A stretch of 64,000 nt of DNA from Rhodanobacter sp. FW104-R8 (GTDB lineage: Bacteria > Pseudomonadota > Gammaproteobacteria > Xanthomonadales > Rhodanobacteraceae): NCBI RefSeq assembly GCF_001617365.1, contig NZ_LVJR01000015.1:1-64000 (forward strand), read 5' to 3'. The notes under the pieces were generated by a model. It had not been told where the DNA came from. It made no database searches and was given only the letters and a program-made list of their open reading frames with translations. A program made the translations under genes and the position numbers. Below, piece by piece: positions 1 through 64,000 of the stretch (positions are counted from its first letter, which is position 1; each line of letters starts with the position of its first letter).

Positions 1-82
1 GCCCCCCCCCCCCGCCGCGACGCGTAGACTGTGGCGGCTGCCCCCCCCCGGTTTTCCTTCCCGAACTGGAGTCGCCACCGCC

Positions 83-616
83 ATGCGTCATCTTTTTTCC
101 CGCCTGCTCGTGTTGGGCCTGCTCTGCGCCTTCGTCGCCCCGGCGTCCGCCGCCGCGCCGCAGGCCGGCGATGCCGCCCCGGCGTTCCGTTTGCAGGACC
201 AGAACGGCCACTGGCGCACGCCGGCCGATTTCCACGGCCACTGGCTGGTGCTGTACTTCTACCCGAAGGATTTCACTCCCGGCTGCACCACCGAGGTATG
301 CACCTTCCGCGACGACATCGCGAAGCTGCGCAAGGCTGGCGCCGAGGTGGTCGGGGTGAGCCTCGACGACGTGAAGTCGCATGCCGAGTTCGCCGCGAAA
401 TACCACGTGCCGTTCCCGCTGCTGTCCGATGCGGATCGCAGCGTGGCCACCGCCTACGGCGTGCTGTCCTCGCACCTGGGCATGCACTACGCCAGGCGCA
501 CCACCTTCCTGGTCGACCCGCAGGGCAAGGTCGCGAAGGTCTACGTGGACGTCGATCCGGAGAAGAACTCGGCCCAGGTGCTGGGCGACCTGACCGGCCT
601 GAAGGCGGCCCGCTGA
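83..616 (+). CDS. Exported peroxiredoxin, PrxQ/Bcp type
   Basis: This 177-residue protein should reduce hydroperoxides with thioredoxin-type electron donors. Residues 1-24 look like a Sec signal peptide (charged start, LLVLGLL core, ASAAA cleavage region), so it probably acts in the periplasm, unlike cytosolic Bcp. The peroxidatic site reads FTPGCTTEVC, with Cys68 and a second Cys73 five residues on, the spacing of the PrxQ/Bcp group. The AhpC/TSA thioredoxin fold fills residues 28-170. The stop codon overlaps the start of the next gene by one base (TGATG), which suggests translational coupling. The family assignment is firm; the export is inferred from the N-terminus. Confidence 0.9.
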   Translation: MRHLFSRLLVLGLLCAFVAPASAAAPQAGDAAPAFRLQDQNGHWRTPADFHGHWLVLYFYPKDFTPGCTTEVCTFRDDIAKLRKAGAEVVGVSLDDVKSHAEFAAKYHVPFPLLSDADRSVATAYGVLSSHLGMHYARRTTFLVDPQGKVAKVYVDVDPEKNSAQVLGDLTGLKAAR

Positions 617-1089
617 TGTCGCTGGCGATGCGTACCGGCCCCGCGTTGGCGAGGCGCTTTTCGGCGTGGACGAGCGCCGTGTGGATCCTGTTGCTGTTCG
701 CCGCGATGGGGTTCGTGCAGTACCTGCAGCACGCCGAATACGCCTACCTGGCGGCCGCGCTGGCGGTGATCGCCGCGTGCGCCGGCTGCATCCTGCGCCA
801 GGCATGGGCGCGGCCGACGATGCGGGTGCTGGCCCTGCTGCTGGCGGTGTGGACGCTGGTCACCGGCGTGCTGATGCTGCAGCACACCGGCGATTTCGAC
901 ATCGCGCGCCAACATGCGCAGGCGCAACCGCAACTGGGCGAGGTGGCGCTGTGGATGATCGCGCGGGCCGAACGCACCTGGCAAGTCGGTCTCGCGCTCA
1001 AGGGGGCCGCGCTGCCGCTGCTGCTGTGGCTGGCCTGGCAATTGGGGCGGCCGGCGGTGCGCGCGCAGTTCCACCCGCGCCGCCGTTGA
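616..1089 (+). CDS. Small inner-membrane protein, unknown function
   Basis: This 157-residue protein has four hydrophobic stretches, at about residues 18-37, 42-60, 70-87 and 125-142, and ends in the basic tail FHPRRR. I do not recognise a named family. The start codon shares one base with the stop of the upstream peroxiredoxin gene, so the two are almost certainly cotranscribed. A redox-linked membrane partner of the peroxiredoxin is possible, but no CxxC or haem motif supports that. Confidence 0.7.
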   Translation: MSLAMRTGPALARRFSAWTSAVWILLLFAAMGFVQYLQHAEYAYLAAALAVIAACAGCILRQAWARPTMRVLALLLAVWTLVTGVLMLQHTGDFDIARQHAQAQPQLGEVALWMIARAERTWQVGLALKGAALPLLLWLAWQLGRPAVRAQFHPRRR

Positions 1090-1156
1090 GCGGCCAGTTC
1101 AGCGGCGGTTGCGTCGGCGTCGGCTATCGCTGGAGGAGCCCATCCGGAAGCCATCC

Positions 1157-1909
1157 ATGCGCCTGCCACGATTGCTCTTGCTGCTCGTCCTGCCTTTCGC
1201 CGCCGCCTCGCTGCATGCGCAGGACCTGGCGGCGACCTGCCACGCCAGCAGCAGCTACGACGTCACCCTGAAACCCGACAGCCTGCTGTTCGACCGGGCC
1301 ACGCCGGCGCCGTTCCATGTCGAGCTACAGCACGGGGTGCTGCGCACCGACGGTGCCGTGGTACCCCAGAATGCGGAGAACGAGGACCGCCTGGTGCTGT
1401 TCGAGCGCGAGCTGCGCGCGCTGGCGCCGCGGGTGCGCACGGTGGCGCGCAACGGCGTGGACATGGCGGTGCAGGCGCTGCGCGCCGAGGCCGACGGCAT
1501 GCAGCTGGATGCCGCCACCCGCGCCGAGTTCGAGCGCCGGCTGGCGGCGCACGCGAGCGAGCTGAAGCGCCGCATTTCGGTCAGCCAGAGCACGCGCGAC
1601 TGGCAGGGCGACGCCGCCAACCAGCTGATGAACCAGGTCGCCGGCGATCTGCTGCCGCTGCTCGCGGGCGACCTCGGCCAGCAGGCGGTCAGCGCGGCGC
1701 TGGCGGGCGACCTGCAGGCGGCGGCCGGCCTGCGCGACCGTGCCGCCGCGCTGGCCACCGGGCTGCAGCCGCGCGTGCAGGCCCGCCTGCAGGCGCTGCG
1801 TCCGCAGATCGAGGCGCTGTGTCCGTCGATCCGGCAACTGGCGTCGTTGCAACAGGGCGTGCGCGGCAGCAACGGACGACCGCTGGACCTGCTGCAGATC
1901 CAGCCGTGA
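1157..1909 (+). CDS. Exported DUF2884 (YggN-like) protein
   Basis: This 250-residue exported protein starts with the signal peptide MRLPRLLLLLVLPFAAASLHA. The mature part carries features of the DUF2884/YggN family: an early Cys (LAATCHAS), a central acidic/helical region rich in Ala, Arg and Glu, and a late Cys (EALCPSI) that could pair with the first. The function of the family is not established. The start chosen lies seven bases after GGAAG and directly precedes the signal peptide; an upstream in-frame ATG at 1109 would put 16 charged residues in front of it. Confidence 0.75.
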   Translation: MRLPRLLLLLVLPFAAASLHAQDLAATCHASSSYDVTLKPDSLLFDRATPAPFHVELQHGVLRTDGAVVPQNAENEDRLVLFERELRALAPRVRTVARNGVDMAVQALRAEADGMQLDAATRAEFERRLAAHASELKRRISVSQSTRDWQGDAANQLMNQVAGDLLPLLAGDLGQQAVSAALAGDLQAAAGLRDRAAALATGLQPRVQARLQALRPQIEALCPSIRQLASLQQGVRGSNGRPLDLLQIQP

Positions 1910-2038
1910 GCCGCGCGAAGCATGGCCGGCCCACTCGCGGCTGACTGGCCGGTGGCGAAGCGCGTCGGGTTAATCTCCCGCTAAGTGGGCAGGGACGAGG
2001 ATGGCCGCCGTCGAGCCACCCACCGCCCGGAGGCGGCC

Positions 2039-2485
2039 ATGCCGCGGCACCTGCAAGCATCCACCTGCCATGCCCTGACCCGGCGCAGCATCGATCTGCG
2101 CCAGCTGTACCGGCATGCCGCGAAGGCGTGCGAGCCGGGCCTGCGCATGGTGCTGAACGACAACGTGCGGACGCTGGACCTGCTGATCGCCGACCTGCAG
2201 GCGCAGTCGCGCGCCGGCGGCGGCCGGGCCTGCGTGCGCGGCAGCTGGTGCGGCGTCGCGCACCGGCACCTGGCCGGATGGCTGGTGCACAGCGCCGGCC
2301 GCCGCGACCAGGCTTGGTTGCGCGTGCTGGCCCATGGCGAAAGCGGCCTGCTGCACCGTTTCGAGCGCGCCATCGCCATCGCCATCGCCCCGCCGGCGCT
2401 GGCGCTGGTCCTGCGGCGGCAGCTGCCGCGCCTGCTCGGCATCCACCTGGACATGCACAGCCTGGCCGGCACCGCCCGCTACTGA
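2039..2485 (+). CDS. DUF2383-like four-helix protein
   Basis: This is a 148-residue soluble protein of mostly helical composition. The spacing of LIADLQAQ, GSWCGVAHRHLAGW and LAHGESGLLHRFERA recalls the ferritin-like DUF2383 (PA2169) family, which usually has this length. I saw no complete di-iron ExxH set, so metal binding is not claimed. The start at 2039 is preceded by GGAGG with five bases of spacing; an upstream ATG at 1985 would add a charged, low-complexity leader without a ribosome site. The next gene follows 11 bases after the stop, so the two probably form one unit. Confidence 0.6.
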   Translation: MPRHLQASTCHALTRRSIDLRQLYRHAAKACEPGLRMVLNDNVRTLDLLIADLQAQSRAGGGRACVRGSWCGVAHRHLAGWLVHSAGRRDQAWLRVLAHGESGLLHRFERAIAIAIAPPALALVLRRQLPRLLGIHLDMHSLAGTARY

Positions 2486-2496
2486 CCGGAGCGACG

Positions 2497-3072
2497 ATGC
2501 CCGCTACCGCGCAGGACGTTCTCGATTTCTGGTTCGACGAAGCGAACCAGGCCCACTGGTTCGCCGCCGATGCCGCGTTCGACGCGCGGATCCGCACGCG
2601 CTTCGGCGCCGCGGTGGAAGCCGCCGCGGCCGGCCGGCTGGACGACTGGGCGGCCACGCCGGCCGGCTGGCTGGCCCTGCTGATCCTACTCGACCAGTGC
2701 CCGCGCAACCTGTATCGCGGCGATGCGCGCGCATGGACACAGGACGTCAGGGCGCAGCGCGTCGCGTTGTCGGGCCTGGCCCGCGGCGACGACCGGCAAC
2801 TGCCGCCCCTGCGGCGCGTATTCGCCTACCTGCCGCTGGAACACGCGGAGGACCGGGCATTGCAGCAGCGCTCGGTGGCATTGTTCGAAGCGCTGCGTGC
2901 CGACGTGCCGGCGGAACAGCGCCTGCGGTTCGAGGATTTCCTGGACTATGCTCGGCGCCATGGCGAGGTGATCGCGCGCTTCGGCCGCTTTCCTCATCGC
3001 AACGCCGCACTCGGTCGCCCCGGAACACCGGAAGAAGTGCACTACCTGGCGCAGGCGGGCACCGGTTTCTGA
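2497..3072 (+). CDS. DUF924 family protein
   Basis: This 191-residue protein matches the DUF924 family from end to end: the opening VLDFWFDE, the central LILLDQCPRNLYRGDARAWTQD and the closing RFGRFPHRNAALGRPGTPEE are the family's signature blocks. The fold is an all-helical TPR-like bundle; no biochemical role is established. The start follows a GGAGCG site. It is probably cotranscribed with the DUF2383-like gene upstream. Confidence 0.88.
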   Translation: MPATAQDVLDFWFDEANQAHWFAADAAFDARIRTRFGAAVEAAAAGRLDDWAATPAGWLALLILLDQCPRNLYRGDARAWTQDVRAQRVALSGLARGDDRQLPPLRRVFAYLPLEHAEDRALQQRSVALFEALRADVPAEQRLRFEDFLDYARRHGEVIARFGRFPHRNAALGRPGTPEEVHYLAQAGTGF

Positions 3073-3108
3073 GGCGCGGGGGCGGTCGGCGGATCCCGCG
3101 ATTCCAAC

Positions 3109-3136
3109 CAGGCCATTCCAATCAGGCCATTCCAAT
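3109..3136 (+). repeat. Two perfect 14-bp tandem copies
   Basis: The unit CAGGCCATTCCAAT is present twice back to back, flanked by a decayed half copy on the left (ATTCCAAC) and CAGACCAG on the right. It fills the space just upstream of the DUF2845 gene and could change leader length between strains. Confidence 0.7.
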
Positions 3137-3154
3137 CAGACCAGGGAGCAGGTC

Positions 3155-3466
3155 ATGCGCATTCGTCTCGTCATTGCGTTGTTCGCGTTCAGTGCCGCCG
3201 TGCACGCCTCCAGCACCTTGCGCATCGGCAACCAGGTGCTCAGCGCCGGCGACAGCCGCGAACGGGTGGTCGAGCTGCTGGGCAAGCCCTCGTCGAAATC
3301 GCACGCGCGCAAGTCGCGCAGCCACGGCAGCCGCCGCGGCGGCGGGGTCCGGGTAGTCGACGACAAGCAGGGCGGCGAACAGTGGCGCTACCGCCGGGAC
3401 GGCCATGTCACCGTGGTGACGATGGTCGACGGCCGGGTCAGCGAGATCGAGGACCGCCGGCTCTAG
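3155..3466 (+). CDS. Exported DUF2845-like protein
   Basis: This 103-residue protein has a signal peptide ending near HASS (residues 1-19). The part that follows, LRIGNQVLSAGDSRERVVELLGKPS, is the DUF2845 pattern, related to SmpA/OmlA-type folds in which a G-x-S/T-x-x-x-V segment precedes a GxP turn. A basic patch (HARKSRSHGSRRGGG) follows, then EQWRYRRDGH and a beta-rich end. The likely site is the periplasm or outer membrane; the function is unknown. A GGGAGCAG ribosome site precedes the start. Confidence 0.75.
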   Translation: MRIRLVIALFAFSAAVHASSTLRIGNQVLSAGDSRERVVELLGKPSSKSHARKSRSHGSRRGGGVRVVDDKQGGEQWRYRRDGHVTVVTMVDGRVSEIEDRRL

Positions 3467-3557
3467 CCGTTCGTGGCGGCGCCGGCCGCCGGCACCGGCG
3501 CTGTCGGCGCGGCTCTCCTGCTAGGCTGGCCTCCGGTTTTTTTGCGGAAGGCAAGCC

Positions 3558-4406
3558 ATGTTCGATGTTTCCGTCGCGCCGGCAGCGACCCGTGCGATGT
3601 CCGCCTATACCGACCAGGCGGTGCAGATCGGTCTGCGCCTGCTCGGCGCCCTGCTGGTGCTGCTGGTCGGCATGTGGGTGGCGCGCCGGCTCGCCAATGT
3701 CGTGCAGCGCGCGCTGGGCCGCGCCAGTTTCGATTCCACGCTCAGCGGCTTCCTGCGCAACCTCACCTATGGCGTGCTGGTCGCCCTGCTGCTGGTGACC
3801 GCGCTGGGCGTGCTGGGCGTGCCGTCGGCGCCGATGGTCGCCGCGCTCGGCACCGCCGGGCTGGCGATCGGCCTGGCCCTGCAGGGTTCGCTCAGCAACC
3901 TGGCATGGGGCGTGCTGCTGGTGGTGTTCCGGCCGTTCCGGGTCGGCGACTACGTGAGCGCCGGCGGCAGCGAAGGCACCGTGCACGCCATCAACCTGAT
4001 GCACACCCAGCTGGTCCTGCCGGACAACCGCGAGGCGATCCTGCCGAACGCGAAGATCGGCGGCGATGTCATCGTCAACTACAACCGCCTGGGCACGCGG
4101 CGCTTCGAAGTGAAGCTCGGCATCGCCTACCGCGACGACACGGACCGGGTGATGGCGACGATCACGCAGCTGATGGTCGCGGACCCGCGTGTCCTGAAAG
4201 AGCCGGCCCCCGGCGTGTGGATCGAGAGCCTGGCTGTGCAAACGGTGAACCTGGTGCTGCGCGGCTGGACCCGCAGCGCCGACAACTGGAGCACGCAGAC
4301 CGACCTGCTGCACGCGATCAAGCGGCAGATCGACGCGCGCCGGATCAGCGTCCCGGTGGGGCCGCAGGAAGTCACCCTGGTGCGGGGCGCGCCGAAGGCC
4401 GACTGA
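3558..4406 (+). CDS. mscS: Small-conductance mechanosensitive channel MscS
   Basis: This 282-residue protein is the length of E. coli MscS. It has three N-terminal membrane helices (about residues 20-42, 68-92 and 96-125). The pore helix shows the Gly/Ala-rich pattern AALGTAGLAIGLALQGSLSNLAWGVLLV, followed by FRPFRVGDYV, the start of the beta domain. The C-terminal part forms the cytoplasmic cage. The channel releases osmolytes on hypo-osmotic shock. The leader contains a run of seven T just before the start (3537-3543), which may be the tail of a terminator for the previous gene. Confidence 0.93.
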   Translation: MFDVSVAPAATRAMSAYTDQAVQIGLRLLGALLVLLVGMWVARRLANVVQRALGRASFDSTLSGFLRNLTYGVLVALLLVTALGVLGVPSAPMVAALGTAGLAIGLALQGSLSNLAWGVLLVVFRPFRVGDYVSAGGSEGTVHAINLMHTQLVLPDNREAILPNAKIGGDVIVNYNRLGTRRFEVKLGIAYRDDTDRVMATITQLMVADPRVLKEPAPGVWIESLAVQTVNLVLRGWTRSADNWSTQTDLLHAIKRQIDARRISVPVGPQEVTLVRGAPKAD

Positions 4407-4408
4407 GC

Positions 4409-7400
4409 CTACGGCACGGTCACCGCGCAGCGGTTGTCGCTGGACACCTTGTCGATCAGTTCGTTGTAAGGGTCGATGCCGGCCAATGCGGGCTTGCCAT
4501 CCACGGTGACGGTGAGCGTGCTGTCGCCGTCGGGCAGCAGGCGCTTCTCCAGGTACAGCGGCCTGCCGTCCCTGCCGTCGCCGGGCGAGGCAGCGAACAC
4601 GCCGACCTCGATCGGGATGTCCGGCTTCGCCGCGGTTTCCCTGCCGGTGCCGTCGACGTAGACCTTGCCGGCGTGCACCTTCAGGGTCACCTCGTACTTG
4701 CCATCCGGTAGTTTTTTCGCAGTGGCGTCGGTGAGGCGGTTGTCGAACAGGGTGATCTTCCAGAAAAAGTCATCCAGCAGCCCCTGCCATTTCGGATCGA
4801 CGGCTTCCGCCAGCGCGTCCATGAATTCCTGCGAGGTGGTGTAGGGCGGCGGCTGGAAACCCTTGTCGAGCAGGAACTGCTTCAGCACCGCGTTCAGCGT
4901 GCCTTCGCCGATGTAGTCCTGCAGCGCGTAGAACACCAGCGAGCCCTTCCTGTAGTGGATGTACTGCTGGTTCTCCACCTTTGCCAGCGGCTCCTCGGCC
5001 AGCTTCTCGGTGGCGCGGCCGGCCAGGTAGCCGTCCAGTTCGTATTTCAGGAACTTGTGCATCTGGTCGGCGCCGTACTTGTGCTTCATCACCATCAGCG
5101 CCGAGTACTGCGCCAGCGATTCGCTGAGCATGGTCGAGCCCTGCATGTTCGCGCCGATCACCCGGTGCGCCCACCACTGGTGCGCCACTTCGTGGGCGGT
5201 GACGTAGTAGACATAGTCGATCTTGCTCTTGTCGCGCAGGTCGGCGATGAAGCCGATCGACTCCGAGTACGGGATGGTGTTGGCGAACGACTGCGCGAAG
5301 CTGGCGTAGTTCGGAAATTCCAGGATGCGCAGTTGCTTGAACTGGTAGGGCGTGAAGTTGGCGTCGTAATAGTCCAGCGCATCCTTCGCGCCCTGGATCA
5401 TCCGGTCCACGTTCCACGCGTGCGCCGGGTTGTAGTACACCGCGATGTCCACGCCCTTCCAGTGCTCGTGCTTCACCGCGTAGCGCGCCGACAGGTACGA
5501 GAAGAACGGCAGCATCGGCTGGTTCTTGCCGTCCTGGGTCATGGTGTAGTGGAAATAGCGCCGGCCGTTGGCGGTCCATTCCTTCTGCAGATAACCCGGC
5601 GCCACCGCGATCTGGTCGGCGGCGGTGGACACGGTGGTATCGAAGCTGACCCAGTCCGCGTCGTTGCTGATGTAGGTGTTCGCGCGCGCCTTCTCGTCGC
5701 CCAGCTTCGGCATCCGCGGCACCGCGGCGGAAAGCCCGTACTTGCGACGGTCGTTGCGGTCGGTGAGCTGCGCCTGGGTCTGGTAACCGAACTGCGGCAT
5801 CACGCTGTTGTTGAAGAAGGTGCCGTTGTGGACGAGGAACTGGCCTTCCGGGCTGTTGGTTAAACCCTTCGGTGCGTATTCCAGCGTGAATGCGAAGTCC
5901 ATCGACGCGCCCGGCGCCAGCGGCGCCTTCAGCCGGTAGATGGTGTAGCCGAGATCCCTGTCCGCGCTGATCGTGTCGTGCGGCGCGAAGGCGAGCGACT
6001 TCACGGCGAACTCGTCGTTGAAGTTCACGTGGAGCTCGCTGATCGGGGCGTCGTGCTGGTTGACCAGCGTGTAGTGGCCGCGGATATCCAGCCGGCGCCG
6101 GTACGGGAAGATGTCGACATCAGCCTTCACTGCGGTGATGCGCGGCTGCGGCAGATTCTTGTACTTCGCGTATTTCTTCTCGTAGTCGGCGCGCTGGATC
6201 GTCTTCGAGGTGCTGTTCCGGAAGTGGTTCAGCACGTTGGTGTTGTAGTAGATCCACGCGCCGCTGCCGACGAACGCAAGCAGCGCCGCGGCCAGCACCG
6301 CCTTCGCCGGCGCGTGCAGCCGTGCGCGCGCCTCGCGCAGGCGCCCGCGCCACGACTGCTCGGTGCCGCGCACCCAGAACAGCGCCGCCAGCACCAGCAG
6401 CGCCACGGCGCAGCTGGCCCAGTAGAAGTCGAACCACAGCGCAGCCTCGAGGAAATGCCCGAAACCGTTCATGTCCGAATACGGCGTGGCGGGGGCATTG
6501 CCGTAGTTGTACAGGTTCTGCTCCCAGTGCAGCAGGCCGAAGCCAATCTGGCAGACGAACCACACGATGGTCAGCAGGTAGCCGAGGAACTTGTTGTTCG
6601 ACAGCACCTGCAGGAACAGCGCCAGCACCGCCAGCAGCGCGAACGGCATCGCATTCAATGCCAGCGTGGCCAGGTACAGCCCGGGTTCCAGGTGCGTATA
6701 GCCATGGCCCAGCTGCCAGCCGATGCCCACGACCGCGCCAATCAGCAGGAACGTGGCGATCACCGCCAGCAAGGCGCCCAGCTTGGCGGTCAGCGGCACC
6801 CAGTCCGGTACCGGGAACGCGTCGCTGACCTCGGCCGAGCGTTGGCTTCGTTCGCGCCACACCAGCTCGCCGGCGTAGAACGTGATGATGATGTACAGCA
6901 GCCACTGGAAGCCGCCGCGCACGTTCTCCAGGACCTGGTGCGTCACCGGCCAGGTGGCGGTGCCGTAGATCTGGCTGGACAGCGCGAGCGCGAAGATCAG
7001 GTTGAACAGCCCGAGCGCCAGCATGACCAGGAACGGCACCCCGCGCAGTACCCCTAGGGTGTCGAACACGACCTGCGTGCGCAGCTGCAGCAGGTGCGCG
7101 CGCAGGTCGTCGGCCAGGCGCACCTTCGGCAAGGTCGGCGTGGCGGCGCCGGCTTGCGGGCGCAGCAGCGGCGGCTCGGCCCGCTTCCTGCGTCGCGGCA
7201 GCTGCAGGCCTTCGCGATTCGGGCGGAACAGCGCCATGGCGACGCCCAGCATGGCCACGCCGACCGCACTCCACAGCACCCGGTTGAACAGCAGCACGCC
7301 GTTCAGCGCGGGCAGGTCGTGGTTGGCCTGGTCGGCCGACCAGTAGCGCGTGACCAGGGCCAGGGTGCGGCCGCCGAACGGGTCGAGCATGGCGGCGACG

Positions 7401-8023
7401 AAATGATTGTTGACGTCGCGGGTCAGCAGGCCGACGACGGAGTTCAGCACGAAGTAGGCGATCAGGCCGATGTAGGTGGCCAGCAGCGAACGCGTGGTGG
7501 TGGCGAGCAGGAACAGCAGCGCGGCGATGAACAGCATGTCCGGCACCACCATCACGCCGAACGCCCATGCGTAGCCATGCCAGCTCGCCGGCCCCAGCCG
7601 CGTCGCGTCGATCCACGGCATCAGGCCGCCGACGGCGAGGCCCAGCGCGCAGGCCAGCATGACCGCCAGCGCGGCGAGATAGCCGGCGGCGAAACGACCG
7701 CCGAGGTAGGCGCCGCGGCTCATCGGCGTGGTGAAGAACAGCTCCGCGGTGCGGTGGTCGAAATCGCGCAGCGCTGCGCCGGCCACGAACACCGTCACCA
7801 GGAAGATGCTGAGCACGGTGAGCACGCCGAGCAGCCGCGCGATCACCAGCGGCGCGTTGCGCAGCACGTTGCCGCTGGCGCCGCCGACGACCACCGCGTC
7901 GGTGCTGGCCAGCGCGAAGGCCAGCGCGCCGAATACCGCCGCGATGATCCAGAACAGCGGCGCCTTCAGCTGCTGGCGCAGTTCGAAACGGAGGATTTCG
8001 AAGAATGTCGACTGCGAGAACAT
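4409..8023 (-). CDS. ABC permease fused to M1 aminopeptidase
   Basis: This is one 1204-residue polypeptide. Roughly residues 1-600 hold about a dozen membrane segments in two ABC-2-type permease halves. The C-terminal third is a gluzincin-type M1 peptidase with HEVAHQWW near residue 941 and the downstream zinc-ligand Glu in SESLAQY. I do not see the classical GAMEN exopeptidase motif. The peptidase part should face the periplasm, coupling transport with peptide trimming or sensing. The start at 8023 follows AGGGATC and abuts the first membrane helix. The partner ATPase lies just upstream on the same strand, separated by a REP pair. Confidence 0.88.
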   Translation of the reverse strand: MFSQSTFFEILRFELRQQLKAPLFWIIAAVFGALAFALASTDAVVVGGASGNVLRNAPLVIARLLGVLTVLSIFLVTVFVAGAALRDFDHRTAELFFTTPMSRGAYLGGRFAAGYLAALAVMLACALGLAVGGLMPWIDATRLGPASWHGYAWAFGVMVVPDMLFIAALLFLLATTTRSLLATYIGLIAYFVLNSVVGLLTRDVNNHFVAAMLDPFGGRTLALVTRYWSADQANHDLPALNGVLLFNRVLWSAVGVAMLGVAMALFRPNREGLQLPRRRKRAEPPLLRPQAGAATPTLPKVRLADDLRAHLLQLRTQVVFDTLGVLRGVPFLVMLALGLFNLIFALALSSQIYGTATWPVTHQVLENVRGGFQWLLYIIITFYAGELVWRERSQRSAEVSDAFPVPDWVPLTAKLGALLAVIATFLLIGAVVGIGWQLGHGYTHLEPGLYLATLALNAMPFALLAVLALFLQVLSNNKFLGYLLTIVWFVCQIGFGLLHWEQNLYNYGNAPATPYSDMNGFGHFLEAALWFDFYWASCAVALLVLAALFWVRGTEQSWRGRLREARARLHAPAKAVLAAALLAFVGSGAWIYYNTNVLNHFRNSTSKTIQRADYEKKYAKYKNLPQPRITAVKADVDIFPYRRRLDIRGHYTLVNQHDAPISELHVNFNDEFAVKSLAFAPHDTISADRDLGYTIYRLKAPLAPGASMDFAFTLEYAPKGLTNSPEGQFLVHNGTFFNNSVMPQFGYQTQAQLTDRNDRRKYGLSAAVPRMPKLGDEKARANTYISNDADWVSFDTTVSTAADQIAVAPGYLQKEWTANGRRYFHYTMTQDGKNQPMLPFFSYLSARYAVKHEHWKGVDIAVYYNPAHAWNVDRMIQGAKDALDYYDANFTPYQFKQLRILEFPNYASFAQSFANTIPYSESIGFIADLRDKSKIDYVYYVTAHEVAHQWWAHRVIGANMQGSTMLSESLAQYSALMVMKHKYGADQMHKFLKYELDGYLAGRATEKLAEEPLAKVENQQYIHYRKGSLVFYALQDYIGEGTLNAVLKQFLLDKGFQPPPYTTSQEFMDALAEAVDPKWQGLLDDFFWKITLFDNRLTDATAKKLPDGKYEVTLKVHAGKVYVDGTGRETAAKPDIPIEVGVFAASPGDGRDGRPLYLEKRLLPDGDSTLTVTVDGKPALAGIDPYNELIDKVSSDNRCAVTVP

Positions 8024-8043
8024 CAATGATCCCTGTCTGGCTG

Positions 8044-8134
8044 CCGTAGGAGCCCGCTCGCGGGCGATGCTGTTGCTCTGATCTTTCATCGAGGCGTCAA
8101 GGCAACGGCATCGCCCGCGAGCGGGCTCCTACGG
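8044..8134. repeat. REP family 1 inverted pair
   Basis: Two 27-bp arms in inverted orientation (8044-8070 and 8108-8134) begin with CCGTAGGAGCCCGCTCGCGG. A 37-bp unrelated spacer separates them. The pair lies between the ATPase and permease genes. Further copies occur at 45542-45615, 53955-54068 and 54811-54954. This is a bacterial interspersed REP pair of the kind mobilised by RAYT (TnpA-REP) transposases; no transposase gene is present here. Confidence 0.9.
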
Positions 8135-8151
8135 CGGGGTATCGGGTGCGC

Positions 8152-9036
8152 TCAGGCGGCGCGGGCGACGGCCTGCGCGCGCAGGCGGCCGAAGTAGACG
8201 TCTTCCAGGTCGGGCGCGACGGGCTCAAAGCCTTCTTCCGGCAGTGCATCGGCCAGCACGTGCAGCAGGGTGCGGCCGCCGGCGAGGCGGGTGGAGAGGA
8301 TGTTCATGCGGGCGCGGTAGCCGTCCAGCTCGGCCTTGTCGACCGTGCGCCGCCACACGCGGCCATCCAGCGAGCGGATCGCCTCGGCCGGTTCGCCGCT
8401 GAGCAGCACCTGGCCCTGGCCGATGATCGCCATGTGCGAGCACAGGTCGGTGACGTCTTCCACGATATGCGTGGACAGGATCACCACCACCCGCTCGCCG
8501 ATCTCGGCCAGCAGGTTGAGGAAGCGGTTGCGCTCCTCCGGATCGAGCCCCGCCGTGGGTTCGTCGACGATCACCAGGCGCGGGTCGCCGATCAGCGCCT
8601 GCGCGATGCCGAAGCGCTGGCGCATGCCGCCGGAATAGGTGCCGAGCTTGCGCTTGCGCACGTCCCACAGGTTCACCTGGCGCAGCAGCGATTCCACCAG
8701 CTCGCGCCGCTCGGCCTTGACGGTGACGCCCTTGAGCACGGCGAAGTGCTCCAGCATCGCCTCGGCCGAGACCTTCGGGTACACGCCGAACTCCTGCGGC
8801 AGGTAGCCGAGCAGGCGGCGGGTGGCCTGCTTGTCGGCGAGCAGATCCATCCCGTCCAGCCGGATCGTGCCTTCGTCCGGGTCCTGCAGCGTGGCGATCG
8901 TGCGCATCAGCGACGACTTGCCGGCGCCGTTCGGGCCGAGCAGGCCGAACATGCCGCTGGGAATGTCCAGCGATACGCCGCGCAGCGCCCGCACGCCGTT
9001 GGCGTAGGTTTTCGACAGGTCGCGAATCGTCAGCAT
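8152..9036 (-). CDS. ABC transporter ATP-binding protein
   Basis: This 294-residue ATPase has Walker A GPNGAGKS at residues 34-41, Q-loop LPQEFG, signature YSGGMRQR, Walker B LVIVDEP and the H-loop STHIVED. It belongs to the ABC-2/multidrug ATPase group and should energise the permease/peptidase fusion encoded downstream on the same strand. The start at 9036 follows AGGAAGG; an upstream in-frame start would only add a short basic leader. Its C-terminal 60 residues form the variable extension usual for this group. Confidence 0.93.
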   Translation of the reverse strand: MLTIRDLSKTYANGVRALRGVSLDIPSGMFGLLGPNGAGKSSLMRTIATLQDPDEGTIRLDGMDLLADKQATRRLLGYLPQEFGVYPKVSAEAMLEHFAVLKGVTVKAERRELVESLLRQVNLWDVRKRKLGTYSGGMRQRFGIAQALIGDPRLVIVDEPTAGLDPEERNRFLNLLAEIGERVVVILSTHIVEDVTDLCSHMAIIGQGQVLLSGEPAEAIRSLDGRVWRRTVDKAELDGYRARMNILSTRLAGGRTLLHVLADALPEEGFEPVAPDLEDVYFGRLRAQAVARAA

Positions 9037-9264
9037 GGCTTCCTTCCTGGGCCGTCCGCGCGGCCGGTTCATCGGCTTTCAGGGTACGGGACGAATCCCC
9101 GGTTTGCGTGCGCTCAAGGTCATGCATACGCATGCGCATGGTAGCCGCTCGGCCTTCCGGAAAGCCCGATCCGGGCATACGAAACCGGCCCGCCTTCGCT
9201 ATGATTGAGGTCTTGTATGCGGCCGCCATCCCCGAGCGGTACGCCATCGCCAGCAGGAGTCACC

Positions 9265-10674
9265 ATGGCCGACCTCAAAGAAGCCCGCGTCCCCGATATC
9301 GGCCACGCGGACGTTCCCGTCATCGAAGTGCTGGTCAAGGCCGGCGACCGGGTGGAGAAGGAGCAGAGCCTGATCACGCTGGAATCGGACAAGGCGACTA
9401 TGGAAGTGCCTTCGCCGTTCGCCGGCACGGTGAAGGAAGTGAAGCTGAAGGTGGGCGATGAGGTCTCCGAGGGCGCGGTGATCGCCGTCATCGAAGCCGA
9501 TGGTGCAGCCGTCTCCACGTCCCCCTCTCCCGCCGCGGGAGACGACCGCAAGGATGCGGGAGGTAGAGCAATGCAGGGAGCAATTGCCGAGGGCAGGGGT
9601 GAGGGTGCGTCCGAAGCGGTGAAGCCACCAGCTCCCGCCCCTGCCGAGCCGAAACCCACGCCGATCGCCGGCCAAGGCGTGCAGCCCGGCAACGTGCCCG
9701 AGGGCGATCTGCCGCCGAGCACGCGCCGGCCGCTCGACGCCAGCATCGTGATGCCCGGCGACGCGCCGTACGCGAGCCCGGCGATCCGCGCGTTCGCGCG
9801 CGAGCTGGGCGTGGACATCCAGCAGGTGAAGGGCAGCGGCCGCGGCGGCCGCATCCAGCGCGAGGACGTCAGCGCCTACGTCAAGCACGCGCTCGCTTCC
9901 GGCGCGCGCCCGGTGGCCGGCGCCGTTGCCTCGGTGGGCGGCCTGAACCTGCTGCCGTGGCCGAAGGTCGACTTCGCCAAGTTCGGCGAGATCGAGGAAA
10001 AGCCGCTGTCGCGTATCCAGAAGATCTCGGGCGCGAACCTGGCGCGCAACTGGGCGATGATCCCGCACGTCACCCAGCACGAGGACGCCGACATCACCGA
10101 GATGGAGGCGTTCCGCAAGCAGCTCGGCGCCGAGAACAAGGAGCTGAAGATCAGCCCGCTGGTGTTCCAGATCAAGGCGGTCGTGGCCGCGCTGAAGGCG
10201 TTCCCGCAGTTCAACGCCTCGCTCGACGAGTCGGGCGAGAAGCTGATCCTGAAGAAGTACTTCCACATCGGCATCGCGGTGGACACGCCCGACGGCCTGG
10301 TGGTGCCGGTGATCCGCGACTGCGACAAGAAGGGCCTGCTCGACCTGGCGCGCGACCTCGCCGAGATCTCGAAGAAGGCGCGCGACAAGAAGCTCGGCCC
10401 GGCCGAGATGTCCGGCGGCTGCTTCTCGATCAGCTCGCTCGGCGGCATCGGCGGCACCTACTTCACGCCGATCGTCAACGCGCCGGAAGTCGCCATCCTC
10501 GGCGTTTCCAAGTCGGTGATGAAGCCGCTGTGGAACGGCAAGGAATTCGCGCCGCGGCTGGTCCTGCCGCTGTCGCTGTCGTACGACCACCGGGTGATCG
10601 ACGGCGCGCTCGCCGCGCGCTTCGCCAGCTTCCTCGCCAACCAGCTCGGCGACATCCGCCGGCTGCTGCTCTGA
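9265..10674 (+). CDS. aceF: Pyruvate dehydrogenase E2, dihydrolipoamide acetyltransferase
   Basis: This 469-residue E2 transfers acetyl groups from the E1 reaction to CoA. The single lipoyl domain (residues 1-78) has the acceptor Lys43 in ESDKATM. A linker of about residues 80-165 follows, then the peripheral-subunit binding domain (about 169-206, [14 protein letters not shown]) and the catalytic domain with DHRVIDG near residue 440. The linker contains a stretch (about residues 86-114) encoded by a palindromic repeat instead of the usual Ala/Pro sequence. AGGAG precedes the ATG by six bases. TATGAT at 9200-9205 may be the -10 box. lpd follows by 15 bases; the E1 gene is not adjacent. Confidence 0.95.
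9520..9607 (+). repeat. GC-rich palindromic repeat inside aceF linker
   Basis: The segment opens with CCCCCTCTCCCGC/GCGGGAG and closes with GGGCAGGGGTGAGGG, the shape of the CT-rich intergenic repeats common in Xanthomonadales and related to the element in lpd and at 56526-56688. It stays in frame and encodes a polar, glycine-rich peptide in the interdomain linker. Confidence 0.55.
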
Positions 10675-10689
10675 CCGGAGGCGATGACG

Positions 10690-12474
10690 ATGGCGAACAC
10701 GATCGAGATCAAGGTTCCCGACATCGGCGGCCACGACAACGTGCCGGTGATCGAAGTGCTGGTGAAAGCCGGCGACACGGTGGCGAAGGAGCAGAGCCTG
10801 ATCACGCTGGAGTCGGACAAGGCGACCATGGAGATTCCCTCCAGCGCCGCCGGCGTGATCAAGGAACTTAAGCTCAAGGTGGGCGATGAGGTGTCCGAGG
10901 GGGCGGTGATCGCCGTGCTGGAAGTGGCTGGCGATGCCGCGGCGCCGAAAGCCGAGGCGCCCAAGCAGGCTGCACCGGCGGCTACCCCTCCCCAACCCTC
11001 CCCTGCCAGCAGGGGAGGGAGTGCGCCGGCACCGCAGGCCGCGGGTGCCTCCGGCCGCAAGGCCGACATCGAATGCAAGCTGGTCGTGCTCGGCTCCGGT
11101 CCCGGCGGCTACACCGCCGCGTTCCGCGCCGCCGACCTCGGCGTCGACACTGTGCTGGTGGAGCGCTACGCCAGCCTCGGCGGCGTCTGCCTCAACGTGG
11201 GCTGCATCCCGTCCAAGGCGCTGCTGCACGCCGCGGCGGTGATCGACGAGGCCGCCGCGATGGCCGCGCACGGCGTCAGCTTCGGTGCGCCGAAAATCGA
11301 CATCGACAAGCTGCGCAGCTTCAAGGGCAAGGTGGTCGGCCAGCTCACCGGCGGCCTCGTCTCGATGGCAAAGCAGCGCAAGGTGCGCACGCTCGAGGGC
11401 ATCGGCACGTTCGTGTCGCCCAACGAGCTGGAAGTCCAGACGAAGGACGGCGCGAAGCTGGTCCGCTTCGAGTACGCGATCATCGCCGCCGGCTCGCAGT
11501 CGGTGAAGCTGCCGGCGTTCCCGTGGGACGACGAGCGCATCATGGACTCCACCGGCGCGCTGGAAATGAAGGACGTGCCGAAGCAACTGCTGGTCGTCGG
11601 CGGCGGCATCATCGGTCTCGAAATGGCCACCGTGTATGCCGCGCTGGGCAGCGAAGTGACCGTGGTCGAGTTCATGGACCAGCTCATTCCCGGCGCCGAC
11701 GCCGACCTGATCCGGCCGCTGGCCAAGCGCCTGGGCAGCCGGCTCAAGGGCGTGCACCTGAAGACCAAGGTGGTCGAGGCGAAGGCCACCAAGAAGGGCA
11801 TCGAGGTCGGCTACGAAGGCGACAGCATCCCCGCGACCACGCTGTTCGACCGCGTGCTGGTGTCGGTGGGGCGCTCGCCGAACGGCGGCAAGATCGGCGC
11901 GGACAAGGCCGGCGTGGCCGTCACCGAGCGCGGCTTCATCAACGTCGACTCGCAGATGCGCACCAACGTGCCGCACATCTTCGCCATCGGCGACCTGGTC
12001 GGCCAGCCGATGCTGGCGCACAAGGCCACCCACGAGGCGAAGGTCGCCGCGGAAGTGGTGGCCGGCATGAAGAGCCACTTCGACGCGCGGGTGATTCCGT
12101 CGGTCGCCTACACCGATCCGGAAATCGCCTGGGTCGGCGTGACCGAGCGCGAGGCGAAGGAGAAGGGCCTGAAGGTCGGCGTGGGCAAGTTCCCGTGGGC
12201 CGCCAGCGGACGCGCGATCGGCATCGACCGCACCGAAGGCTTCACCAAGCTGGTCTTCGACGAGGCAACCCATCGCATCGTCGGCGGCGGCATCGTCGGC
12301 GTGCATGCGGGCGACCTGATCTCCGAGATCGCACTGGCGATCGAGATGGGCAGCGAGGCGGCCGACATCGGCCTCACCATCCACCCGCATCCCACGCTCA
12401 GCGAATCGATCGGCATGGCGGCGGAAGTGTACGAAGGCACGATCACCGACCTGTACATGCCGAAGAAGAAGTGA
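10690..12474 (+). CDS. lpd: Dihydrolipoyl dehydrogenase (E3) with N-terminal lipoyl domain
   Basis: This 594-residue flavoenzyme reoxidises dihydrolipoyl groups of the pyruvate dehydrogenase complex. Residues 1-80 form an extra lipoyl domain with Lys44 in ESDKATM. A linker follows (to about 130), then the FAD fold ([17 protein letters not shown]), the redox pair Cys167/Cys172 in GGVCLNVGC, an NAD-binding GGGIIGLE and the C-terminal His-Glu dyad in HPHPTLSES. The lipoyl-E3 arrangement is known in several proteobacteria. Linker residues about 99-111 come from an inserted palindrome. The start at 10690 is eight bases from GGAGG; the ATG at 10684 is only two bases from it. Confidence 0.95.
10984..11022 (+). 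repeat. CT-rich palindromic element inside lpd linker
   Basis: ACCCCTCCCCAA is followed by a perfect inverted repeat, CCCTCCCCTGC (10996-11006) and GCAGGGGAGGG (11009-11019). The same arms and the same 12-bp flank occur in the intergenic/5' region at 56526-56688. Here the element is in frame and encodes about 13 residues ([13 protein letters not shown]) between the lipoyl and FAD domains. Confidence 0.85.
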
Positions 12475-12520
12475 CGCCCGCCGCGCTGCGTCGCGGCACA
12501 CGCATGACGAGGAGGTGGCC

Positions 12521-13321
12521 ATGTCGTTGAAGGTGTGTCTTGCCGGCGCCACCGGCTGGGCCGGCTCGGAGCTGGCGCGCGGCATCGCTGCCGGCGCGGA
12601 TCTGGAACTGGTCGCCGCGGTATCGCGCCGGCACGCCGGCCAGCCGCTGGGCGCGGCGCTGGGTGATGCCGGCATCGCCACGCCGGTGTTCGCCAGTACG
12701 GCCGAGGCGCTGGCCACGCCCTGCGACGTGTTCGTCGAGTACACCCATCCGGACAGCGCGAAGGCGAACATCCTCGCCGCGCTGGAGCATGGTGCGCACG
12801 TGGTAGTGGGCACCTCGGGCCTCACCGACGGGGATTACGCGCAGATCGACGCGCTGGCGCGCGAGCGGCAACGCGGCGTGCTGGCCTGCGGCAACTTCGC
12901 GCTGACCGCGGTGCTGCTGATCAAGTTCGCCGAGATGGCGGCGAAGCTGCTGCCGCAGTGGGAGATCATCGACTACGCCTACGCCGGCAAGTCGGACGCG
13001 CCCAGCGGCACCGTACGCGAGCTGGCCATGCGCATGGGCCGGCAGCGCCAGCCGCAGCTGGAAGTGCCGCTGGAACGCACCGTTGGCATGCGCGAGACGC
13101 GTGGCGGCACGCTGGCCGGCAGCCAGGTGCACGCGGTGCGCCTGCCTGGCTTTGTACTCGGTGCCGAGGCGATCTTCGGCCTGCCGGACCAGACGCTGAC
13201 GATCCGCCACAATGCCGGCAGCAGCGCGAAACCCTACGTGGACGGCGCGCTGCTGGCGATCCGCAAGGTGTCCGGCCTGGTCGGCCTGCACCGCGGGCTG
13301 GATGCCGTGCTGGACTTGTAG
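12521..13321 (+). CDS. DapB-like dihydrodipicolinate reductase, catalytic His missing
   Basis: This 266-residue NAD(P)-dependent reductase resembles 4-hydroxy-tetrahydrodipicolinate reductase of lysine/DAP biosynthesis. The Rossmann loop reads GATGWAGSEL (DapB usually has GRMG here). The substrate-binding SDAPSGT is intact and the catalytic Lys is Lys157. The His-His pair of E. coli DapB (His159/His160) is replaced by Ala153-Tyr154 in DYAYAGKSDAPSGT. It may therefore be a divergent DapB or a reductase of another substrate. GAGGAGG sits five bases before the ATG. No other lysine gene is adjacent, and the gene follows lpd after 46 bases. Confidence 0.78.
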   Translation: MSLKVCLAGATGWAGSELARGIAAGADLELVAAVSRRHAGQPLGAALGDAGIATPVFASTAEALATPCDVFVEYTHPDSAKANILAALEHGAHVVVGTSGLTDGDYAQIDALARERQRGVLACGNFALTAVLLIKFAEMAAKLLPQWEIIDYAYAGKSDAPSGTVRELAMRMGRQRQPQLEVPLERTVGMRETRGGTLAGSQVHAVRLPGFVLGAEAIFGLPDQTLTIRHNAGSSAKPYVDGALLAIRKVSGLVGLHRGLDAVLDL

Positions 13322-13346
13322 CGCGCACCGCTCCTTCGGATGGTCC

Positions 13347-13430
13347 TGTAGGGCGGGCACTGCCCGCCGCTCTTGGCCACCCATCTCGTGATGCGCCACC
13401 GAAAAGCCGGCGGACAGTGTCCGCCCTACG
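13347..13430. repeat. REP family 2 inverted pair
   Basis: The arm TGTAGGGCGGGCACTGCCCG (from 13347) is itself palindromic and is matched by an inverted arm GCGGACAGTGTCCGCCCTAC (13410-13429), with about 40 bp between. It occupies the gap between two converging genes. A second member is at 20203-20275. The sequence is unlike REP family 1. Confidence 0.85.
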
Positions 13431-13468
13431 CGGCCGGGCCTGCATGCGGTGCGCGAGAGACGGGTAGC

Positions 13469-13948
13469 TCAGCCCGCATTCCCTTGAGCGTGCCGTTGCC
13501 ACTGCCCGAGCAGCCAGGACGCACCGAGGCAGCCGGCCAGCGCCAGCAGCCAGCGGGTGGTCGGTGCGTGCGGGGTCGGCAGGAAGGTGGCGAACGACGG
13601 CAGCCACGTGCTGCCGTAGATCGCTACCACGACGCCCGCGGCGACGGCCAGGACGATCGCCAGCGCCAGCGTCAACGTGGATTCGAACGAGCTGCCGGAG
13701 ACCGCCCGCGGGGCCGGGGCAGCCGCGACCCGTGCGGCCAGCCGCTGCGCGAAATCCGCCGGCAACGTATCCGGCAACGGTTCGCGCAAGGCGCGCGCGA
13801 GCAGCCGGTAGCGCCGGCTGCGCGCATCGTCGCCGGCGGGATCGAGCTGCAGGCGCTCGCGCCGCATCGCGTTTTCCTGCGCCAGCCATTCGCGCTCGTG
13901 CGCCGCGTCGTCGAAGGAGGGAATGGGGTCGTCGATGTGCTGAATCAT
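13469..13948 (-). CDS. Probable anti-sigma factor, membrane protein
   Basis: This 159-residue protein has a charged cytoplasmic N-terminal part of about 90 residues (MIQHIDDPIPSFDDAAHERE...), then two membrane helices (about 92-113 and 130-148) and a short tail. It overlaps the stop of the upstream ECF sigma gene by four bases (ATGA), the usual arrangement of a sigma/anti-sigma operon. I see no HxxxCxxC zinc anti-sigma motif, so the assignment rests on context, size and topology. Confidence 0.65.
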   Translation of the reverse strand: MIQHIDDPIPSFDDAAHEREWLAQENAMRRERLQLDPAGDDARSRRYRLLARALREPLPDTLPADFAQRLAARVAAAPAPRAVSGSSFESTLTLALAIVLAVAAGVVVAIYGSTWLPSFATFLPTPHAPTTRWLLALAGCLGASWLLGQWQRHAQGNAG

Positions 13949-14526
13949 GCTGCAACTCCGGTCCGCGTTTCGAGCGCGCTGCGCAGGCGCAAACGTGAGC
14001 GGAACAAGTGGCTCTTGATGGTGCCGCTGGCCAGTCCGGTGATCCGGGCGATTTCAGGAATGGACGTTTCTTCGAGGTAATACAGGGTCAGCAGCGTGCG
14101 TTGCAAGGGCGGCAGCTGTTCGATCGCGGCGTGCAGGTGCCGGGCCGTTTCCTCGTCGGCGCAGGCCGCTTCCAGGTCGAAGCCGTCGCCGATGTTTTCC
14201 ACCAGCGCGTAGTCGTCGCTGTCGCCGCCGTGGTCGACCAGCGGGATGCGCTTGTGCTGCAGGTGGCGCAGCGCGATGGTGTAGGCAATGCGCCCGATCC
14301 AGGATTTCAGCGCGCTCTCGTAGCGGTACTGATGCAGGCACTGGTGCACGCGCAGGAAGGTGTCCTGGCACAGTTCGCGCGCGTCCTCCGGGTTGCGCAC
14401 CATGCGCTGGATGATGTGCCAGCACAGCCCCTGGTGTTCGCGCACGAGGCGTTCGAACGCGCCCTGCCGGTTGGCCAGCACGGCGTCGACCAGGTCGCGG
14501 TCGGGGCTGCTGCGGGTGTCATCCAT
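13945..14526 (-). CDS. ECF-type RNA polymerase sigma factor
   Basis: This 193-residue sigma-70 family protein has region 2 (RLVREHQGLCWHIIQRMVRNPEDARELCQDTFLRVHQ) and region 4 (LPPLQRTLLTLYYLEETSIPEIARITGLASGTIKSHLFRSRLRLR) with little between, as in ECF factors. It is translationally coupled to the membrane anti-sigma candidate. A motif that matches an ECF promoter lies directly upstream and is mirrored toward the divergent gene at 14649, which suggests autoregulation. The predicted transcript would begin within a few bases of the start codon, so initiation may be nearly leaderless. Confidence 0.92.
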   Translation of the reverse strand: MDDTRSSPDRDLVDAVLANRQGAFERLVREHQGLCWHIIQRMVRNPEDARELCQDTFLRVHQCLHQYRYESALKSWIGRIAYTIALRHLQHKRIPLVDHGGDSDDYALVENIGDGFDLEAACADEETARHLHAAIEQLPPLQRTLLTLYYLEETSIPEIARITGLASGTIKSHLFRSRLRLRSALETRTGVAA

Positions 14527-14534
14527 GGTGCAAG

Positions 14535-14563
14535 GGATACGCGCAGGCGGGAAACGGTTGCAA
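14535..14563 (-). promoter_or_regulatory. Predicted ECF promoter of the sigma factor operon
   Basis: Read on the minus strand: TTGCAACCG, 14 bases, GTATCC, ending nine bases before the sigma gene start. The same two boxes with the same spacing occur on the plus strand at 14572-14600. The -35 halves form an 11-bp perfect inverted repeat with an 8-base centre. Confidence 0.6.
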
Positions 14564-14571
14564 GCACTTTG

Positions 14572-14600
14572 TTGCAACCGTTCGCGGGCTGCCTGTATCC
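14572..14600 (+). promoter_or_regulatory. Predicted mirror-image ECF promoter of the divergent gene
   Basis: TTGCAACCG (14572-14580), a 14-base spacer and GTATCC (14595-14600), identical in boxes and spacing to the minus-strand copy. The start codon at 14649 would have a leader of about 40 bases carrying AAGGA, so this orientation gives a normal mRNA leader. Confidence 0.6.
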
Positions 14601-14648
14601 AAGGTCTCGAACGTCCACCATCCCGTACCCGCCACAAGGAAAGCCGCC

Positions 14649-14975
14649 ATGAATTTCGAAATCCTGATCCCGATCAGCCTGTTCGTCTGCATCGCCTACG
14701 CGATCAAGGTGGTAGTGGACGCGAGGGTGCGCCGGCAGATGGTCAACGCCGGCGGCTCGGAGGAGCTGGTCAACTCGCTGCTGCGCGATGAGGAGCTGCG
14801 CCGGCGCCACTCCTCGCTGCGCTGGGGCATCGTGCTGGTCGCGCTGGCGCTCGGCTTCGGCCTGATCCAGTGGTTCGGCTGGCAGGACGTCACCCCCGGC
14901 CTGATCGCCGTGCTGGCGGGCATGACCGGGCTGGGCAACCTGGCGTTCTTCGCGATCTCGCGGCGCATCGGCTAG
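14649..14975 (+). CDS. Small inner-membrane protein, probable ECF regulon member
   Basis: This 108-residue protein has three membrane helices (about 4-22, 58-77 and 82-101). Between the first two is a cytoplasmic stretch, DARVRRQMVNAGGSEELVNSLLRDEELRRRHSS. The layout is like several uncharacterised DUF6249-type proteins often encoded next to ECF sigma/anti-sigma pairs; I cannot name the family with certainty. The ATG follows AAGGAAAG. The mirrored promoter suggests it is controlled by the adjacent sigma factor. Confidence 0.7.
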   Translation: MNFEILIPISLFVCIAYAIKVVVDARVRRQMVNAGGSEELVNSLLRDEELRRRHSSLRWGIVLVALALGFGLIQWFGWQDVTPGLIAVLAGMTGLGNLAFFAISRRIG

Positions 14976-15080
14976 ATCCGCCGGCGGATGCCCACCGCGT
15001 CGCCGGCATGCGTGCGAAGCGGGTCGGTGGCCGCGCCGCACGTTTTTCCGCAACTGGCTGCAGTCGACCGCGCGGCGGAC

Positions 15081-15117
15081 AAAAACGAAGGGCCGGATCA
15101 TGCGATCCGGCCCTTCG
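15081..15117 (-). terminator. Intrinsic terminator of the His-rich protein gene
   Basis: A 14-bp perfect stem, CGAAGGGCCGGATC with its complement at 15104-15117, has a four-base loop and is followed on the minus strand by TTTTT. It lies 24 bases after the stop of the gene ending at 15141. Confidence 0.85.
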
Positions 15118-15140
15118 CCGCACATGGGTGCGCAGGATGC

Positions 15141-15428
15141 TCAGTGGTGATGGTGATGGGTCTTCGAGTGGCCCTTGGCCTCGTGCTTGCCCTGGTTCTT
15201 GTCGCTGGCGACCGGGCTGACGGCCTTGCCGACATTGGTATCGTCCGCCTTCGCCGTGTGCGCAGCGTTGGACACCGCGTCGCCATGCGCGTCGTGGTTC
15301 ATCGGCATGGACGGTGCGCTGGGCGGGGTGTGGCCACCACCCGCGCCATGCTGCGGGGCGGCGATGGCGAACGAGATCGGCAGGGCGAAGGCGGCGGCAA
15401 TCAGGATGGCGGTGATGGTCTTGGTCAT
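15141..15428 (-). CDS. Small exported His-rich protein
   Basis: This 95-residue protein begins with a signal peptide (MTKTITAILIAAAFALPISFAIA). The mature part is low-complexity and rich in His, Ala, Ser, Pro and Asp (GAGGGHTPPSAP, MNHDAHGDA) and ends in KTHHHHH. The composition suggests periplasmic metal binding, for example copper, nickel or zinc, but no family is recognised. GGAGAT lies before the ATG and a strong terminator follows the stop, so this is a single-gene unit. Confidence 0.7.
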   Translation of the reverse strand: MTKTITAILIAAAFALPISFAIAAPQHGAGGGHTPPSAPSMPMNHDAHGDAVSNAAHTAKADDTNVGKAVSPVASDKNQGKHEAKGHSKTHHHHH

Positions 15429-15585
15429 GGCGTGATCTCCAGTAGGTAGTGGGCCAGGCGGTGCATGGCGCATCCACGATAGGGCCGGGTCCGGGCGGCA
15501 GGATGAATGGTGGATATGCGCAAGAAACTGCGTGAGAACCCTGTCACACGGCGGTGCCCGGGCGACGGCCGGCCTGTGCACCGCG

Positions 15586-16677
15586 TCAAACATCATCGAA
15601 CAGGTCGGTTTGCGCCTGGTAGCTGTCGCGGTCGACGAAGCCGGCCAGGCCCACGCCGACCAGGCGGTAGCGGCTGTCGGCCGGGCGCTCGACGCGCTCG
15701 CGCAGGGCGCAGGCGAGGTCGGCCAGTTCGCCGGCGGACATCGGCCGCGCCGACGGGGTGAGGCTGCGGGTCAGCGTGTGGAAGTCCGCGGTCTTCAGTT
15801 TCAGCACCACGGTGCGCGCCACCCGGCCACGCTCGCGCTGGTGGCCGGCCCAGGCCTTCTCGGCAAGCCGGCGGATGTGCGGTTCGAGTTCGTCGAGCCG
15901 CAGGTCGTGCTCGAAGGTGTCCTCGGCGGAGATCTGCAGGGTGGGCCGTTCCGGCTGCACCGGGTGCTCGTCGATGCCGCGCGCCAGCTCGTGCAGGCGC
16001 CGGCCCCAGCGGCCGAAGCGCTGCTCCAGCTCCGCCTGCGCGAACGCGCGCAGCTCGCCCACGGTGGCGATGCCGAGCGCGGCCAGCTTCGCCTCCATCA
16101 CCTTGCCCACGCCGGGCAGACGCCCCACCGGCAGCGGGGTGAGGAAGGCCTCGACCTGGTGCGGCCGGATCACGAACAGGCCGTCGGGCTTGCGGAAATC
16201 CGAGGCGATCTTGGCCAGGAACTTGTTCGGCGCCACCCCGGCCGAAGCGGTCAGCTGCGTTTCCGCGCGGATCGCCGCGCGGATCGCCTCGGCGGTGGCG
16301 GTGGCCGAACCCAGTCCGCTGCGGGTCACGGTGACATCGAGGTAGGCCTCGTCCAGCGACAGCGGCTCGATCAGCTCGGTGTGCCGCGCGAAGATTTCGC
16401 GCACCTGCCGCGACACCGCCTTGTAGCGCGCGAAATCCGGCGGCACGAAGATCAGCTGCGGGCACAGCCGCTCGGCGCGGATCGCCGGCATCGCCGAGCG
16501 CACGCCGAACACGCGCGCCTCGTAGCTGGCCGCGCACACCACCGAGCGCGCGCCGCGCCAGGCCACCGCCACCGGCTTGCCGCGCAGCGAGGGGTTGTCG
16601 CGCTGCTCCACCGACGCGTAGAACGCGTCCATGTCGACGTGGAGGATCTTGCGCGGCGAGGCGGACAACGCGGACAA
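15586..16677 (-). CDS. dinB: DNA polymerase IV
   Basis: This 363-residue Y-family translesion polymerase has catalytic Asp15 in HVDMDAFYASVEQ and Asp109-Glu110 in SLDEAY. The SYEARVFGVRSAMP block, the helix-hairpin-helix LPGVGKVMEAKL and the little-finger domain follow. It ends in QTDLF, a beta-clamp binding motif. Length and motifs match classical DinB. I saw no clear LexA box upstream. Confidence 0.95.
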   Translation of the reverse strand: MSALSASPRKILHVDMDAFYASVEQRDNPSLRGKPVAVAWRGARSVVCAASYEARVFGVRSAMPAIRAERLCPQLIFVPPDFARYKAVSRQVREIFARHTELIEPLSLDEAYLDVTVTRSGLGSATATAEAIRAAIRAETQLTASAGVAPNKFLAKIASDFRKPDGLFVIRPHQVEAFLTPLPVGRLPGVGKVMEAKLAALGIATVGELRAFAQAELEQRFGRWGRRLHELARGIDEHPVQPERPTLQISAEDTFEHDLRLDELEPHIRRLAEKAWAGHQRERGRVARTVVLKLKTADFHTLTRSLTPSARPMSAGELADLACALRERVERPADSRYRLVGVGLAGFVDRDSYQAQTDLFDDV

Positions 16678-16727
16678 CCATGGCGGGGCGATGCGCCGAT
16701 TCTAGAGGCGCGCGCCGCCGGCGGGTG

Positions 16728-17705
16728 TCAGCAGTGATGTCGCGCCGACCGCCGCAGGCGCCATTCGAAGCCGGCCAGCGCTGCGCTGGCCAGCACGAAC
16801 GGCAGCAGGTTGTAGGTCAGCCGGTAGCACAGCATCGCGGCGAGCAGGTCGGCGCGTGCCTCGGGCGGGAACGAGGCCAGCATGATCGTCTCGAATACGC
16901 CCAGCCCGCCCGGCGAGTGGCTCACGATGCCGGCTAGTACCGCGCCGACGTAGATCGGCAGGAAATCGACGAACGGCGGCGCCGCGCCGGCCGGCAGCAG
17001 CACGTACAGCGCGCTGATCGCGGCCAGCATCTCCACGCCGCCGATCAGCATCTGCGCCGCCGCGGTGCCGGCGCCCGGCAGCGGCAGCGTCAGCCGGCCC
17101 AGCGCGAGCGTGCGCGGCCGGGCCAGCCAGCCGAGCAGGGCGAGCAGCAGCAGGGCCAGCGCCATGCCCGGCCAGCGGCCCCAGCCCTGCGTGATCTGCG
17201 GCTGCCAGCACAGCGCGCCGGCGACCACCACGGCGAAGCCCAGTCCCACGCCGAGCCCGGCCAGGGCCACGATGCGCGCGATGTCGCCGGCGCCCAGCCC
17301 GGCGGTGGCGTAGATGCGGTAGCGCAGCGCGGCGCCGGTGATCGCATGGAAGCCCAGCGTGTTCGAGATGCCCTGGGTAACCGCGCCGGCGAACGCCGCC
17401 AGCCGTGCGGAGACGCGATCGCCCACCACCGTGCGCGCCGCCAGCACGTCGAACAGCGCCAGCATCGTCAGGCTGACCGCCGCGGCGGCGACCGAGGATG
17501 CGATGTGCCGCGCCGGCAGCTGCGCCCAGGCGGCCGCCACCTCGCGCCACGACAGCCCGGTGACGTAGCGCCGCAGCAGCCACGCCGCCAGCGCGAACGC
17601 CGCCAGCGATCCGCCCCACGAGGCCAGGCGCAGCCAGCGCGGGGAACGTGCGGCATCGTCGTGCCGGCGCGGCGGCTCAGCGCGCACGGGCCATTGCGGC
17701 CGCAT
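16728..17705 (-). CDS. Flippase-like membrane protein (LPG synthetase TM region family)
   Basis: This 325-residue protein has about eight membrane helices and the marks of the YbhN/UPF0104-type lysylphosphatidylglycerol synthetase transmembrane family: an early GxxxW segment, LGFHAITGAALRYRIY in the middle and the late SHSPGGLGVFE loop. Members act as lipid or polyprenol-linked flippases or accessory proteins; the substrate is unknown here. The proposed start overlaps the upstream ATP-grasp gene by 29 bases; a GTG at 17687 would shorten that to 11. Confidence 0.82.
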   Translation of the reverse strand: MRPQWPVRAEPPRRHDDAARSPRWLRLASWGGSLAAFALAAWLLRRYVTGLSWREVAAAWAQLPARHIASSVAAAAVSLTMLALFDVLAARTVVGDRVSARLAAFAGAVTQGISNTLGFHAITGAALRYRIYATAGLGAGDIARIVALAGLGVGLGFAVVVAGALCWQPQITQGWGRWPGMALALLLLALLGWLARPRTLALGRLTLPLPGAGTAAAQMLIGGVEMLAAISALYVLLPAGAAPPFVDFLPIYVGAVLAGIVSHSPGGLGVFETIMLASFPPEARADLLAAMLCYRLTYNLLPFVLASAALAGFEWRLRRSARHHC

Positions 17706-18591
17706 CCGGCCGGCCGATCCGCGCGGCCACCTCTCGTGCCAGCCGCTCCGCCGCCGCCGGGTGCGCGGCCAGGTGCAGGAACGGTTCGATCAGTTCCAGC
17801 TCCATCACCAGGAAGCGGCCGCCGCTGACCACGCCGTCGACGCGCAGGTAGGCGTGCCCGCCGTGGCCGAGCGCCGCCAGCGCGGCCAGTGCGCGGTCGG
17901 CGGCGGCCAGGATGGCGGCGTCGGGTTGCGCCGGCTCGGTGCGGCCGCCGTACTCGCCCTGCACGCGGTAGTCGCCAGCGGCGGGGCGCTTGATCACCGC
18001 GTGGCTGAACTCGCCGGCGAAGTACAGCAGCGACCATTCGCCGTCGCTGACGATCTCCGGCACGAACGGCTGCACCAGGTAGTCGCGTTCGCGCGGCAGT
18101 TGCGCTGCGGCATCGGTGAGCGCCGCGTCGCCGGCGGTGCCGCGCAGCGTGTGCCAGGCGCTGCCGCTGACGCTGGGCTTGATCACCACCGATTGCCCCG
18201 CCATCGCCGCCAGCGTGTCGGGCAGCGCGGCCGCGCCGGCCAGCCGGGTGGGGATGATGGCGACGCCGTGCTGCGCCAGTTCGAGCAGGTAGCGCTTGTC
18301 GCTGTTCCAGCGTAGCAGCGCGCTGTCGTTGATGGTGGGGACGCCCAGCGCATCGAGCCGGTCCAGCCAGTGCAGGAATGCCGCTTGATGCTTGAAGTAG
18401 TCCCAGATGGTGCGGATCAGCACCGCGTCGAACGCCGACCAATCCACCGTCGGGTCGTTCCACACGCAGACCACCGGCGGCAGCCCGAGCCGTTCCAGCG
18501 TGGCGGCCAGGTGCGCGTCGTCGGGCTGGATCGACGCATGGTCGATGGAGGTGGCGAGGGCGAGCCGGCGAGGGGCGACGGGAACGGGCAT
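17677..18591 (-). CDS. ATP-grasp family enzyme
   Basis: This 304-residue protein is similar to the small ATP-grasp enzymes related to glutathione synthetase/DcsG. It has RTIWDYFKH, the ATP-binding lysines in NSDKRYLL and VVIKPSVSGSAWHT, and the metal-binding end YLRVDGVVSGGRFLVMELELIEPFLHL. It should ligate a carboxylate to an amine with ATP; the substrates cannot be read from sequence. GGAG lies 12 bases before the ATG. It overlaps the downstream membrane protein gene and lies divergent to an amino-acid permease. Confidence 0.85.
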   Translation of the reverse strand: MPVPVAPRRLALATSIDHASIQPDDAHLAATLERLGLPPVVCVWNDPTVDWSAFDAVLIRTIWDYFKHQAAFLHWLDRLDALGVPTINDSALLRWNSDKRYLLELAQHGVAIIPTRLAGAAALPDTLAAMAGQSVVIKPSVSGSAWHTLRGTAGDAALTDAAAQLPRERDYLVQPFVPEIVSDGEWSLLYFAGEFSHAVIKRPAAGDYRVQGEYGGRTEPAQPDAAILAAADRALAALAALGHGGHAYLRVDGVVSGGRFLVMELELIEPFLHLAAHPAAAERLAREVAARIGRPDAAAMARAR

Positions 18592-18685
18592 GGCGGCATC
18601 TCCAGCAGGCGGAAAGGGCGCCCTTGCGACGGAATCGCAGGCCGAGCGTGGCGGACGGCGTCCGCTGCAGCACCCCTCGGCAGCG

Positions 18686-18714
18686 ATGGCGCCGCGCGAT
18701 CGTCGCGGCGCCAT
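18686..18714. promoter_or_regulatory. Perfect inverted repeat in divergent intergenic region
   Basis: ATGGCGCCGCG and its exact complement (18704-18714) are separated by seven bases, between the divergent ATP-grasp and permease genes. It could be an operator or a leader hairpin; no T-run makes it a terminator. The rest of 18592-18859 shows no gene. Confidence 0.5.
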
Positions 18715-18859
18715 GAACCGGCAGCACATGACGCACTGCCGGCGACAGTCTTCCGGTGCGGCTGCGGCTTGTCAATTTGCCGGATGGCATGCCGCCGGGC
18801 ACGGCCATGCGCCATGCGGGACTGGTGGAAACCGCACGGACAATGGCAAGGTAGCCGCC

Positions 18860-20191
18860 ATGCCGATCGAACCCGCCAACGCCTATGCCCGCCGCCTGAA
18901 CACCTGGGACGCTGCGATGATCGTCATCGGCGGCGTGATCGGGGCAGGCATCTTCATCACGCCGGCCACGGTGGCGCAGAACACCTCGTCCGGTATGCAG
19001 GTGCTGGCGCTATGGGCGATCGGCGGCCTGCTGACCCTGGCTGGCGTGCTGTGCTATGGCGAGCTCGGCGCGCGGCGGCCGCAGGCGGGCGGCATCTATG
19101 TGTACCTGCGCGAGGCGTTCGGCCTGCTGCCGGCGTTCCTGTTCGGCTGGACGATGGCGCTGATCAACTACCCCGGCAGCGTGGCCGCGGTGGTGACGAA
19201 ATTCGCCGTCTATTTCTGCCGGGCGCTGGGCCTCAGCCGGCTCTACGAAATGCCGGTAGCGGTCGGTGCGATCGTGTTCATCGTCAGCATCAACCTGTTC
19301 GGTATCCGCGCCGGTGCATGGATGCAGAACATCTTCACCGTGCTGAAGGTGCTGGCGATCGCGTTGCTGGTGGTGGCCGGCCTGGTGCTGGCGCAGGGCC
19401 AGTTCGGAGTGGCACTGGCGCCGGATACCACGCATCCGGTGTCGCCGTGGGCCTTTGCCGGCGCCTTGCTGCCGGTGCTGTTCGCCTACGGCGGTTTTCA
19501 TTACCTCAACGACCTCGCCGGCGAAGTGCGCGACCCGCAACGCACCCTGCCGCGGGCGCTGGGCATGGGCATGGCCGGCGTGGTGCTGTGCTATGTGCTG
19601 GTCAACTTCGCGTACCTGGCCGGGCTCGGCCACGCCGGCCTCGCCACCAGCATCGCGCCGGCGGCGGACCTGATGCAGAAGCTGTTCGGCGCGCACGGCG
19701 CTACCGTGATCGAGGTCGGCATCGCCTGTTCCACCTTCGGTTACTGCAGCATCGCGATCGCCGGTGGCGCCCGCGTGCTGCAGACGATGGGCGCCGACGG
19801 CGTGTTCTTTCGCGCGACCGGGCGCGTCGATCCGCGCACGCGGGCGCCGCAGATCGCGCTGGCCGTACTCGGCGCATGGGCAATCGTGCTGACCGTGTCA
19901 GGCAGCTTCAACCAACTGCTCAACTACACCACGGTGGGCGAGTGGCTGGGCCATGTGTTCGGCATCGGCACGCTGTTCTGGTACCGCAAGCACTTCATCG
20001 ACGATCCGGCGCCGTACCGGGTGCCGTTCTACCCGCTGCTGCCGCTGGTCTTCGTGATCACCGTGTTCGGCGTGATCGTGGCCAGCGCCATCCACGCGCC
20101 GGGCGACGCCGGCATGAGCCTGCTGATCATCGCGCTCGGCGTGCCGGTGTACTACGGATGGCAGCGCTGGACGCGGAATCGCCCGGCGTAA
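18860..20191 (+). CDS. APC family amino-acid permease
   Basis: This 443-residue transporter has twelve predicted membrane segments. The first has the APC superfamily signature VIGGVIGAGIFITPATVAQ, and the loop GELGARRPQAGGIYVYLREAFG follows the third. It resembles the LAT/serine-threonine exchanger-like permeases. The start lies just upstream of RLNTWDAAMIVIGG, with AAGGT nearby. It is divergent from the ATP-grasp gene, and a REP family 2 pair follows the stop. Confidence 0.9.
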   Translation: MPIEPANAYARRLNTWDAAMIVIGGVIGAGIFITPATVAQNTSSGMQVLALWAIGGLLTLAGVLCYGELGARRPQAGGIYVYLREAFGLLPAFLFGWTMALINYPGSVAAVVTKFAVYFCRALGLSRLYEMPVAVGAIVFIVSINLFGIRAGAWMQNIFTVLKVLAIALLVVAGLVLAQGQFGVALAPDTTHPVSPWAFAGALLPVLFAYGGFHYLNDLAGEVRDPQRTLPRALGMGMAGVVLCYVLVNFAYLAGLGHAGLATSIAPAADLMQKLFGAHGATVIEVGIACSTFGYCSIAIAGGARVLQTMGADGVFFRATGRVDPRTRAPQIALAVLGAWAIVLTVSGSFNQLLNYTTVGEWLGHVFGIGTLFWYRKHFIDDPAPYRVPFYPLLPLVFVITVFGVIVASAIHAPGDAGMSLLIIALGVPVYYGWQRWTRNRPA

Positions 20192-20202
20192 GGTGACCAG
20201 CT

Positions 20203-20275
20203 TTGTGGGGCGGGCACTGCCCGCCGCTGTTGCGCCATGCGGCCCAAGGCCAGCGGGCGGTGCCCGCCCTGCGAA
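20203..20275. repeat. REP family 2 inverted pair
   Basis: The arm TTGTGGGGCGGGCACTGCCC (from 20203) and the inverted arm GGGCGGTGCCCGCCCTGCG (20254-20272) flank about 28 bp. It belongs to the same family as the pair at 13347-13430 and sits between the permease stop and the next gene. Confidence 0.8.
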
Positions 20276-20297
20276 GCGGGTCCACGTGAGGATGCTG

Positions 20298-22430
20298 ATG
20301 AAGAAATGCCATGCATGGATCTGGCTGTGCCTGTGCGGTCTCGGCGCCTGCCACGCATCGACCGCGCCGGGCGTGGCCGATCTGACAGCGCCGGATGCGG
20401 CGACCCGTGTCACTCTCGAGCACGTGCGGCGCGTCGGCAACACTGAGCGCGCCGGCGACGGCGTGGCGCAGCAGCGCTACGCGTTCCAGCCGGCGGCGCA
20501 TCCGCAGGTCGTGATCGCGCCGACGAGCGGCGCATGGGACTGGTCGGGGCAGGGCGAACTTCGTCTGCGCGTACAGAACGCCATGCCGTGGGCGGTGACG
20601 CTCGACGTGGCGATCGACGGCGCGGCGCCGGGCCAGCAGTTGCACGCGACGGTGGGCGTGCCGGCCGGGCCGGCGCAGACGCTGGTGGTTCCGCTGCAGG
20701 CGACGTCGCCGCGCGGCGAAGGCATGCAGGTGGGGCCGCCGATGCCGTTCGACGAGCACGGCCGGCCGACCCTGCTGGCGACCACGGTGCAGGGCAGGCT
20801 GGACCTGCGCAAGGTCGGCGCGATCCGGCTCGGCGTGCCGGCGCCGCAGGCCGCGCAGATTTTGCTGTTCGGCCGCATCGACGTGGCGCCGGGCGCGGCC
20901 ACCCTGCGCGACGCCTACGCCGGCATCGTCGACCGCTACGGGCAATACACCCGCGGCCGCTGGCCGGAGAAGATCGGTTCCGACGCCGCGCTGCGCACGG
21001 CGGTGCAGGCGAAGCCGGCCGTGGTGCAGAACGCCGGATTGGATGCGTATGGAGGACGTCTGGACGTCCAGAGCCTCGATCGTACCGGCTGGTTCCACAC
21101 GCAGAAGCGGGACGGCCGCTGGCGCCTGGTGACACCCGGCGGCCACGCCTTCTTCTCGCTCGGCGTCAATGTGGCCATCACCGACGGCGGGCGCAGCTAC
21201 GTGGAGGGGCGCGGGTTCATGTTCGACGGACTGCCGCCCGACCGTGGCGGGTGGGCCGCGTTCTACGGCAGCGACGACAGCCGCCGCCAGGAGCAGGGCG
21301 CCAGCCGTGGCATCGGCTACAACCACGGCCGCTGGTTCGATTTCTACGCGGCGAACCTGTATCGCGTCGATGGCAGCAACTGGCTCGCCGCATGGCGCAC
21401 ACGCACGCTGGACCGGCTGCAGGCCTGGGGCTTCAACACCATCGGCAACTGGAGCGACGACGCGCTGGGCCAGGCGCACCGGTTGCCGTACACGCGCTCG
21501 ATCGAAGTCGCCGGCGATTACGCCAATGTCGCCAGCGGCTACGACTACTGGGGCCGCATGCCCGATCCGTTCGACCCGCGCTTCGTGCAGGCCGCCGAGC
21601 GTGCAGCGGTCAAGGCCAGCGAAGGCGTGCGCGACGATCCCTGGCTGCTCGGCTACTTCGCCGACAACGAACTGGCCTGGGCCGGCAGCGGCCCGCAAGG
21701 CCGCTGGGGCTTGGCGCTGGGCACGCTGGCTGGCGACGCGAAGAGTCCCGCCAAGCAGGCCTTTATCGCGCTGCTGCGCCAACAGTACGTGGCGCCGGAA
21801 ACGCTGGCCGCGGCGTGGGGCATCGCACTCACCTCATGGGACACGCTCGACGCCACCGGCTTCGCCGCACCCGCGCCGAACGAGGCGCACCCGGCGATCG
21901 AGCGCGACTACAGCGCGTGGCTGCGCCGCTACGCCGACACCTATTTCCGCACCGTGGCGGAAGCGATCCGCCGCCACGACCCGCACCACCTGTTCCTCGG
22001 CGGCCGCTTCGCGGTGAACACGCCCGAAGCCGTCGCGGCCTGCGCGCAGTACTGCGACGTGGTCAGCTTCAACGTCTACGCCGACCTGCCGCAGCACGGC
22101 TTCGACGCGGTGGCGATGCGTCAACTGGACAAGCCGGTGCTGATCGGCGAGTTCCACTTCGGCTCCGATGATCGCGGCCCGTTCGGCAAGGGCGTGGTGT
22201 CGGTATGGAACGAGCAGCAGCGCGGTGAAGCCTATGCGAAGTTCATCGCCGCGGCGGCAAGCGATCCCGTCATCGTCGGCGCGCACTGGTTCGACTACGT
22301 GGATCAGCCGGTCACCGGGCGCCTGCTTGATGGCGAGAATTCGCATATCGGCCTGGTGGGCATCACCGACATTCCGTTCGGCGGGTTCGTGGAGGCGGTG
22401 ACGCTGGCGAACCGACGAGTGCGACCATGA
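20298..22430 (+). CDS. Agarase-like (GH50-like) glycoside hydrolase lipoprotein
   Basis: This 710-residue protein starts with a lipoprotein signal whose lipobox is LGAC, so it is probably anchored in the outer membrane. Residues about 40-240 look like a beta-sandwich binding module. The rest is a TIM barrel with RWRLVTPGGHAFFSLGVNV, YFADNELAW (acid/base Asn-Glu) and LIGEFHFGS (nucleophile Glu). That pattern matches the GH50 beta-agarase/beta-galactosidase-like group. A galactan-type substrate would fit the galactonate pathway at 25-32 kb. The ATG at 20298 has GAGG upstream; one at 20292 overlaps that site. The exact substrate is not determined. Confidence 0.7.
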   Translation: MKKCHAWIWLCLCGLGACHASTAPGVADLTAPDAATRVTLEHVRRVGNTERAGDGVAQQRYAFQPAAHPQVVIAPTSGAWDWSGQGELRLRVQNAMPWAVTLDVAIDGAAPGQQLHATVGVPAGPAQTLVVPLQATSPRGEGMQVGPPMPFDEHGRPTLLATTVQGRLDLRKVGAIRLGVPAPQAAQILLFGRIDVAPGAATLRDAYAGIVDRYGQYTRGRWPEKIGSDAALRTAVQAKPAVVQNAGLDAYGGRLDVQSLDRTGWFHTQKRDGRWRLVTPGGHAFFSLGVNVAITDGGRSYVEGRGFMFDGLPPDRGGWAAFYGSDDSRRQEQGASRGIGYNHGRWFDFYAANLYRVDGSNWLAAWRTRTLDRLQAWGFNTIGNWSDDALGQAHRLPYTRSIEVAGDYANVASGYDYWGRMPDPFDPRFVQAAERAAVKASEGVRDDPWLLGYFADNELAWAGSGPQGRWGLALGTLAGDAKSPAKQAFIALLRQQYVAPETLAAAWGIALTSWDTLDATGFAAPAPNEAHPAIERDYSAWLRRYADTYFRTVAEAIRRHDPHHLFLGGRFAVNTPEAVAACAQYCDVVSFNVYADLPQHGFDAVAMRQLDKPVLIGEFHFGSDDRGPFGKGVVSVWNEQQRGEAYAKFIAAAASDPVIVGAHWFDYVDQPVTGRLLDGENSHIGLVGITDIPFGGFVEAVTLANRRVRP

Positions 22431-22514
22431 CCAGGGGTACTCAGCGAGGCGGTCTGCAGTGTGTCGTGGGAGTAAAGTGAGTCTGATATTGCTTGGATCT
22501 CAAGGGGGCAAAGC

Positions 22515-23438
22515 GTGACCCAGATAGCCGAATTGAACAGCCGGCTTCAAGAGTGCCAGCAGATTTACCAACGAGTGATTGGCATGGCAGGGGACTTGGC
22601 TGGCCTAAGGGTTTCGGACATCCCTACGGATCGACGCGTTGCGTTTGCCAATGACGTTTGTAGTCTCTCTCTTGCCCTCATCGCTTTGGGCCGCCTCCTT
22701 GTCGCCAAGAACCTATCCGAGGCAATAGGTGAAGTGGCGTCGGGACCATGGAAGTTCTATCGGGAGGTCATTGAGCCCAATAAGAGTCATATCGCCCGGC
22801 TAGCATCTGACATATTGCAAGCCATCGGCTATGACATCAGGCAAGAACACATCGAGTTGGGCGGCAAGGGCGACAAGGTCGCTAATATCCTATTCAGTGG
22901 CCTTGATTATTGGCGCTTGGATGACAGCGAGTACACGGAACAGGAGCTCGATGAGGTTGAACAGGTGCTTCAGGCTCCATGGTTTGCTCCTGATCGTTGG
23001 ATTCAGAATGCTTCCAAGGTCTTGCCGGTATTAGGCCCAAAAGCAAAACAGGTGATGCCTAGTTCCTTGCGCATTCGAATCGAGGAGCTAACTCGGTGCT
23101 ACCTGTTCGACAACCACCTTTCGGTCATTGCGCTTGCTCGGGCGATTCTTGAGTACGCCCTCATTGATCGAGCTTCGAAACTTGGGATCAACCCAAAGAA
23201 GCAGGATCAACAGAAACCAGAATACAAAAGACTCGGCAGGTTGGTGGAAGAAGTTGCCGAAAGTCGGCCTGAGCTCAAGAACGCAATGGAGCAGATTGTC
23301 GAGGCAGGCAACAGAACGCTCCATCCAAGAAAAGATCGAGAGCACATTATGCTGCTTCCTGAATATCTGAGGGGGCAGGCATTTTGTTCCATACAGGCAA
23401 TCCATCAGGTCGTCCACGAACTCTATTTGAGCAAGTGA
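22515..23438 (+). CDS. HEPN/DUF4145-like protein, low-GC gene
   Basis: This is a 307-residue soluble protein. Residues 1-180 match nothing I recognise. The C-terminal part, LSVIALARAILEYALIDRASKLGI ... LVEEVAESRPELKNAMEQIVEAGNRTLHPRK, has the helical pattern of DUF4145/HEPN domains, with Arg267 and His270 where those families carry a polar R/N...H motif. HEPN proteins are often RNases in toxin-antitoxin or defence systems, but no partner is adjacent. Base composition is clearly lower in GC than all neighbours, which points to recent transfer. The start is GTG with AGGGGG six bases before. Confidence 0.55.
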   Translation: MTQIAELNSRLQECQQIYQRVIGMAGDLAGLRVSDIPTDRRVAFANDVCSLSLALIALGRLLVAKNLSEAIGEVASGPWKFYREVIEPNKSHIARLASDILQAIGYDIRQEHIELGGKGDKVANILFSGLDYWRLDDSEYTEQELDEVEQVLQAPWFAPDRWIQNASKVLPVLGPKAKQVMPSSLRIRIEELTRCYLFDNHLSVIALARAILEYALIDRASKLGINPKKQDQQKPEYKRLGRLVEEVAESRPELKNAMEQIVEAGNRTLHPRKDREHIMLLPEYLRGQAFCSIQAIHQVVHELYLSK

Positions 23439-23492
23439 CTGGGTGCGAATGTTGGGTGCTATATCAGCTGGTATCGGTTGTGCCGCGGGTAA

Positions 23493-24908
23493 TCACGGTG
23501 ATGATTTGTCTGGTCCGTGGCGCGAACGTTCGCGCTGCCGGTGCGTCTGCTCGGTCATCGCCTTGAACCGATTCAGTGATTGCAGCCACAGTGCGTCATG
23601 GCTGGCCTCGTTCTCGCTGCCGGCATCGGGCACGCGGTTGAACGGGATGCGCATCGGCGCGGCGTCGTGTTCCAGCGCCAGCTGCATGCTGCCGAAGTAG
23701 AGCTTGTTGTAGCCGAACTTCGCATTGATGCGGTCGACGAGCGCGTCGACGCGACCTGTGTCGTGCGTCGGCGCGAACAGCGAGCCACTGCTCTGCGTGC
23801 GCGGCACCAGACGCATCAAAGTCACGCTGACCGATAATGGCGTGGTGTTCACCGGACCAGGCCACTCCCGCGCATCCTGCGCTCGTGGCACTCGGGCATC
23901 CATGCCCAGCGGTAGCGGCCGGCGACGATTGCCGCTGTCGAGCATACCGTTCAACAGGCGCAGCAGTTCGCGGCTGTCGTCGGTGGGGTCGAAGGCGAGG
24001 TCGCGTTCCCAGCGCTGGTCGTGGCCGATGAAGCGGATGCGCACGGCCATCGCACCGCTGAGCATCTCTTCGCGTCGCATGCGCATGGCCGCCTTCACCA
24101 GCAGCTTCTTCAGGACCGCGCGGGCGCCGTCGGGGGTGCGTAGTTCCGGGCCCAGCACGTGCGAGTGGCCGATCGAGCCGCGTTCGGTGGGCGCGGTCGG
24201 CAGCCAGGCGCCGCGCAGCAGGCCCCACATGCGCTCGCCCTCGATGCCGCCCCAGACGCGGCGCAGTACCAGCTTCGAAGCGGCGGTGAGCTGGGCCACG
24301 GTGGTGATGCCGGCGTCATGCAGGCGCGCTTCCATCGACGGGCCGATGCCGCACAGGTCGCGCAGTGCCAACCCATGCAGCGCGTGCGGCAGGTCGGCTT
24401 GTTCGATCACGGTGAGGCCGTCGGGCTTGCGCATGTCCGAGGCGGTCTTGGCGAGGAAGTCGTTCGGGGCGATGCCGATCGAGCAGCGGATCGCGCCGCC
24501 CGGCGCGGCCAGTGCGATCTCTTCTTTCACCTGTTGCGCGATCTGCTCGGCGACTTCGCGCCGGCGCTGGCGGCCGACCAGCTCGCAGGCCACCTCGTCG
24601 ATCGAGCCGACGCGGGCGATCGGAATGGCGTGGTCGATCGCCTCGATCAGCCGGTGGTGCCAGACCACATAGCGTTCCGGCCGCGCGACGCGGATGACGA
24701 TGCCGGGGCACAGCCGGCGCGCTTCGCGCACCATGGTGCCGGTGCCCACGCCGAATGCCTTGGCCTCGTAGCTGGCGGCGATCAGGCTGGTGGTTTCGGC
24801 GGCCACCGGCGCCACGCCGACCGGGCGGCCGCGCAGCGACGGCTCCTCGTGCTGCTCGACCGAGGCGAAGTAGCTGTTGAAGTCGACGAACAGGCTGCGC
24901 AGGCTCAT
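23493..24908 (-). CDS. Y-family DNA polymerase, second DinB-like protein
   Basis: This 471-residue protein has the Y-family catalytic residues Asp9 (LFVDFNSYFASVEQ) and Asp104-Glu105 (GSIDEVACEL), SYEAKAFGVGTG and the IGIAPNDFLAKTASDMRKPDG block. It is longer than DinB because of a divergent C-terminal part and has no terminal QxxLF clamp motif that I can see. Such proteins are often misnamed ImpB type VI secretion proteins. The start at 24908 immediately precedes the conserved block. Its last codons lie at the edge of the low-GC segment. Confidence 0.85.
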   Translation of the reverse strand: MSLRSLFVDFNSYFASVEQHEEPSLRGRPVGVAPVAAETTSLIAASYEAKAFGVGTGTMVREARRLCPGIVIRVARPERYVVWHHRLIEAIDHAIPIARVGSIDEVACELVGRQRRREVAEQIAQQVKEEIALAAPGGAIRCSIGIAPNDFLAKTASDMRKPDGLTVIEQADLPHALHGLALRDLCGIGPSMEARLHDAGITTVAQLTAASKLVLRRVWGGIEGERMWGLLRGAWLPTAPTERGSIGHSHVLGPELRTPDGARAVLKKLLVKAAMRMRREEMLSGAMAVRIRFIGHDQRWERDLAFDPTDDSRELLRLLNGMLDSGNRRRPLPLGMDARVPRAQDAREWPGPVNTTPLSVSVTLMRLVPRTQSSGSLFAPTHDTGRVDALVDRINAKFGYNKLYFGSMQLALEHDAAPMRIPFNRVPDAGSENEASHDALWLQSLNRFKAMTEQTHRQRERSRHGPDKSSP

Positions 24909-25316
24909 GGCACGTCTCGTAAGCGGCCCGATGATATAGCGCGGGCGGATCTCGCTGTGGGAGACGCCGCGCCGGTTGCGGCGGAGCCGGCTACGCTGGC
25001 GCTCCCTGGGGAGAGCGACGGCATGGGAATGCCGCCTGGCGGTTGCATCCCCTGGCAAGCCGTCGAAATTCGCGTGGTGGAGGCAGGGTGGCACGCCGTT
25101 CGCCGCGATGGGGTGTCATCGCGCGTGACTCTTGCACCATGAATCGCTTCTTTCGTGTGCGGCATCAACCGGTGCGCGCACGCCGCGCAGCGGATGGTGC
25201 GCCGGTACGGAATCGTCCTGCTTCGCTATCGTGAACAACGATTCCCGGGTGATACCCGCTCCGCGCATTCGCATACCGCAACACCAGGCCTGACAACGGC
25301 GAATTTCAACAGCCTG
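24909..25316. other. Intergenic stretch of 408 bases
   Basis: This lies between the start of the Y-family polymerase gene and the end of the sugar transporter gene, both on the minus strand. I see no convincing gene, no RNA fold and no clear terminator. A 63-codon plus-strand frame at 25043-25234 lacks a ribosome site and has shadow-like composition. Confidence 0.5.
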
Positions 25317-26708
25317 TTAGCGACCGATCTCGCGCAGCGGCTTGCCGTGCATCAGGTTGCGTTCGATCTGCTCCAGCGTCACACCCTTGGTCTCCGGCAC
25401 CAGCCACAGGGTGAGGCCGATGAACAGGATGTTGAGCGAGGCATAGAGCCAGAATGTATGGGCGTTGCCGATGCCGTTGAGCAGGCTCAGGAAGGTGGCG
25501 CCCACGATCATGTTGGCGATCCAGTTGGTGAAGGTGGAGCAGCCGATGCCGAAGTCGCGACCCTTGAGCGGCTGGATCTCCGAGCACAGCGTCCACACCA
25601 GCGGGCCGGCCGACATGGCGAAGCCGACGATGAACATCAGCAGCATCGCCACCGTGAAGATCTGCTCGGCATGACTGCCGATGCCGCCATGCATCATTGC
25701 GCCGACCACGCCCAGGCCCGCGGCCATCACCGCGAAACCGGTGTAGAGGATCGGTTTGCGGCCCCAGCGGTCGATCAGCGCGATGGCGATAAAAGTGGCC
25801 AGGACGTTGGTCAGGCCCACCAGCGCGGTGAACCACATCTGTGCGGCCGTGTCGTAGCCCATCGTCTGGAAAATCCGCGGCGCGTAGTACATGACCACGT
25901 TCATGCCGGTGAACTGCTGCATGAGCTGGAGCAACACGCCGAGCCCGACCGAACGGCGGAAATTGCGGTTCTCCAGGAACAGGTGCCAGCCGCGCTGGGG
26001 CGTCCTCAGCTGCTCCTCGATGTCGGCCGCCTCGCGCAGAACCACGGCCTCGTCGCCGCGTAGGCGACGCAGCACGCCGATGGCTTCATCGCGGCGGCCG
26101 CGCATCATCAGCCAGCGTGGGCTATCCGGCAGCAGCAGCACGCCGAGCAGGAACAATGCGCCCGGGATCGCGATTACGCCGAGCATCCAGCGCCAGGCTC
26201 CGGTGTAGCTCAGCGCCGTGTCGGAGAGGAACGCCACCAGGATGCCGATGGTAATCATCAGCTGGTAGGTGGAGATCATTGCGCCGCGGATGCGTTCCGG
26301 TGCCACCTCGGCCAGGTACAACGGTGCGGTGAAGGTGGCCACGCCGATCGCAAGGCCCAGCACCAGGCGTGCGGCGATAAGCGTGTCGGGCGACCAGGCC
26401 AGGCCGGACAGCAGCGAACCCAGCACGAACAACACCGCACCCAGGATCAGCGAGCGCTTGCGCCCCAGCGCGGCGGATAGCCAGCTGGCCCCGACTGCGC
26501 CGACCGCCGCGCCAAACATCATCGAACTCACGATCCATTCGATGACGTGGTCGCTTACGGAAAAATCGTTCTGGATGAACTGGGTGGCGCCCGAGATGAC
26601 GCCGATGTCCAGACCGAACATCAGCCCCGCCAGCGCGGCGAGCACGCAGGTGAAGACGACCGTGGTCCTGGACTGCATGGCTGGAGCTGCGATGACGTGG
26701 GTGTTCAT
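25317..26708 (-). CDS. MFS sugar porter (GalP/XylE type)
   Basis: This 463-residue transporter has twelve membrane helices and the sugar porter signatures ALGRKRSLILG, PDSPRWL, QQFTGMNVVMYYAPRIF, DRWGRKP and PETKG. QQFTGMN corresponds to the substrate-binding helix 7 of GalP/XylE. It probably imports D-galactose (or a related hexose or pentose) with protons. It is the last gene of the galactonate operon, 49 bases after the lactonase gene. Confidence 0.92.
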   Translation of the reverse strand: MNTHVIAAPAMQSRTTVVFTCVLAALAGLMFGLDIGVISGATQFIQNDFSVSDHVIEWIVSSMMFGAAVGAVGASWLSAALGRKRSLILGAVLFVLGSLLSGLAWSPDTLIAARLVLGLAIGVATFTAPLYLAEVAPERIRGAMISTYQLMITIGILVAFLSDTALSYTGAWRWMLGVIAIPGALFLLGVLLLPDSPRWLMMRGRRDEAIGVLRRLRGDEAVVLREAADIEEQLRTPQRGWHLFLENRNFRRSVGLGVLLQLMQQFTGMNVVMYYAPRIFQTMGYDTAAQMWFTALVGLTNVLATFIAIALIDRWGRKPILYTGFAVMAAGLGVVGAMMHGGIGSHAEQIFTVAMLLMFIVGFAMSAGPLVWTLCSEIQPLKGRDFGIGCSTFTNWIANMIVGATFLSLLNGIGNAHTFWLYASLNILFIGLTLWLVPETKGVTLEQIERNLMHGKPLREIGR

Positions 26709-26757
26709 AGGGTGTGTTTCCCCGGTAGGCGGTATGGAGGGCGGCGGCTGGTGCCGC

Positions 26758-27663
26758 CTATGTGGTGGATATTCGCGGCGGCGTGCCGGCAAAGCGTGGT
26801 TCCGGCAGGCCGGTGCTGCCCGCCGGTGCTGCAAACAGCGCGCCGGCGGAAGGTTCGGTGGCGAGCGCCCCGGCATCGAGGCCATCGCGCGCGCTGGTGA
26901 TGTAGAGCGTCGCAAGGTCAGGGCCGCCGAAGGCCGGGCGGGTCGGCTGCGAGACGGGCATGTCGATGCAATGGTCCAGTCGGCCGTCCGGCGTGTAGCA
27001 CGCCACGCGTCCCAGCCCCCATTGCGCATTCCACAGATTGCCGGCCCCGTCCACCGCCGAGCCGTCCGGCTCGCCGCGCGGATCGTCGAGGCGGGCGAAG
27101 GTGCGCGAGGGACCGCAGCGCTCGCCGTAGTCGCAGCACTGGATCGTGCGGGCGGGCGAATCGCAGTAATACAGCGTATGGCCGTCGGGGCTGAACGCGA
27201 TGCTGTTGCTGATCGCCACACCGGGCAGATCGAGGCGCTCGAGCGAGAGTTCCGCGTTGAGGCGGTAGAAGCTGCCGGCCGGTTGTCGGGCTCTGCCCGC
27301 GGGCGGTTCGTGCAGGGTGCCGAACACGAAGCGGCCCTGGCGATCGCAGGCGCCGTCGTTCAGGCGCGTCGGCAGGCTGGCTTCCACCGTAGTGATGGGC
27401 GCGAACGTGCCACTGACCGGGTGGAAAAACGCCAGTCGCGAAGTGAATCCTAGCAGCAGCCAGCCGTCGGCCTCGCACAGTGCCAGGCAGGCCAGCCGCT
27501 CGGGCATCGGCCACTGATCCGCACGGGCGTCGAGCAGACGGTAGCGCCAAAGAGTCGCGGCATGGATGTCGGTCCAGTACAGCGCCTGCTCGCGCTCGCA
27601 CCACACGATGCCTTCGCCCAGCGTGTTGCGCGCCTGGAAGACGACCGTGGCGTGCACGTTCAT
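26758..27663 (-). CDS. SMP-30/gluconolactonase-family sugar lactonase
   Basis: This 301-residue six-bladed beta-propeller hydrolase has metal-ligand positions in GEGIVWCE (Glu17), RLNDGACDRQGRFVFGT, ISNSIAFSPDG and PDGSAVDGAGNLW. It should open galactono-1,4- or 1,5-lactone to galactonate in the cytoplasm; there is no signal peptide. It overlaps the stop of the SDR gene by four bases (ATGA), coupling lactone production to its hydrolysis. Confidence 0.9.
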   Translation of the reverse strand: MNVHATVVFQARNTLGEGIVWCEREQALYWTDIHAATLWRYRLLDARADQWPMPERLACLALCEADGWLLLGFTSRLAFFHPVSGTFAPITTVEASLPTRLNDGACDRQGRFVFGTLHEPPAGRARQPAGSFYRLNAELSLERLDLPGVAISNSIAFSPDGHTLYYCDSPARTIQCCDYGERCGPSRTFARLDDPRGEPDGSAVDGAGNLWNAQWGLGRVACYTPDGRLDHCIDMPVSQPTRPAFGGPDLATLYITSARDGLDAGALATEPSAGALFAAPAGSTGLPEPRFAGTPPRISTT

Positions 27664-28424
27664 ACCCAGCCGCCGTCCACGATGAAGTCCTGCCCGGTAC
27701 ACATGCGGCTGTCGTCGGCGGCCAGGAACAGTGCGGCGCGGGCGAGATCGTCGGCCATCAGATGGCCCGGCAGGCACTGCACGCGAGCGATTTCCGCCTC
27801 GCCGTCGGCATCCAGCCACAGGCGCTGCTGCTTCTCGGTGATCACCCAGCCGGGCACCAGCGCGTTGATGCGAATGCGGTCGCGCCCCAGCTCGCGCGCC
27901 AGACCATTGACCAGGCCGCGCACGGCGGCCTTGGCCATCGCATACATCGGATAGCCCGCGTTCTTCTTCATCCAGCCGGTGGAGCCCAGGCAGATCACCG
28001 AGCCGCCGCCCAGTCGCTGCATGTCCTCGCGTACCGCCTGCGTGGCGAAGTACTGGTGGCGCAGGTTGACCGCCATGCTGCGGTCGAACTCGATTGCACC
28101 GGTGTCGCCGAACGCATGCCGTACATCGTTGGCGGCGTTGTTGACCAGCACGCCGATCGGCCCCAGCGCGGCGCGTGCCTTTGCGATGCTGGCGGCGAGT
28201 GCGTCGAGGTCGGTCACGTCGCAGGGAAGGAACAACGGACGGTGGCGCGCGTCGCCAAGCTCCGAGGCGAGCTGTTCCCCGTGCTCCCGGTCGATGTCGA
28301 TGAACGCGACGCGGCTGCCCTGGTGCGCGAAGTGCCCGACGAAGGCGGCGCCGATGCCGGTCGCGCCGCCGCTGACGAATACCGTGCGGTCGACCAGGCT
28401 GGGGTAGGTGGCGAACATGGACAT
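27660..28424 (-). CDS. SDR oxidoreductase, probable galactose 1-dehydrogenase
   Basis: This 254-residue classical short-chain dehydrogenase has the NAD(P)-binding SGGATGIG (18-25), NNAANDVRH, the catalytic Ser in CLGSTGW and YAMAK for Tyr and Lys. The C-terminus, MCTGQDFIVDGGWV, is typical. In this operon its likely reaction is D-galactose to galactonolactone; L-arabinose dehydrogenase activity is possible. It starts two bases after the dgoD stop and overlaps the lactonase start. Confidence 0.85.
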   Translation of the reverse strand: MSMFATYPSLVDRTVFVSGGATGIGAAFVGHFAHQGSRVAFIDIDREHGEQLASELGDARHRPLFLPCDVTDLDALAASIAKARAALGPIGVLVNNAANDVRHAFGDTGAIEFDRSMAVNLRHQYFATQAVREDMQRLGGGSVICLGSTGWMKKNAGYPMYAMAKAAVRGLVNGLARELGRDRIRINALVPGWVITEKQQRLWLDADGEAEIARVQCLPGHLMADDLARAALFLAADDSRMCTGQDFIVDGGWV

Positions 28425-28426
28425 GC

Positions 28427-29575
28427 TCACCACTCCGCCACGCTGCCGTCGGCGTGCCGCCACACCGGATTGCGCCAGCGGTGACCGGCCGAAGCGCGCT
28501 CGGCGACGTAGGCTTCGTTGACCTCGATGCCCAGGCCCGGACCGCCGGGGATGGCGACAAAGCCGTCCTGGTAGGCGAATACGCTGCGGTCGCTGACATA
28601 GTCGAGCAGGTCGTTGCCGGCGTTGTAGTGGATGCCCAGGCTCTGCTCCTGGATGAAGGCGTTGTGGCAGACCGCGTCCAGCTGCAGGTTCGCGGCCAGC
28701 GCGATCGGGCCGAGGGGGCAGTGCAACGCGATCGCCACATCGTAGGCTTCCGCCATCGCCGCGATCTTGCGCGTCTCGGTGATGCCGCCGGCGTGCGAGG
28801 GATCCGGCTGCAGGATGTCCACGCCGCCGATCGCCAGTACGCGCTTGAAGTCGTAGCGCGAGTACAGCCGTTCGCCCAGTGCGATCGGCGCCGGCGAGAC
28901 CGCGGCCAGCTCGGGCAACGCCTCCAGGTGCTCGGACAGCACCGGCTCCTCGATGAACATCAGTTTGTACGGAGCCAGTTCGCGCATCAGCACCTTGGCC
29001 ATCGGCTTGTGCACCCGGCCGTGGAAATCCAGGCCCAGCCCGACATGCGGACCGACCGCGTCGCGTACCGCCTGCACATTTGCCAGCACCTGCTCGACCT
29101 TGGCGTGGGTATCGACGTACTGCATCTCCTCGGTGGCGTTCATCTTCACCGCGGTGAAGCCGCGCGCCACCGCGTCCTTCGCGGCGCGCGCGGTGTCGGC
29201 CGGCCGGTCGCCGCCGATCCACGAATACACGCGAATGCGCTCGCGCACCGGTCCGCCGAGCAGCGCGTGCACCGGCTGGCCCAGATGCTTGCCCTTGATG
29301 TCCCACAATGCTTGGTCGATGCCGGCGATCGCGCTCATCAGCACCGGGCCGCCGCGGTAGAAGCCGCCGCGGTACATCACGCTCCACAAGTCTTCGATGT
29401 GGCGCGGATCCTTGCCGACCAGGTAGTCCGAGAGTTCGCCCACCGCCGCGGCGATGGTGTGGGCGCGACCCTCGACGATCGGCTCGCCCCAGCCGCTGAT
29501 GCCAGCATCGGTATCAATGCGCAGGAACAGCCAGCGCGGTGGCACGATGAACGTAGTCAGGCGGGTGATCTTCAT
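28427..29575 (-). CDS. dgoD: D-galactonate dehydratase
   Basis: This 382-residue enolase-superfamily enzyme is exactly the length of E. coli DgoD. It converts D-galactonate to 2-dehydro-3-deoxygalactonate. Visible are [18 protein letters not shown], the metal ligands in [16 protein letters not shown] and [12 protein letters not shown], and the general acid/base His region LHCPLGP. It is part of an uninterrupted minus-strand operon and overlaps dgoA by four bases. Confidence 0.94.
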
Positions 29576-30219
29576 GCGTGGGATCCTTGCGAATCGAGGT
29601 GGCGTCGCCAGGCCTTGGCGAAGGCATGGGCGCGCGCACCGACATCGTCGGCCGCGCGTCCCGGCGCGTAGAGCGAAGAGCCGATGCCGAAGCCGGCCGC
29701 ACCGGCGGCCAACCATGGGCCCATGGTGTCCGGTGCGATGCCACCGACCGGCAGTACCGCCGTACCGGCGGGCAACACCGCGCGCCATGCCTTGAGCACG
29801 GCCGGGGAGGCTTGCTCGGCCGGAAACAGCTTGAGCGCATCGGCGCCCGCGGCGAGCGCGGCGAACGCTTCGGTCGGCGTTGCCACGCCGGGCACGCAGT
29901 ACAGACCGGCCCGCTTGGCGGCGCGGATCACTGCCACGTCGGCGTGCGGCATCACCACCAGCCGTCCGCCGGCGTCCGCGACGCCGCGCACCTGCGCCGG
30001 GTCGAGCACGGTGCCGGCGCCGATCAGGCGCTCGCTGCCGAAGCGCTCGGCCAGCCGCCGGATGCTATCCAGTGGTGCGGGCGAGTTGAGTGGCACTTCC
30101 AGGACGCGAAAGCCCGCGTCGGCCAGCATGTTGCCGACGTCAACCGCTTCGTCGGGGCTCAGGCCACGCAGGATCGCGACCAGCGGAAGCGGGTCGAGCC
30201 AGGTCTTGAAGTCGGTCAT
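29572..30219 (-). CDS. dgoA: 2-dehydro-3-deoxy-6-phosphogalactonate aldolase
   Basis: This 215-residue class I aldolase is of the KDPG/KDPGal family. It carries [29 protein letters not shown] and the Schiff-base lysine in ALKLFPAE. It cleaves KDPGal to pyruvate and glyceraldehyde-3-phosphate, the last step of the De Ley-Doudoroff route. KDPG activity cannot be excluded from sequence; context favours KDPGal. It overlaps dgoK and dgoD by four bases on each side. Confidence 0.93.
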
Positions 30220-31142
30220 GGACAGGCGTATCCGGTGGTGAGATCGGCCGCCACGGCGACCTGCCAGAGGCCGTGCGCCGTGGTCGTGCCGGGGGTGGCG
30301 AGGAAGGAAAGGCCGAGCAGCCCGGCCGCCTGCAGGTAGCGCGCGCACAGCGCGTCCTCGCCGATCACCTGTACGGGCTCGTCCGGCGAGGCCCAGCTTG
30401 CGGCCAGCGCCATACGCAATTCGTCGCCGATCAGCAGGCCGGAAAGGAAATCGGCGACCGCGGACGGCGCGAGCGCTCCCTCGAGCATCAAGGCGCGTGC
30501 GGAGAACAGGCGTGACAGGGCGCCGGCCGCACCAGCGTTGCGCGATGCCGTGACACCGCGCGCGAAGGCACTGTCGTCGTCGGCCGCGCCGTCAGGAAGG
30601 GAAGCACCGAGGATCGAATGCCTGCGCAGCACGGCAAACAGCTCACCGGTCATCACAGTGTTGAAGCCGGTGACGGCGTGGTCGTGCACGCGTACCCATT
30701 TGCTGTGCGTGCCGGGCAGCAGCAGGCGGGCCTGGCTGGACAGGGCGGGCCGTTGCGCGAGCAGGCCGGCGATCTGGGTCTCCTCGCCGCGCATGACGTC
30801 CGGCCCCGCCGGATCGCGCAGGCCCGGCACGATGTGGAGTTGGCGTCCGCCGGGCGCGTCGATCGTGGTCAGCGCGTCCGCCAGCCGCTCGAGGCGGCAC
30901 GGTGTGTCGAGGTAAGGCACTTCATGCCAGCCGCCACGGCTGCCGACCATACCGCATGCCAGTACAGGCGCCCGGGGCCAGCCATCGACCGCGAGTTCGA
31001 ATGCCTCGGCGAAGCCTCCTTCGGGCAGGTGCCGGCTGCCCCAGGGCAGCGCGCGCGCCTCCTCCACGCGACCCTCCACGCCAAAACGGAACGCGCGCAG
31101 TCGCGTGCTGCCCCAATCCAGACCGAGCAACGGCGTACTCAC
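30216..31142 (-). CDS. dgoK: 2-dehydro-3-deoxygalactonokinase
   Basis: This 308-residue sugar acid kinase of the DgoK family has the N-terminal phosphate loop LLGLDWGSTRLRAFRF, the central GMVGSRGGWHEVPY, MRGEETQIAGLL and LLLPGTHSKWVRV, all DgoK hallmarks. It phosphorylates 2-dehydro-3-deoxygalactonate. The start codon is GTG at 31142, overlapping the regulator stop by four bases (GTGA). Confidence 0.94.
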   Translation of the reverse strand: MSTPLLGLDWGSTRLRAFRFGVEGRVEEARALPWGSRHLPEGGFAEAFELAVDGWPRAPVLACGMVGSRGGWHEVPYLDTPCRLERLADALTTIDAPGGRQLHIVPGLRDPAGPDVMRGEETQIAGLLAQRPALSSQARLLLPGTHSKWVRVHDHAVTGFNTVMTGELFAVLRRHSILGASLPDGAADDDSAFARGVTASRNAGAAGALSRLFSARALMLEGALAPSAVADFLSGLLIGDELRMALAASWASPDEPVQVIGEDALCARYLQAAGLLGLSFLATPGTTTAHGLWQVAVAADLTTGYACP

Positions 31143-31864
31143 GAACCGGCCTTCTTGCGGCGGCGGCCGCGGCTCTGCTGCAGGTTGGCCTGGGAGTCGG
31201 CGATCATCGCCTGCATCGCCTTGCGTGCCACTTCCGGCTGCTTGCGGCGGATCGCCTCGAGTACCTTCTGGTGATGCGGCAGCGAGTACTTGAAGTTGGC
31301 TGCGGTACGGGCGGACAGGGTGAAGAATGTCCCCAGCGCGGTCTCGACCACCGAGAACAGCGACTGCAGCAGTTCGTTGCCGGTGGCTTGCAGCACCGCG
31401 TCGTGGAACTGCAGATCGGCCACGGTCCAGTCGTCGAGAGTCTGCGCCTCGTCCATCGCGCGGTAGGCGGTATCGATCGCGGCGAGCTGCTCCGCGGTGC
31501 GGCGGCGCGCGGCGCTGGCGGCGGCGGCCGGCTCGATGACCTCGCGCATCTCCACCAGCTTGTCGACGAAATCGTCAGTCGGCATTGAGGCGCAGCGCCA
31601 GGCAAGCACGTCGGCGTCCAGTTGGTTCCAGCAGCGTTTCTCCAGCACCCGGGCACCGACGCCGGTGCGTGATTCGATCAGCCCCTTGGCCGAGAGCACC
31701 TTGAGTGCTTCGCGCAATGCAGTGCGGCTCACTTGAAGGCTTTCGGCGAGCGTCTCCTCGCGGGGCAGCACCTCGCCGGGCTTGACCTTGCCGCCAACGA
31801 TGCGTTGCCCGAGCTCGTGCATGACGTGCCCGTACAGGCTGCGGACTGCGATTGGCTTCCTCAT
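31139..31864 (-). CDS. dgoR: GntR/FadR-family regulator, DgoR-like
   Basis: This 241-residue regulator has an N-terminal winged helix (LAESLQVSRTALREALKVLSAKGLIESRTGVGARV) and a C-terminal all-helical FCD ligand domain with the metal-binding Asp/His pattern (DLQFHDAVLQATGNEL, LPHHQKVLEAI). It heads the galactonate operon and should repress it until galactonate or a related acid accumulates. A palindromic operator sits on the predicted operon promoter just upstream, so autoregulation is likely. Confidence 0.88.
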   Translation of the reverse strand: MRKPIAVRSLYGHVMHELGQRIVGGKVKPGEVLPREETLAESLQVSRTALREALKVLSAKGLIESRTGVGARVLEKRCWNQLDADVLAWRCASMPTDDFVDKLVEMREVIEPAAAASAARRRTAEQLAAIDTAYRAMDEAQTLDDWTVADLQFHDAVLQATGNELLQSLFSVVETALGTFFTLSARTAANFKYSLPHHQKVLEAIRRKQPEVARKAMQAMIADSQANLQQSRGRRRKKAGS

Positions 31865-31927
31865 GTACTGCGGCCCCAGGTGGCGTTGGTCGAACCATGC
31901 TGCCGGGCTCTGCTGGAGCCCTGATTG

Positions 31928-31940
31928 TTTGTCATACAAA
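31928..31940. promoter_or_regulatory. Predicted DgoR operator
   Basis: TTTGT-CAT-ACAAA is a perfect five-base inverted repeat with a three-base centre. That is the size and symmetry expected for a FadR-subfamily GntR dimer site. It covers the predicted transcription start of the dgo operon. Confidence 0.6.
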
Positions 31941-31942
31941 TC

Positions 31943-31972
31943 ACTATAAGCACTTGGCACGTGTCCTGCCAA
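31943..31972 (-). promoter_or_regulatory. Predicted sigma-70 promoter of the dgo operon
   Basis: On the minus strand TTGGCA (31972-31967), 18 bases and TATAGT (31948-31943) form a good housekeeping promoter. Transcription would start near 31936, inside the operator, which fits repression by DgoR. Confidence 0.6.
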
Positions 31973-32187
31973 GGTGCAGCAGAACTTTTTTTCGTTCCTC
32001 CGCAGCAGTTCGCAGAAGCATCGATGATGCGCTGCAGGAATTGCACTCAATGTTTGGGCTCGCGGCAGCGTCGTTGTCCACCGGTCACGCGGCGTGGCGA
32101 TGCCGGGAATGCTCTCTTGCAGACCGGCGCCCCCGCAATGTCGCGCCGCACAAAGAAAAAATTCATTCCTGCGGACACTTGCACGAT

Positions 32188-32200
32188 AATCATACAATGT
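32188..32200 (+). promoter_or_regulatory. Possible second DgoR half-site and -10 box before galM
   Basis: The bases TCATACAA repeat the right half of the operator at 31928-31940, while the left half is degenerate (ATAAT). The same stretch supplies GATAAT or TACAAT as a -10 candidate. The rest of the divergent region 31973-32244 shows no gene. Confidence 0.35.
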
Positions 32201-32244
32201 GTTTGCATGGTTGCACTTCGATGGCGGCAAGGGGTTCGGGGGAC

Positions 32245-33396
32245 ATGCAGCGTGCAGGATGGATGGGTTCGATGCTCGGCCTGGCGGCACTGTCGATGAC
32301 GGTTCACGCCGGGACCATGGCAAGACGGGAGACTTTCGGTGCGATGCCCGACGGCCGGAGCGTGGATGCGGTCGTGCTGACCAACGCGCACGGACTGTCG
32401 GCACGGGTGATCGCGCTCGGCGCGAGCCTGCAGTCGCTCAGCGTGCCCGACCGGGAGGGCCATTTCGCCGACATCGTGCTCGGTTACCCGTCGCTCAAGG
32501 GCTACCTGGGGAGGCCGCAGTACTTCGGCGCCACGGTCGGTCGCTACGCCAACCGCATCGCCAAGGGGCGCTTCGTACTCGACGGTCATGCCTACCAGCT
32601 GCCTGTAAACGACGGCCCCAATTCACTGCACGGCGGTACCCGCGGCTTCGACAAGGTGCTGTGGAGCATCAGCGAGGTCAGCCATGACGCGGGCAAGGCG
32701 AGCGTGACACTCACCTACACCAGCCCGGACGGCGACATGGGTTATCCGGGACAGCTGTCGGTCACTGCGACATACACGCTCGACGACGACAATCAACTAT
32801 CGATCGGCTACCGCGCGACCACCGACCGGCCGACCATCGTCAACCTCAGCAACCACGCCTACTGGAACCTGGCGGGCGAGGGCTCGGGCAGCGTGATGGA
32901 CCAGCGGTTGACCATCCCGGCCGACGTGTTCCTGCCGGTTGACGCCACTTCCATTCCTACCGGCGAGCAGCGCAAGGTCGACGGCACGCCATTCGACTTC
33001 CGCCAGGCCAAGCCGATCGGCCACGACATACGCGTCAACGACCCGCAACTGCTCGACGGCCACGGTTACGATCACAACTGGGTGATCAGTCGCGCACCGG
33101 CGTCGGCGCCGCGCACCGTGGCGCGGGTGGAGGATCCGCATTCGGGCCGCGTGCTCACGCTCAGCTCGGCGCAGCCGGGCCTGCAGTTCTACTCGGGCAA
33201 TTTCCTCGACGGCACCACGGTCGGCACCGGCGGGCACGTGTACCGGCAGGGCGACGCGTTCGTGCTCGAGCCGCAACTGTTTCCGGACACTCCCAATCAC
33301 CCGAGCTTCGGATCGGCCCGGCTCGATCCCGGCCAAATCTACCGCAACTTGATCGTCTATCGCTTCACCGCCGAGCCGGCGCGCGGCGCGCGCTGA
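32245..33396 (+). CDS. galM: Aldose 1-epimerase, exported
   Basis: This 383-residue mutarotase interconverts alpha and beta anomers of galactose or related sugars. A hydrophobic N-terminus (GWMGSMLGLAALSMTVHAG) suggests export. The active-site blocks are YANRIAKGRF, NDGPNSLHGG, NLSNHAYWNLAG, LDGHGYDHNW and FVLEPQLFPDTPNHPSF with the catalytic Glu. The start at 32245 has AAGGGG ten bases upstream; an ATG at 32221 is also in frame. It begins the plus-strand polysaccharide-use genes divergent from the dgo operon. Confidence 0.9.
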   Translation: MQRAGWMGSMLGLAALSMTVHAGTMARRETFGAMPDGRSVDAVVLTNAHGLSARVIALGASLQSLSVPDREGHFADIVLGYPSLKGYLGRPQYFGATVGRYANRIAKGRFVLDGHAYQLPVNDGPNSLHGGTRGFDKVLWSISEVSHDAGKASVTLTYTSPDGDMGYPGQLSVTATYTLDDDNQLSIGYRATTDRPTIVNLSNHAYWNLAGEGSGSVMDQRLTIPADVFLPVDATSIPTGEQRKVDGTPFDFRQAKPIGHDIRVNDPQLLDGHGYDHNWVISRAPASAPRTVARVEDPHSGRVLTLSSAQPGLQFYSGNFLDGTTVGTGGHVYRQGDAFVLEPQLFPDTPNHPSFGSARLDPGQIYRNLIVYRFTAEPARGAR

Positions 33397-33437
33397 CCCG
33401 GCCGCTCGCGCTGCACGGCGCCCGGAACGGGTGTCAC

Positions 33438-33451
33438 GGGAAGCGCTTGCC
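33438..33451. promoter_or_regulatory. LacI-family operator-like palindrome
   Basis: GGGAAGCGCTTGCC fits the LacI-type consensus nGnAAnCGnTTnCn in every fixed position and lies 35 bases before the next start codon. No LacI-family regulator gene is present in the window. Confidence 0.4.
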
Positions 33452-33485
33452 CCGCGCAAGCGTCCGCACACTATGAGGAGATCGC

Positions 33486-34670
33486 ATGAAGTACGCACTG
33501 TTGGCCCTGGCATTCGGCGTGAGCGCATTGTTCTCCGCGCGCGCGCCGGCTGCGGACGCCCCGGCGCGCTGGACGCCGGCCCAGGCGCATGCCTGGTACG
33601 AACATCAGCCCTGGCCGCTGGGCAGCAACTATGTTCCGGCTGATGCCATCAACGAGCTGGAAATGTGGCAGGCGCCCACCTTCGACCCGGCGCGCATCGA
33701 CAAGGAGCTGGGCTGGGCGCAGCAGTTGGGCATGAATACCATGCGCGTATTCCTGCACGATCTGCTGTGGAAGCAGGATCCGGAAGGCTTCAAGCGCCGC
33801 GTCGACCAGTTCCTGGCGATCGCGAGCAGGCACGGCATCAAGCCGATCTTCGTGCTGTTCGATTCATGCTGGGATCCCGAGCCAAGGCTCGGTCCGCAGC
33901 ATCCGCCGATTCCCGGCGTGCACAACTCCGGGTGGGTGCAGAGCCCTGGCGTCGCGCTCGCTGATCCCGGCCAGTACCCGCGGTTGGAACACTACGTGAA
34001 GGATGTCGTCGGCCGCTTTGCCAAGGACCCGCGCGTACTCGCCTGGGACGTGTGGAACGAGCCGGACAATCCCGGCGGCGGCGACTACGACGCCCGCGAA
34101 CCGAAGAACAAAGTGGCGCTGGTCGCCGGGCTGCTGCCGCAGGTGTTCGCCTGGGCGCGCAGCGCAGCGCCGATGCAGCCGCTCACCAGTGGCCTCTGGC
34201 ACGACGACGACTGGTCCGATCCCGCGAAGCTCAACGCGGTCGAGCGTACGCAGCTGGAGCAATCCGACGTGATCAGCTTCCACAGCTACGGTTGGCCAGA
34301 GGAGTTCGCCGGCCGCGTGCGCCAGCTCGCCCGCTACGGCCGCCCGCTGATCTGCACCGAATACATGGCACGCGGTGCCGGTTCCACCATCGACGGCGTG
34401 TTGCCGCTGGCCAAGAAGCTCGACGTGGGCATGGTCAACTGGGGTTTCGTCGAAGGACGCACGCAGACCACGCTGCCGTGGGATTCCTGGCAACGCCCCT
34501 ATACGCTGCAGCCGCCAACGCTCTGGTTCCACGATCTGCTGCACGGGGACGGCACGCCGTATCGCCAGCGCGAGGCCGACATTCTGCGCGCGCTCTCGCA
34601 TGCGCCCCGCGGCGTGGTTCCGGCAGCGGCAGTCAGTTTCCCCGCACCGGCCGATGCGCCACGCCCCTAG
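33486..34670 (+). CDS. Exported clan GH-A glycoside hydrolase
   Basis: This 394-residue secreted hydrolase has a signal peptide (MKYALLALAFGVSALFSARA) and a TIM barrel. GMNTMRVFLHDLLW forms an early strand, LAWDVWNEPDN contains the Asn-Glu acid/base and LICTEYMAR contains the nucleophile Glu. The pattern fits the GH5/GH2-like clan GH-A proteins often annotated as cellulase or 1,4-beta-xylanase; the true substrate is unknown. GAGGAG precedes the start. It lies between galM and the receptor gene, so it probably acts on the same polymer. Confidence 0.82.
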   Translation: MKYALLALAFGVSALFSARAPAADAPARWTPAQAHAWYEHQPWPLGSNYVPADAINELEMWQAPTFDPARIDKELGWAQQLGMNTMRVFLHDLLWKQDPEGFKRRVDQFLAIASRHGIKPIFVLFDSCWDPEPRLGPQHPPIPGVHNSGWVQSPGVALADPGQYPRLEHYVKDVVGRFAKDPRVLAWDVWNEPDNPGGGDYDAREPKNKVALVAGLLPQVFAWARSAAPMQPLTSGLWHDDDWSDPAKLNAVERTQLEQSDVISFHSYGWPEEFAGRVRQLARYGRPLICTEYMARGAGSTIDGVLPLAKKLDVGMVNWGFVEGRTQTTLPWDSWQRPYTLQPPTLWFHDLLHGDGTPYRQREADILRALSHAPRGVVPAAAVSFPAPADAPRP

Positions 34671-34784
34671 AGCGACACGCACCCAAGGTTTTCCAGCCGC
34701 GCGGCCAACCCGCCGACGGCATGACCCAACGATGGCGCCGGCAGGGCCGGTGGCCAACCCACTTCTGACGGGAGGTTTCCATTC

Positions 34785-37586
34785 ATGTACCGCAACCGCA
34801 TTTCCTTGACGATCCTCGCGGCCGCGATCGCTGCTGCCTTCGCCCCGGCGCATGCCCAGGACGCGCAGGCGACCGAAGGCACCGGAACGCAGCAATCCGC
34901 CAAGGCTTCGACCCAGGATGGTCAGGCCAAGACACGCAAGAAAGGTATCGCCGACCACGACGCCAAGAAGCATGTGGTCGATCTCTCGCAGATGACCGTG
35001 ACGCCGCTTCGCCAGAGCCTGGCAAGCGCACAGTCCCTCAAGCAGGACTCGCGCATGGTGGTCGACTCGATCGTCGCCGAGGACATCGGCAAGCTGCCGG
35101 ACAACAGTGTGGCTGACGCCATGCAGCGCATCACCGGCGTGCAGGTGGCGCAGGGTTTCCAGGGCGAGACCAGTTCGGTAGTGGTGCGCGGCTTGCCGAA
35201 CGTGATCACCACGCTCAACGGCCGCGAAATCTTCAGTGGCGTGGGCCGCGCCTTCGCGTTCCAGAACCTGCCGGCGACCGCGGTCAAGACGGTGCAGGTC
35301 TACAAGAGCAGCGAAGCGAGCCTGCCCGACGGCGGCATCGCCGGCGTGGTCGACATGCAGCTGTATCGGCCGTTCGATTTCGACGGGCCGAAGGCTGCGG
35401 TGACCTATACCGCCACGCACAGCAAGTACGGCGGCCGCACCGATCCCAACTTCAGTGTGCTGGCGAGCGATCGCTGGCAGACTGGCATCGGCGAGGTCGG
35501 CGCGCTGGTCAACGCCAGTTTCATGGCGCAGCACTACCAGTACAACGCGGTCTGGGGCGATTTTCCCAAGGTGCTGACCGACGGCACGGGCCAGCCGATG
35601 CGCACCGGCACAGGTAACCTGATCGCGGCGCCGAACGGCTTCGGCGCCGACTACAACATCGGCTACCGCCAGCGCCCGGAGCTCAACTACGCATTGCAGT
35701 GGAAGCCCAACGACAACACCGAGTTCTATGCCGAGGGGCTGTACGACTGGGTGTCCGACAAATACAACCAGCCGTTCTACTTCTCCTTCCCGGTGGGCGC
35801 GGTCACGCCGAGCAACCTCACCGTCAGCAACCACTGCTACGCCGACCAGCTCACCGGCTCGCCGTTCCAGGGCCAGACCATCTGCGATGCCGCCAGCGGC
35901 ACCTGGACCGGCAACACCTATGCGGCGACCAGCACCCAGGCCCACCTGCAGCATGGCCAGGACATGCAGCACGCGATCGGCGTGAAGTGGCATGGGGACC
36001 GACTGCGCCTGAGTTCGGACCTGTCCTATGGATCGACGTCGTTCAAGGACCACACCTTCATCATCGACACCTTCCTCAAGGGGCCGGTCACGACGGTCTG
36101 GAACGGCACTTCCGGCGACCAGCAGAACTGGTCGCTGGGCGGCAACCAGCAGCTCAACCCGAACAACTATTACCTCAATGGACTGTTCCAGACCTGGCAT
36201 ACCGAGCGCGGCAAGCAGTACGCCTGGCGCGGCGATGGTACCTGGGACATCAACGGCGGCTTCTTCAGCTATCTGGACTTCGGCCTGCGCTATGCCGACC
36301 ACAAGGCCAGGTACACCGGCAGCGTGGAGGTTTCCACGCCGCCGCCGGGCGGCGCGGGCACCGGCAACATCGTGCAGACGCCGAATCCGGCCAATCAGGT
36401 CACCGCCCGTTTCCCGGACAGCTATTTCTGCGCTATGCCGACCACCTCGGCGATCCCGGTGTCCTGGCTGACCGGCTGCTTCAACTACCTCACCGCCAAC
36501 GCCGACGCGATTCGCAACCTGTACGGACTGCCCGCGGGCCTGGCGCCGGAGAACCCGGGCCGTTTCTACCATATCGACGAGAAGACCCTGGCCGGCTACC
36601 TGCAGGCGGGCTACGACACTACGCTGTTCGGCCTGCCGGTGGATGGCCTGATGGGCGTGCGCATCGAGCGCACCAAGCGCAACCTCGACGCGTTCTCCTT
36701 CAACGCCGCCACCAGCCTCTACTCGCCCCTGTCGGTGGGTACCAGCAAACCGGTGTACCTGCCCAACCTGAGCTTCAACCTGCACTTCACCGATGCCCTG
36801 CAACTGCGCCTGGTGGCCGCCAAGACCGTGACCTACCCGGGCTTTGGCCAGCTCAACCCGTCGATCTCGCTCAATCCCGGCACGATCAACCGGGCGGGTG
36901 CGGCCGCCAGCGGCAATCCGAACCTCAAGCCGATCAAGTCGAACAACTACGACGCCTCGCTGGAGTGGTACTTCGCGCCTTCCGGCTATATCAGCGGCGG
37001 CGTGTTCTACCGCGACATCAACGGCTACATCCAGAACTACGTGACCAACGTGACGATCAACGGCGCGGCCTACCAGCTGTCCTCGCCGCAGAGCGCCGGC
37101 AGCGGTCACCTGAACGGCGCCGAGGTGGCCTACCAGCAGTTCTTCGACTTCCTGCCGGGCGCGCTCAGCGGCCTGGGCGTGCAGCTCAACTACACCTACA
37201 TCGACGGCTCGACCCGCTCGCCGCAGTATATCGGCGGCCCGGAAGTGGCCTCGCCGCTGCAGAACGTGTCGAAGAACAACTACAACGCGGTGCTGATGTA
37301 CGAGAAGTACGGCTTCTCGGCGCGGCTGGCCTATAACTACCGCAGCCGGTTCATCGACTTCTTCACCCAGCCGACCGTGGCCGGCAACCACGACGAGATC
37401 AAGCCGGCCAACCAGTTGGACCTGTCGATCGGCTATGACGTCAACCCCTATACGACGATGGTGCTGTCGGCGACCAACCTGACCGGCGAGGATCTGCACC
37501 AGTACTGGGGCGGCGGCAACACACGGCCGCGCGATATCCGTTACCAGGACCGTACCGTGGGCTTGGGCGTGCGCTTCAAGTTTTGA
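34785..37586 (+). CDS. TonB-dependent outer-membrane receptor
   Basis: This 933-residue receptor has a signal peptide cut near AHAQ and a polar leader. The plug domain holds VVDSIVAEDIGKLPDNSVADAMQRITGVQV, SSVVVRGLPNVITTLNGREIFS and SSEASLPDGGIAGVVDMQLYRPFDF. A long beta-barrel ends in the aromatic VGLGVRFKF. This plug pattern is typical of xanthomonad carbohydrate receptors, which take up oligosaccharides with TonB energy. GGGAGG is placed well before the ATG. It sits among glycoside hydrolases, as in CUT loci of plant-associated Xanthomonadales. Confidence 0.93.
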   Translation: MYRNRISLTILAAAIAAAFAPAHAQDAQATEGTGTQQSAKASTQDGQAKTRKKGIADHDAKKHVVDLSQMTVTPLRQSLASAQSLKQDSRMVVDSIVAEDIGKLPDNSVADAMQRITGVQVAQGFQGETSSVVVRGLPNVITTLNGREIFSGVGRAFAFQNLPATAVKTVQVYKSSEASLPDGGIAGVVDMQLYRPFDFDGPKAAVTYTATHSKYGGRTDPNFSVLASDRWQTGIGEVGALVNASFMAQHYQYNAVWGDFPKVLTDGTGQPMRTGTGNLIAAPNGFGADYNIGYRQRPELNYALQWKPNDNTEFYAEGLYDWVSDKYNQPFYFSFPVGAVTPSNLTVSNHCYADQLTGSPFQGQTICDAASGTWTGNTYAATSTQAHLQHGQDMQHAIGVKWHGDRLRLSSDLSYGSTSFKDHTFIIDTFLKGPVTTVWNGTSGDQQNWSLGGNQQLNPNNYYLNGLFQTWHTERGKQYAWRGDGTWDINGGFFSYLDFGLRYADHKARYTGSVEVSTPPPGGAGTGNIVQTPNPANQVTARFPDSYFCAMPTTSAIPVSWLTGCFNYLTANADAIRNLYGLPAGLAPENPGRFYHIDEKTLAGYLQAGYDTTLFGLPVDGLMGVRIERTKRNLDAFSFNAATSLYSPLSVGTSKPVYLPNLSFNLHFTDALQLRLVAAKTVTYPGFGQLNPSISLNPGTINRAGAAASGNPNLKPIKSNNYDASLEWYFAPSGYISGGVFYRDINGYIQNYVTNVTINGAAYQLSSPQSAGSGHLNGAEVAYQQFFDFLPGALSGLGVQLNYTYIDGSTRSPQYIGGPEVASPLQNVSKNNYNAVLMYEKYGFSARLAYNYRSRFIDFFTQPTVAGNHDEIKPANQLDLSIGYDVNPYTTMVLSATNLTGEDLHQYWGGGNTRPRDIRYQDRTVGLGVRFKF

Positions 37587-37588
37587 GC

Positions 37589-37634
37589 GGAGGCGACGAT
37601 GGCAGCACCCCTCCCCGTTGCCGTCGTCGCCTCC
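37589..37634. promoter_or_regulatory. Hairpin after the receptor gene
   Basis: GGAGGCGACGA (37589-37599) pairs with TCGTCGCCTCC (37624-37634). It starts two bases after the receptor stop and has no T-run, so it may protect the receptor mRNA 3' end or attenuate the downstream gene. The gap 37587-37794 holds no gene. Confidence 0.45.
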
Positions 37635-37794
37635 TCCTCATCCGTGCCTGGTGGCGTGCGCGCATGAGCATGCCGGGCGGCGGCGGGGCCTTCCGTGCCG
37701 TACTGGGGTGCGGCGGCCCCGGCACCGCTCGATGCCGGCGTCGGCCGCACGATGCCGCGGGTGCGTATATCCGTCCCGGATCCGGAGGTGTTCC

Positions 37795-39360
37795 ATGATG
37801 CGTCCCTTGCTCCTGGGTCTTTCCGTGGCCTTTGGCTATGCCGGCGTGGCAAGCCATGCGGCGTCGGCGCCGTCCGCCATGTGCGGCGAGGTGGTGGCCG
37901 ATGGCGTCGGTTACGTCTCAGTGGTTCGCTTGGCCCACCAGTCGGAGGCCGGGGCGTCCGGACGGATGCTCATGACTTTCGAGCGCGACGGCATGGGCGG
38001 TCTGCCGCTCTACGAAAGCCGCGACCAGGGTGCGTGCTGGCGCTTCGTTGCCAACGTCACCGACCAGGCGCACGCCAGCGACGCACGCTGGCAACTGCGC
38101 TGGCAGCCACACCTTTCCGAGCTGTCCAAAGCCAGTGCCGACCTGCAGGCCGGCACGCTGCTGCTGGCCGCCAACGCCACCGGCAACGACGCGCAGGGAC
38201 GCCTGGTCGCCGAAGACCTGCAGCTCTACGTATCCACCGACGCCGGCCGCAGCTGGCGCTACCGGGGCTCGATCGTCAAGGGCGGAGGCAACCCCGGCGA
38301 CAAGGACAACCACGGCGTGTGGGAACCGAACATCCATCGTCTGGATGACGGGCGACTGGTGGCCTATTACTCCAGCGAGGGGCACAAGGAGGCCGGCTAC
38401 AACCAGTTGCTCGCGCACAAGGTCTCCGCCGACGGCGGCCGAAGCTGGGGCGAGGAGACGGTCGACGTGGCGATCTCCGGTGGCGTCGAGCGTCCGGGCA
38501 TGGCGGTGGTCGACCGCCTGCCCGACGGCAGCTACGTCATGAGTTACGAGGACATCGACGGTCCCCGCAACGGGCAGGTCTACCTGAAATTCAGCACCGA
38601 CGGCATGCACTGGGGCGATCCGCACGATCGCGGCACACCGGTGCACACGCCGGCCGGGGCGTGGCCGGCTGCCTCGCCGTTCGTGCGCTGGCTGCCTTGG
38701 CGTGGCGGGCATGGCGTCGTGGCGGTGCTGGCCGAACGCGCTGGCGGCGACGGCGATCCCTCCGGGCGCGGCCTGTACTGGAACAACACCGGCGGGCGCG
38801 GGCCGTGGTGGGAGGCCGAAGCGCCGGTGCGGAAACTTACCGGCAATATCCACGCCGGCTGGACCCAGGCCCTGCTGGACATGCCTGGCGACCTCCTCTG
38901 GCATGCGACCACCTCATCGATCGCCGCCGCCCCCGCCGACGCGGGCAGGAATGTGGTCATGCATGCCGGCGCACCTGCGCGGTTCGATCGCTACGAAGCC
39001 GAGGACGCCGTGCGGCAATGGGCGGTGCGCATCGGTGATCCGACGGCATCCAACGGCGCCAAGGCGCGCATGGCCTCGGCGCCGGGCGGGCGCCTTTCCT
39101 TCCCGGTGCACGTCGAAGCCGGCGGCATGTATCGCGCCACGGTCCGCTGGCAGGACCTGGGCTTCCGGCCTGCGCTGCCGGTGTTGCGCGTCAACGGCAC
39201 CGGTTGGAAAACGACCGATCGCCCCGACCGCGACGGCTGGCATGTGGCCACCGCCAGCGGCGGCTTGCGCAAGGGCGATAACACAGTCGTGCTTGAGGGC
39301 GCCCGGCATGCGGCCGACGTGGACTACGTGCAGCTCGACCCGGCAACGCCGGGCGGCTGA
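37795..39360 (+). CDS. Sialidase-fold (GH93-like) exported protein with C-terminal binding module
   Basis: This 521-residue protein has a signal peptide (MMRPLLLGLSVAFGYAGVASHAA) and a six-bladed propeller of the sialidase/GH93 type: VSVVRLAHQ, ESRDQGACWRF, NHGVWEPNIHRLDDGRLVAYYSSE, SADGGRSWGEE (Asp-box) and ERPGMAVVDRLPDGSYVMSYEDID. GH93 members are exo-arabinanases. Residues about 385-518 form a CBM35-like beta-sandwich (YEAEDAVRQW ... VDYVQLDP). GGAGG lies seven bases before the start. The next gene is a paralogue with a different C-terminal module. The arabinanase role is inferred. Confidence 0.72.
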   Translation: MMRPLLLGLSVAFGYAGVASHAASAPSAMCGEVVADGVGYVSVVRLAHQSEAGASGRMLMTFERDGMGGLPLYESRDQGACWRFVANVTDQAHASDARWQLRWQPHLSELSKASADLQAGTLLLAANATGNDAQGRLVAEDLQLYVSTDAGRSWRYRGSIVKGGGNPGDKDNHGVWEPNIHRLDDGRLVAYYSSEGHKEAGYNQLLAHKVSADGGRSWGEETVDVAISGGVERPGMAVVDRLPDGSYVMSYEDIDGPRNGQVYLKFSTDGMHWGDPHDRGTPVHTPAGAWPAASPFVRWLPWRGGHGVVAVLAERAGGDGDPSGRGLYWNNTGGRGPWWEAEAPVRKLTGNIHAGWTQALLDMPGDLLWHATTSSIAAAPADAGRNVVMHAGAPARFDRYEAEDAVRQWAVRIGDPTASNGAKARMASAPGGRLSFPVHVEAGGMYRATVRWQDLGFRPALPVLRVNGTGWKTTDRPDRDGWHVATASGGLRKGDNTVVLEGARHAADVDYVQLDPATPGG

Positions 39361-39443
39361 TGCGGGCGATTGTTGCGACAGGGGAAAGCGCACGCCGGCG
39401 CTACCGGCGCCATCGCGGCCGCGAGCGCGGCCTGGGAGGAGAC

Positions 39444-41006
39444 ATGCAAGCGTTGGATCGGATTTTCGGACAAGCCCTGGTACGGCTGGTGTTCGCGCTG
39501 TGCGCGATGGTCATCGCGCACAGCGCGTGGGCGGCCTCGGGCACCGTGTTGCAGGGGAGTACGCTATACCCGCGCGTGGTGCGCCTGGCGCACGGACCGG
39601 CGGGTGTCAACGGGCGCCTGATCGCCAGCACCAACGGCATCATTTTCCAGAGCGTCGACGACGGCGCGAGCTGGAGCGCGCTTGGGCCCGTGCCCACCAT
39701 CGGCGGCAGCAGCGAACGCTGTTGCGCGACGCTGTACGAGCTGCCGCGCGCGGTGGGCAATCTCGCCGCGGGAACGCTGTTGTCCGCCGCCTCTTACTTC
39801 TCCGGCGGCATGCCGGCGATCGAGGTCTATACCAGCACCGACCAAGGCGCGCACTGGAGCTACCACAGCACGCCGGTGCGCGCGGGCGACGCAAGCCACG
39901 GTCTGTGGGAGCCGGAGTTCGAGGTCGCCAATGACGGCGCGCTGGCGATGTTCTGGTCCGACGAGACCGATCCCTGCTGCAGCCAGAAGCTGGCGCAGAT
40001 CCGCAGCTACGATGGCGTGAGCTGGCAGAACCCGACCGATACGGTGCGCAGCGCGATTCCGGGCGACCGGCCCGGCATGATCACGGTCAGCCAACTGCCG
40101 AACGGGCACTTCTTCATGAGCTACGAGCTGTGCGGACCGGCGGCGTGCACGGTGTTCTCGCGCGTGTCGGTGGACGGCTGGTATTTCGGCGATCCCACCA
40201 ACATGGGCACCAAGGTGCAGACCGCCACCGGGCAGTATCTGGAGCATGCGCCGCTCAACCACTGGACGCCTTCGGTGCTGTCCGTCGCCAACGGCGCGAT
40301 CCTGCTGGTCAGCCAGGTAATGTACGAATCCAACGGCAGCGTCTCGCCGTCCAACGGCAAGGTCCTGTTCGTCAATACGCAGGCCGATGGTGTGGGCCAC
40401 TGGTTCACGATTGATGCGCCGGTGCAGGTGCCGGGCGCCTACGACAACTACTGCCCGAACTATTCCTCGGCGTTGCTGCCCGAAGCCGACGGCTCGGGCA
40501 TCCTGGAACTCGCCTCGGACTACCTCAACGGCGGTTGCATCACCTACTTCGGGCACATGCCGTGGAACCGGCTGCCGACCGACGGCTCGACCTACGCCGT
40601 GCAGAGCGTGTTCGCGCGTGGCCTGTGCTTGGACAACACCGGCTGGTCGACCGCCAACAACACCAGCGCGGAGTTGTGGACCTGCAATGGGCTGAGCGTG
40701 CAGCGCTGGACCTTCCGCGCGCAGGGCAACGGGTTCTTCAGTCTCCGGAACGAAGCCACCGGTCTATGCCTGGACAACACCGGCGGCAGCACCACACCAG
40801 GCAACCTGGTCACGCTGTGGGGCTGCGTCGGCAACGCCAACCAGAGCTGGCAGGTGGTCGACGTCGGCCATGGCAGCTACAAGCTGCTGACCCAGGCCTC
40901 GGGCGAGCTGGCGCTGGACGACCCTGCCGGCTCGACTACCGCCGGCACCCAATTGCAGATCTACACCGACAACGGCCTGGGTACCCAGCAGTGGGTGCTG
41001 CAGTAA
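39444..41006 (+). CDS. Sialidase-fold (GH93-like) exported protein with ricin-type lectin domain
   Basis: This 520-residue paralogue of the preceding protein has the same propeller blocks (PRVVRLAHG, SVDDGASWSAL, HGLWEPEFEVANDGALAMFWSDE, DRPGMITVSQLPNGHFFMSYE). The C-terminal 135 residues form a ricin-type beta-trefoil (CBM13) with repeated GLCLDNTG and QxW motifs (VQRWTF, NQSWQV, TQQWVLQ). It should bind galactose- or arabinose-containing polymers. The start at 39444 follows GGGAGGAG and a hydrophobic signal (LVRLVFALCAMVIAHSAWAA). Confidence 0.75.
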   Translation: MQALDRIFGQALVRLVFALCAMVIAHSAWAASGTVLQGSTLYPRVVRLAHGPAGVNGRLIASTNGIIFQSVDDGASWSALGPVPTIGGSSERCCATLYELPRAVGNLAAGTLLSAASYFSGGMPAIEVYTSTDQGAHWSYHSTPVRAGDASHGLWEPEFEVANDGALAMFWSDETDPCCSQKLAQIRSYDGVSWQNPTDTVRSAIPGDRPGMITVSQLPNGHFFMSYELCGPAACTVFSRVSVDGWYFGDPTNMGTKVQTATGQYLEHAPLNHWTPSVLSVANGAILLVSQVMYESNGSVSPSNGKVLFVNTQADGVGHWFTIDAPVQVPGAYDNYCPNYSSALLPEADGSGILELASDYLNGGCITYFGHMPWNRLPTDGSTYAVQSVFARGLCLDNTGWSTANNTSAELWTCNGLSVQRWTFRAQGNGFFSLRNEATGLCLDNTGGSTTPGNLVTLWGCVGNANQSWQVVDVGHGSYKLLTQASGELALDDPAGSTTAGTQLQIYTDNGLGTQQWVLQ

Positions 41007-41083
41007 GCCACCGCCGGAGCGGCGGGTGGTCCCCGCCGTTCCATCCGCGCCATGCGCCGGCGCGGGCCTGCTCTGGAGACGCG

Positions 41084-42097
41084 ATGCCCACGAAGCACTG
41101 CCGCCCGATGCTCGCAAGCCTGATCTTTCTGCTCGCCAGCATCCAGGCACTCGCGGCCGACACGCAGGACTACGCTACCCCGTTGCTGCCTTCGGGGGCC
41201 GACCCATGGGTGATCCGGCGCGACGGGGTCTATTACTACACCAGTACCTCGGGCGGCCGTATCGAACTGCGCAGGACCATCGACCTGTGGCACCTGGCCG
41301 ATGCCGCGCCCGTGGTGGTGTGGCGCGCACCGGCCAGCGGCCCGGCGTCGACCGCGGTCTGGGCGCCCGAGCTCCACTACATCGAGGGCAAGTGGTACCT
41401 GTATTTCACCGCGGCGGACGTGCGGCACAATGACGACGCCCACCGCCACGTGTTCGTGCTGGAGAGCGCCTCGCCCGATCCGACCCAGGGCCACTGGGTC
41501 GAGCGCGGCATGCTCAAGACCGCGCATACCGGCATCGACGGCACCGTGTTCCAGCATGCAGGCCGCTGGTATTTCGTCTACTCCGCCTACGTCGGCGACC
41601 ACAGCGACCTGGTGATTGCGCCGATGGCCAATCCGTGGACGCTGGCGGCGCCCCAAGTGGACATCGCCAGGCCGACATACGCCTGGGAGATGCGGGGTGG
41701 ACGCCGGATCCTCGAAGCGCCGGAGTTCCTGCAGGGGCCGGACGGCAAGGTATTCCTCAGCTATTCGGCCAGTGCATGCTGGTCCGACGACTATGCCCTC
41801 GGCCTGTTACATGCCGACAGCGGTGCCGATTTGCTGGACCCGGCATCCTGGCGCAAATCGCCCCGGCCGTCATTCGCCACCTCGTTGCGCAGCGGCATCT
41901 ATGCGCCTGGCCACAATGGCTTCTTCAAAGGGCCGGACGGTCGCGACTGGATCATCTATCACGCCAATGGCGGGCCAGACTGGAAGTGCACTGCGCGCCG
42001 TGCGCCGCGGATCCAACCGATCGGCTGGACGGCCGGCGGCTGGCCCGACTTCGGTGAGCCGGGCCGGCCGCCGGCGGAGCGTGCGTCGGGCCGTTGA
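41084..42097 (+). CDS. GH43-family glycosidase, exported
   Basis: This 337-residue five-bladed propeller hydrolase has a signal peptide (LASLIFLLASIQALAA). The GH43 nucleophile/base Asp is in SGADPWVIRRDGVYYY, the pKa-modulating Asp in GIDGTVFQ and the acid Glu in ILEAPEFLQGPDGKVFLSYSAS. GH43 enzymes mostly remove arabinose or xylose from plant polysaccharides. GGAGAC precedes the ATG. It ends the plus-strand hydrolase cluster. Confidence 0.88.
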   Translation: MPTKHCRPMLASLIFLLASIQALAADTQDYATPLLPSGADPWVIRRDGVYYYTSTSGGRIELRRTIDLWHLADAAPVVVWRAPASGPASTAVWAPELHYIEGKWYLYFTAADVRHNDDAHRHVFVLESASPDPTQGHWVERGMLKTAHTGIDGTVFQHAGRWYFVYSAYVGDHSDLVIAPMANPWTLAAPQVDIARPTYAWEMRGGRRILEAPEFLQGPDGKVFLSYSASACWSDDYALGLLHADSGADLLDPASWRKSPRPSFATSLRSGIYAPGHNGFFKGPDGRDWIIYHANGGPDWKCTARRAPRIQPIGWTAGGWPDFGEPGRPPAERASGR

Positions 42098-42170
42098 AAG
42101 GCAAGGTCTCAGGGACCACCGGCTGCCGTCGCAGACCGGCGGCCGGATCGGGTTCGGCAAGGCGTGCCTG

Positions 42171-42269
42171 GTGGAGGTGGTCTATCTAGTGATCGGCGCC
42201 GTGGTGGCCATGATCATCGGGTTGCTCATGATGATGCTGTTCGGCGCAGCCGTATGGGGAATGCACTGA
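42171..42269 (+). CDS. Possible tiny membrane peptide
   Basis: A GTG-started frame of 32 codons encodes almost only hydrophobic residues (VVYLVIGAVVAMIIGLL, then MMMLFGAAVWGMH), a single membrane helix. An AAGG lies eight bases before the GTG; GTG at 42189 with GGAGG is an alternative. Evidence is limited to composition and a weak ribosome site, so this may be spurious. Confidence 0.25.
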   Translation: MEVVYLVIGAVVAMIIGLLMMMLFGAAVWGMH

Positions 42270-42348
42270 GCGGAGCCGCGCGCCGTGGCGCTGCGGATGC
42301 GAAACCCGGCGGCTGCATGCCGCCCGGTTCGTGCGGGCTGCCGCTGGC

Positions 42349-42756
42349 TCAGGCCAGGCTGGTGGCCACGCCGAAGCCGAGCGCCGTGATCACCGCCACC
42401 GCCATGCACGCGCTGCCGGGGCGGATGCGATGGGCGTCGATGCGCGGCACCAGCCGCCACAGCAGCACGCTGCCGATCAGCATGTCCAGCACCAGCGCGG
42501 CGCGCAGCAGGCCGGAGTTCAGCAGCGCGGCGTAGGGCGGATGCAGGTGGCCCTCGTAGGCGGCCACGCCGGCCACCAGCAGCAGGCCGACCATGGCCCA
42601 CAGCAGGCAGGCCAGGTAGATGCGGTTGAACACCACCGCGCAGCGCTCGGTCCAGCGCAGCACGCACCAGCCGACGAGGGCGAACGCCAGTGCGGCGATG
42701 CTGCTGTACAGCACCCACCACAGCAGGGTGCTGATCACGGTGAGCAGGGTGGTCAT
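42349..42756 (-). CDS. Small four-helix membrane protein
   Basis: This 135-residue protein has four membrane helices (about 6-28, 40-62, 78-97 and 112-132) and short loops. No family is recognised. It overlaps the stop of the upstream DUF962 protein gene by four bases (ATGA), so the two are translated together and probably sit in the same membrane. Confidence 0.7.
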   Translation of the reverse strand: MTTLLTVISTLLWWVLYSSIAALAFALVGWCVLRWTERCAVVFNRIYLACLLWAMVGLLLVAGVAAYEGHLHPPYAALLNSGLLRAALVLDMLIGSVLLWRLVPRIDAHRIRPGSACMAVAVITALGFGVATSLA

Positions 42757-43223
42757 GTGACTTGCTTGAATCCCAGTTTGCGCAGCAGCTTGGCCATCAG
42801 CCAGGCCGGGCCGATCAGCAGGTAGGAAAGGTCGGTGAGGAAGCTGGGCTTGCGCCCTTCGAACTTGTGCCCGATGAACTGGCCGATCCAGGCGACCACG
42901 AACACGCCGGCCGCGAGCCAGCACAACTGCGCGGCGCCGAGCCGCCCGTACAGGAAGTGGGTGAGCAGGCCGAGCAGGGCGAATGCGATCAGCAGGCCGA
43001 TCGCCAGCCGGTGCGAGCGCTTCCAGTACCAGTAGAACGCCAGCACCATCACCAGCACCGCCCACGAACCGGGGCGCAGCTGGCTGACCGGCACCGGGAT
43101 CGCCCACAGCAGCGCGATCACCGACCACACGATCGGCGGCACGCAGAACCAGTGGAACACCTGGTTGGTCGGGTTCTGATGGTCGCCGCTGTAGCTGTCG
43201 AGCCAGTCCTGCATGGTGCGCAT
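42753..43223 (-). CDS. Mpo1/DUF962-family membrane protein
   Basis: This 156-residue protein is of the YGL010w/Mpo1 (DUF962) family. The opening MQDWLDSYSGDHQNPTNQVFHWFCVPPIVWSV, with its conserved His residues, and the later WIGQFIGHKFEGRKPSFLTDLSYLLIGPAWLM are diagnostic. The yeast member is an iron-dependent dioxygenase that alpha-oxidises 2-hydroxy fatty acids, so a lipid-oxidation role is plausible. AAGGGGAA precedes the start. Four helices are predicted. Confidence 0.88.
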   Translation of the reverse strand: MRTMQDWLDSYSGDHQNPTNQVFHWFCVPPIVWSVIALLWAIPVPVSQLRPGSWAVLVMVLAFYWYWKRSHRLAIGLLIAFALLGLLTHFLYGRLGAAQLCWLAAGVFVVAWIGQFIGHKFEGRKPSFLTDLSYLLIGPAWLMAKLLRKLGFKQVT

Positions 43224-43248
43224 GGGCGTTCCCCTTTCGGATGCTTGT

Positions 43249-43277
43249 GAAAAAAACCACTTCCTGTGGTTTTTTTC
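43249..43277 (-). terminator. Strong A/T-rich hairpin, terminator of purC transcripts
   Basis: GAAAAAAACCAC pairs over 12 bases with GTGGTTTTTTTC around a five-base loop. The T-run makes it an intrinsic terminator on the minus strand for transcripts coming from purC. It also stands just upstream of the DUF962 gene start. Confidence 0.75.
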
Positions 43278-43281
43278 AATC

Positions 43282-43393
43282 GCGAGTCCGGCGCATGTCC
43301 GGACTCGCTCACGCGAATCAGGCACTTGCGTGCCAAATTCGCGACCGGCCATCCGTGGCCGGGCTGAGAGGCTGTGGTGTCACAGCCTCTCAG
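43282..43393. repeat. Four consecutive perfect hairpins
   Basis: The stems are 43282-43308 (10 bp), 43312-43343 (7 bp outer plus 5 bp inner), 43345-43362 (7 bp) and 43364-43393 (13 bp). They follow one another with one to three bases between. Together with the terminator at 43249-43277 they fill the 178-base gap between purC and the DUF962 gene. Confidence 0.8.
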
Positions 43394-43401
43394 TGGACGC
43401 T

Positions 43402-44298
43402 TCAGTCGAGCCGGATGCCGGCCAGCCGCTGCAAGGCCTCGGCGTACTTGGCGGCGGTGCGCGCGATCACCTCGTCCGGAATCACCGGGCCGGGCGCGGT
43501 CTTGTTCCAGTGCTGCGTCTCCAGCCAGTCACGCACGAACTGCTTGTCGTAGCTGGGCGGGCTGATGCCCACCTTGTATTCGTCGGCAGGCCAGAAGCGC
43601 GAGGAATCCGGCGTGAGCATCTCGTCCATCACATACAGCTTGCCGTTGGCGTCGGTGCCGAACTCGAACTTGGTGTCGGCGATGATGATGCCGCGCTCGG
43701 CCGCGTAGGCGGCGGCCCAGCGGTAGATCGCCAGGGTGGCGTCGCGCACCTGGTTGGCCAGGCCGGCGCCCACCACGCCCACCACCGCGTCGAAGCTGAC
43801 GTTCTGGTCGTGGTCGCCCACCGCGGCCTTGGTCGAGGGCGTGAAGATCGGTTCGGGCAGCCGCTGCGCCTGCTGGAGGCCGGGGGGCAGCGCGATGCCG
43901 CACAGCGAACCGCTGGCCTGGTAGTCCTTCCAGCCGGAACCGATCAGGTAGCCGCGTGCGATCGCCTCCACCGGCACCGGCTTCAGCCGCCGCGTCACCA
44001 CCGCGCGTTTCTCGTACAGCTTGAGGTCGGTGCCGGGCGGCAGCACCTCGGCCAGCGGCACGTCGAGCAGGTGGTTCGGCACCAGGTGCGCGGTCTTGCC
44101 GAACCAGAAGTTGGAGATCTGGGTGAGCATCTCGCCCTTGCCCGGGATCGGGTTGGGCAGCACCACGTCGAACGCCGACAACCGGTCCGTGGCGACCATC
44201 AGCAGCCGATCGTCGGACAACGCGTAGACATCGCGCACCTTGCCGCGGTGGATCAGCTCGAGGCCGGGCAGGTTCGATTGCGGCAGGGTGGTGGGCAC
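43402..44298 (-). CDS. purC: SAICAR synthetase
   Basis: This 298-residue phosphoribosylaminoimidazole-succinocarboxamide synthase catalyses ATP-dependent condensation of CAIR and aspartate in purine synthesis. Diagnostic blocks are [62 protein letters not shown] and [14 protein letters not shown]. Length matches the longer proteobacterial/eukaryal type. The start is set at GTG 44298 ([20 protein letters not shown]), matching the known N-terminus of xanthomonad PurC as I recall it; a GTG at 44313 is an alternative. Confidence 0.92.
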
Positions 44299-44424
44299 GG
44301 CGGCGGGTTCCACGTGGTGGGGAAGCGCCCATTCTAGCCGCTGCGGCCGCGGCGCCGGAAACGCCGCCCGAGGAAATCCGGGGGCGCTGCTAGAATTGGC
44401 GATCCCTGGCCCCATCTGTTGCCG

Positions 44425-44739
44425 ATGCGTATTCCATTGATCGCGGCGCTCTGCCTGCTCGCCGCCCTCCCGATCCGCGCACAGACGCCGGCACAGCCCG
44501 CCCGCCTGGGCCTGTGCGCGGCCTGTCACGGGGCCAACGGCCATGCCGGCGTGCCCGGCGTGCCGCACTTGGCCGGCCAGCGGCTGGACTACCTGCGCGA
44601 CGCGCTGAAGCAGTACCGCGACGGCCGCCGCAACATGCCGGTGATGCGCGCCGCGATCGGCCCGGTCAGCGACGCCGAACTCGACGCGCTGGCGCGCTGG
44701 TACAGCGCGCAGTCGCCGCAGCCGCAGGGGAACCCATGA
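44425..44739 (+). CDS. Small exported class I cytochrome c
   Basis: This 104-residue protein has a signal peptide ([20 protein letters not shown]), the haem site CAACH (Cys31, Cys34, His35) and a later MPVM that can supply the axial Met. It is a periplasmic electron carrier related to the c4/c553 type. It overlaps djlA by four bases (ATGA). Confidence 0.88.
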
Positions 44740-45545
44740 GTTATACCTATACGCTGTGGTTCGCGTTCTTCGGCCTGATCATCGGGCACTTGCCCGGCGC
44801 CATCACCGGCGCGGTGATCGGCTTCATCTTCGACAACATGCGCTACAGCCAGCGCAAGAACGCCACGCCGGAAGCCGGCGGCTTCGTCGGCCCGCTGTTC
44901 ACCCTGCTCGGTGCGGTGGCGAAGTCCGACGGGCGCGTGTCGGAGCAGGAGATCGCGGTTGCCGAACGCCTGATGACGCGGATGAACCTGGACGCCGAGC
45001 TGCGCAAGCAGGCGGTGGCCAGCTTCAACGCCGGCAAGCAGCCGGAGTTCGACGTCACCCAGACCATCGCCGCGCTGCGCAACTGGGTCGGCCTGCGCCG
45101 CGACCACGCGTTCCCGGTGCTCGACGTGGTGATCGAGACGGTGTTGGCCGAGGGCAACCCGCCGCCGGAGAAGATGGCGATCCTGCGCCAGCTGGCGTTC
45201 GCGCTGCGGATCAGCGACATGGAGCTGATGGCGCTGATGGCGATGAAGGGCTACGCGTGGAACGCCGGCCCCGGCGGATCGCGCGGCTACGGCCAAGCCT
45301 ACGGCACCGGCGGCTACGTGCCGCCGCAGCGCGCCGCGCAGGGGCCGGATCCGTACGCGGTGCTCGGCATCGACCGCAACGCCGACGACCGCGCGGTGAA
45401 GCGCGCCTACCGCAAGCTGATCTCCGAACACCACCCCGACCGCCTCGGCGACCTGCCCGAGGACATGCGCAAGCGCGCCGAGGCGCGCGCCAGCGAGATC
45501 AACGCCGCGTACGACCGGATCAAGGAAGCCCGCGGCTTCAAGTAG
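44736..45545 (+). CDS. djlA: Membrane-anchored co-chaperone DjlA
   Basis: This 269-residue protein has one N-terminal membrane helix (about 5-27), a TerB-like helical domain (about 50-165; [22 protein letters not shown]), a Gly/Tyr-rich linker and a C-terminal J domain with HPD at 233-235. It should stimulate DnaK at the inner membrane. Its TAG stop codon is part of a REP arm (GTAGGAGCCCG), so the repeat lies right at the end of the gene. Confidence 0.93.
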
Positions 45546-45615
45546 GAGCCCGCTGGCGGGCGATGCTCCTGCTCTGATGCGACCCGAGGAGCATCACCCG
45601 CCAGCGGGCTCCTAC
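45542..45615. repeat. REP family 1 inverted pair between djlA and rpe
   Basis: The arms GTAGGAGCCCGCTGGCGGG (from 45542) and the inverted arm ending at 45615 enclose a short spacer. The left arm contains the djlA stop codon; the right arm's last bases plus AAT create TACAAT (45613-45618), a possible -10 box for rpe. Confidence 0.88.
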
Positions 45616-45646
45616 AATAGGCACATTCGACCTTTTGGTATCAGCC

Positions 45647-46315
45647 ATGCCCAAGCAAGCTCCCGTCATTGCCCCCTCCATCCTCGCCGCCGATTTCGCC
45701 CGGCTCGGCGAGGACACCGCCGCGGCGCTCGCCGCCGGCGCCGACTGGGTGCACTTCGACGTGATGGACAACCATTACGTGCCGAACCTCACGATCGGCC
45801 CGATGGTGCTGCAGTCGCTGCGCAAGTACGGCATCACCGCGCCGGTCGACGTGCATCTGATGGTGAAGCCGGTCGACCGCATCGTGCCGGACTTTGCCAA
45901 GGCCGGCGCCAGCCTGATCAGCTTCCATCCGGAGGCGAGCGAGCACATCGACCGCACGCTGGGTCTGATCAGGGAGTCGGGCTGCCAGGCCGGGCTGGTG
46001 TTCAACCCGGCCACGCCGCTGGACTATCTCGACTACGTGATGGACAAGCTCGACCTGATCCTGATCATGTCGGTCAACCCCGGCTTCGGCGGCCAGAAAT
46101 TCATTCCCGGCGCGCTGGAGAAGCTGCGCCAGGCGCGCGCGCGCATCGATGCCAGTGGCCGCGCGATCCGGCTGGAGATCGACGGTGGCGTCACCGCCGA
46201 CAACATCGGCGCGATCGCCGCGGCCGGCGCCGACACCTTCGTCGCCGGTTCCGCGATCTTCCACGCGAAGGATTACCGCGCCGAAATCGCCGCCATGCGC
46301 AAGGCGATTGGATAG
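45647..46315 (+). CDS. rpe: Ribulose-phosphate 3-epimerase
   Basis: This 222-residue TIM-barrel enzyme of the pentose phosphate pathway interconverts ribulose-5- and xylulose-5-phosphate. Visible are [10 protein letters not shown], the metal-binding [36 protein letters not shown] and LEIDGGV. The length is normal. The last 28 bases of the gene are the first copy of a 35-bp tandem repeat that continues beyond the stop. Confidence 0.95.
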
Positions 46316-46403
46316 GCAATCCCGCCGCCATGCGCAAGGCGATTGGATAGGCAATCCCGCCGCCATGCGCAAGGCGATTGGCTAGGCAAGCCCGCCGCCG
46401 TGC
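46288..46403 (+). repeat. 35-bp tandem repeat from the 3' end of rpe
   Basis: Three copies of a 35-bp unit (starting 46288, 46323 and 46358; CGCCGCCATGCGCAAGG... GATTGGATAGGC) and the beginning of a fourth (46393). The first copy contains the rpe stop codon. The second copy is identical to the first, and the third differs at two positions, so the duplication is recent. Confidence 0.92.
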
Positions 46404-46423
46404 GACCGGCCGGTCGCGCACAT

Positions 46424-46456
46424 AAAAATCCCGACGCAGCGGGGGCTGCGCCGGGA
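46424..46456 (-). terminator. Intrinsic terminator
   Basis: The stem TCCCG-n-CGCAG / CTGCG-n-CGGGA has a six-base loop and one internal mismatch, and TTTTT follows on the minus strand. It would end the candidate small RNA. Confidence 0.7.
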
Positions 46457-46572
46457 CAAACGTCGTCGTGGACGTGAGAGGGAACACCATTGATTGGTGT
46501 GCCGGCACGACCGCTTTACAGGGGAGAGTCGACTGCCGTGCCGGCACGTTCCACGGCAAGAGGAACGGTACC
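46424..46572 (-). ncRNA. Candidate structured small RNA
   Basis: On the minus strand about 150 bases form four hairpins in a row: 46548-46566, a long-range stem between two GTGCCGGCAC copies (46499-46508 and 46538-46547) with a C-rich loop (CTCTCCCCTG), 46484-46500, and a final G/C stem (46429-46456) followed by TTTTT. No protein frame with a ribosome site covers it. The promoter is only guessed (TATTAC near 46578-46583). An exposed C-rich loop is common in regulators that pair with ribosome sites. Confidence 0.35.
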
Positions 46573-46660
46573 AATCAGTAATACTGACCGGGGTGGTCCG
46601 GTTTGGTTCCCGGCGGAATTATGAACGGGCGCAAGCCGCAGCCTGTCCGGTCCAGGGCCG

Positions 46661-46684
46661 AAAAAATCCCCTCGCGGGGAGGGG
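46661..46684 (-). terminator. Intrinsic terminator of two small genes
   Basis: CCCCTC pairs with GAGGGG around a five-base loop and is followed by ATTTTTT on the minus strand, 40 bases after the stop at 46724. Confidence 0.7.
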
Positions 46685-46723
46685 AAAGGAACCACCATGT
46701 CGGACGGAATGGGAGGCGCGGCG

Positions 46724-46855
46724 CTACAGGGGCTGCCAGTCGGGGTCGGGGTCGTCCTGCCCCGCGCCCGGCGCGGTTCCCTTCGCGCCGGGCGCAACGC
46801 GGCCTTCCACGGCAAACCGGTCGAGCGAATTCGGGTCGGGACGGAGCGGGTCCAT
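46724..46855 (-). CDS. Small acidic protein, 43 residues
   Basis: The sequence opens MDPLRPDPNSLDRFAVEGRV and ends QDDPDPDWQPL; it is soluble, proline- and aspartate-rich and of unknown function. The start codon lies 11 bases after the stop of the 38-residue membrane protein, with GAGGTGG in between, and an intrinsic terminator follows. That arrangement is the main evidence for a real gene; homologues would have to confirm it. Confidence 0.5.
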   Translation of the reverse strand: MDPLRPDPNSLDRFAVEGRVAPGAKGTAPGAGQDDPDPDWQPL

Positions 46856-46866
46856 TGGCGTCCACC

Positions 46867-46983
46867 TCACAGGCTGAGCAGCAGGGCAAGCAGCAGGGCG
46901 CCCAGCGCCAGGGCCACCCGCAGCGGCTCGAAGCCGCGCAGTTCGGCGTTGGGGTCGCGTTCGGTGGATTCGGTTCTGGGCAT
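46867..46983 (-). CDS. Small membrane protein, 38 residues
   Basis: The sequence begins MPRTESTERDPNAELRGFEP and continues into one hydrophobic helix (VALALGALLLALLLSL) at the C-terminus. GGGAA lies eight bases before the ATG. It forms a two-gene unit with the 43-residue protein and is divergent from the response-regulator gene at 47162, with the 46984-47161 gap as shared promoter region. The function is unknown. Confidence 0.5.
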   Translation of the reverse strand: MPRTESTERDPNAELRGFEPLRVALALGALLLALLLSL

Positions 46984-47161
46984 CGCGGCATTCCCGGTCG
47001 GCTACCTGGGGCCTATCAAACCGCCGGCACGGGCGCTGGCGCCGGCGCAATCGGGCCGGCCGGCTGCCGGCATGTGGCAAAACGCGGGCAAGCGCGCCGC
47101 GCGGCTTGCGCGCATGCGATTCGCATAGCACGCTGCGCGCACCGTCATCAGGGAGTGCGCC

Positions 47162-47851
47162 ATGGGCCGCAGCATTGCCATCGTCGAGGACGAACCGCTG
47201 ATCCGCGCCAACTACGTCGAGGCGCTGAACCGCTTCGGCTACGACGCGCGCGGCTACGGTTCGCGGCAGGAGGCGTCCGGCGCGTTCGCGATGCGCCTGC
47301 CGGAGCTGGTGATCATCGACATCGGCCTGGGCGACGAGCCGGAGGGTGGTTTCGACCTGTGCCGCGAGCTGCGCGCGAAGTCGGCGACGCTGCCGATCAT
47401 CTTCCTCACCGCGCGCGACTCGGATTTCGACGTGATCTCCGGCCTGCGCCTGGGCGCCGACGACTACCTCAGCAAGGACACCAGCCTGCACCAGCTCGCC
47501 GCGCGCATCGCCGCGCTGTTCCGCCGCATCGAATCGCTGAAGGTGCCGGCCAGCAGCGAGACGGTGATCGAGCACGGCCCGCTGAAGCTGGAGTCCGAGC
47601 GCATGCGCATCACCTGGAACGGCGAGGAGATCCCGCTCACCGTCACCGAGTTCTGGATGGTGCACACGCTGATCCGCTTCCCGGGGCACGTGAAGAACCG
47701 CGACCAGCTGATGCGCGAGGCCGAACTGGTAGTGGACGACGCCACCATCACCTCGCACATCAAGCGCATCCGCAAGAAGTTCATCGCGGTGGCGCCGGAG
47801 TTCGACGCGATCGAGACGGTGCACGGTGTGGGCTACCGGTGGAAGCCGTGA
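47162..47851 (+). CDS. OmpR-type response regulator, PdsR-like
   Basis: This 229-residue regulator has a receiver domain (acidic IVEDE, phosphoacceptor Asp53 in LVIIDIGLGDE, Lys in YLSKD) and a winged-helix output domain (LTVTEFWMVHTLI, TITSHIKRIRKKF, IETVHGVGYRWKP). The sequence style matches response regulators annotated for the proteobacterial dedicated sortase system (TIGR03787, recalled). It overlaps the next gene by four bases (GTGA). No sortase gene is in the window, so the real stimulus and targets are open. Confidence 0.82.
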   Translation: MGRSIAIVEDEPLIRANYVEALNRFGYDARGYGSRQEASGAFAMRLPELVIIDIGLGDEPEGGFDLCRELRAKSATLPIIFLTARDSDFDVISGLRLGADDYLSKDTSLHQLAARIAALFRRIESLKVPASSETVIEHGPLKLESERMRITWNGEEIPLTVTEFWMVHTLIRFPGHVKNRDQLMREAELVVDDATITSHIKRIRKKFIAVAPEFDAIETVHGVGYRWKP

Positions 47852-48426
47852 GCTTGCGCATCGGGTTGACGTTGGCGCTGTGCGCGTTCGCCGCGCTGGC
47901 GCAGGCCGCCGGCAAGGACGACGGCGTGCTGGCGCGCGGCGCCCGCGACGGCAATGCGCCGGCCTGGGCGATCAGCGCCGCCACGCCGGCCGGCTGGACG
48001 CGCGACTGCTGCACCTATGCGCGTGCGATCGGCGTCAACGCCGTGCTGTACCAGGGCGAATGGAGCGGCAAGCCGCAGCGGGTGATGGTGCTCAACGTGT
48101 GGCCGCGCCAGCTGCCCGCCCTGGCCGACGAGGTGCAGGCCGACCACCAGCGCTACCTGCAGCACGACCCGGCCGGCAAGGTGTCCGGCTTCGCCGTGCG
48201 GCATCCGGCCATGCCGTGCGAGGCCTCGGTCTACCAGGGCAGCGACCATGTCGACGACGTGCTGGTGTTCTGCGATCCGGGCGCGGCCAGCGGCGTGCGG
48301 CTGAGCTGGTCGATGGCGTTCGACGACGCCGACTCGTCGCGCCGCGCGCTGCTCGACGACTTCATGCGCGTGGTGGTGGCCTCGCGCTGGGCAAAGGACG
48401 CCGCCGCGCCCGCGCATGGCCGCTGA
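47848..48426 (+). CDS. Exported protein between response regulator and kinase
   Basis: This 192-residue protein starts at GTG, overlapping the regulator stop by four bases and preceded by GGTGGAAG. It has a signal peptide (LRIGLTLALCAFAALAQAAG). The mature part has several Cys (DCCTYA, MPCEAS, VFCDPG) that could form disulphides. I do not recognise a family. Its place inside a two-component operon suggests a periplasmic accessory to the sensor kinase. Confidence 0.7.
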   Translation: MSLRIGLTLALCAFAALAQAAGKDDGVLARGARDGNAPAWAISAATPAGWTRDCCTYARAIGVNAVLYQGEWSGKPQRVMVLNVWPRQLPALADEVQADHQRYLQHDPAGKVSGFAVRHPAMPCEASVYQGSDHVDDVLVFCDPGAASGVRLSWSMAFDDADSSRRALLDDFMRVVVASRWAKDAAAPAHGR

Positions 48427-48438
48427 GCGCCGGCCCCG

Positions 48439-50451
48439 ATGACGCTGCGCCGCAAGCTGCTGCTGGTCGCGCTGTGCACGCTGGCGTTGCCGGTGGCCGG
48501 CTGGCTGTACGTGCGGCAGATGGAAACGCTGCTGCGCGAAGGGCAGTCGCAGGCGCTGCTGGCGTCGGCGAATGCGGTGGCGCGCAGCCTGGTGGTGACC
48601 GGCGCAGTGGCGCCGGAATCCGCCGGCCCCGGCTGGTACGTGCAGCAGGCACCGAACCCGATCACCGTGGACGGCTACGGTGACGACTGGGCGCCGCTGA
48701 CGCCGTGGAGCCAGCCGCTGGGCTCGCGCGGCAAGCTGCTGCTGGCCGCGGACGACGATTGGCTGTACCTGTACGCCGACGTGCGCGCCACCCGGCGCAG
48801 CCGCGCCGATGCGGACGATGCGGGTGCGCTGGCGGCCGATCACCTGATCCTTGCGCTGGGCGACGCGAACGGCCAACGCCGCTACCTGCTGGCCAGCGCG
48901 GCGCCGGGGCCGTTCGCCGCGCGGCCGCTGGATCCGCCGGTCGACGGTCTGCCGGAGACGATCGCCGCGCAATGGCAGGAGGACGGCAGCGGTTACCGGG
49001 TCGAGCTGCGCCTGCCGCGCGATCTCCATCTGCATGCGCTCGGCGTCGGCGTGTACGACGCGGCCGCCGGTGGCGACCGGATGGCCGCCGACACGCGGCC
49101 CCTGCTCGGCTATTCGGACAAGCTCGCCGGCGAGCTGGCGCAGCTGGTGCCCGATCGCGTACAGGCGCGCGTGCTGGCGTCGCGGGGCTGGCTGCTGGCG
49201 CGCAGCGGCCGCCTGAACACGGCGCCCGGCAGCGACGGCCAGCCGGGCTGGTTCGCCGCGCTGGTCTACCGCTCGCTGCTGGCGACACGGCTGGAGGATG
49301 CCGGCCTGTGGTCGCAGGACGTGCCGCGGCTGGACACCCGCGAAGTGGCCGAGGCGGGCGCCGGCAAGCCGGTATCGGTATGGCGCAGCGGCGAGGAACG
49401 CGGCAGCGTGGTGCTGGCCGCCGCGGTGCCGATCGGGCACGCCGGCCGGATCGACGGCGTGCTGCTGCTGGAGCAGGCCAGCCGCACGGTGCCGCTGCTG
49501 GCCAACCGCGCGCTGTTCGGCCTGCTGCTGACCAGCTTCGGCGTGTTGCTGGTGGCCGGCGGCATCCTGCTCGCGTTCGCCACCCGGCTCAGCCTCCGGC
49601 TGGGCCGCCTGCGCAACGCGGCCGAACGCGCGCAGCTCAACGATGGGCGTCTGGACGGCTCGTTCGAGCACGGCAAGTTCCCGATGACCGACGCGCCCGA
49701 CGAGATCGGCGACCTGGCGCGCAGCTTCGAGCGGCTGTTCGAGGTGGTCGGCAGCTACACCGACTACCTGCGCACGCTGGCCTCGAAGCTCTCGCACGAA
49801 CTCAACACGCCGCTGGCGATCGTGAAGTCGTCACTGGACAATCTCGAGCATGCCGCATTGCCGGCCGAGGCGCAGCCGTACCTGGCGCGTGCCCGTGACG
49901 GCGTGGCGCGGCTGGGCGCGCTGGTGCGCGCGATGAGCGAGTCGAGCCGGATGGAGCGCTCGATCCTGGCCGCCGAACCCGAGGACGTGGACCTGCGCGA
50001 CGTGGTGCGCGGCTGCGCCGAAGCCTACCGGCCGCTGGTCGGCGCACGCCGGCTCGACTGCACGCTGCCCGACGTGCCGCTGTACCTGCACGGCGCGCCC
50101 GAACTGATCGCGCAGGCGCTGGACAAGCTGCTCGACAACGCGCTGTCGTTCACCCCGCCTGACGGCTGGCTGCGACTTACCTTGCGCAGCACGCCGGACG
50201 GCGCCGAGATCGAGCTGGCCAACCAGGGCCCGCTGCTGCCCGTGGCGATGCAGGGCCGGCTGTTCGACTCGCTGGTCAGCCTGCGCGACAAGGCCACCCC
50301 CGGCGACGCCCCGCACCTGGGCCTGGGCCTGTACGTGGTGCGGCTGGTCGCCGAACGCCACGGCGGCGTGGCCAGCGCGCGCAACCTCGACGACGGCAGC
50401 GGCGTGGCGTTCTCGCTGCGCCTGCGCGGCATGCCGCGCCAGCGGCTCTGA
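48439..50451 (+). CDS. Sensor histidine kinase, PdsS-like
   Basis: This 670-residue membrane kinase has two membrane helices (about 7-25 and 352-376). They enclose a periplasmic region of about 320 residues that contains a CBM9-like sandwich (NPITVDGYGDDWAPLT ... YRVELRLPRDLHLHALGVGVYD). A HAMP segment follows, then the H-box with His453 (KLSHELNTPLAIV), the N-box (LDKLLDNALSF) and G-boxes (LGLGLYVVRLV). The layout matches kinases of the proteobacterial sortase system (TIGR03785, recalled). It is the partner of the regulator at 47162. Confidence 0.85.
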   Translation: MTLRRKLLLVALCTLALPVAGWLYVRQMETLLREGQSQALLASANAVARSLVVTGAVAPESAGPGWYVQQAPNPITVDGYGDDWAPLTPWSQPLGSRGKLLLAADDDWLYLYADVRATRRSRADADDAGALAADHLILALGDANGQRRYLLASAAPGPFAARPLDPPVDGLPETIAAQWQEDGSGYRVELRLPRDLHLHALGVGVYDAAAGGDRMAADTRPLLGYSDKLAGELAQLVPDRVQARVLASRGWLLARSGRLNTAPGSDGQPGWFAALVYRSLLATRLEDAGLWSQDVPRLDTREVAEAGAGKPVSVWRSGEERGSVVLAAAVPIGHAGRIDGVLLLEQASRTVPLLANRALFGLLLTSFGVLLVAGGILLAFATRLSLRLGRLRNAAERAQLNDGRLDGSFEHGKFPMTDAPDEIGDLARSFERLFEVVGSYTDYLRTLASKLSHELNTPLAIVKSSLDNLEHAALPAEAQPYLARARDGVARLGALVRAMSESSRMERSILAAEPEDVDLRDVVRGCAEAYRPLVGARRLDCTLPDVPLYLHGAPELIAQALDKLLDNALSFTPPDGWLRLTLRSTPDGAEIELANQGPLLPVAMQGRLFDSLVSLRDKATPGDAPHLGLGLYVVRLVAERHGGVASARNLDDGSGVAFSLRLRGMPRQRL

Positions 50452-50603
50452 TATTCCTCTCCTCCGGCGCAGTCGGGGAAGAGGGCTGTGACCGGAGGGA
50501 ATCCCTTGTGGAGGGTGAGGGGCGCTTTGGCTCTGGACGTCCATACCCGCGCGGCTCCAGCCTGCTATCTTGGGCAGCCCGTTCCCGTACAGATGGCTTA
50601 TCC

Positions 50604-52079
50604 GTGATCTCCCTAGACGAATTCGACGCGCTGGTTGCCCAGGGGCATACGCGCATCCCGCTGGTGCGCGAGGTGTTTTCCGATCTCGACACGCCGCTGT
50701 CGGTGTACCTGAAGCTGGCCGACGGCCCGTACACCTTCCTGTTCGAATCGGTCGAGGGCGGCGCCACCTGGGGGCGCTATTCGATCATCGGGCTGCCGGC
50801 GAAGCGCGTATACCGCTTGCGCGGGCATGAGCTGGAAGTGGAGGACTCCGGCGAGGTCACCGAGCGCCGCCATCTGGACGACCCGCTCGCGGAAGTCGAA
50901 AAGCTGCGCGCGCAGTACGACGTGCCGCGGCTGCCGCAGCTGCCCGCATTCAGCGGCGGCCTGGTCGGCTATTTCGGTTTCGAGACGATCGGCTACATCG
51001 AGCCGCGGCTGGCGCGGTGGGACCGCTTTGATGAGCTGGGCACGCCCGACGTGCTGCTGATGCTGGCCGAGGAAGTGGCGGTGTTCGACAACCTCAAGGG
51101 CCGGCTGTACCTGATCGTGCATGCGGACCCCGCGCAGCCGCAGGCCTACGCCGCGGCGCAGCGCCGGCTCGACGCGCTGGTCTACCGGCTGCGCCAGGGC
51201 GGCGCCTCATACCCGCAGCTGACCCAGTCGATCGCGCTGGACGAGAGTGACTTCAAATCCTCGTTCACGAAGGACGAGTTCGAGGCGATGGTGGAGAAGG
51301 CGAAGGAATACATCCGCGCCGGCGACATCTTCCAGGTGGTGCCGTCGCAGCGCTTGAGCGTGCGCTTCAACGCGCGGCCGGTGGACGTGTACCGCGCGCT
51401 GCGCGCGCTGAACCCGTCGCCGTACATGTACTTCGTCGACCTCGGCGAAACGCAGATCGTGGGTTCCTCGCCGGAGATCCTGGCGCGGCTGAAGGACGGC
51501 AAGGTGGTGGTGCGCCCGCTGGCCGGCACGCGCAAGCGCGGCGCCACGGAAGAAGAAGACCAGGCATTGGAAGCCGAGCTGCTGGCCGACCCGAAGGAGC
51601 GCGCCGAACATGTGATGCTGATCGACCTGGGCCGCAACGACCTGGGCCGGATCAGCGAGACCGGCAGCGTGGAAGTGAGCGACTCGTTCGCGATCGAGCG
51701 CTACTCGCACGTGATGCACATCGTCTCGCAGGTGCAGGGCACCGTGCGCGAAGGGCTCGGCTACATGGACGTGCTGAAGGCTACGTTTCCGGCCGGCACG
51801 CTCAGCGGCGCACCCAAGGTGCGCGCGCTGGAGATCATCCAGGAGCTGGAGCCGGCCAAGCGCAACATCTACGGCGGCGCGATCGGCTGGATAGGCTGGT
51901 GGGGCGACGCCGACACCGCCATCGCCATCCGCACCGCGGTGATCCACGGCGGCCGCCTGCACGTACAAGCCGGCGCCGGCATCGTGTTCGACTCCGACCC
52001 CGCCGCCGAGTGGGAAGAGACGATGAACAAGGGCCGCGCGCTGTTCCGCGCGGTGGCGCAGGCGGCGAAGGGGTTGTGA
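50604..52079 (+). CDS. trpE: Anthranilate synthase component I
   Basis: This 491-residue enzyme makes anthranilate from chorismate with ammonia supplied by TrpG. It has the regulatory N-terminus around LLFESVEGGATWGRYS-type sequence (here FLFESVEGGATWGRYSIIG) and the chorismate-binding core (GDIFQVVPSQR, SSPEILARL, RPLAGTRKRG, DLGRNDLGR, FPAGTLSGAPK, GIVFDSDP). The start is GTG at 50604 (VISLDEFDAL), which matches the usual N-terminus. trpG and the other trp genes are not in the window. Confidence 0.95.
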   Translation: MISLDEFDALVAQGHTRIPLVREVFSDLDTPLSVYLKLADGPYTFLFESVEGGATWGRYSIIGLPAKRVYRLRGHELEVEDSGEVTERRHLDDPLAEVEKLRAQYDVPRLPQLPAFSGGLVGYFGFETIGYIEPRLARWDRFDELGTPDVLLMLAEEVAVFDNLKGRLYLIVHADPAQPQAYAAAQRRLDALVYRLRQGGASYPQLTQSIALDESDFKSSFTKDEFEAMVEKAKEYIRAGDIFQVVPSQRLSVRFNARPVDVYRALRALNPSPYMYFVDLGETQIVGSSPEILARLKDGKVVVRPLAGTRKRGATEEEDQALEAELLADPKERAEHVMLIDLGRNDLGRISETGSVEVSDSFAIERYSHVMHIVSQVQGTVREGLGYMDVLKATFPAGTLSGAPKVRALEIIQELEPAKRNIYGGAIGWIGWWGDADTAIAIRTAVIHGGRLHVQAGAGIVFDSDPAAEWEETMNKGRALFRAVAQAAKGL

Positions 52080-52104
52080 GGTCCGGTTGCCGGGCCGACC
52101 GCGG

Positions 52105-52851
52105 CTAGTTGCGCCCCGTGATCTGCAGCGCCAGGTTGTACAGGATGCGCAGGTCCTCGTCGTCCAGCGCATCGCCCTCGATGCCGCGGAAGTGGTGGCG
52201 GAACGCGCGCACCGCGGCGGGGCGGTCTTCCAGCGGGTAGCCGACCACGGCCAGCGCCAGCCACGGGTCGAAGCCGGCGGGCGGATCGGCCAGCGCGCCC
52301 TGCGGCCAGCGGCCGAAGCCGGCGGCGGCCAGTTGCCGCCACGGGAACAGCGGGCCGGGGTCGTCCTTGCGGCCGGGGGCGAGGTCCTCGTGGCCGATGA
52401 TCTGCGTGCGCGGGATGTGCAGCCGCGTGGTGAGGTCGGCGAGCAGGCGCAGCAGGCTGTCGATCTGCGGCTGCGCGAACGGCGCGGCGCCGTCGTTGTC
52501 CAGCTCGATGCCGATCGAGGCGGAGTTGAGGTCGGTGATGGTGCCCCAGCGCCCCGGGCCGGCCTGCCAGGCGCGCAACTGGTCGGCCACCAGCTGGTAG
52601 ATGCGGCCATCGGCGCCGACCAGGTAGTGCGCGCTGACCGGGCCGCCGCTGTTGGCGGTGCGCAGGGTATCCAGGCTCTCCTGCACCGAGTGCTGGTTGG
52701 TGAAGTGCAGCACGATCAGCACCGGCCGGCGGATGTCGTGGTTCGGCGACGGCACCCAGGTCGCCAGCGGGTTGCGCGGCGGCAGCGGCGTGCAGGCGGC
52801 GAGCAGTGCGAGCAGCGCCAGCAGGGCCACGCGGGAAAACGGATCACGCAT
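52105..52851 (-). CDS. AmiD-like N-acetylmuramoyl-L-alanine amidase lipoprotein
   Basis: This 248-residue lipoprotein (lipobox LLAAC) has an Amidase_2/T7-lysozyme fold: the zinc ligand in LIVLHFTNQHS, VSAHYLVGADGRIYQLVAD, SIGIELDNDG and the late IIGHEDLAPGRKDDPGPLFPW with the second His and catalytic Lys/Asp. It should cut the MurNAc-L-Ala bond and release murein stem peptides at the cell envelope. It starts 21 bases after the serine hydrolase stop and closes the minus-strand cluster. Confidence 0.9.
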   Translation of the reverse strand: MRDPFSRVALLALLALLAACTPLPPRNPLATWVPSPNHDIRRPVLIVLHFTNQHSVQESLDTLRTANSGGPVSAHYLVGADGRIYQLVADQLRAWQAGPGRWGTITDLNSASIGIELDNDGAAPFAQPQIDSLLRLLADLTTRLHIPRTQIIGHEDLAPGRKDDPGPLFPWRQLAAAGFGRWPQGALADPPAGFDPWLALAVVGYPLEDRPAAVRAFRHHFRGIEGDALDDEDLRILYNLALQITGRN

Positions 52852-52872
52852 TATCAGCGGCTCCCTGGGTGG

Positions 52873-53925
52873 TCACTGCAGATACGGCGCCGCGATCGCC
52901 AGCGCGGTACGGTACGGTTCCGGGTCGTTGCGGTTGCTGAGCAGGATCACGGTGAGGTGTTGCTGCGGCCAGCGCACGATCACATTGCGGAAGCCGATGC
53001 TCTCGCCGGAGTGCCACAGGGTGTCGCCGGTGATGCGCCAGCCGTAGCCGTAGCTGGCTTCGTACGGCTCGCCGGTGACCTTCACGTGCGGGCTGAAGGC
53101 GAGTTTGCGCGAGGCCGCGCTGAGCAGGCGGTCGTCGTACAGCGCGGCGTCCCACTTGGCCAGGTCGTCGATCGAGGAGTAGATGCCGCCGTCGCCGCGG
53201 GTGGCGCTGGTGACGCTCTGGTCGGTGCGCGTCCAGCGGCCGTTTTCCTCGCTGTAGCCGTAGGCGCGATTCGCCACTTCCGGTCCCTTGCCGTGCTCGT
53301 AGAGCAGGGTGTGACCCATGTGCAGCGGCTGGAAGATACGCTGCTGGAGGTACAGCGGCAGGCTGATGCCGGAGGCGCGCTCCACCACCAGGCCGAGCAG
53401 CACGTAGCCGGAGTTGCTGTAGCGGTACGCGGTGCCTGGCGTGAAGTAGGTCTTCGGCGTGGCCGACAGCAGGCGCAGCACATCGTCGTCGCTGACCTGC
53501 GCAGTGGTGCCGGGGGCGATCAGGTCCTCGTAGTCGACCAGGCCGCCGGTGTGGCTGAGCAGCTGGCGCAGCGTGACGGCCGCGGTACTCTCCGGCAGCG
53601 TGGGCAGCCAGCGGCGCACCGGGTCGTCCAGGCGGAGCCGGCCGTCCTCGGCCAGCAGCAGGATCGCCGCGGCGGTGAACTGCTTGCTCACCGAGGCGAG
53701 CCGGTAGTTGGTCGTGGGCGTGGCGCGCTCGTTGTCCTCGAGATTGGCTAGTCCGTAGCCGCGGCGGACGACCGGCTTGCCGTCCTTGAGTACCAGCAGC
53801 GAGGCGCCGGGCACGTCGCCGGCGTAGCGCTGCATCATCGCGCCGGTGGGGTCTACCGGCCTGGTGCCGGAGGCGCAGCCGCCGAGCAGCAGGATCACGG
53901 CGAAGATGGCAGATCTCTTGAACAC
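52873..53925 (-). CDS. Beta-lactamase-fold serine hydrolase lipoprotein
   Basis: This 350-residue lipoprotein (lipobox LLGGC) is of the class C beta-lactamase/AmpH/D-aminopeptidase family. The nucleophile motif is SVSK, the Tyr motif YSNSG and the third motif HSG. Members act as D,D-peptidases or esterases rather than true beta-lactamases. A REP pair lies just upstream of its start. Confidence 0.88.
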   Translation of the reverse strand: MFKRSAIFAVILLLGGCASGTRPVDPTGAMMQRYAGDVPGASLLVLKDGKPVVRRGYGLANLEDNERATPTTNYRLASVSKQFTAAAILLLAEDGRLRLDDPVRRWLPTLPESTAAVTLRQLLSHTGGLVDYEDLIAPGTTAQVSDDDVLRLLSATPKTYFTPGTAYRYSNSGYVLLGLVVERASGISLPLYLQQRIFQPLHMGHTLLYEHGKGPEVANRAYGYSEENGRWTRTDQSVTSATRGDGGIYSSIDDLAKWDAALYDDRLLSAASRKLAFSPHVKVTGEPYEASYGYGWRITGDTLWHSGESIGFRNVIVRWPQQHLTVILLSNRNDPEPYRTALAIAAPYLQ

Positions 53926-53954
53926 GGCAAAACTCCCTCGTCATGGCCAAACAC

Positions 53955-54068
53955 CCGTAGGAGCCCGCTCGCGGGCGATGCTTTTGGAGTCGGGATGACC
54001 AGACGTTCGTCTGCTCAGAGCCGGGATTCGCAAAAGCAAAAGCATCGCCCGCGAGCGGGCTCCTACGG
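53955..54068. repeat. REP family 1 inverted pair
   Basis: The arms start CCGTAGGAGCCCGCTCGCGG (53955) and end at 54068 in inverted orientation. The spacer contains one copy of a 31-bp unit (GGGATGACCAGACGTTCGTC...) that is present twice in the neighbouring pair at 54811-54954. Confidence 0.88.
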
Positions 54069-54096
54069 TTCAGGTGTGTGAATGTCGGTGTTGGCG

Positions 54097-54981
54097 TCAT
54101 TGCACCGGCACGTCGTAGAGCGTGTGCGGCGTGGGTTCCGGCACGAGGGTGTAGTGCCACCATTCCATCGGATAGTTGCGGAAGCCCTCGCGGGCCATCG
54201 CATCGCGCAGCAGCAGGCGGTTCGCGCGCTGCGCGGCAGTGATGCCGGGTGCGTCGGTGTGCGCGCGCACGTCGAAGAAGTCGAAGTCGGTGCCCATGTC
54301 CAGCGGCTCGCAACGCGTGCCGTCGGCGGCGCAGCGCTGCAGCGTGAGGTCGATGGTGGCGCCGCGGCTGTGGCCGGAGACCGGCGCGATGTAGTCGCCG
54401 AGCAGCTTCGACTTGTCCAGCGTGGGGTAGTGTTGCGGCTTGGTGCGCTGGTCCCCAAGATCGTGTGCCCAGCGCACGAAATGCGCCACTGCGCGAGCGG
54501 GGCGATAGCAGTCCCAGATCTTCAGGCGCAAGTGTTGCGTGCGCAGTTCGCGCTCGACCCGCGCCAGCGCCTCGGCCACCGGGTGCAGCAGCAGGCACTT
54601 CGGCGCCAGGTAGCCGTCCACCGGCGCGCCCACGAAGTTGTCGTGGCCGGCGTACTTGATGTCCTCGGCGATGTCCGGCACCAGCGTGCGGATGTCGACC
54701 AGGTTCGCGGCGGCGGCGGTCTTGGCGGGCGACAGCACGGGCGCCTGCTCCGCGTGGGCGATTCCGCCGGCGGCGGCGAGCAAGGCGAGCACGAACAGAT
54801 ACCCGGTTGTCGTAGGAGCCCGCTGGCGGGCGATGCTTTTTTTGCCGGGATGACCAGACATTCGTCTGTTGAAAGCCGGGATGACCAGACGTTCGTCCGT
54901 TGAGAGCCGGGATTCGGAGTTCGCAAGAGCATCGCCCGCCAGCGGGCTCCTACGGGTAGTCATGGGCGGACGGGTGATCAT
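54097..54981 (-). CDS. VanX/DdpX-like D-Ala-D-Ala dipeptidase with REP-encoded insert
   Basis: This 294-residue zinc dipeptidase has SGHSRGATIDLTL (zinc His and Asp) and MEWWHYT (catalytic Glu and zinc His), with DCYRPARAVAHFV upstream, the M15D pattern. It hydrolyses D-Ala-D-Ala. The start at 54981 overlaps the upstream stop (ATGA). After MITRPPMTT the next 48 codons are a REP family 1 pair in frame. The text then resumes with TTGYLFVLALLAAAGGIAHAEQ, a perfect signal peptide once the insert is removed. Whether the product is still exported, or starts internally at GTG (residue V of FVLAL), is open. Confidence 0.85.
   Translation of the reverse strand: MITRPPMTTRRSPLAGDALANSESRLSTDERLVIPAFNRRMSGHPGKKSIARQRAPTTTGYLFVLALLAAAGGIAHAEQAPVLSPAKTAAAANLVDIRTLVPDIAEDIKYAGHDNFVGAPVDGYLAPKCLLLHPVAEALARVERELRTQHLRLKIWDCYRPARAVAHFVRWAHDLGDQRTKPQHYPTLDKSKLLGDYIAPVSGHSRGATIDLTLQRCAADGTRCEPLDMGTDFDFFDVRAHTDAPGITAAQRANRLLLRDAMAREGFRNYPMEWWHYTLVPEPTPHTLYDVPVQ
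54811..54954. repeat. REP family 1 pair inserted in frame in a signal peptide
   Basis: It is exactly 144 bp (48 codons), bounded by CGTAGGAGCCC and its inverted copy GGGCTCCTACG. The spacer holds two and a fraction copies of a 31-bp unit. No stop codon is present in the coding orientation, so the host frame is kept. Confidence 0.92.
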
Positions 54982-56723
54982 GGGCAGGTTCCGACGCGGC
55001 GAAAGTCGAGGTCTTCGTAGTCGGAGCTGAAGTCGCCCAGCGGGTCGAGCTTGGCCATGCGCAGGGTAATCGGCTGGTCGCCGGTCGCGGCGTTGAAATC
55101 CAGCCACGCGTCGAGGTCAGCCGAATCGTCCCAGTGCACGAAATAGCGCTCGCCCAGGCGCATCATGGTGCCGGCCAGCGACGGCGATTTCGCGGCGGCG
55201 AAGTGCATCCTGCCGTCGCGCGGGCACAGCGTGATGTCGCCGAACCACGGGTCGCGGTATTGCCCGCTCCAGCGCGCCAGTTCGGCCGGCGAGGCCGGCT
55301 GCTGCGCCGAGGTGTCCGGCGCACCCGAGGCGGCCGGCCGCTGTTTCGCCTGCTGCTCCAGCGCGCCGGCGTACCAGTCCACGCCGCGGCGGTCGCCGGG
55401 TGCGGTGAAGTGCTTCATCAGCACTTCGCCGAGTACGGTGCGCGCGTCGCCCGCGTCGCCGTTGATCATGAACACGAAGCCGTTGCCGCGATCCGGCAGC
55501 AGGGCCAGCATCGAGTACATGCCGTTCAGCGTGCCGGTGTGCCATACGCTCCACTGGCCGTCGGCGTCGGCCATGCGCCAGCCGTAGCCGTAGGCCATCA
55601 CGTGGGTGTTGTCCCGCTTGCGGCGCTGCGTGGAGACCGGAATCAGCATGTGCGGCGCCTGCAGCACGTCGCGCTGCACCGGCGACAGCCACTTCAGCTG
55701 AGCCGTGGTGGGCGCCAGCCAGTTGCGCGCCCACGCCAGCATGTCGGTGAGGTCGCAGCGGATGCCGCCGGCAGCGGCCGAGGTGATCGCGGGAATCGCG
55801 GCGGCCTCGGGGATCGCCACGTTGCGGCCGCCGTCGCGGCGATGCGGCGTGGCCACGTCGCCCACCGTGTCGCGGTTCCACGCGCCGACCTGGCAGCGAT
55901 CCAGGTGCAGCGGCTCGAACACCTCGCGGCGCATCAGCGTTTCGTAGGACGCGCCGCCCGCGGCGGCCGCCACTTCGCCGGCCACCACGTAGAGCAGGTT
56001 GTCGTACTGGTACTGCGAACGGAAGCTGTAGCCGGGCTTGATGTAGGCAAGGCCGTGGATGATGTCGGCGCGGGTGAACGCGTTCGGCTCCGGCCACAGC
56101 ATCAGGTCGCCGCCGCCTTCGGGCAGGCCGCTGGAGTGGGTGAGCAGGTCGGCCACGCGCATGTTCGCGGTGACCCACGGGTCGTGCATGCGGAAGTCCG
56201 GCAGGTATTTCGTCACCGGGTCGTCCCAACGCAGCTTGCCGGCATCGACGAGACGCCCGAGCAACGCGGTGGTCATCGCCTTGCTGTTGGAGGCGATCTT
56301 GAACAGCGTGCGCGGGGTGATCGGCTGGCCCGAGCCGGCGACGGTTTCGCCGGCGGTGCGCACGTAGACGACTTGCCCGTTCTCGATCACGCCGACGGCG
56401 ATGCCGGGCAGGTGGTAGCGGGCGATCGCCGCGTCGACGATCTTGTCGTAGGTTGGGTTGGCGGTTTGGGCGGCGACGACCGGGACGGCGAGCAGAAGCA
56501 GGAGTGCAAGAGCACCCAGCCTCAGCCCTCCCCTGCGTTGCAGGGGAGGGAGCAGGGTGCAGGCCTCTTGTTGCCCGGTGCCGCGCTTCTGGCTCCTCCC
56601 CCTGCTGGCAGGGGGAGGTTGGGAGGGGGTAGCTCGAGCGTGCGGAAGAGCACCCCTCCCCAACCCTCCGCTGCGTGGCAGGGGAGGGAGAGAAAGTGGG
56701 CAGCTCGCCTCAGTGTTGCGCAT
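54978..56723 (-). CDS. Beta-lactamase-fold serine hydrolase with DUF3471-like domain
   Basis: The catalytic domain has SNSK, YDN (YQYDNLLYVV) and HTG (VWHTGTLNG). A C-terminal beta-rich DUF3471-like domain follows (ARWSGQYRDPWFGDITLCPRDG). The signal helix LGALALLLLLAVPVVAAQ has no Met close to it. The only upstream ATG in frame (56723) lies inside the end of the dipeptidase gene and gives 62 extra residues encoded by three palindromic repeats. The start codon is therefore uncertain; a non-ATG start near the helix is possible. Probable role: D,D-peptidase or D-aminopeptidase in the envelope. Confidence 0.82.
   Translation of the reverse strand: MRNTEASCPLSLPPLPRSGGLGRGALPHARATPSQPPPASRGRSQKRGTGQQEACTLLPPLQRRGGLRLGALALLLLLAVPVVAAQTANPTYDKIVDAAIARYHLPGIAVGVIENGQVVYVRTAGETVAGSGQPITPRTLFKIASNSKAMTTALLGRLVDAGKLRWDDPVTKYLPDFRMHDPWVTANMRVADLLTHSSGLPEGGGDLMLWPEPNAFTRADIIHGLAYIKPGYSFRSQYQYDNLLYVVAGEVAAAAGGASYETLMRREVFEPLHLDRCQVGAWNRDTVGDVATPHRRDGGRNVAIPEAAAIPAITSAAAGGIRCDLTDMLAWARNWLAPTTAQLKWLSPVQRDVLQAPHMLIPVSTQRRKRDNTHVMAYGYGWRMADADGQWSVWHTGTLNGMYSMLALLPDRGNGFVFMINGDAGDARTVLGEVLMKHFTAPGDRRGVDWYAGALEQQAKQRPAASGAPDTSAQQPASPAELARWSGQYRDPWFGDITLCPRDGRMHFAAAKSPSLAGTMMRLGERYFVHWDDSADLDAWLDFNAATGDQPITLRMAKLDPLGDFSSDYEDLDFRRVGTCP
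56526..56688. repeat. Three CT-rich palindromic elements in a gene 5' end
   Basis: Inverted repeats lie at 56526-56550 (CCCTCCCCTGC/GCAGGGGAGGG), 56595-56618 (CCTCCCCCTGC/GCAGGGGGAGG) and 56664-56688 (CCCTCCGCTGC/GCAGGGGAGGG, preceded by ACCCCTCCCCAA). The first pair of arms is identical to the one in the lpd linker. Confidence 0.88.
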
Positions 56724-57921
56724 GGCGCTCGACCTCGCGCCACACGCGCAGCAGGTTGCCGCCCCACAGCTTGGCGATGTCGGCGTCGCTGAAACCGGCG
56801 CGGCGCAGTGCCGCGGTGACGTTGCGGGTTTCGCTGGCGTCCTTCCAGCCGGTGATGCCGCCGCCGCCGTCGAAGTCCGAGGCGAGGCCGACGTGGTCGA
56901 TGCCGGCGACCTGCACCATGTGCCGGATCTGCTTGACGTAGTCGTCCAGCGTGGCCAGCGGATATTTCTTCTGGATCTCGGCCATGCCCGCGTCCATCTC
57001 GGGCCGGTAGTCGTCGTTGTCGCTGTCGTACTCTTTTTCGCCGGCCTGTTTCGCCACGCGTTCCTGCAGCGCCTTCTCGGCAGCCTCGCGGCCGGGGTCG
57101 TGCTTGAGGAATTCCTTGTACGCCACGGCCTGCACCACGCCGCCCTTGGCGGCGATCGCGCGCAGCAGGTCGTCCGGCAGGTTGCGCGGGTGGTCGAGCA
57201 CGGCGCGGGCGCCGGAATGGGTGGCGATGATCGGCGCGTCGGATACCTTGAGCGCTTCGCGTACGCAGCGGTCCGAGGCATGCGAGATGTCGACCATCAT
57301 GCCGAGCTGGTTGGCGCGTTCCACCACAGCCCGGCCGAACTCGCTCATGCCCTTGTCGCCGGCGCTGTTCATCGCCGGCTCGCCGTGCCCGGTGTCGGGC
57401 AGCGAGCTGCTGCACAGGTCGTTGTTGCCGACGTGGACCAGGCCGACGGAGCGCGCGCCGCGGTCGAACGCGGCGTCGAGGCGGCGGATGTCGTGGCCGA
57501 GCGAGTAGGCGTTCTCGATCTCGATCGTGGCCGAGAGCAGGCCGGCCTCGTGGTTGGCGACCAGTTGTCCGGGCGTGGTGGCGAGGCGGATGCGGTCGGG
57601 ATACATCATCAGCATGCGGCCGATGCCGTCGTATTTCCGGTTGGCCTGTTGCACCGCCTTGGCGTAGCCGGCGGCGTCGAGCTGGTGCTGCGGCACCCAG
57701 ATCACGAAGAACGCCGCGTTGAGGCCGCCGCGTTCCATCTTGCCCAGGTCGACCAGCAGCCGGGTGTCGTGCCCGACGTCGAAACGCGGCTCGCCCATGT
57801 AGTTGAAGGGGATGTCGACGTGGGTGTCGATGGTGATCGGCGGATCCTGCATGGCCCGCGCGTGCAGCGCGACGGGCAGGGCCAGGGCGGCGAGGATGGC
57901 GAGGCGGGCGGTCAGGCGCAT
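56710..57921 (-). CDS. Membrane dipeptidase (M19, renal dipeptidase type)
   Basis: This 403-residue exported zinc dipeptidase has a signal peptide (MRLTARLAILAALALPVALHA). The metal-binding DTHVDIP, ENAYSLG, VGLVHVGNNDL, MVDISHASD, IIATHSGARAV and HVGLASDFDGGGG cover the M19 pattern. M19 enzymes accept dipeptides with a C-terminal D-residue, which suits murein fragments. The start overlaps lysA by 10 bases and its end overlaps the next gene by 14. Confidence 0.92.
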   Translation of the reverse strand: MRLTARLAILAALALPVALHARAMQDPPITIDTHVDIPFNYMGEPRFDVGHDTRLLVDLGKMERGGLNAAFFVIWVPQHQLDAAGYAKAVQQANRKYDGIGRMLMMYPDRIRLATTPGQLVANHEAGLLSATIEIENAYSLGHDIRRLDAAFDRGARSVGLVHVGNNDLCSSSLPDTGHGEPAMNSAGDKGMSEFGRAVVERANQLGMMVDISHASDRCVREALKVSDAPIIATHSGARAVLDHPRNLPDDLLRAIAAKGGVVQAVAYKEFLKHDPGREAAEKALQERVAKQAGEKEYDSDNDDYRPEMDAGMAEIQKKYPLATLDDYVKQIRHMVQVAGIDHVGLASDFDGGGGITGWKDASETRNVTAALRRAGFSDADIAKLWGGNLLRVWREVERHAQH

Positions 57922-59222
57922 GTCGTTTCCCAGTTCCGCGCCGGCTGCTCGCCGGCGATCATTTCCTCGAAGTGCTGGCGGCGGCGTACCACGGCGTAAT
58001 AGCCCTGGTCGAGCAGCACCTCGGCCGCCAGCGGCCGCGAGTTGTAGGTGGAGGCCATCGACGCACCGTACGCGCCGGTGGCCCTGATCAGCAAGAGGTC
58101 GCCGGCCGCGCATTCGGGCAGCTCGCGGGCACGGGCGAAAGTATCGCCGGTTTCGCAGACCGGGCCGACGATGTCGTAGGTGGCCAACGGACGCGGTTCG
58201 CCGCCCACCGGCACGATATCGTGCCAGGCGTCGTACAGGCTGGGCCGCTGCAGGTCGTTCATCGCCGCGTCCAGCACCAGGAACCGGCGTTCGATGCCTG
58301 GCTTGATGCGGATCACCCGGGTCAGCAGCACGCCGGCCTCGGCCACCAGCCAGCGGCCAGGCTCCAGCAGCAGGCGGCCGCGATAGCCGGCCAGCGCCGT
58401 GCGGATCACGGCCACGTAATCGGCGACGGCGACCGGGCGATCGACGCCGGCGCGGTAGCACACGCCCAGCCCGCCGCCCACGTCGATGCTGCCGATCGGA
58501 TGGCCGGCCTGTTCGAGTTCGCGCCAGAACGCGGCGACCCGCTGCAGCGCCAGGCGGAACGGATCGAGGCTGAGGATCTGCGAGCCGATGTGCACGTGCA
58601 GGCCGTCGAGCTGCACGTGGTCCAGTTGTTTGCGGCCGGCGAACCAGCGGCGCGCCTCGTCGATGCCGACGCCGAACTTGTTTTCCGACTTGCCGGTGGA
58701 GATCTTCGCGTGGGTCTGTGCGTCCACGTCGGGGTTGATGCGCACCGCGGCGCGAGCCACCACGCCCTGCGCCTTGGCCGCGCGTTGCAGCGCGTGCAGC
58801 TCGTCCAGCGACTCCACGTTGAAACGCATGATGCCCACGTTCAGCGCGCCGGCGATCTCGTCGGCGCTCTTGCCCACGCCGGAGAACACGATGCGTTCGG
58901 CGGGAATGCCGGCGTGCAGGCTGCGGCGCAGTTCGCCGGCCGAGACGATGTCCGCGCCGACGCCGGCGTTCGCCATCAGCTGCAGGATGGCGAGGTTGGC
59001 GTTGGCCTTCACCGCGAAACAGATGGTGGCGTCGAGGCCGGCGAGCGCGGCCTGCAATTCGCCGATGCGCTGGCGGATCGCGCTGGCGGAATACGCGTGG
59101 AACGGAGTGGGGATGCGTTCGGCCAGTTGTCGCAGGTCGACGCCGTCGAACATGCCGTTGGCACTGGCCGTTTCCCGGGCGGTTTTCCCCGCCGTCGGGC
59201 GGCTCGTCGTCTGCGTGGACAT
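57912..59222 (-). CDS. lysA: Diaminopimelate decarboxylase
   Basis: This 436-residue PLP enzyme converts meso-diaminopimelate to lysine. The PLP lysine is in CFAVKANANLAILQ; HVHIGSQI, GGGLGVCY, EPGRWLVAEAG, VGPVCETGDTF and GAYGASMASTYNSRP complete the pattern. It has no signal peptide. The start at 59222 was chosen over GTG 59276; both leave a polar leader of 20-40 residues. It is embedded in an operon-like run of envelope peptidases instead of lysine genes, which suggests use of scavenged DAP. Confidence 0.92.
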   Translation of the reverse strand: MSTQTTSRPTAGKTARETASANGMFDGVDLRQLAERIPTPFHAYSASAIRQRIGELQAALAGLDATICFAVKANANLAILQLMANAGVGADIVSAGELRRSLHAGIPAERIVFSGVGKSADEIAGALNVGIMRFNVESLDELHALQRAAKAQGVVARAAVRINPDVDAQTHAKISTGKSENKFGVGIDEARRWFAGRKQLDHVQLDGLHVHIGSQILSLDPFRLALQRVAAFWRELEQAGHPIGSIDVGGGLGVCYRAGVDRPVAVADYVAVIRTALAGYRGRLLLEPGRWLVAEAGVLLTRVIRIKPGIERRFLVLDAAMNDLQRPSLYDAWHDIVPVGGEPRPLATYDIVGPVCETGDTFARARELPECAAGDLLLIRATGAYGASMASTYNSRPLAAEVLLDQGYYAVVRRRQHFEEMIAGEQPARNWETTCA

Positions 59223-59303
59223 GGATGCGCTATCGGTGGTGGGTGCGGAGGTGTCGGGAAGAGAGCGGCCCGCCACTCGGCGGGCCGCGATCGGGAAGGT
59301 CGA

Positions 59304-62303
59304 TCAGAAGGTAACGGCCATGCTCAGCTGGGTGAATCGCGGCGACTGGAAGCCCAGCGGCTGGCGGAAGGTGTCGCTGGTGGCATTGGAGATGGACGTC
59401 TGCAGGTCCTGGTCCACCGCCGTGGTGCGCTGCGAGTTGAACAGGTTGTAGACGGCGAGCTTCACGCGGAACTCGCCGCCGTCGAACGGCCGGATGTAGC
59501 TGATGCCGGCGTTGAGCGCGATGGTCCACGGCATGCGGCCGTACTTGCCGCGCGGCGAGCGTTCGTAGACGCGGTTCTCGGAGATCGGTGAGTCGCAGTT
59601 CTGCACGCAGATGTAATAGCTGTGGTAGTTGGTCTTGTCGTAGGGGTTGCCCACGCCGAAGCCGGTGATCGGGCCGCCGGACATCGCGCTCAGGTCGGCG
59701 CCGAGCTGCCAGTTCGGGGTGAGCGCGTAGGTGCCGCGCAGCTTGAACTGGTGGCGGCGGTCGTTCGGCAGGTAGCCGTCGCCGCCCAGGTTCACCCACG
59801 GGTTGTCGAAGTTCTCGGTACGGCCGGTGTCGTCGAAGTTGGTGTCCGAGTTGACCGGACCTTCGGCGTTGCCGCGGTTCCACGACATCGTGTACGAGGC
59901 GTTCATCGCCCACTGCTCGTCCCACGCGCGGTTCAGCTGCAGCTCGATGGCGGCGTAGGTGCGCTTCGGCTTCACCCAGCCGCGCTGGCCGAGGTACTTG
60001 CCGGAGGCGTCGTACATCGCCCAGCCTTCCTTCGAGGTGTCCACGGTGACCCAGCCGTCCGGCTTGCCGTCGCAGTCGGTGTCGCCCCACACGGTGACCT
60101 TCTTGCCCGGGTTGGCCATCACCCAGCCGATGTAGCCGTTGCCGCCGCACTGCGCGGTGGCGGTGATCTGCATGTCGTCGATGGCGTTGTGCAGGCGCCG
60201 GTAGGTGGTGCTCACGCCCCACGACCACTGCGGGTTGATCATCTGCTGGAAGCCCAGGATGGCCTCGTCCTGGTAGACCGGGTCCATGTTGCGGTCGACC
60301 TCGGAGCGCAGGTCGCCCACGGTACCGTTGCCCTGCGAGACATCGACCGCGCCGAGCTGCGGGCCCAGCTTGGGCACGGCGTACTGCACACCGTTGAGGG
60401 TCTGGATGTCCCAGCCGTTGAACGCGTAGTAGGTGCGCTCGTCGAGCAGGCCACCGGCCTGCTTGATGTTGATCACGTTGGCCACCGGCAGGAAGTAGCG
60501 GCCGAGGTTGCCGAACAGCTTGGCGCTGCCATCGCCTCGGACGTCCCACGAGAAGCCCAGCCGCGGCGCGATCTGGCTGTCCATCTTGATGTAGCTGCGG
60601 CCGGCGGCGTCCTGGTTGTCGAAGCTGTCGTTGCGCACGCCGGCGTTGAGTACCAGGTTGGGCGTGACCTGCCAGCTGTCCTCGATGTAGTACGCGGCGT
60701 TCTTGGTGGTGAAGGTGCCGGCGATTTCGTAGCGGCGCGCACGCACGTAGGCGTCGTAGCCGGGCGGAATCACACCGCCGTTGGAGATGGTGTCGCCGGG
60801 CTTGGCCGCATACAGGTTGTAGTAGAACGCGCCCGGCCCGGCGTAGTGGCGGTTGTACTCGGAGGTGTCGTTCTCGTGGTCGTAGCCGAAGCGCAGCAGG
60901 TGGTTGCCCAGCGTCCACTCGAAGTCGGCGCGCGCCTGCTTGCGGGTGTCGTTGCGCTTGTAGACGGTGGAGTTGCTGGTACAGCCGAGCCGCACGCCGG
61001 GGTCGTGGATCTTCATGAATGCGTTGTTCGCCGCGACGTAGTTGCAGGCGATGTCGAGTTGCGAGCGGGTGAACGCCTCGCGCTCGTTGCGGCCGGTCAT
61101 CAGCTTCATCGACAGGTCGTTGGTGAGGTAGCTGGTCCAGGTCAGCGCCCAGTCCTTGCCGCCGGTGTCGGTGAGGACCTTGTTGGTCCGGGTGCCGATC
61201 GTGTGGGTGCCGAAGTTGTAGCCGTAGACGTCGCCGGTGTTCTTGTTTTTGTCGGAGAACGCCATCAGCTGCAGCGTGTTGCTGTCGGTGATGTTCCAGT
61301 CGATGGTGGTGCCCCAGAACCCGGTATTCGAGCTGTTGGCGGTGAGCGTGGTGCCGGCGTTGTTGGTGTTGCGCGGGCTGCTGCCGCGGGCCTCGTACAT
61401 CGCGAAGATGAACAGCTTGTCCTTGACGATCGGGCCGGAGGCCCAGACGTTCGTCTTCACCAGCGAATTTCGGTCGCGGCTGGCGGTGAGGTAGCGGCGG
61501 CCGCTGGCGTCGTAGCGGTCCTTGGCCGCCGAGTGCCAGTTGCCCGGCTCCAGGGTGACTTCCATGCCGCCCTTCAGCTCGTTGGTGCCGGAGCGCGCCA
61601 CCGCATTGATCACGCCGCCGGTGGTGCGGCCGAACTCCACCGAGTAGCCGCCGGTCTTGACCTGGAACTCCCGGTAGAACGCAAACGGCGCCTCGGAGAA
61701 GCCGTTGCGGTTGTAGAAGTCGGTGACGTTGAGGCCGTTGACGTAGACCGCGTTCTCCGCGATCGACGAGCCGCCGAACGAGATGCCGCCGAAGCTGGCG
61801 TTGCCCTTGACCACGCCCGGCGCGAGCAGGGCTACCGAGGCGACGTTCTGGTTGACCGGCAGGCGCACCAGTTCCTCGCGCGAGATGTTGGTGGCCGATT
61901 CGGTCGAGGTGACGTCGATCACCGGCAGGCCGGTGCCGGTGACGTTGATGGTCGCCAGTTCGGTGGCGTTGGGGGAGCCGGCCAGGTCCACCGTGGTGGC
62001 GTTGCCCAGGCTGACGGTGACCTTGCGCGGCTGGCCCAGCGGCTGGCCGTCCCTGCTGGCGCTGAGCGTGTAGTCGCCCACCGGCAGGAACGGGAAGCGG
62101 TAGTTGCCCCGCTGGTCGGCGGTGATGGTGCGGGTCAGGCCGGTCGCCGGGCTCGCCGCGGTGATCACCGCTCCCGGCTGGGCACGGCCCACCACCGAGC
62201 CGTCGTTGTTGCCGGCGTACGCCGCGGGTACCGCCAGTGTCACCAGGCCGAGACCGAGCGCCATGCTGAGTGCGGTCCTGTGCAATATCCGGGTGTTGCT
62301 CAT
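59304..62303 (-). CDS. Oar-like TonB-dependent receptor
   Basis: This 999-residue outer-membrane protein has a signal peptide ending near AAYAG and a CarboxypepD_reg-like beta-sandwich (GSVVGRAQPGAVITAASPATGLTRTITADQRGNYRFPFLPVGDYTLSASRDG). The plug follows (VTSTESATNISREELVRLPVNQNVASVALLAPGV, GGVINAVARSGTNELKGG), then a barrel ending in FTQLSMAVTF. Oar-type receptors are linked to peptide or protein uptake and adhesion. GGGGGAG precedes the start. The position between the transglutaminase-like gene and peptidase genes suggests peptide import. Confidence 0.92.
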   Translation of the reverse strand: MSNTRILHRTALSMALGLGLVTLAVPAAYAGNNDGSVVGRAQPGAVITAASPATGLTRTITADQRGNYRFPFLPVGDYTLSASRDGQPLGQPRKVTVSLGNATTVDLAGSPNATELATINVTGTGLPVIDVTSTESATNISREELVRLPVNQNVASVALLAPGVVKGNASFGGISFGGSSIAENAVYVNGLNVTDFYNRNGFSEAPFAFYREFQVKTGGYSVEFGRTTGGVINAVARSGTNELKGGMEVTLEPGNWHSAAKDRYDASGRRYLTASRDRNSLVKTNVWASGPIVKDKLFIFAMYEARGSSPRNTNNAGTTLTANSSNTGFWGTTIDWNITDSNTLQLMAFSDKNKNTGDVYGYNFGTHTIGTRTNKVLTDTGGKDWALTWTSYLTNDLSMKLMTGRNEREAFTRSQLDIACNYVAANNAFMKIHDPGVRLGCTSNSTVYKRNDTRKQARADFEWTLGNHLLRFGYDHENDTSEYNRHYAGPGAFYYNLYAAKPGDTISNGGVIPPGYDAYVRARRYEIAGTFTTKNAAYYIEDSWQVTPNLVLNAGVRNDSFDNQDAAGRSYIKMDSQIAPRLGFSWDVRGDGSAKLFGNLGRYFLPVANVINIKQAGGLLDERTYYAFNGWDIQTLNGVQYAVPKLGPQLGAVDVSQGNGTVGDLRSEVDRNMDPVYQDEAILGFQQMINPQWSWGVSTTYRRLHNAIDDMQITATAQCGGNGYIGWVMANPGKKVTVWGDTDCDGKPDGWVTVDTSKEGWAMYDASGKYLGQRGWVKPKRTYAAIELQLNRAWDEQWAMNASYTMSWNRGNAEGPVNSDTNFDDTGRTENFDNPWVNLGGDGYLPNDRRHQFKLRGTYALTPNWQLGADLSAMSGGPITGFGVGNPYDKTNYHSYYICVQNCDSPISENRVYERSPRGKYGRMPWTIALNAGISYIRPFDGGEFRVKLAVYNLFNSQRTTAVDQDLQTSISNATSDTFRQPLGFQSPRFTQLSMAVTF

Positions 62304-62357
62304 GTCCCCATCTCCCCCATCGACGCTGTCGATGCCATGTTTATGAAAAGCCGCGGA

Positions 62358-63896
62358 TTACTTGCCGCTGCGTCCCTGCGCCGCCGGCAGGATCTGCCAG
62401 TCGAAGTCGTAGTCCAGTTGGTCGAAATAGACGTTGCCGCCGCGCCACTCGGCCTCGCCGCGCTGCGAGTCCACGTCGTCGGAACGGAAGTGCCGCTTGG
62501 CCGGCTGGAAGCGCCGGCCGAAGTCGTCGTTGAAGGCGATGCGGTAGTTGTCGAGCCCGCCGAGGTAGAACCATTCCAGGGCCGGGTCGTCGCCCGGGCC
62601 GGGCTGCAGCCGGCCGGTGGTGACGTCCATCGGCACCCAGCCGTACGGCGCCAGGTACAGGTAGCCCCAGTCGTGGATGTTGCTGTATCGGCTGCCGTCG
62701 CCGCTGCCGTTGCCGAAGAACACCATGCCCGACTGCCAGCGCGCGGGGATGCCGTTGAGGCGCAGCAGGGCCATCAGCAGCAGGGTCTGCTGGCCGCAGT
62801 CGGCGTGGCCGGCGTGCAGCGCGTAGTCGCTGATGTTGGCGATGGTGGAGTACTCGCGCGCGCCGGCCCATGGGATGCGGTCGACCGCGGCGAACAGTTT
62901 CTGCGCGATGCGGTAGGGATTTTTCTCGTCGCCGACCACCTCGTGCGAGAATCTGCGCATCGCGTCGGTGAGCACGATGTGCGGCGCACGTTCGGCCACG
63001 TACGGGGCCAGCTCCGGCGTGATGGCTGCCGCCTGCACCTTGTCGGCGTCGATCGCGTGGTACTGCGCGAACAGGGTCAGCTCGTAGGTGACCGAGAACA
63101 CCGTCTTCTTCCCGGCCACCGCGAGTTTCTCCAGGTACACCGTGCGCTGCGGCGCCGACCCGGGCGCGATCCGGTGCTGCACCGGCACGCTGGCGACGTA
63201 GCGGATGTCCTCCTGCTGGCCCGGCACCGCCTGTGGGTACGGGATCCACGCACGCACGGTTTCACCGGCCGGCACCGCGTCGGCGGCGACGGTCAGGGTC
63301 TGCGTCATGCGCAGGCGCTGCGGCAGCACGCTGCTGCGGTGTTCGGCCAGCGCCGCCTGGTAGATGGCGCGCTGATGTTCGTTCAGCGACGCCATCGGGC
63401 CGTCGGTGATCGGGGTCTGCACCGCGCGCCGCGCCACTGCTTCCGGGCTGAGCCGGAACAAGTTGCTGGGCGCGCGCTTGAAGTACACCGTGCGGCCGTC
63501 GATCACCTGGTGCTCGAACAGGCCGGCCGCGTTCCACCTGGCGAACTCGGCTTCGCTGAGGTCGGGGATCGGCTTGCGCACGCGCGCCTTGACGTCGTCG
63601 GCGCTCAGGGTGAAGTCGAGCAGGATGCGGCGCATGCGCTCGTGCTGGAAGGCCAGCGCGTCGCGCGTGTCGGCGCCCAGGCCGGGCTGCGCCAGCGCGC
63701 CGGTGATCGCCGTGTCGGCCGCCTCGAAGTGGCCGGCGTCGATCTGGGCGATGATGGGGGCGACGACCTTGCCGTCGGCGCCGTTGCCGGCGAAGGCGAG
63801 CGGTGCGGCGGACAGCAGGGCGAGCAGGGACGCGACGAGGCGCAGGCCACGGACATGGCGGCGTATTCCCGGTGCGACAGGCAGCAACGTATCCAT
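62358..63896 (-). CDS. Exported transglutaminase-like protein
   Basis: This 512-residue protein has a signal sequence (VASLLALLSAAPLAFAG) and a transglutaminase-like core with Cys in HADCGQQTLLLMALLRLNGIPARW, His in SNIHDWGYLYLAPYGWVPMDVT and the following Asp, the papain-like triad. Residues about 30-260 form an N-terminal region of helical and beta segments. Such proteins are mostly cysteine peptidases in bacteria. GGGGGAC is eight bases before the ATG. It is the first gene of the minus-strand peptidase cluster. Confidence 0.85.
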   Translation of the reverse strand: MDTLLPVAPGIRRHVRGLRLVASLLALLSAAPLAFAGNGADGKVVAPIIAQIDAGHFEAADTAITGALAQPGLGADTRDALAFQHERMRRILLDFTLSADDVKARVRKPIPDLSEAEFARWNAAGLFEHQVIDGRTVYFKRAPSNLFRLSPEAVARRAVQTPITDGPMASLNEHQRAIYQAALAEHRSSVLPQRLRMTQTLTVAADAVPAGETVRAWIPYPQAVPGQQEDIRYVASVPVQHRIAPGSAPQRTVYLEKLAVAGKKTVFSVTYELTLFAQYHAIDADKVQAAAITPELAPYVAERAPHIVLTDAMRRFSHEVVGDEKNPYRIAQKLFAAVDRIPWAGAREYSTIANISDYALHAGHADCGQQTLLLMALLRLNGIPARWQSGMVFFGNGSGDGSRYSNIHDWGYLYLAPYGWVPMDVTTGRLQPGPGDDPALEWFYLGGLDNYRIAFNDDFGRRFQPAKRHFRSDDVDSQRGEAEWRGGNVYFDQLDYDFDWQILPAAQGRSGK

Positions 63897-64000
63897 CGAC
63901 AAGCGTCCCCCGCAACGAATCCCCTGAAACCGCTGTGTAACACGCTTGCAAATACTGGTCAATAATTTATGCTTCAATCTAAGTTTATAAGAATTAGCTA
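63897..64000. other. AT-rich upstream region at the window end
   Basis: The last 60 bases (AATAATTTATGCTTC..., TTTATAAGAATTAGC) are much richer in A/T than the rest of the window and lie upstream of the transglutaminase-like gene. They probably hold its promoter. No further gene is visible before the sequence ends. Confidence 0.4.

Follow-up and report, generated by a model that had tools for sequence, protein, structure and literature searches.

The window, a stretch of 64,000 nt from Rhodanobacter sp. FW104-R8, contains an M15 peptidase gene in which a REP pair lies in frame between the start codon and a predicted signal-peptide core. The features of the locus are as follows.

54978 to 57281, minus strand: upstream ORF, whose 3' part has the look of a beta-lactamase-family serine hydrolase by eye
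54978 to 54981, minus strand: ATGA, in which the stop codon of the upstream gene overlaps the M15 start, as read from the sequence
54097 to 54981, minus strand: M15 peptidase gene, D-Ala-D-Ala dipeptidase-like, 294 aa, with a REP-encoded N-terminus
54928 to 54954, minus strand: 5' REP arm in gene orientation, CGTAGGAGCCCGCTGGCGGGCGATGCT, assigned by inverted repeat and dispersed copies
54838 to 54927, minus strand: spacer of 90 bp between the REP arms, from the sequence
54811 to 54837, minus strand: 3' REP arm, translated as SIARQRAPT after KK, assigned by inverted repeat and sequence
54751 to 54810, minus strand: predicted signal-peptide hydrophobic core with an AHA cleavage-type end (residues 58-77), by sequence and hydropathy screen
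53957 to 54066, no strand assigned: second REP pair, family A, in the ordinary 3' position 30 nt past the M15 stop

On the minus strand, the ATG of the M15 gene (54981-54979) overlaps the TGA of the upstream gene (54980-54978). The N-terminus reads MITRPPMTT, followed by 48 repeat-encoded residues (residues 10-57, 48 codons from 54811-54954), by TTGYLFVLALLAAAGGIAHA (residues 58-77) and then by the mature domain, and the overlap, the leading residues and the coordinates of the 48 codons reported in an earlier note on this DNA were all confirmed. The Pfam domain PF01427 (M15) matched residues 91-293 (E 3e-42), beginning after the repeat. The same note called the gene VanX-like; this holds as a family resemblance only, since the protein missed the NCBIfam VanX equivalog cut-off (191.9 vs 320 bits). 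A putative basic n-region, hydrophobic core and AXA-type end were read for the N-terminus by hydropathy and by eye, and the basic residues directly ahead of the core come from the 3' REP arm (54811..54837).

The two 27-bp arms are perfectly complementary and read GTAG...CTAC, which is a GTAG-type palindromic unit, and the pair spans 144 bp. The folding energy of the strand around the arms was -95.8 kcal/mol (z -6.5), and none of 200 shuffled sequences was as good. The spacer contains two 31-bp tandem units (54844-54874 and 54875-54905; by eye, plus strand) and the only in-frame start codon within the element, an ATG. In the genome, a 3.72-Mb draft of 124 contigs, the element gave 137 matches on both strands, so that most arms were counted twice; most family A copies were nearly identical to one another, and only one other match was full-length, at 84% identity. 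The perfect inverted arms and the dispersed copies identify a real REP pair, as the earlier note had proposed. The GTAG-end palindrome, the high copy number and the many inverted pairs are shared with the GTAG-type REPs and dimers (BIME/REPIN-like) of Stenotrophomonas and Xanthomonas. The pair sits inside an open frame that is kept across relatives and is hence not extragenic. REPs can lie within genes according to the accessible part of PMC3733652, which contradicts the note's description of them as strictly intergenic; the finding therefore weakens extragenic position as a criterion, not the assignment to REPs.

The repeat families of the compared genomes were defined as follows.

Family A: GTAGGAGCCCGC, the REP family of the window
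Family B: GTAGGAGCGCACCC
Family C: GGAGCGGCTTCAGCCGCG
Family D: CTTCCCCCGC
Family E: the short 7-base motif CCCCTGC, a less certain family defined by its motif alone

The family A set consisted of 36 stretches around copies plus the window (37 stretches, yielding 34 pairs), and the family B set of 40 of the at least 41 pairs among the matches listed. Family B had 2-42 sites per strand in 8/8 genomes concerned and family D had 2-33 exact sites in 5/8, while the family C motif is absent from this genome (3 matches vs 5 for the reversed control).

The stretch from the upstream stop to the mature domain was examined in 105 M15 loci (91 distinct), comprising the best 80 of 394 named loci and 25 in-genus loci, with the window's included and a weak 26th left out. 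The C-terminus of the upstream ORF adjoined the M15 gene in 56 of the 91 distinct loci, and 36 had the start at -1 or +2 of the upstream stop, 30 of these in frame. A detected inverted repeat was present in 13 of the 36, and all 13 were in frame and free of stops, carrying family A (six), B (two) or D (five) repeats; all six out-of-frame starts belonged to loci without a repeat. The repeat-bearing loci are mostly from Rhodanobacter, with one from Frateuria (L014) and one from Dyella (L015). The same site in relatives thus either holds a REP pair, from one of three sequence families, or is empty: 13 of 26 overlapping-start M15 loci had no detected repeat, three of which appeared remnant-like by eye. 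The relatives lacking the repeat have short ordinary signal peptides, such as MRRPLAAIALLG... in L084, in agreement with the earlier reading that the in-frame pair lengthens the signal peptide. The repeat-encoded residues RRSPLAGDA ... SIARxRAP were common to the window, L082 and L001 at the same place, and altered forms occurred in L002, L005, L009 and L096. The note had named such sharing by relatives, at conserved protein positions, as grounds against its reading; it was found in part, and indicates that the insertion is old or recurrent.

In this genome, open frames through family A pairs led to two further genes, encoding FlgI (Pfam E 7e-144) and CcmH (E 8e-48). Both start at the upstream stop (TGATG for FlgI and GTGA for CcmH), and both Pfam matches begin after the repeat. 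From the genus, 30 FlgI and 30 CcmH loci were sampled. Eleven FlgI loci had a -1/+2 start and a detected inverted repeat, 10/11 being in frame and stop-free, and their repeats were of family A (four), family E (four) or without a family label (three, including L164, which reads like A). FlgI locus L149 was out of frame by its -1 TTG, with an ATG at +3 that is in frame by length alone, and L153, also out of frame, contains undetermined bases. The CcmH loci with a neighbour were all in frame (29/29), and 13/29 had no insert and a signal peptide of 22-23 residues such as MMRALLHVLLVALLTFAGMAHA. The 13 with a -1/+2 start and an inverted repeat (families A six, B three and C four) were in frame and stop-free without exception, and with a detected repeat the signal peptide had 44-63 residues. 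In a second CcmH set of 46 loci, nearly all outside Rhodanobacter, 41 had a -1/+2 start and 41/41 were in frame; four of these also had an inverted repeat (L307, L316 and L347 clear, L342 weak), in frame and stop-free in each case. The first reading implied one recent accident in this strain, which would fit the still perfect arms; repeats at the same site in relatives, and those in FlgI and CcmH, already contradict it, and it was rejected as extremely improbable.

Two side observations were made at these genes. In L347 a further kind of repeat, CGTCATTCCCGCGC with its complement, stands in frame ahead of the CcmH core, and in L019 it lies between the genes. FlgI loci L158-L161, L166 and L168-L172 have N-termini of 78-84 residues in frame with no clear REP, some of them alike between species, and these may represent ancient remnants or an extension with a function.

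For M15, FlgI and CcmH together, 40/41 repeat-bearing loci with a -1/+2 start were in frame and stop-free, as were all 36 that the script had assigned to a repeat family. Loci were also grouped by gene and script-assigned family, frame playing no part in the selection, and the differences in stop-to-mature length within these sets were multiples of three in 20/20 cases. By chance at one third each, the probability is ~3e-10 if the differences are independent, which they are not fully, so that the value serves only as a guide. The REP pairs at large do not keep frame: the lengths modulo 3 were 16/30/28 for the 74 pairs of this genome (A 11/11/12, B 5/19/16) and 17/19/17 for 53 pairs of the related genome G008. 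Of the frames through the 74 pairs, 230/444 were open; about half being open, an unselected insert would be both in frame and open in ~1/6 of cases (product). The presence of a -1 'start' is by itself weak evidence, since any base except C ahead of TGA provides one. The orthologous intergenic control 3' of M15 held a repeat in just 2/26 loci, too few for use: one was found downstream of the M15 stop in the window (30 nt) and in L002 (31 nt), and no REP lay within 450 bases after the M15 stop in the other 24.

All 74 pairs of this genome (34 A, 40 B) were put through one uniform screen, which required an open frame, a start overlapping the upstream stop and a hydrophobic core shortly beyond; M15, FlgI and CcmH were the only genes recovered. 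The screen of G008 covered 53 pairs and 9 singles in 60 stretches, from 100 of 151 copies listed, and its own M15 copy lay outside these stretches. One weak row out of the 62 elements passed (L301, a single element with a TTG start; hydropathy 1.92 vs the limit of 1.9) and was judged spurious by eye. The 26 candidate ORFs with open-through REP frames in this genome were mostly spurious GC-rich frames by eye; one, the plus-strand ORF at L125, is real by Pfam, but an ATG directly follows the REP there, for which reason its repeat was treated as extragenic. In both genomes, 14 rows had an overlapping start without a hydrophobic core. Thirteen of these ORFs were scanned, the frame of the window's second REP pair being left out, and 12/13 gave no Pfam match; the thirteenth matched DUF502, and by eye its start is probably after the repeat.

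The left arm begins 15-31 nt past the start codon in 28/34 family-assigned in-frame loci (M15 11/13, FlgI 6/8, CcmH 11/13). By arithmetic this is ~11-30 nt past the upstream stop, in agreement with the published placement of REPs near gene 3' ends (PMC12306157 and PMC8266576, in the text available), described as close (<20 bp) in the available part of PMC3733652. Overlaps of the ATGA and TGATG kinds are linked to translational coupling, as stated in the accessible text of PMC6728339.

We consider it likely that a REP at its usual place after a stop codon is translated by way of the overlapping start and survives in the tolerant n-region of a signal peptide. The same position, an unbroken frame and the lack of stops recur in three genes and several repeat families. 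The REP pair, two inverted GTAG-type palindromes, would occupy its usual spot shortly past the upstream stop, and the downstream gene would start by overlapping that stop (ATGA, GTGA or TGATG), so that the same DNA becomes downstream coding sequence from about codon 6-11. Inserts that are in frame and stop-free would be retained, in this genome seen only in signal-peptide n-regions, where the added length would be tolerated and removed at export, leaving the mature protein unchanged. The element would thus lengthen the n-region by roughly 20-60 translated residues. A customary REP site, turned by the overlap into the n-region of the next gene, is the simplest mechanism and follows from the position data. 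We infer that translation begins at the overlap start, that signal peptidase cleaves the product and that filtering by survival is the reason for the pattern.

One alternative is that the repeats are intergenic: the start codon of the exported protein would lie within the REP or beyond it, and the reading frame that is open from the overlap would be a coincidence. In-frame starts were surveyed at the M15 loci (53 of the 105, 39 distinct), and at the FlgI and CcmH loci, with +3 starts taken only when in frame (FlgI L162 and L167). A later start with a Shine-Dalgarno-like match follows the element in all five CTTCCCCCGC (family D) M15 loci and in 4/12 FlgI loci with a detected inverted repeat (L148, L159, L163 and L164), and a start with such a match lies inside the element in L006, L089, L015, L155 and L157, so that translation may begin later in those loci. 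In three repeat-bearing M15 loci (L019, L023 and L046) a -1/+2 start is absent and the length is out of phase, which also favours the intergenic reading, and in the accessible part of PMC3733652 the N-terminal REPs found in P. putida, C. koseri and S. maltophilia were for the most part judged probably non-coding. Against it stand the 40/41 in-frame loci and the 20/20 frame-keeping differences, given that ordinary pairs do not keep frame. Further, 10/26 repeat-bearing M15 and CcmH loci (L005, L007, L082, L096, L177, L186, L190, L194, L197 and L205) have no in-frame ATG, GTG or TTG inside the element and no later start with a Shine-Dalgarno-like match by a simple pattern. The intergenic reading is accordingly improbable, and the multiples of three and the ten loci without an internal start favour read-through. 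As to the choice posed by the earlier note between a tolerated extension and an internal restart, the frame and start data support the former, and translation may still restart at the spacer ATG in the window's strain. In M15 loci L006, L012, L013, L014 and L089, the last part of the CTTCCCCCGC repeat resembles GGGGGAAGG (GGAGGAAG in L014), and judging from its sequence it could itself act as the Shine-Dalgarno site of a start that follows directly.

The ratio dN/dS was calculated for ten chosen pairs of loci, the L158-L161 pair being without a REP. It was 0.01-0.27 in the mature part (0.17-0.25 in the M15 mature domain in four pairs) and 0.23-0.91 in the N-terminal part in nine of the ten pairs, one being undefined. 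The mature parts are thus constrained, and the N-terminal parts less strongly. The N-terminal values are compatible with a translated, relaxed sequence, and those near 1 fit an untranslated one equally well. By parsimony on a 26-genome tree, the family label changed 9, 10 and 7 times; many nodes are weak and the counts are rough. This suggests repeated gain, swap or loss of REP pairs at these sites.

Such turnover also bears on the possibility that the hairpin is kept by selection at the coupled junction as an exchangeable regulator, which we regard as unlikely. The label changes on the weak tree would suit it, as would the differing repeat families at the same narrow position of the same genes in different lineages and the fact that three of the four longest among the 34 family A pairs of this genome are the signal-peptide ones. 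It is doubtful, in the same degree, that the hairpin sets the ratio of downstream to upstream yield, protects the upstream message or slows the ribosome as the signal peptide emerges. Empty sites are frequent, at 13/26 overlapping-start M15 loci and in the 13/29 CcmH loci with the short form, indicating that the element is dispensable, and the recurrence would equally follow from a target-site preference. Translation and survival in a tolerant n-region remains the preferred explanation. In a further reading, n-regions at coupled junctions would be a standing landing zone for REPs in Rhodanobacter and its relatives, with the translated hairpin as an interchangeable module, gained, swapped or lost, that sets the ratio or timing of export; we put this forward as speculation with little likelihood.

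The presence of a RAYT is an association of GTAG REPs and no strict requirement. The RAYT transposase domain (Y1_Tnp, PF01797) gave no match in this 124-contig draft assembly, and a RAYT in the same genome as the present source of the REPs was accordingly dropped. Y1_Tnp was found in 36/45 genomes of the genus (E <= 0.001), this genome being among the nine without it. The mobiliser may have been lost, may be missing from the draft or may have been active in an ancestor. G008, G043 and G032, close relatives by the tree, had three to seven Y1_Tnp matches each.

Several elements of this picture are already known from the accessible part of PMC3733652, namely intragenic REPs, in-frame Rickettsia elements and differing REPs at one recB site. 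The presence of a palindromic repeat, in frame, in the gene of a functional protein is a feature that the M15 case shares with the Rickettsia palindromic elements (RPE). The RPEs add tens of residues to proteins, and N-terminal RPE-1 elements are reported as expressed in work cited there. They differ in the bacteria and the repeats concerned; here, the screen of this genome recovered n-regions at overlapping starts only. In the same source, recB of Xanthomonas campestris and X. oryzae carries different REPs at about the same site in the two species. The present cases differ in lying at signal peptides; RecB is a cytoplasmic enzyme. The GTAG REPs described near gene 3' ends in the literature available also differ, in that the pairs here are in frame at signal peptides of the same genes in many species. 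For the long signal sequences of autotransporters, the accessible sources describe no mobile DNA repeat as encoding them. No report of REPs in signal peptides, in Rhodanobacter or in ccmH was found by a search that most subscription papers lay beyond.

At these loci, REPs that extend into the N-terminus have a very high probability of being translated, a point that touches on a doubt not settled in the literature. They also give a rule, in which the usual REP position, an overlapping start and a tolerant signal peptide together predict surviving coding REPs, and they caution against the trimming of such starts by gene finders. Natural variants of ccmH and flgI that carry or lack the repeat allow tests of the effect of a REP on a coupled gene pair.

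In the window, the true start of the upstream gene probably lies within the ORF at 54978..57281. This ORF and a second one at 52873-53925 flank the M15 gene, and by eye both resemble beta-lactamase-family serine hydrolases.
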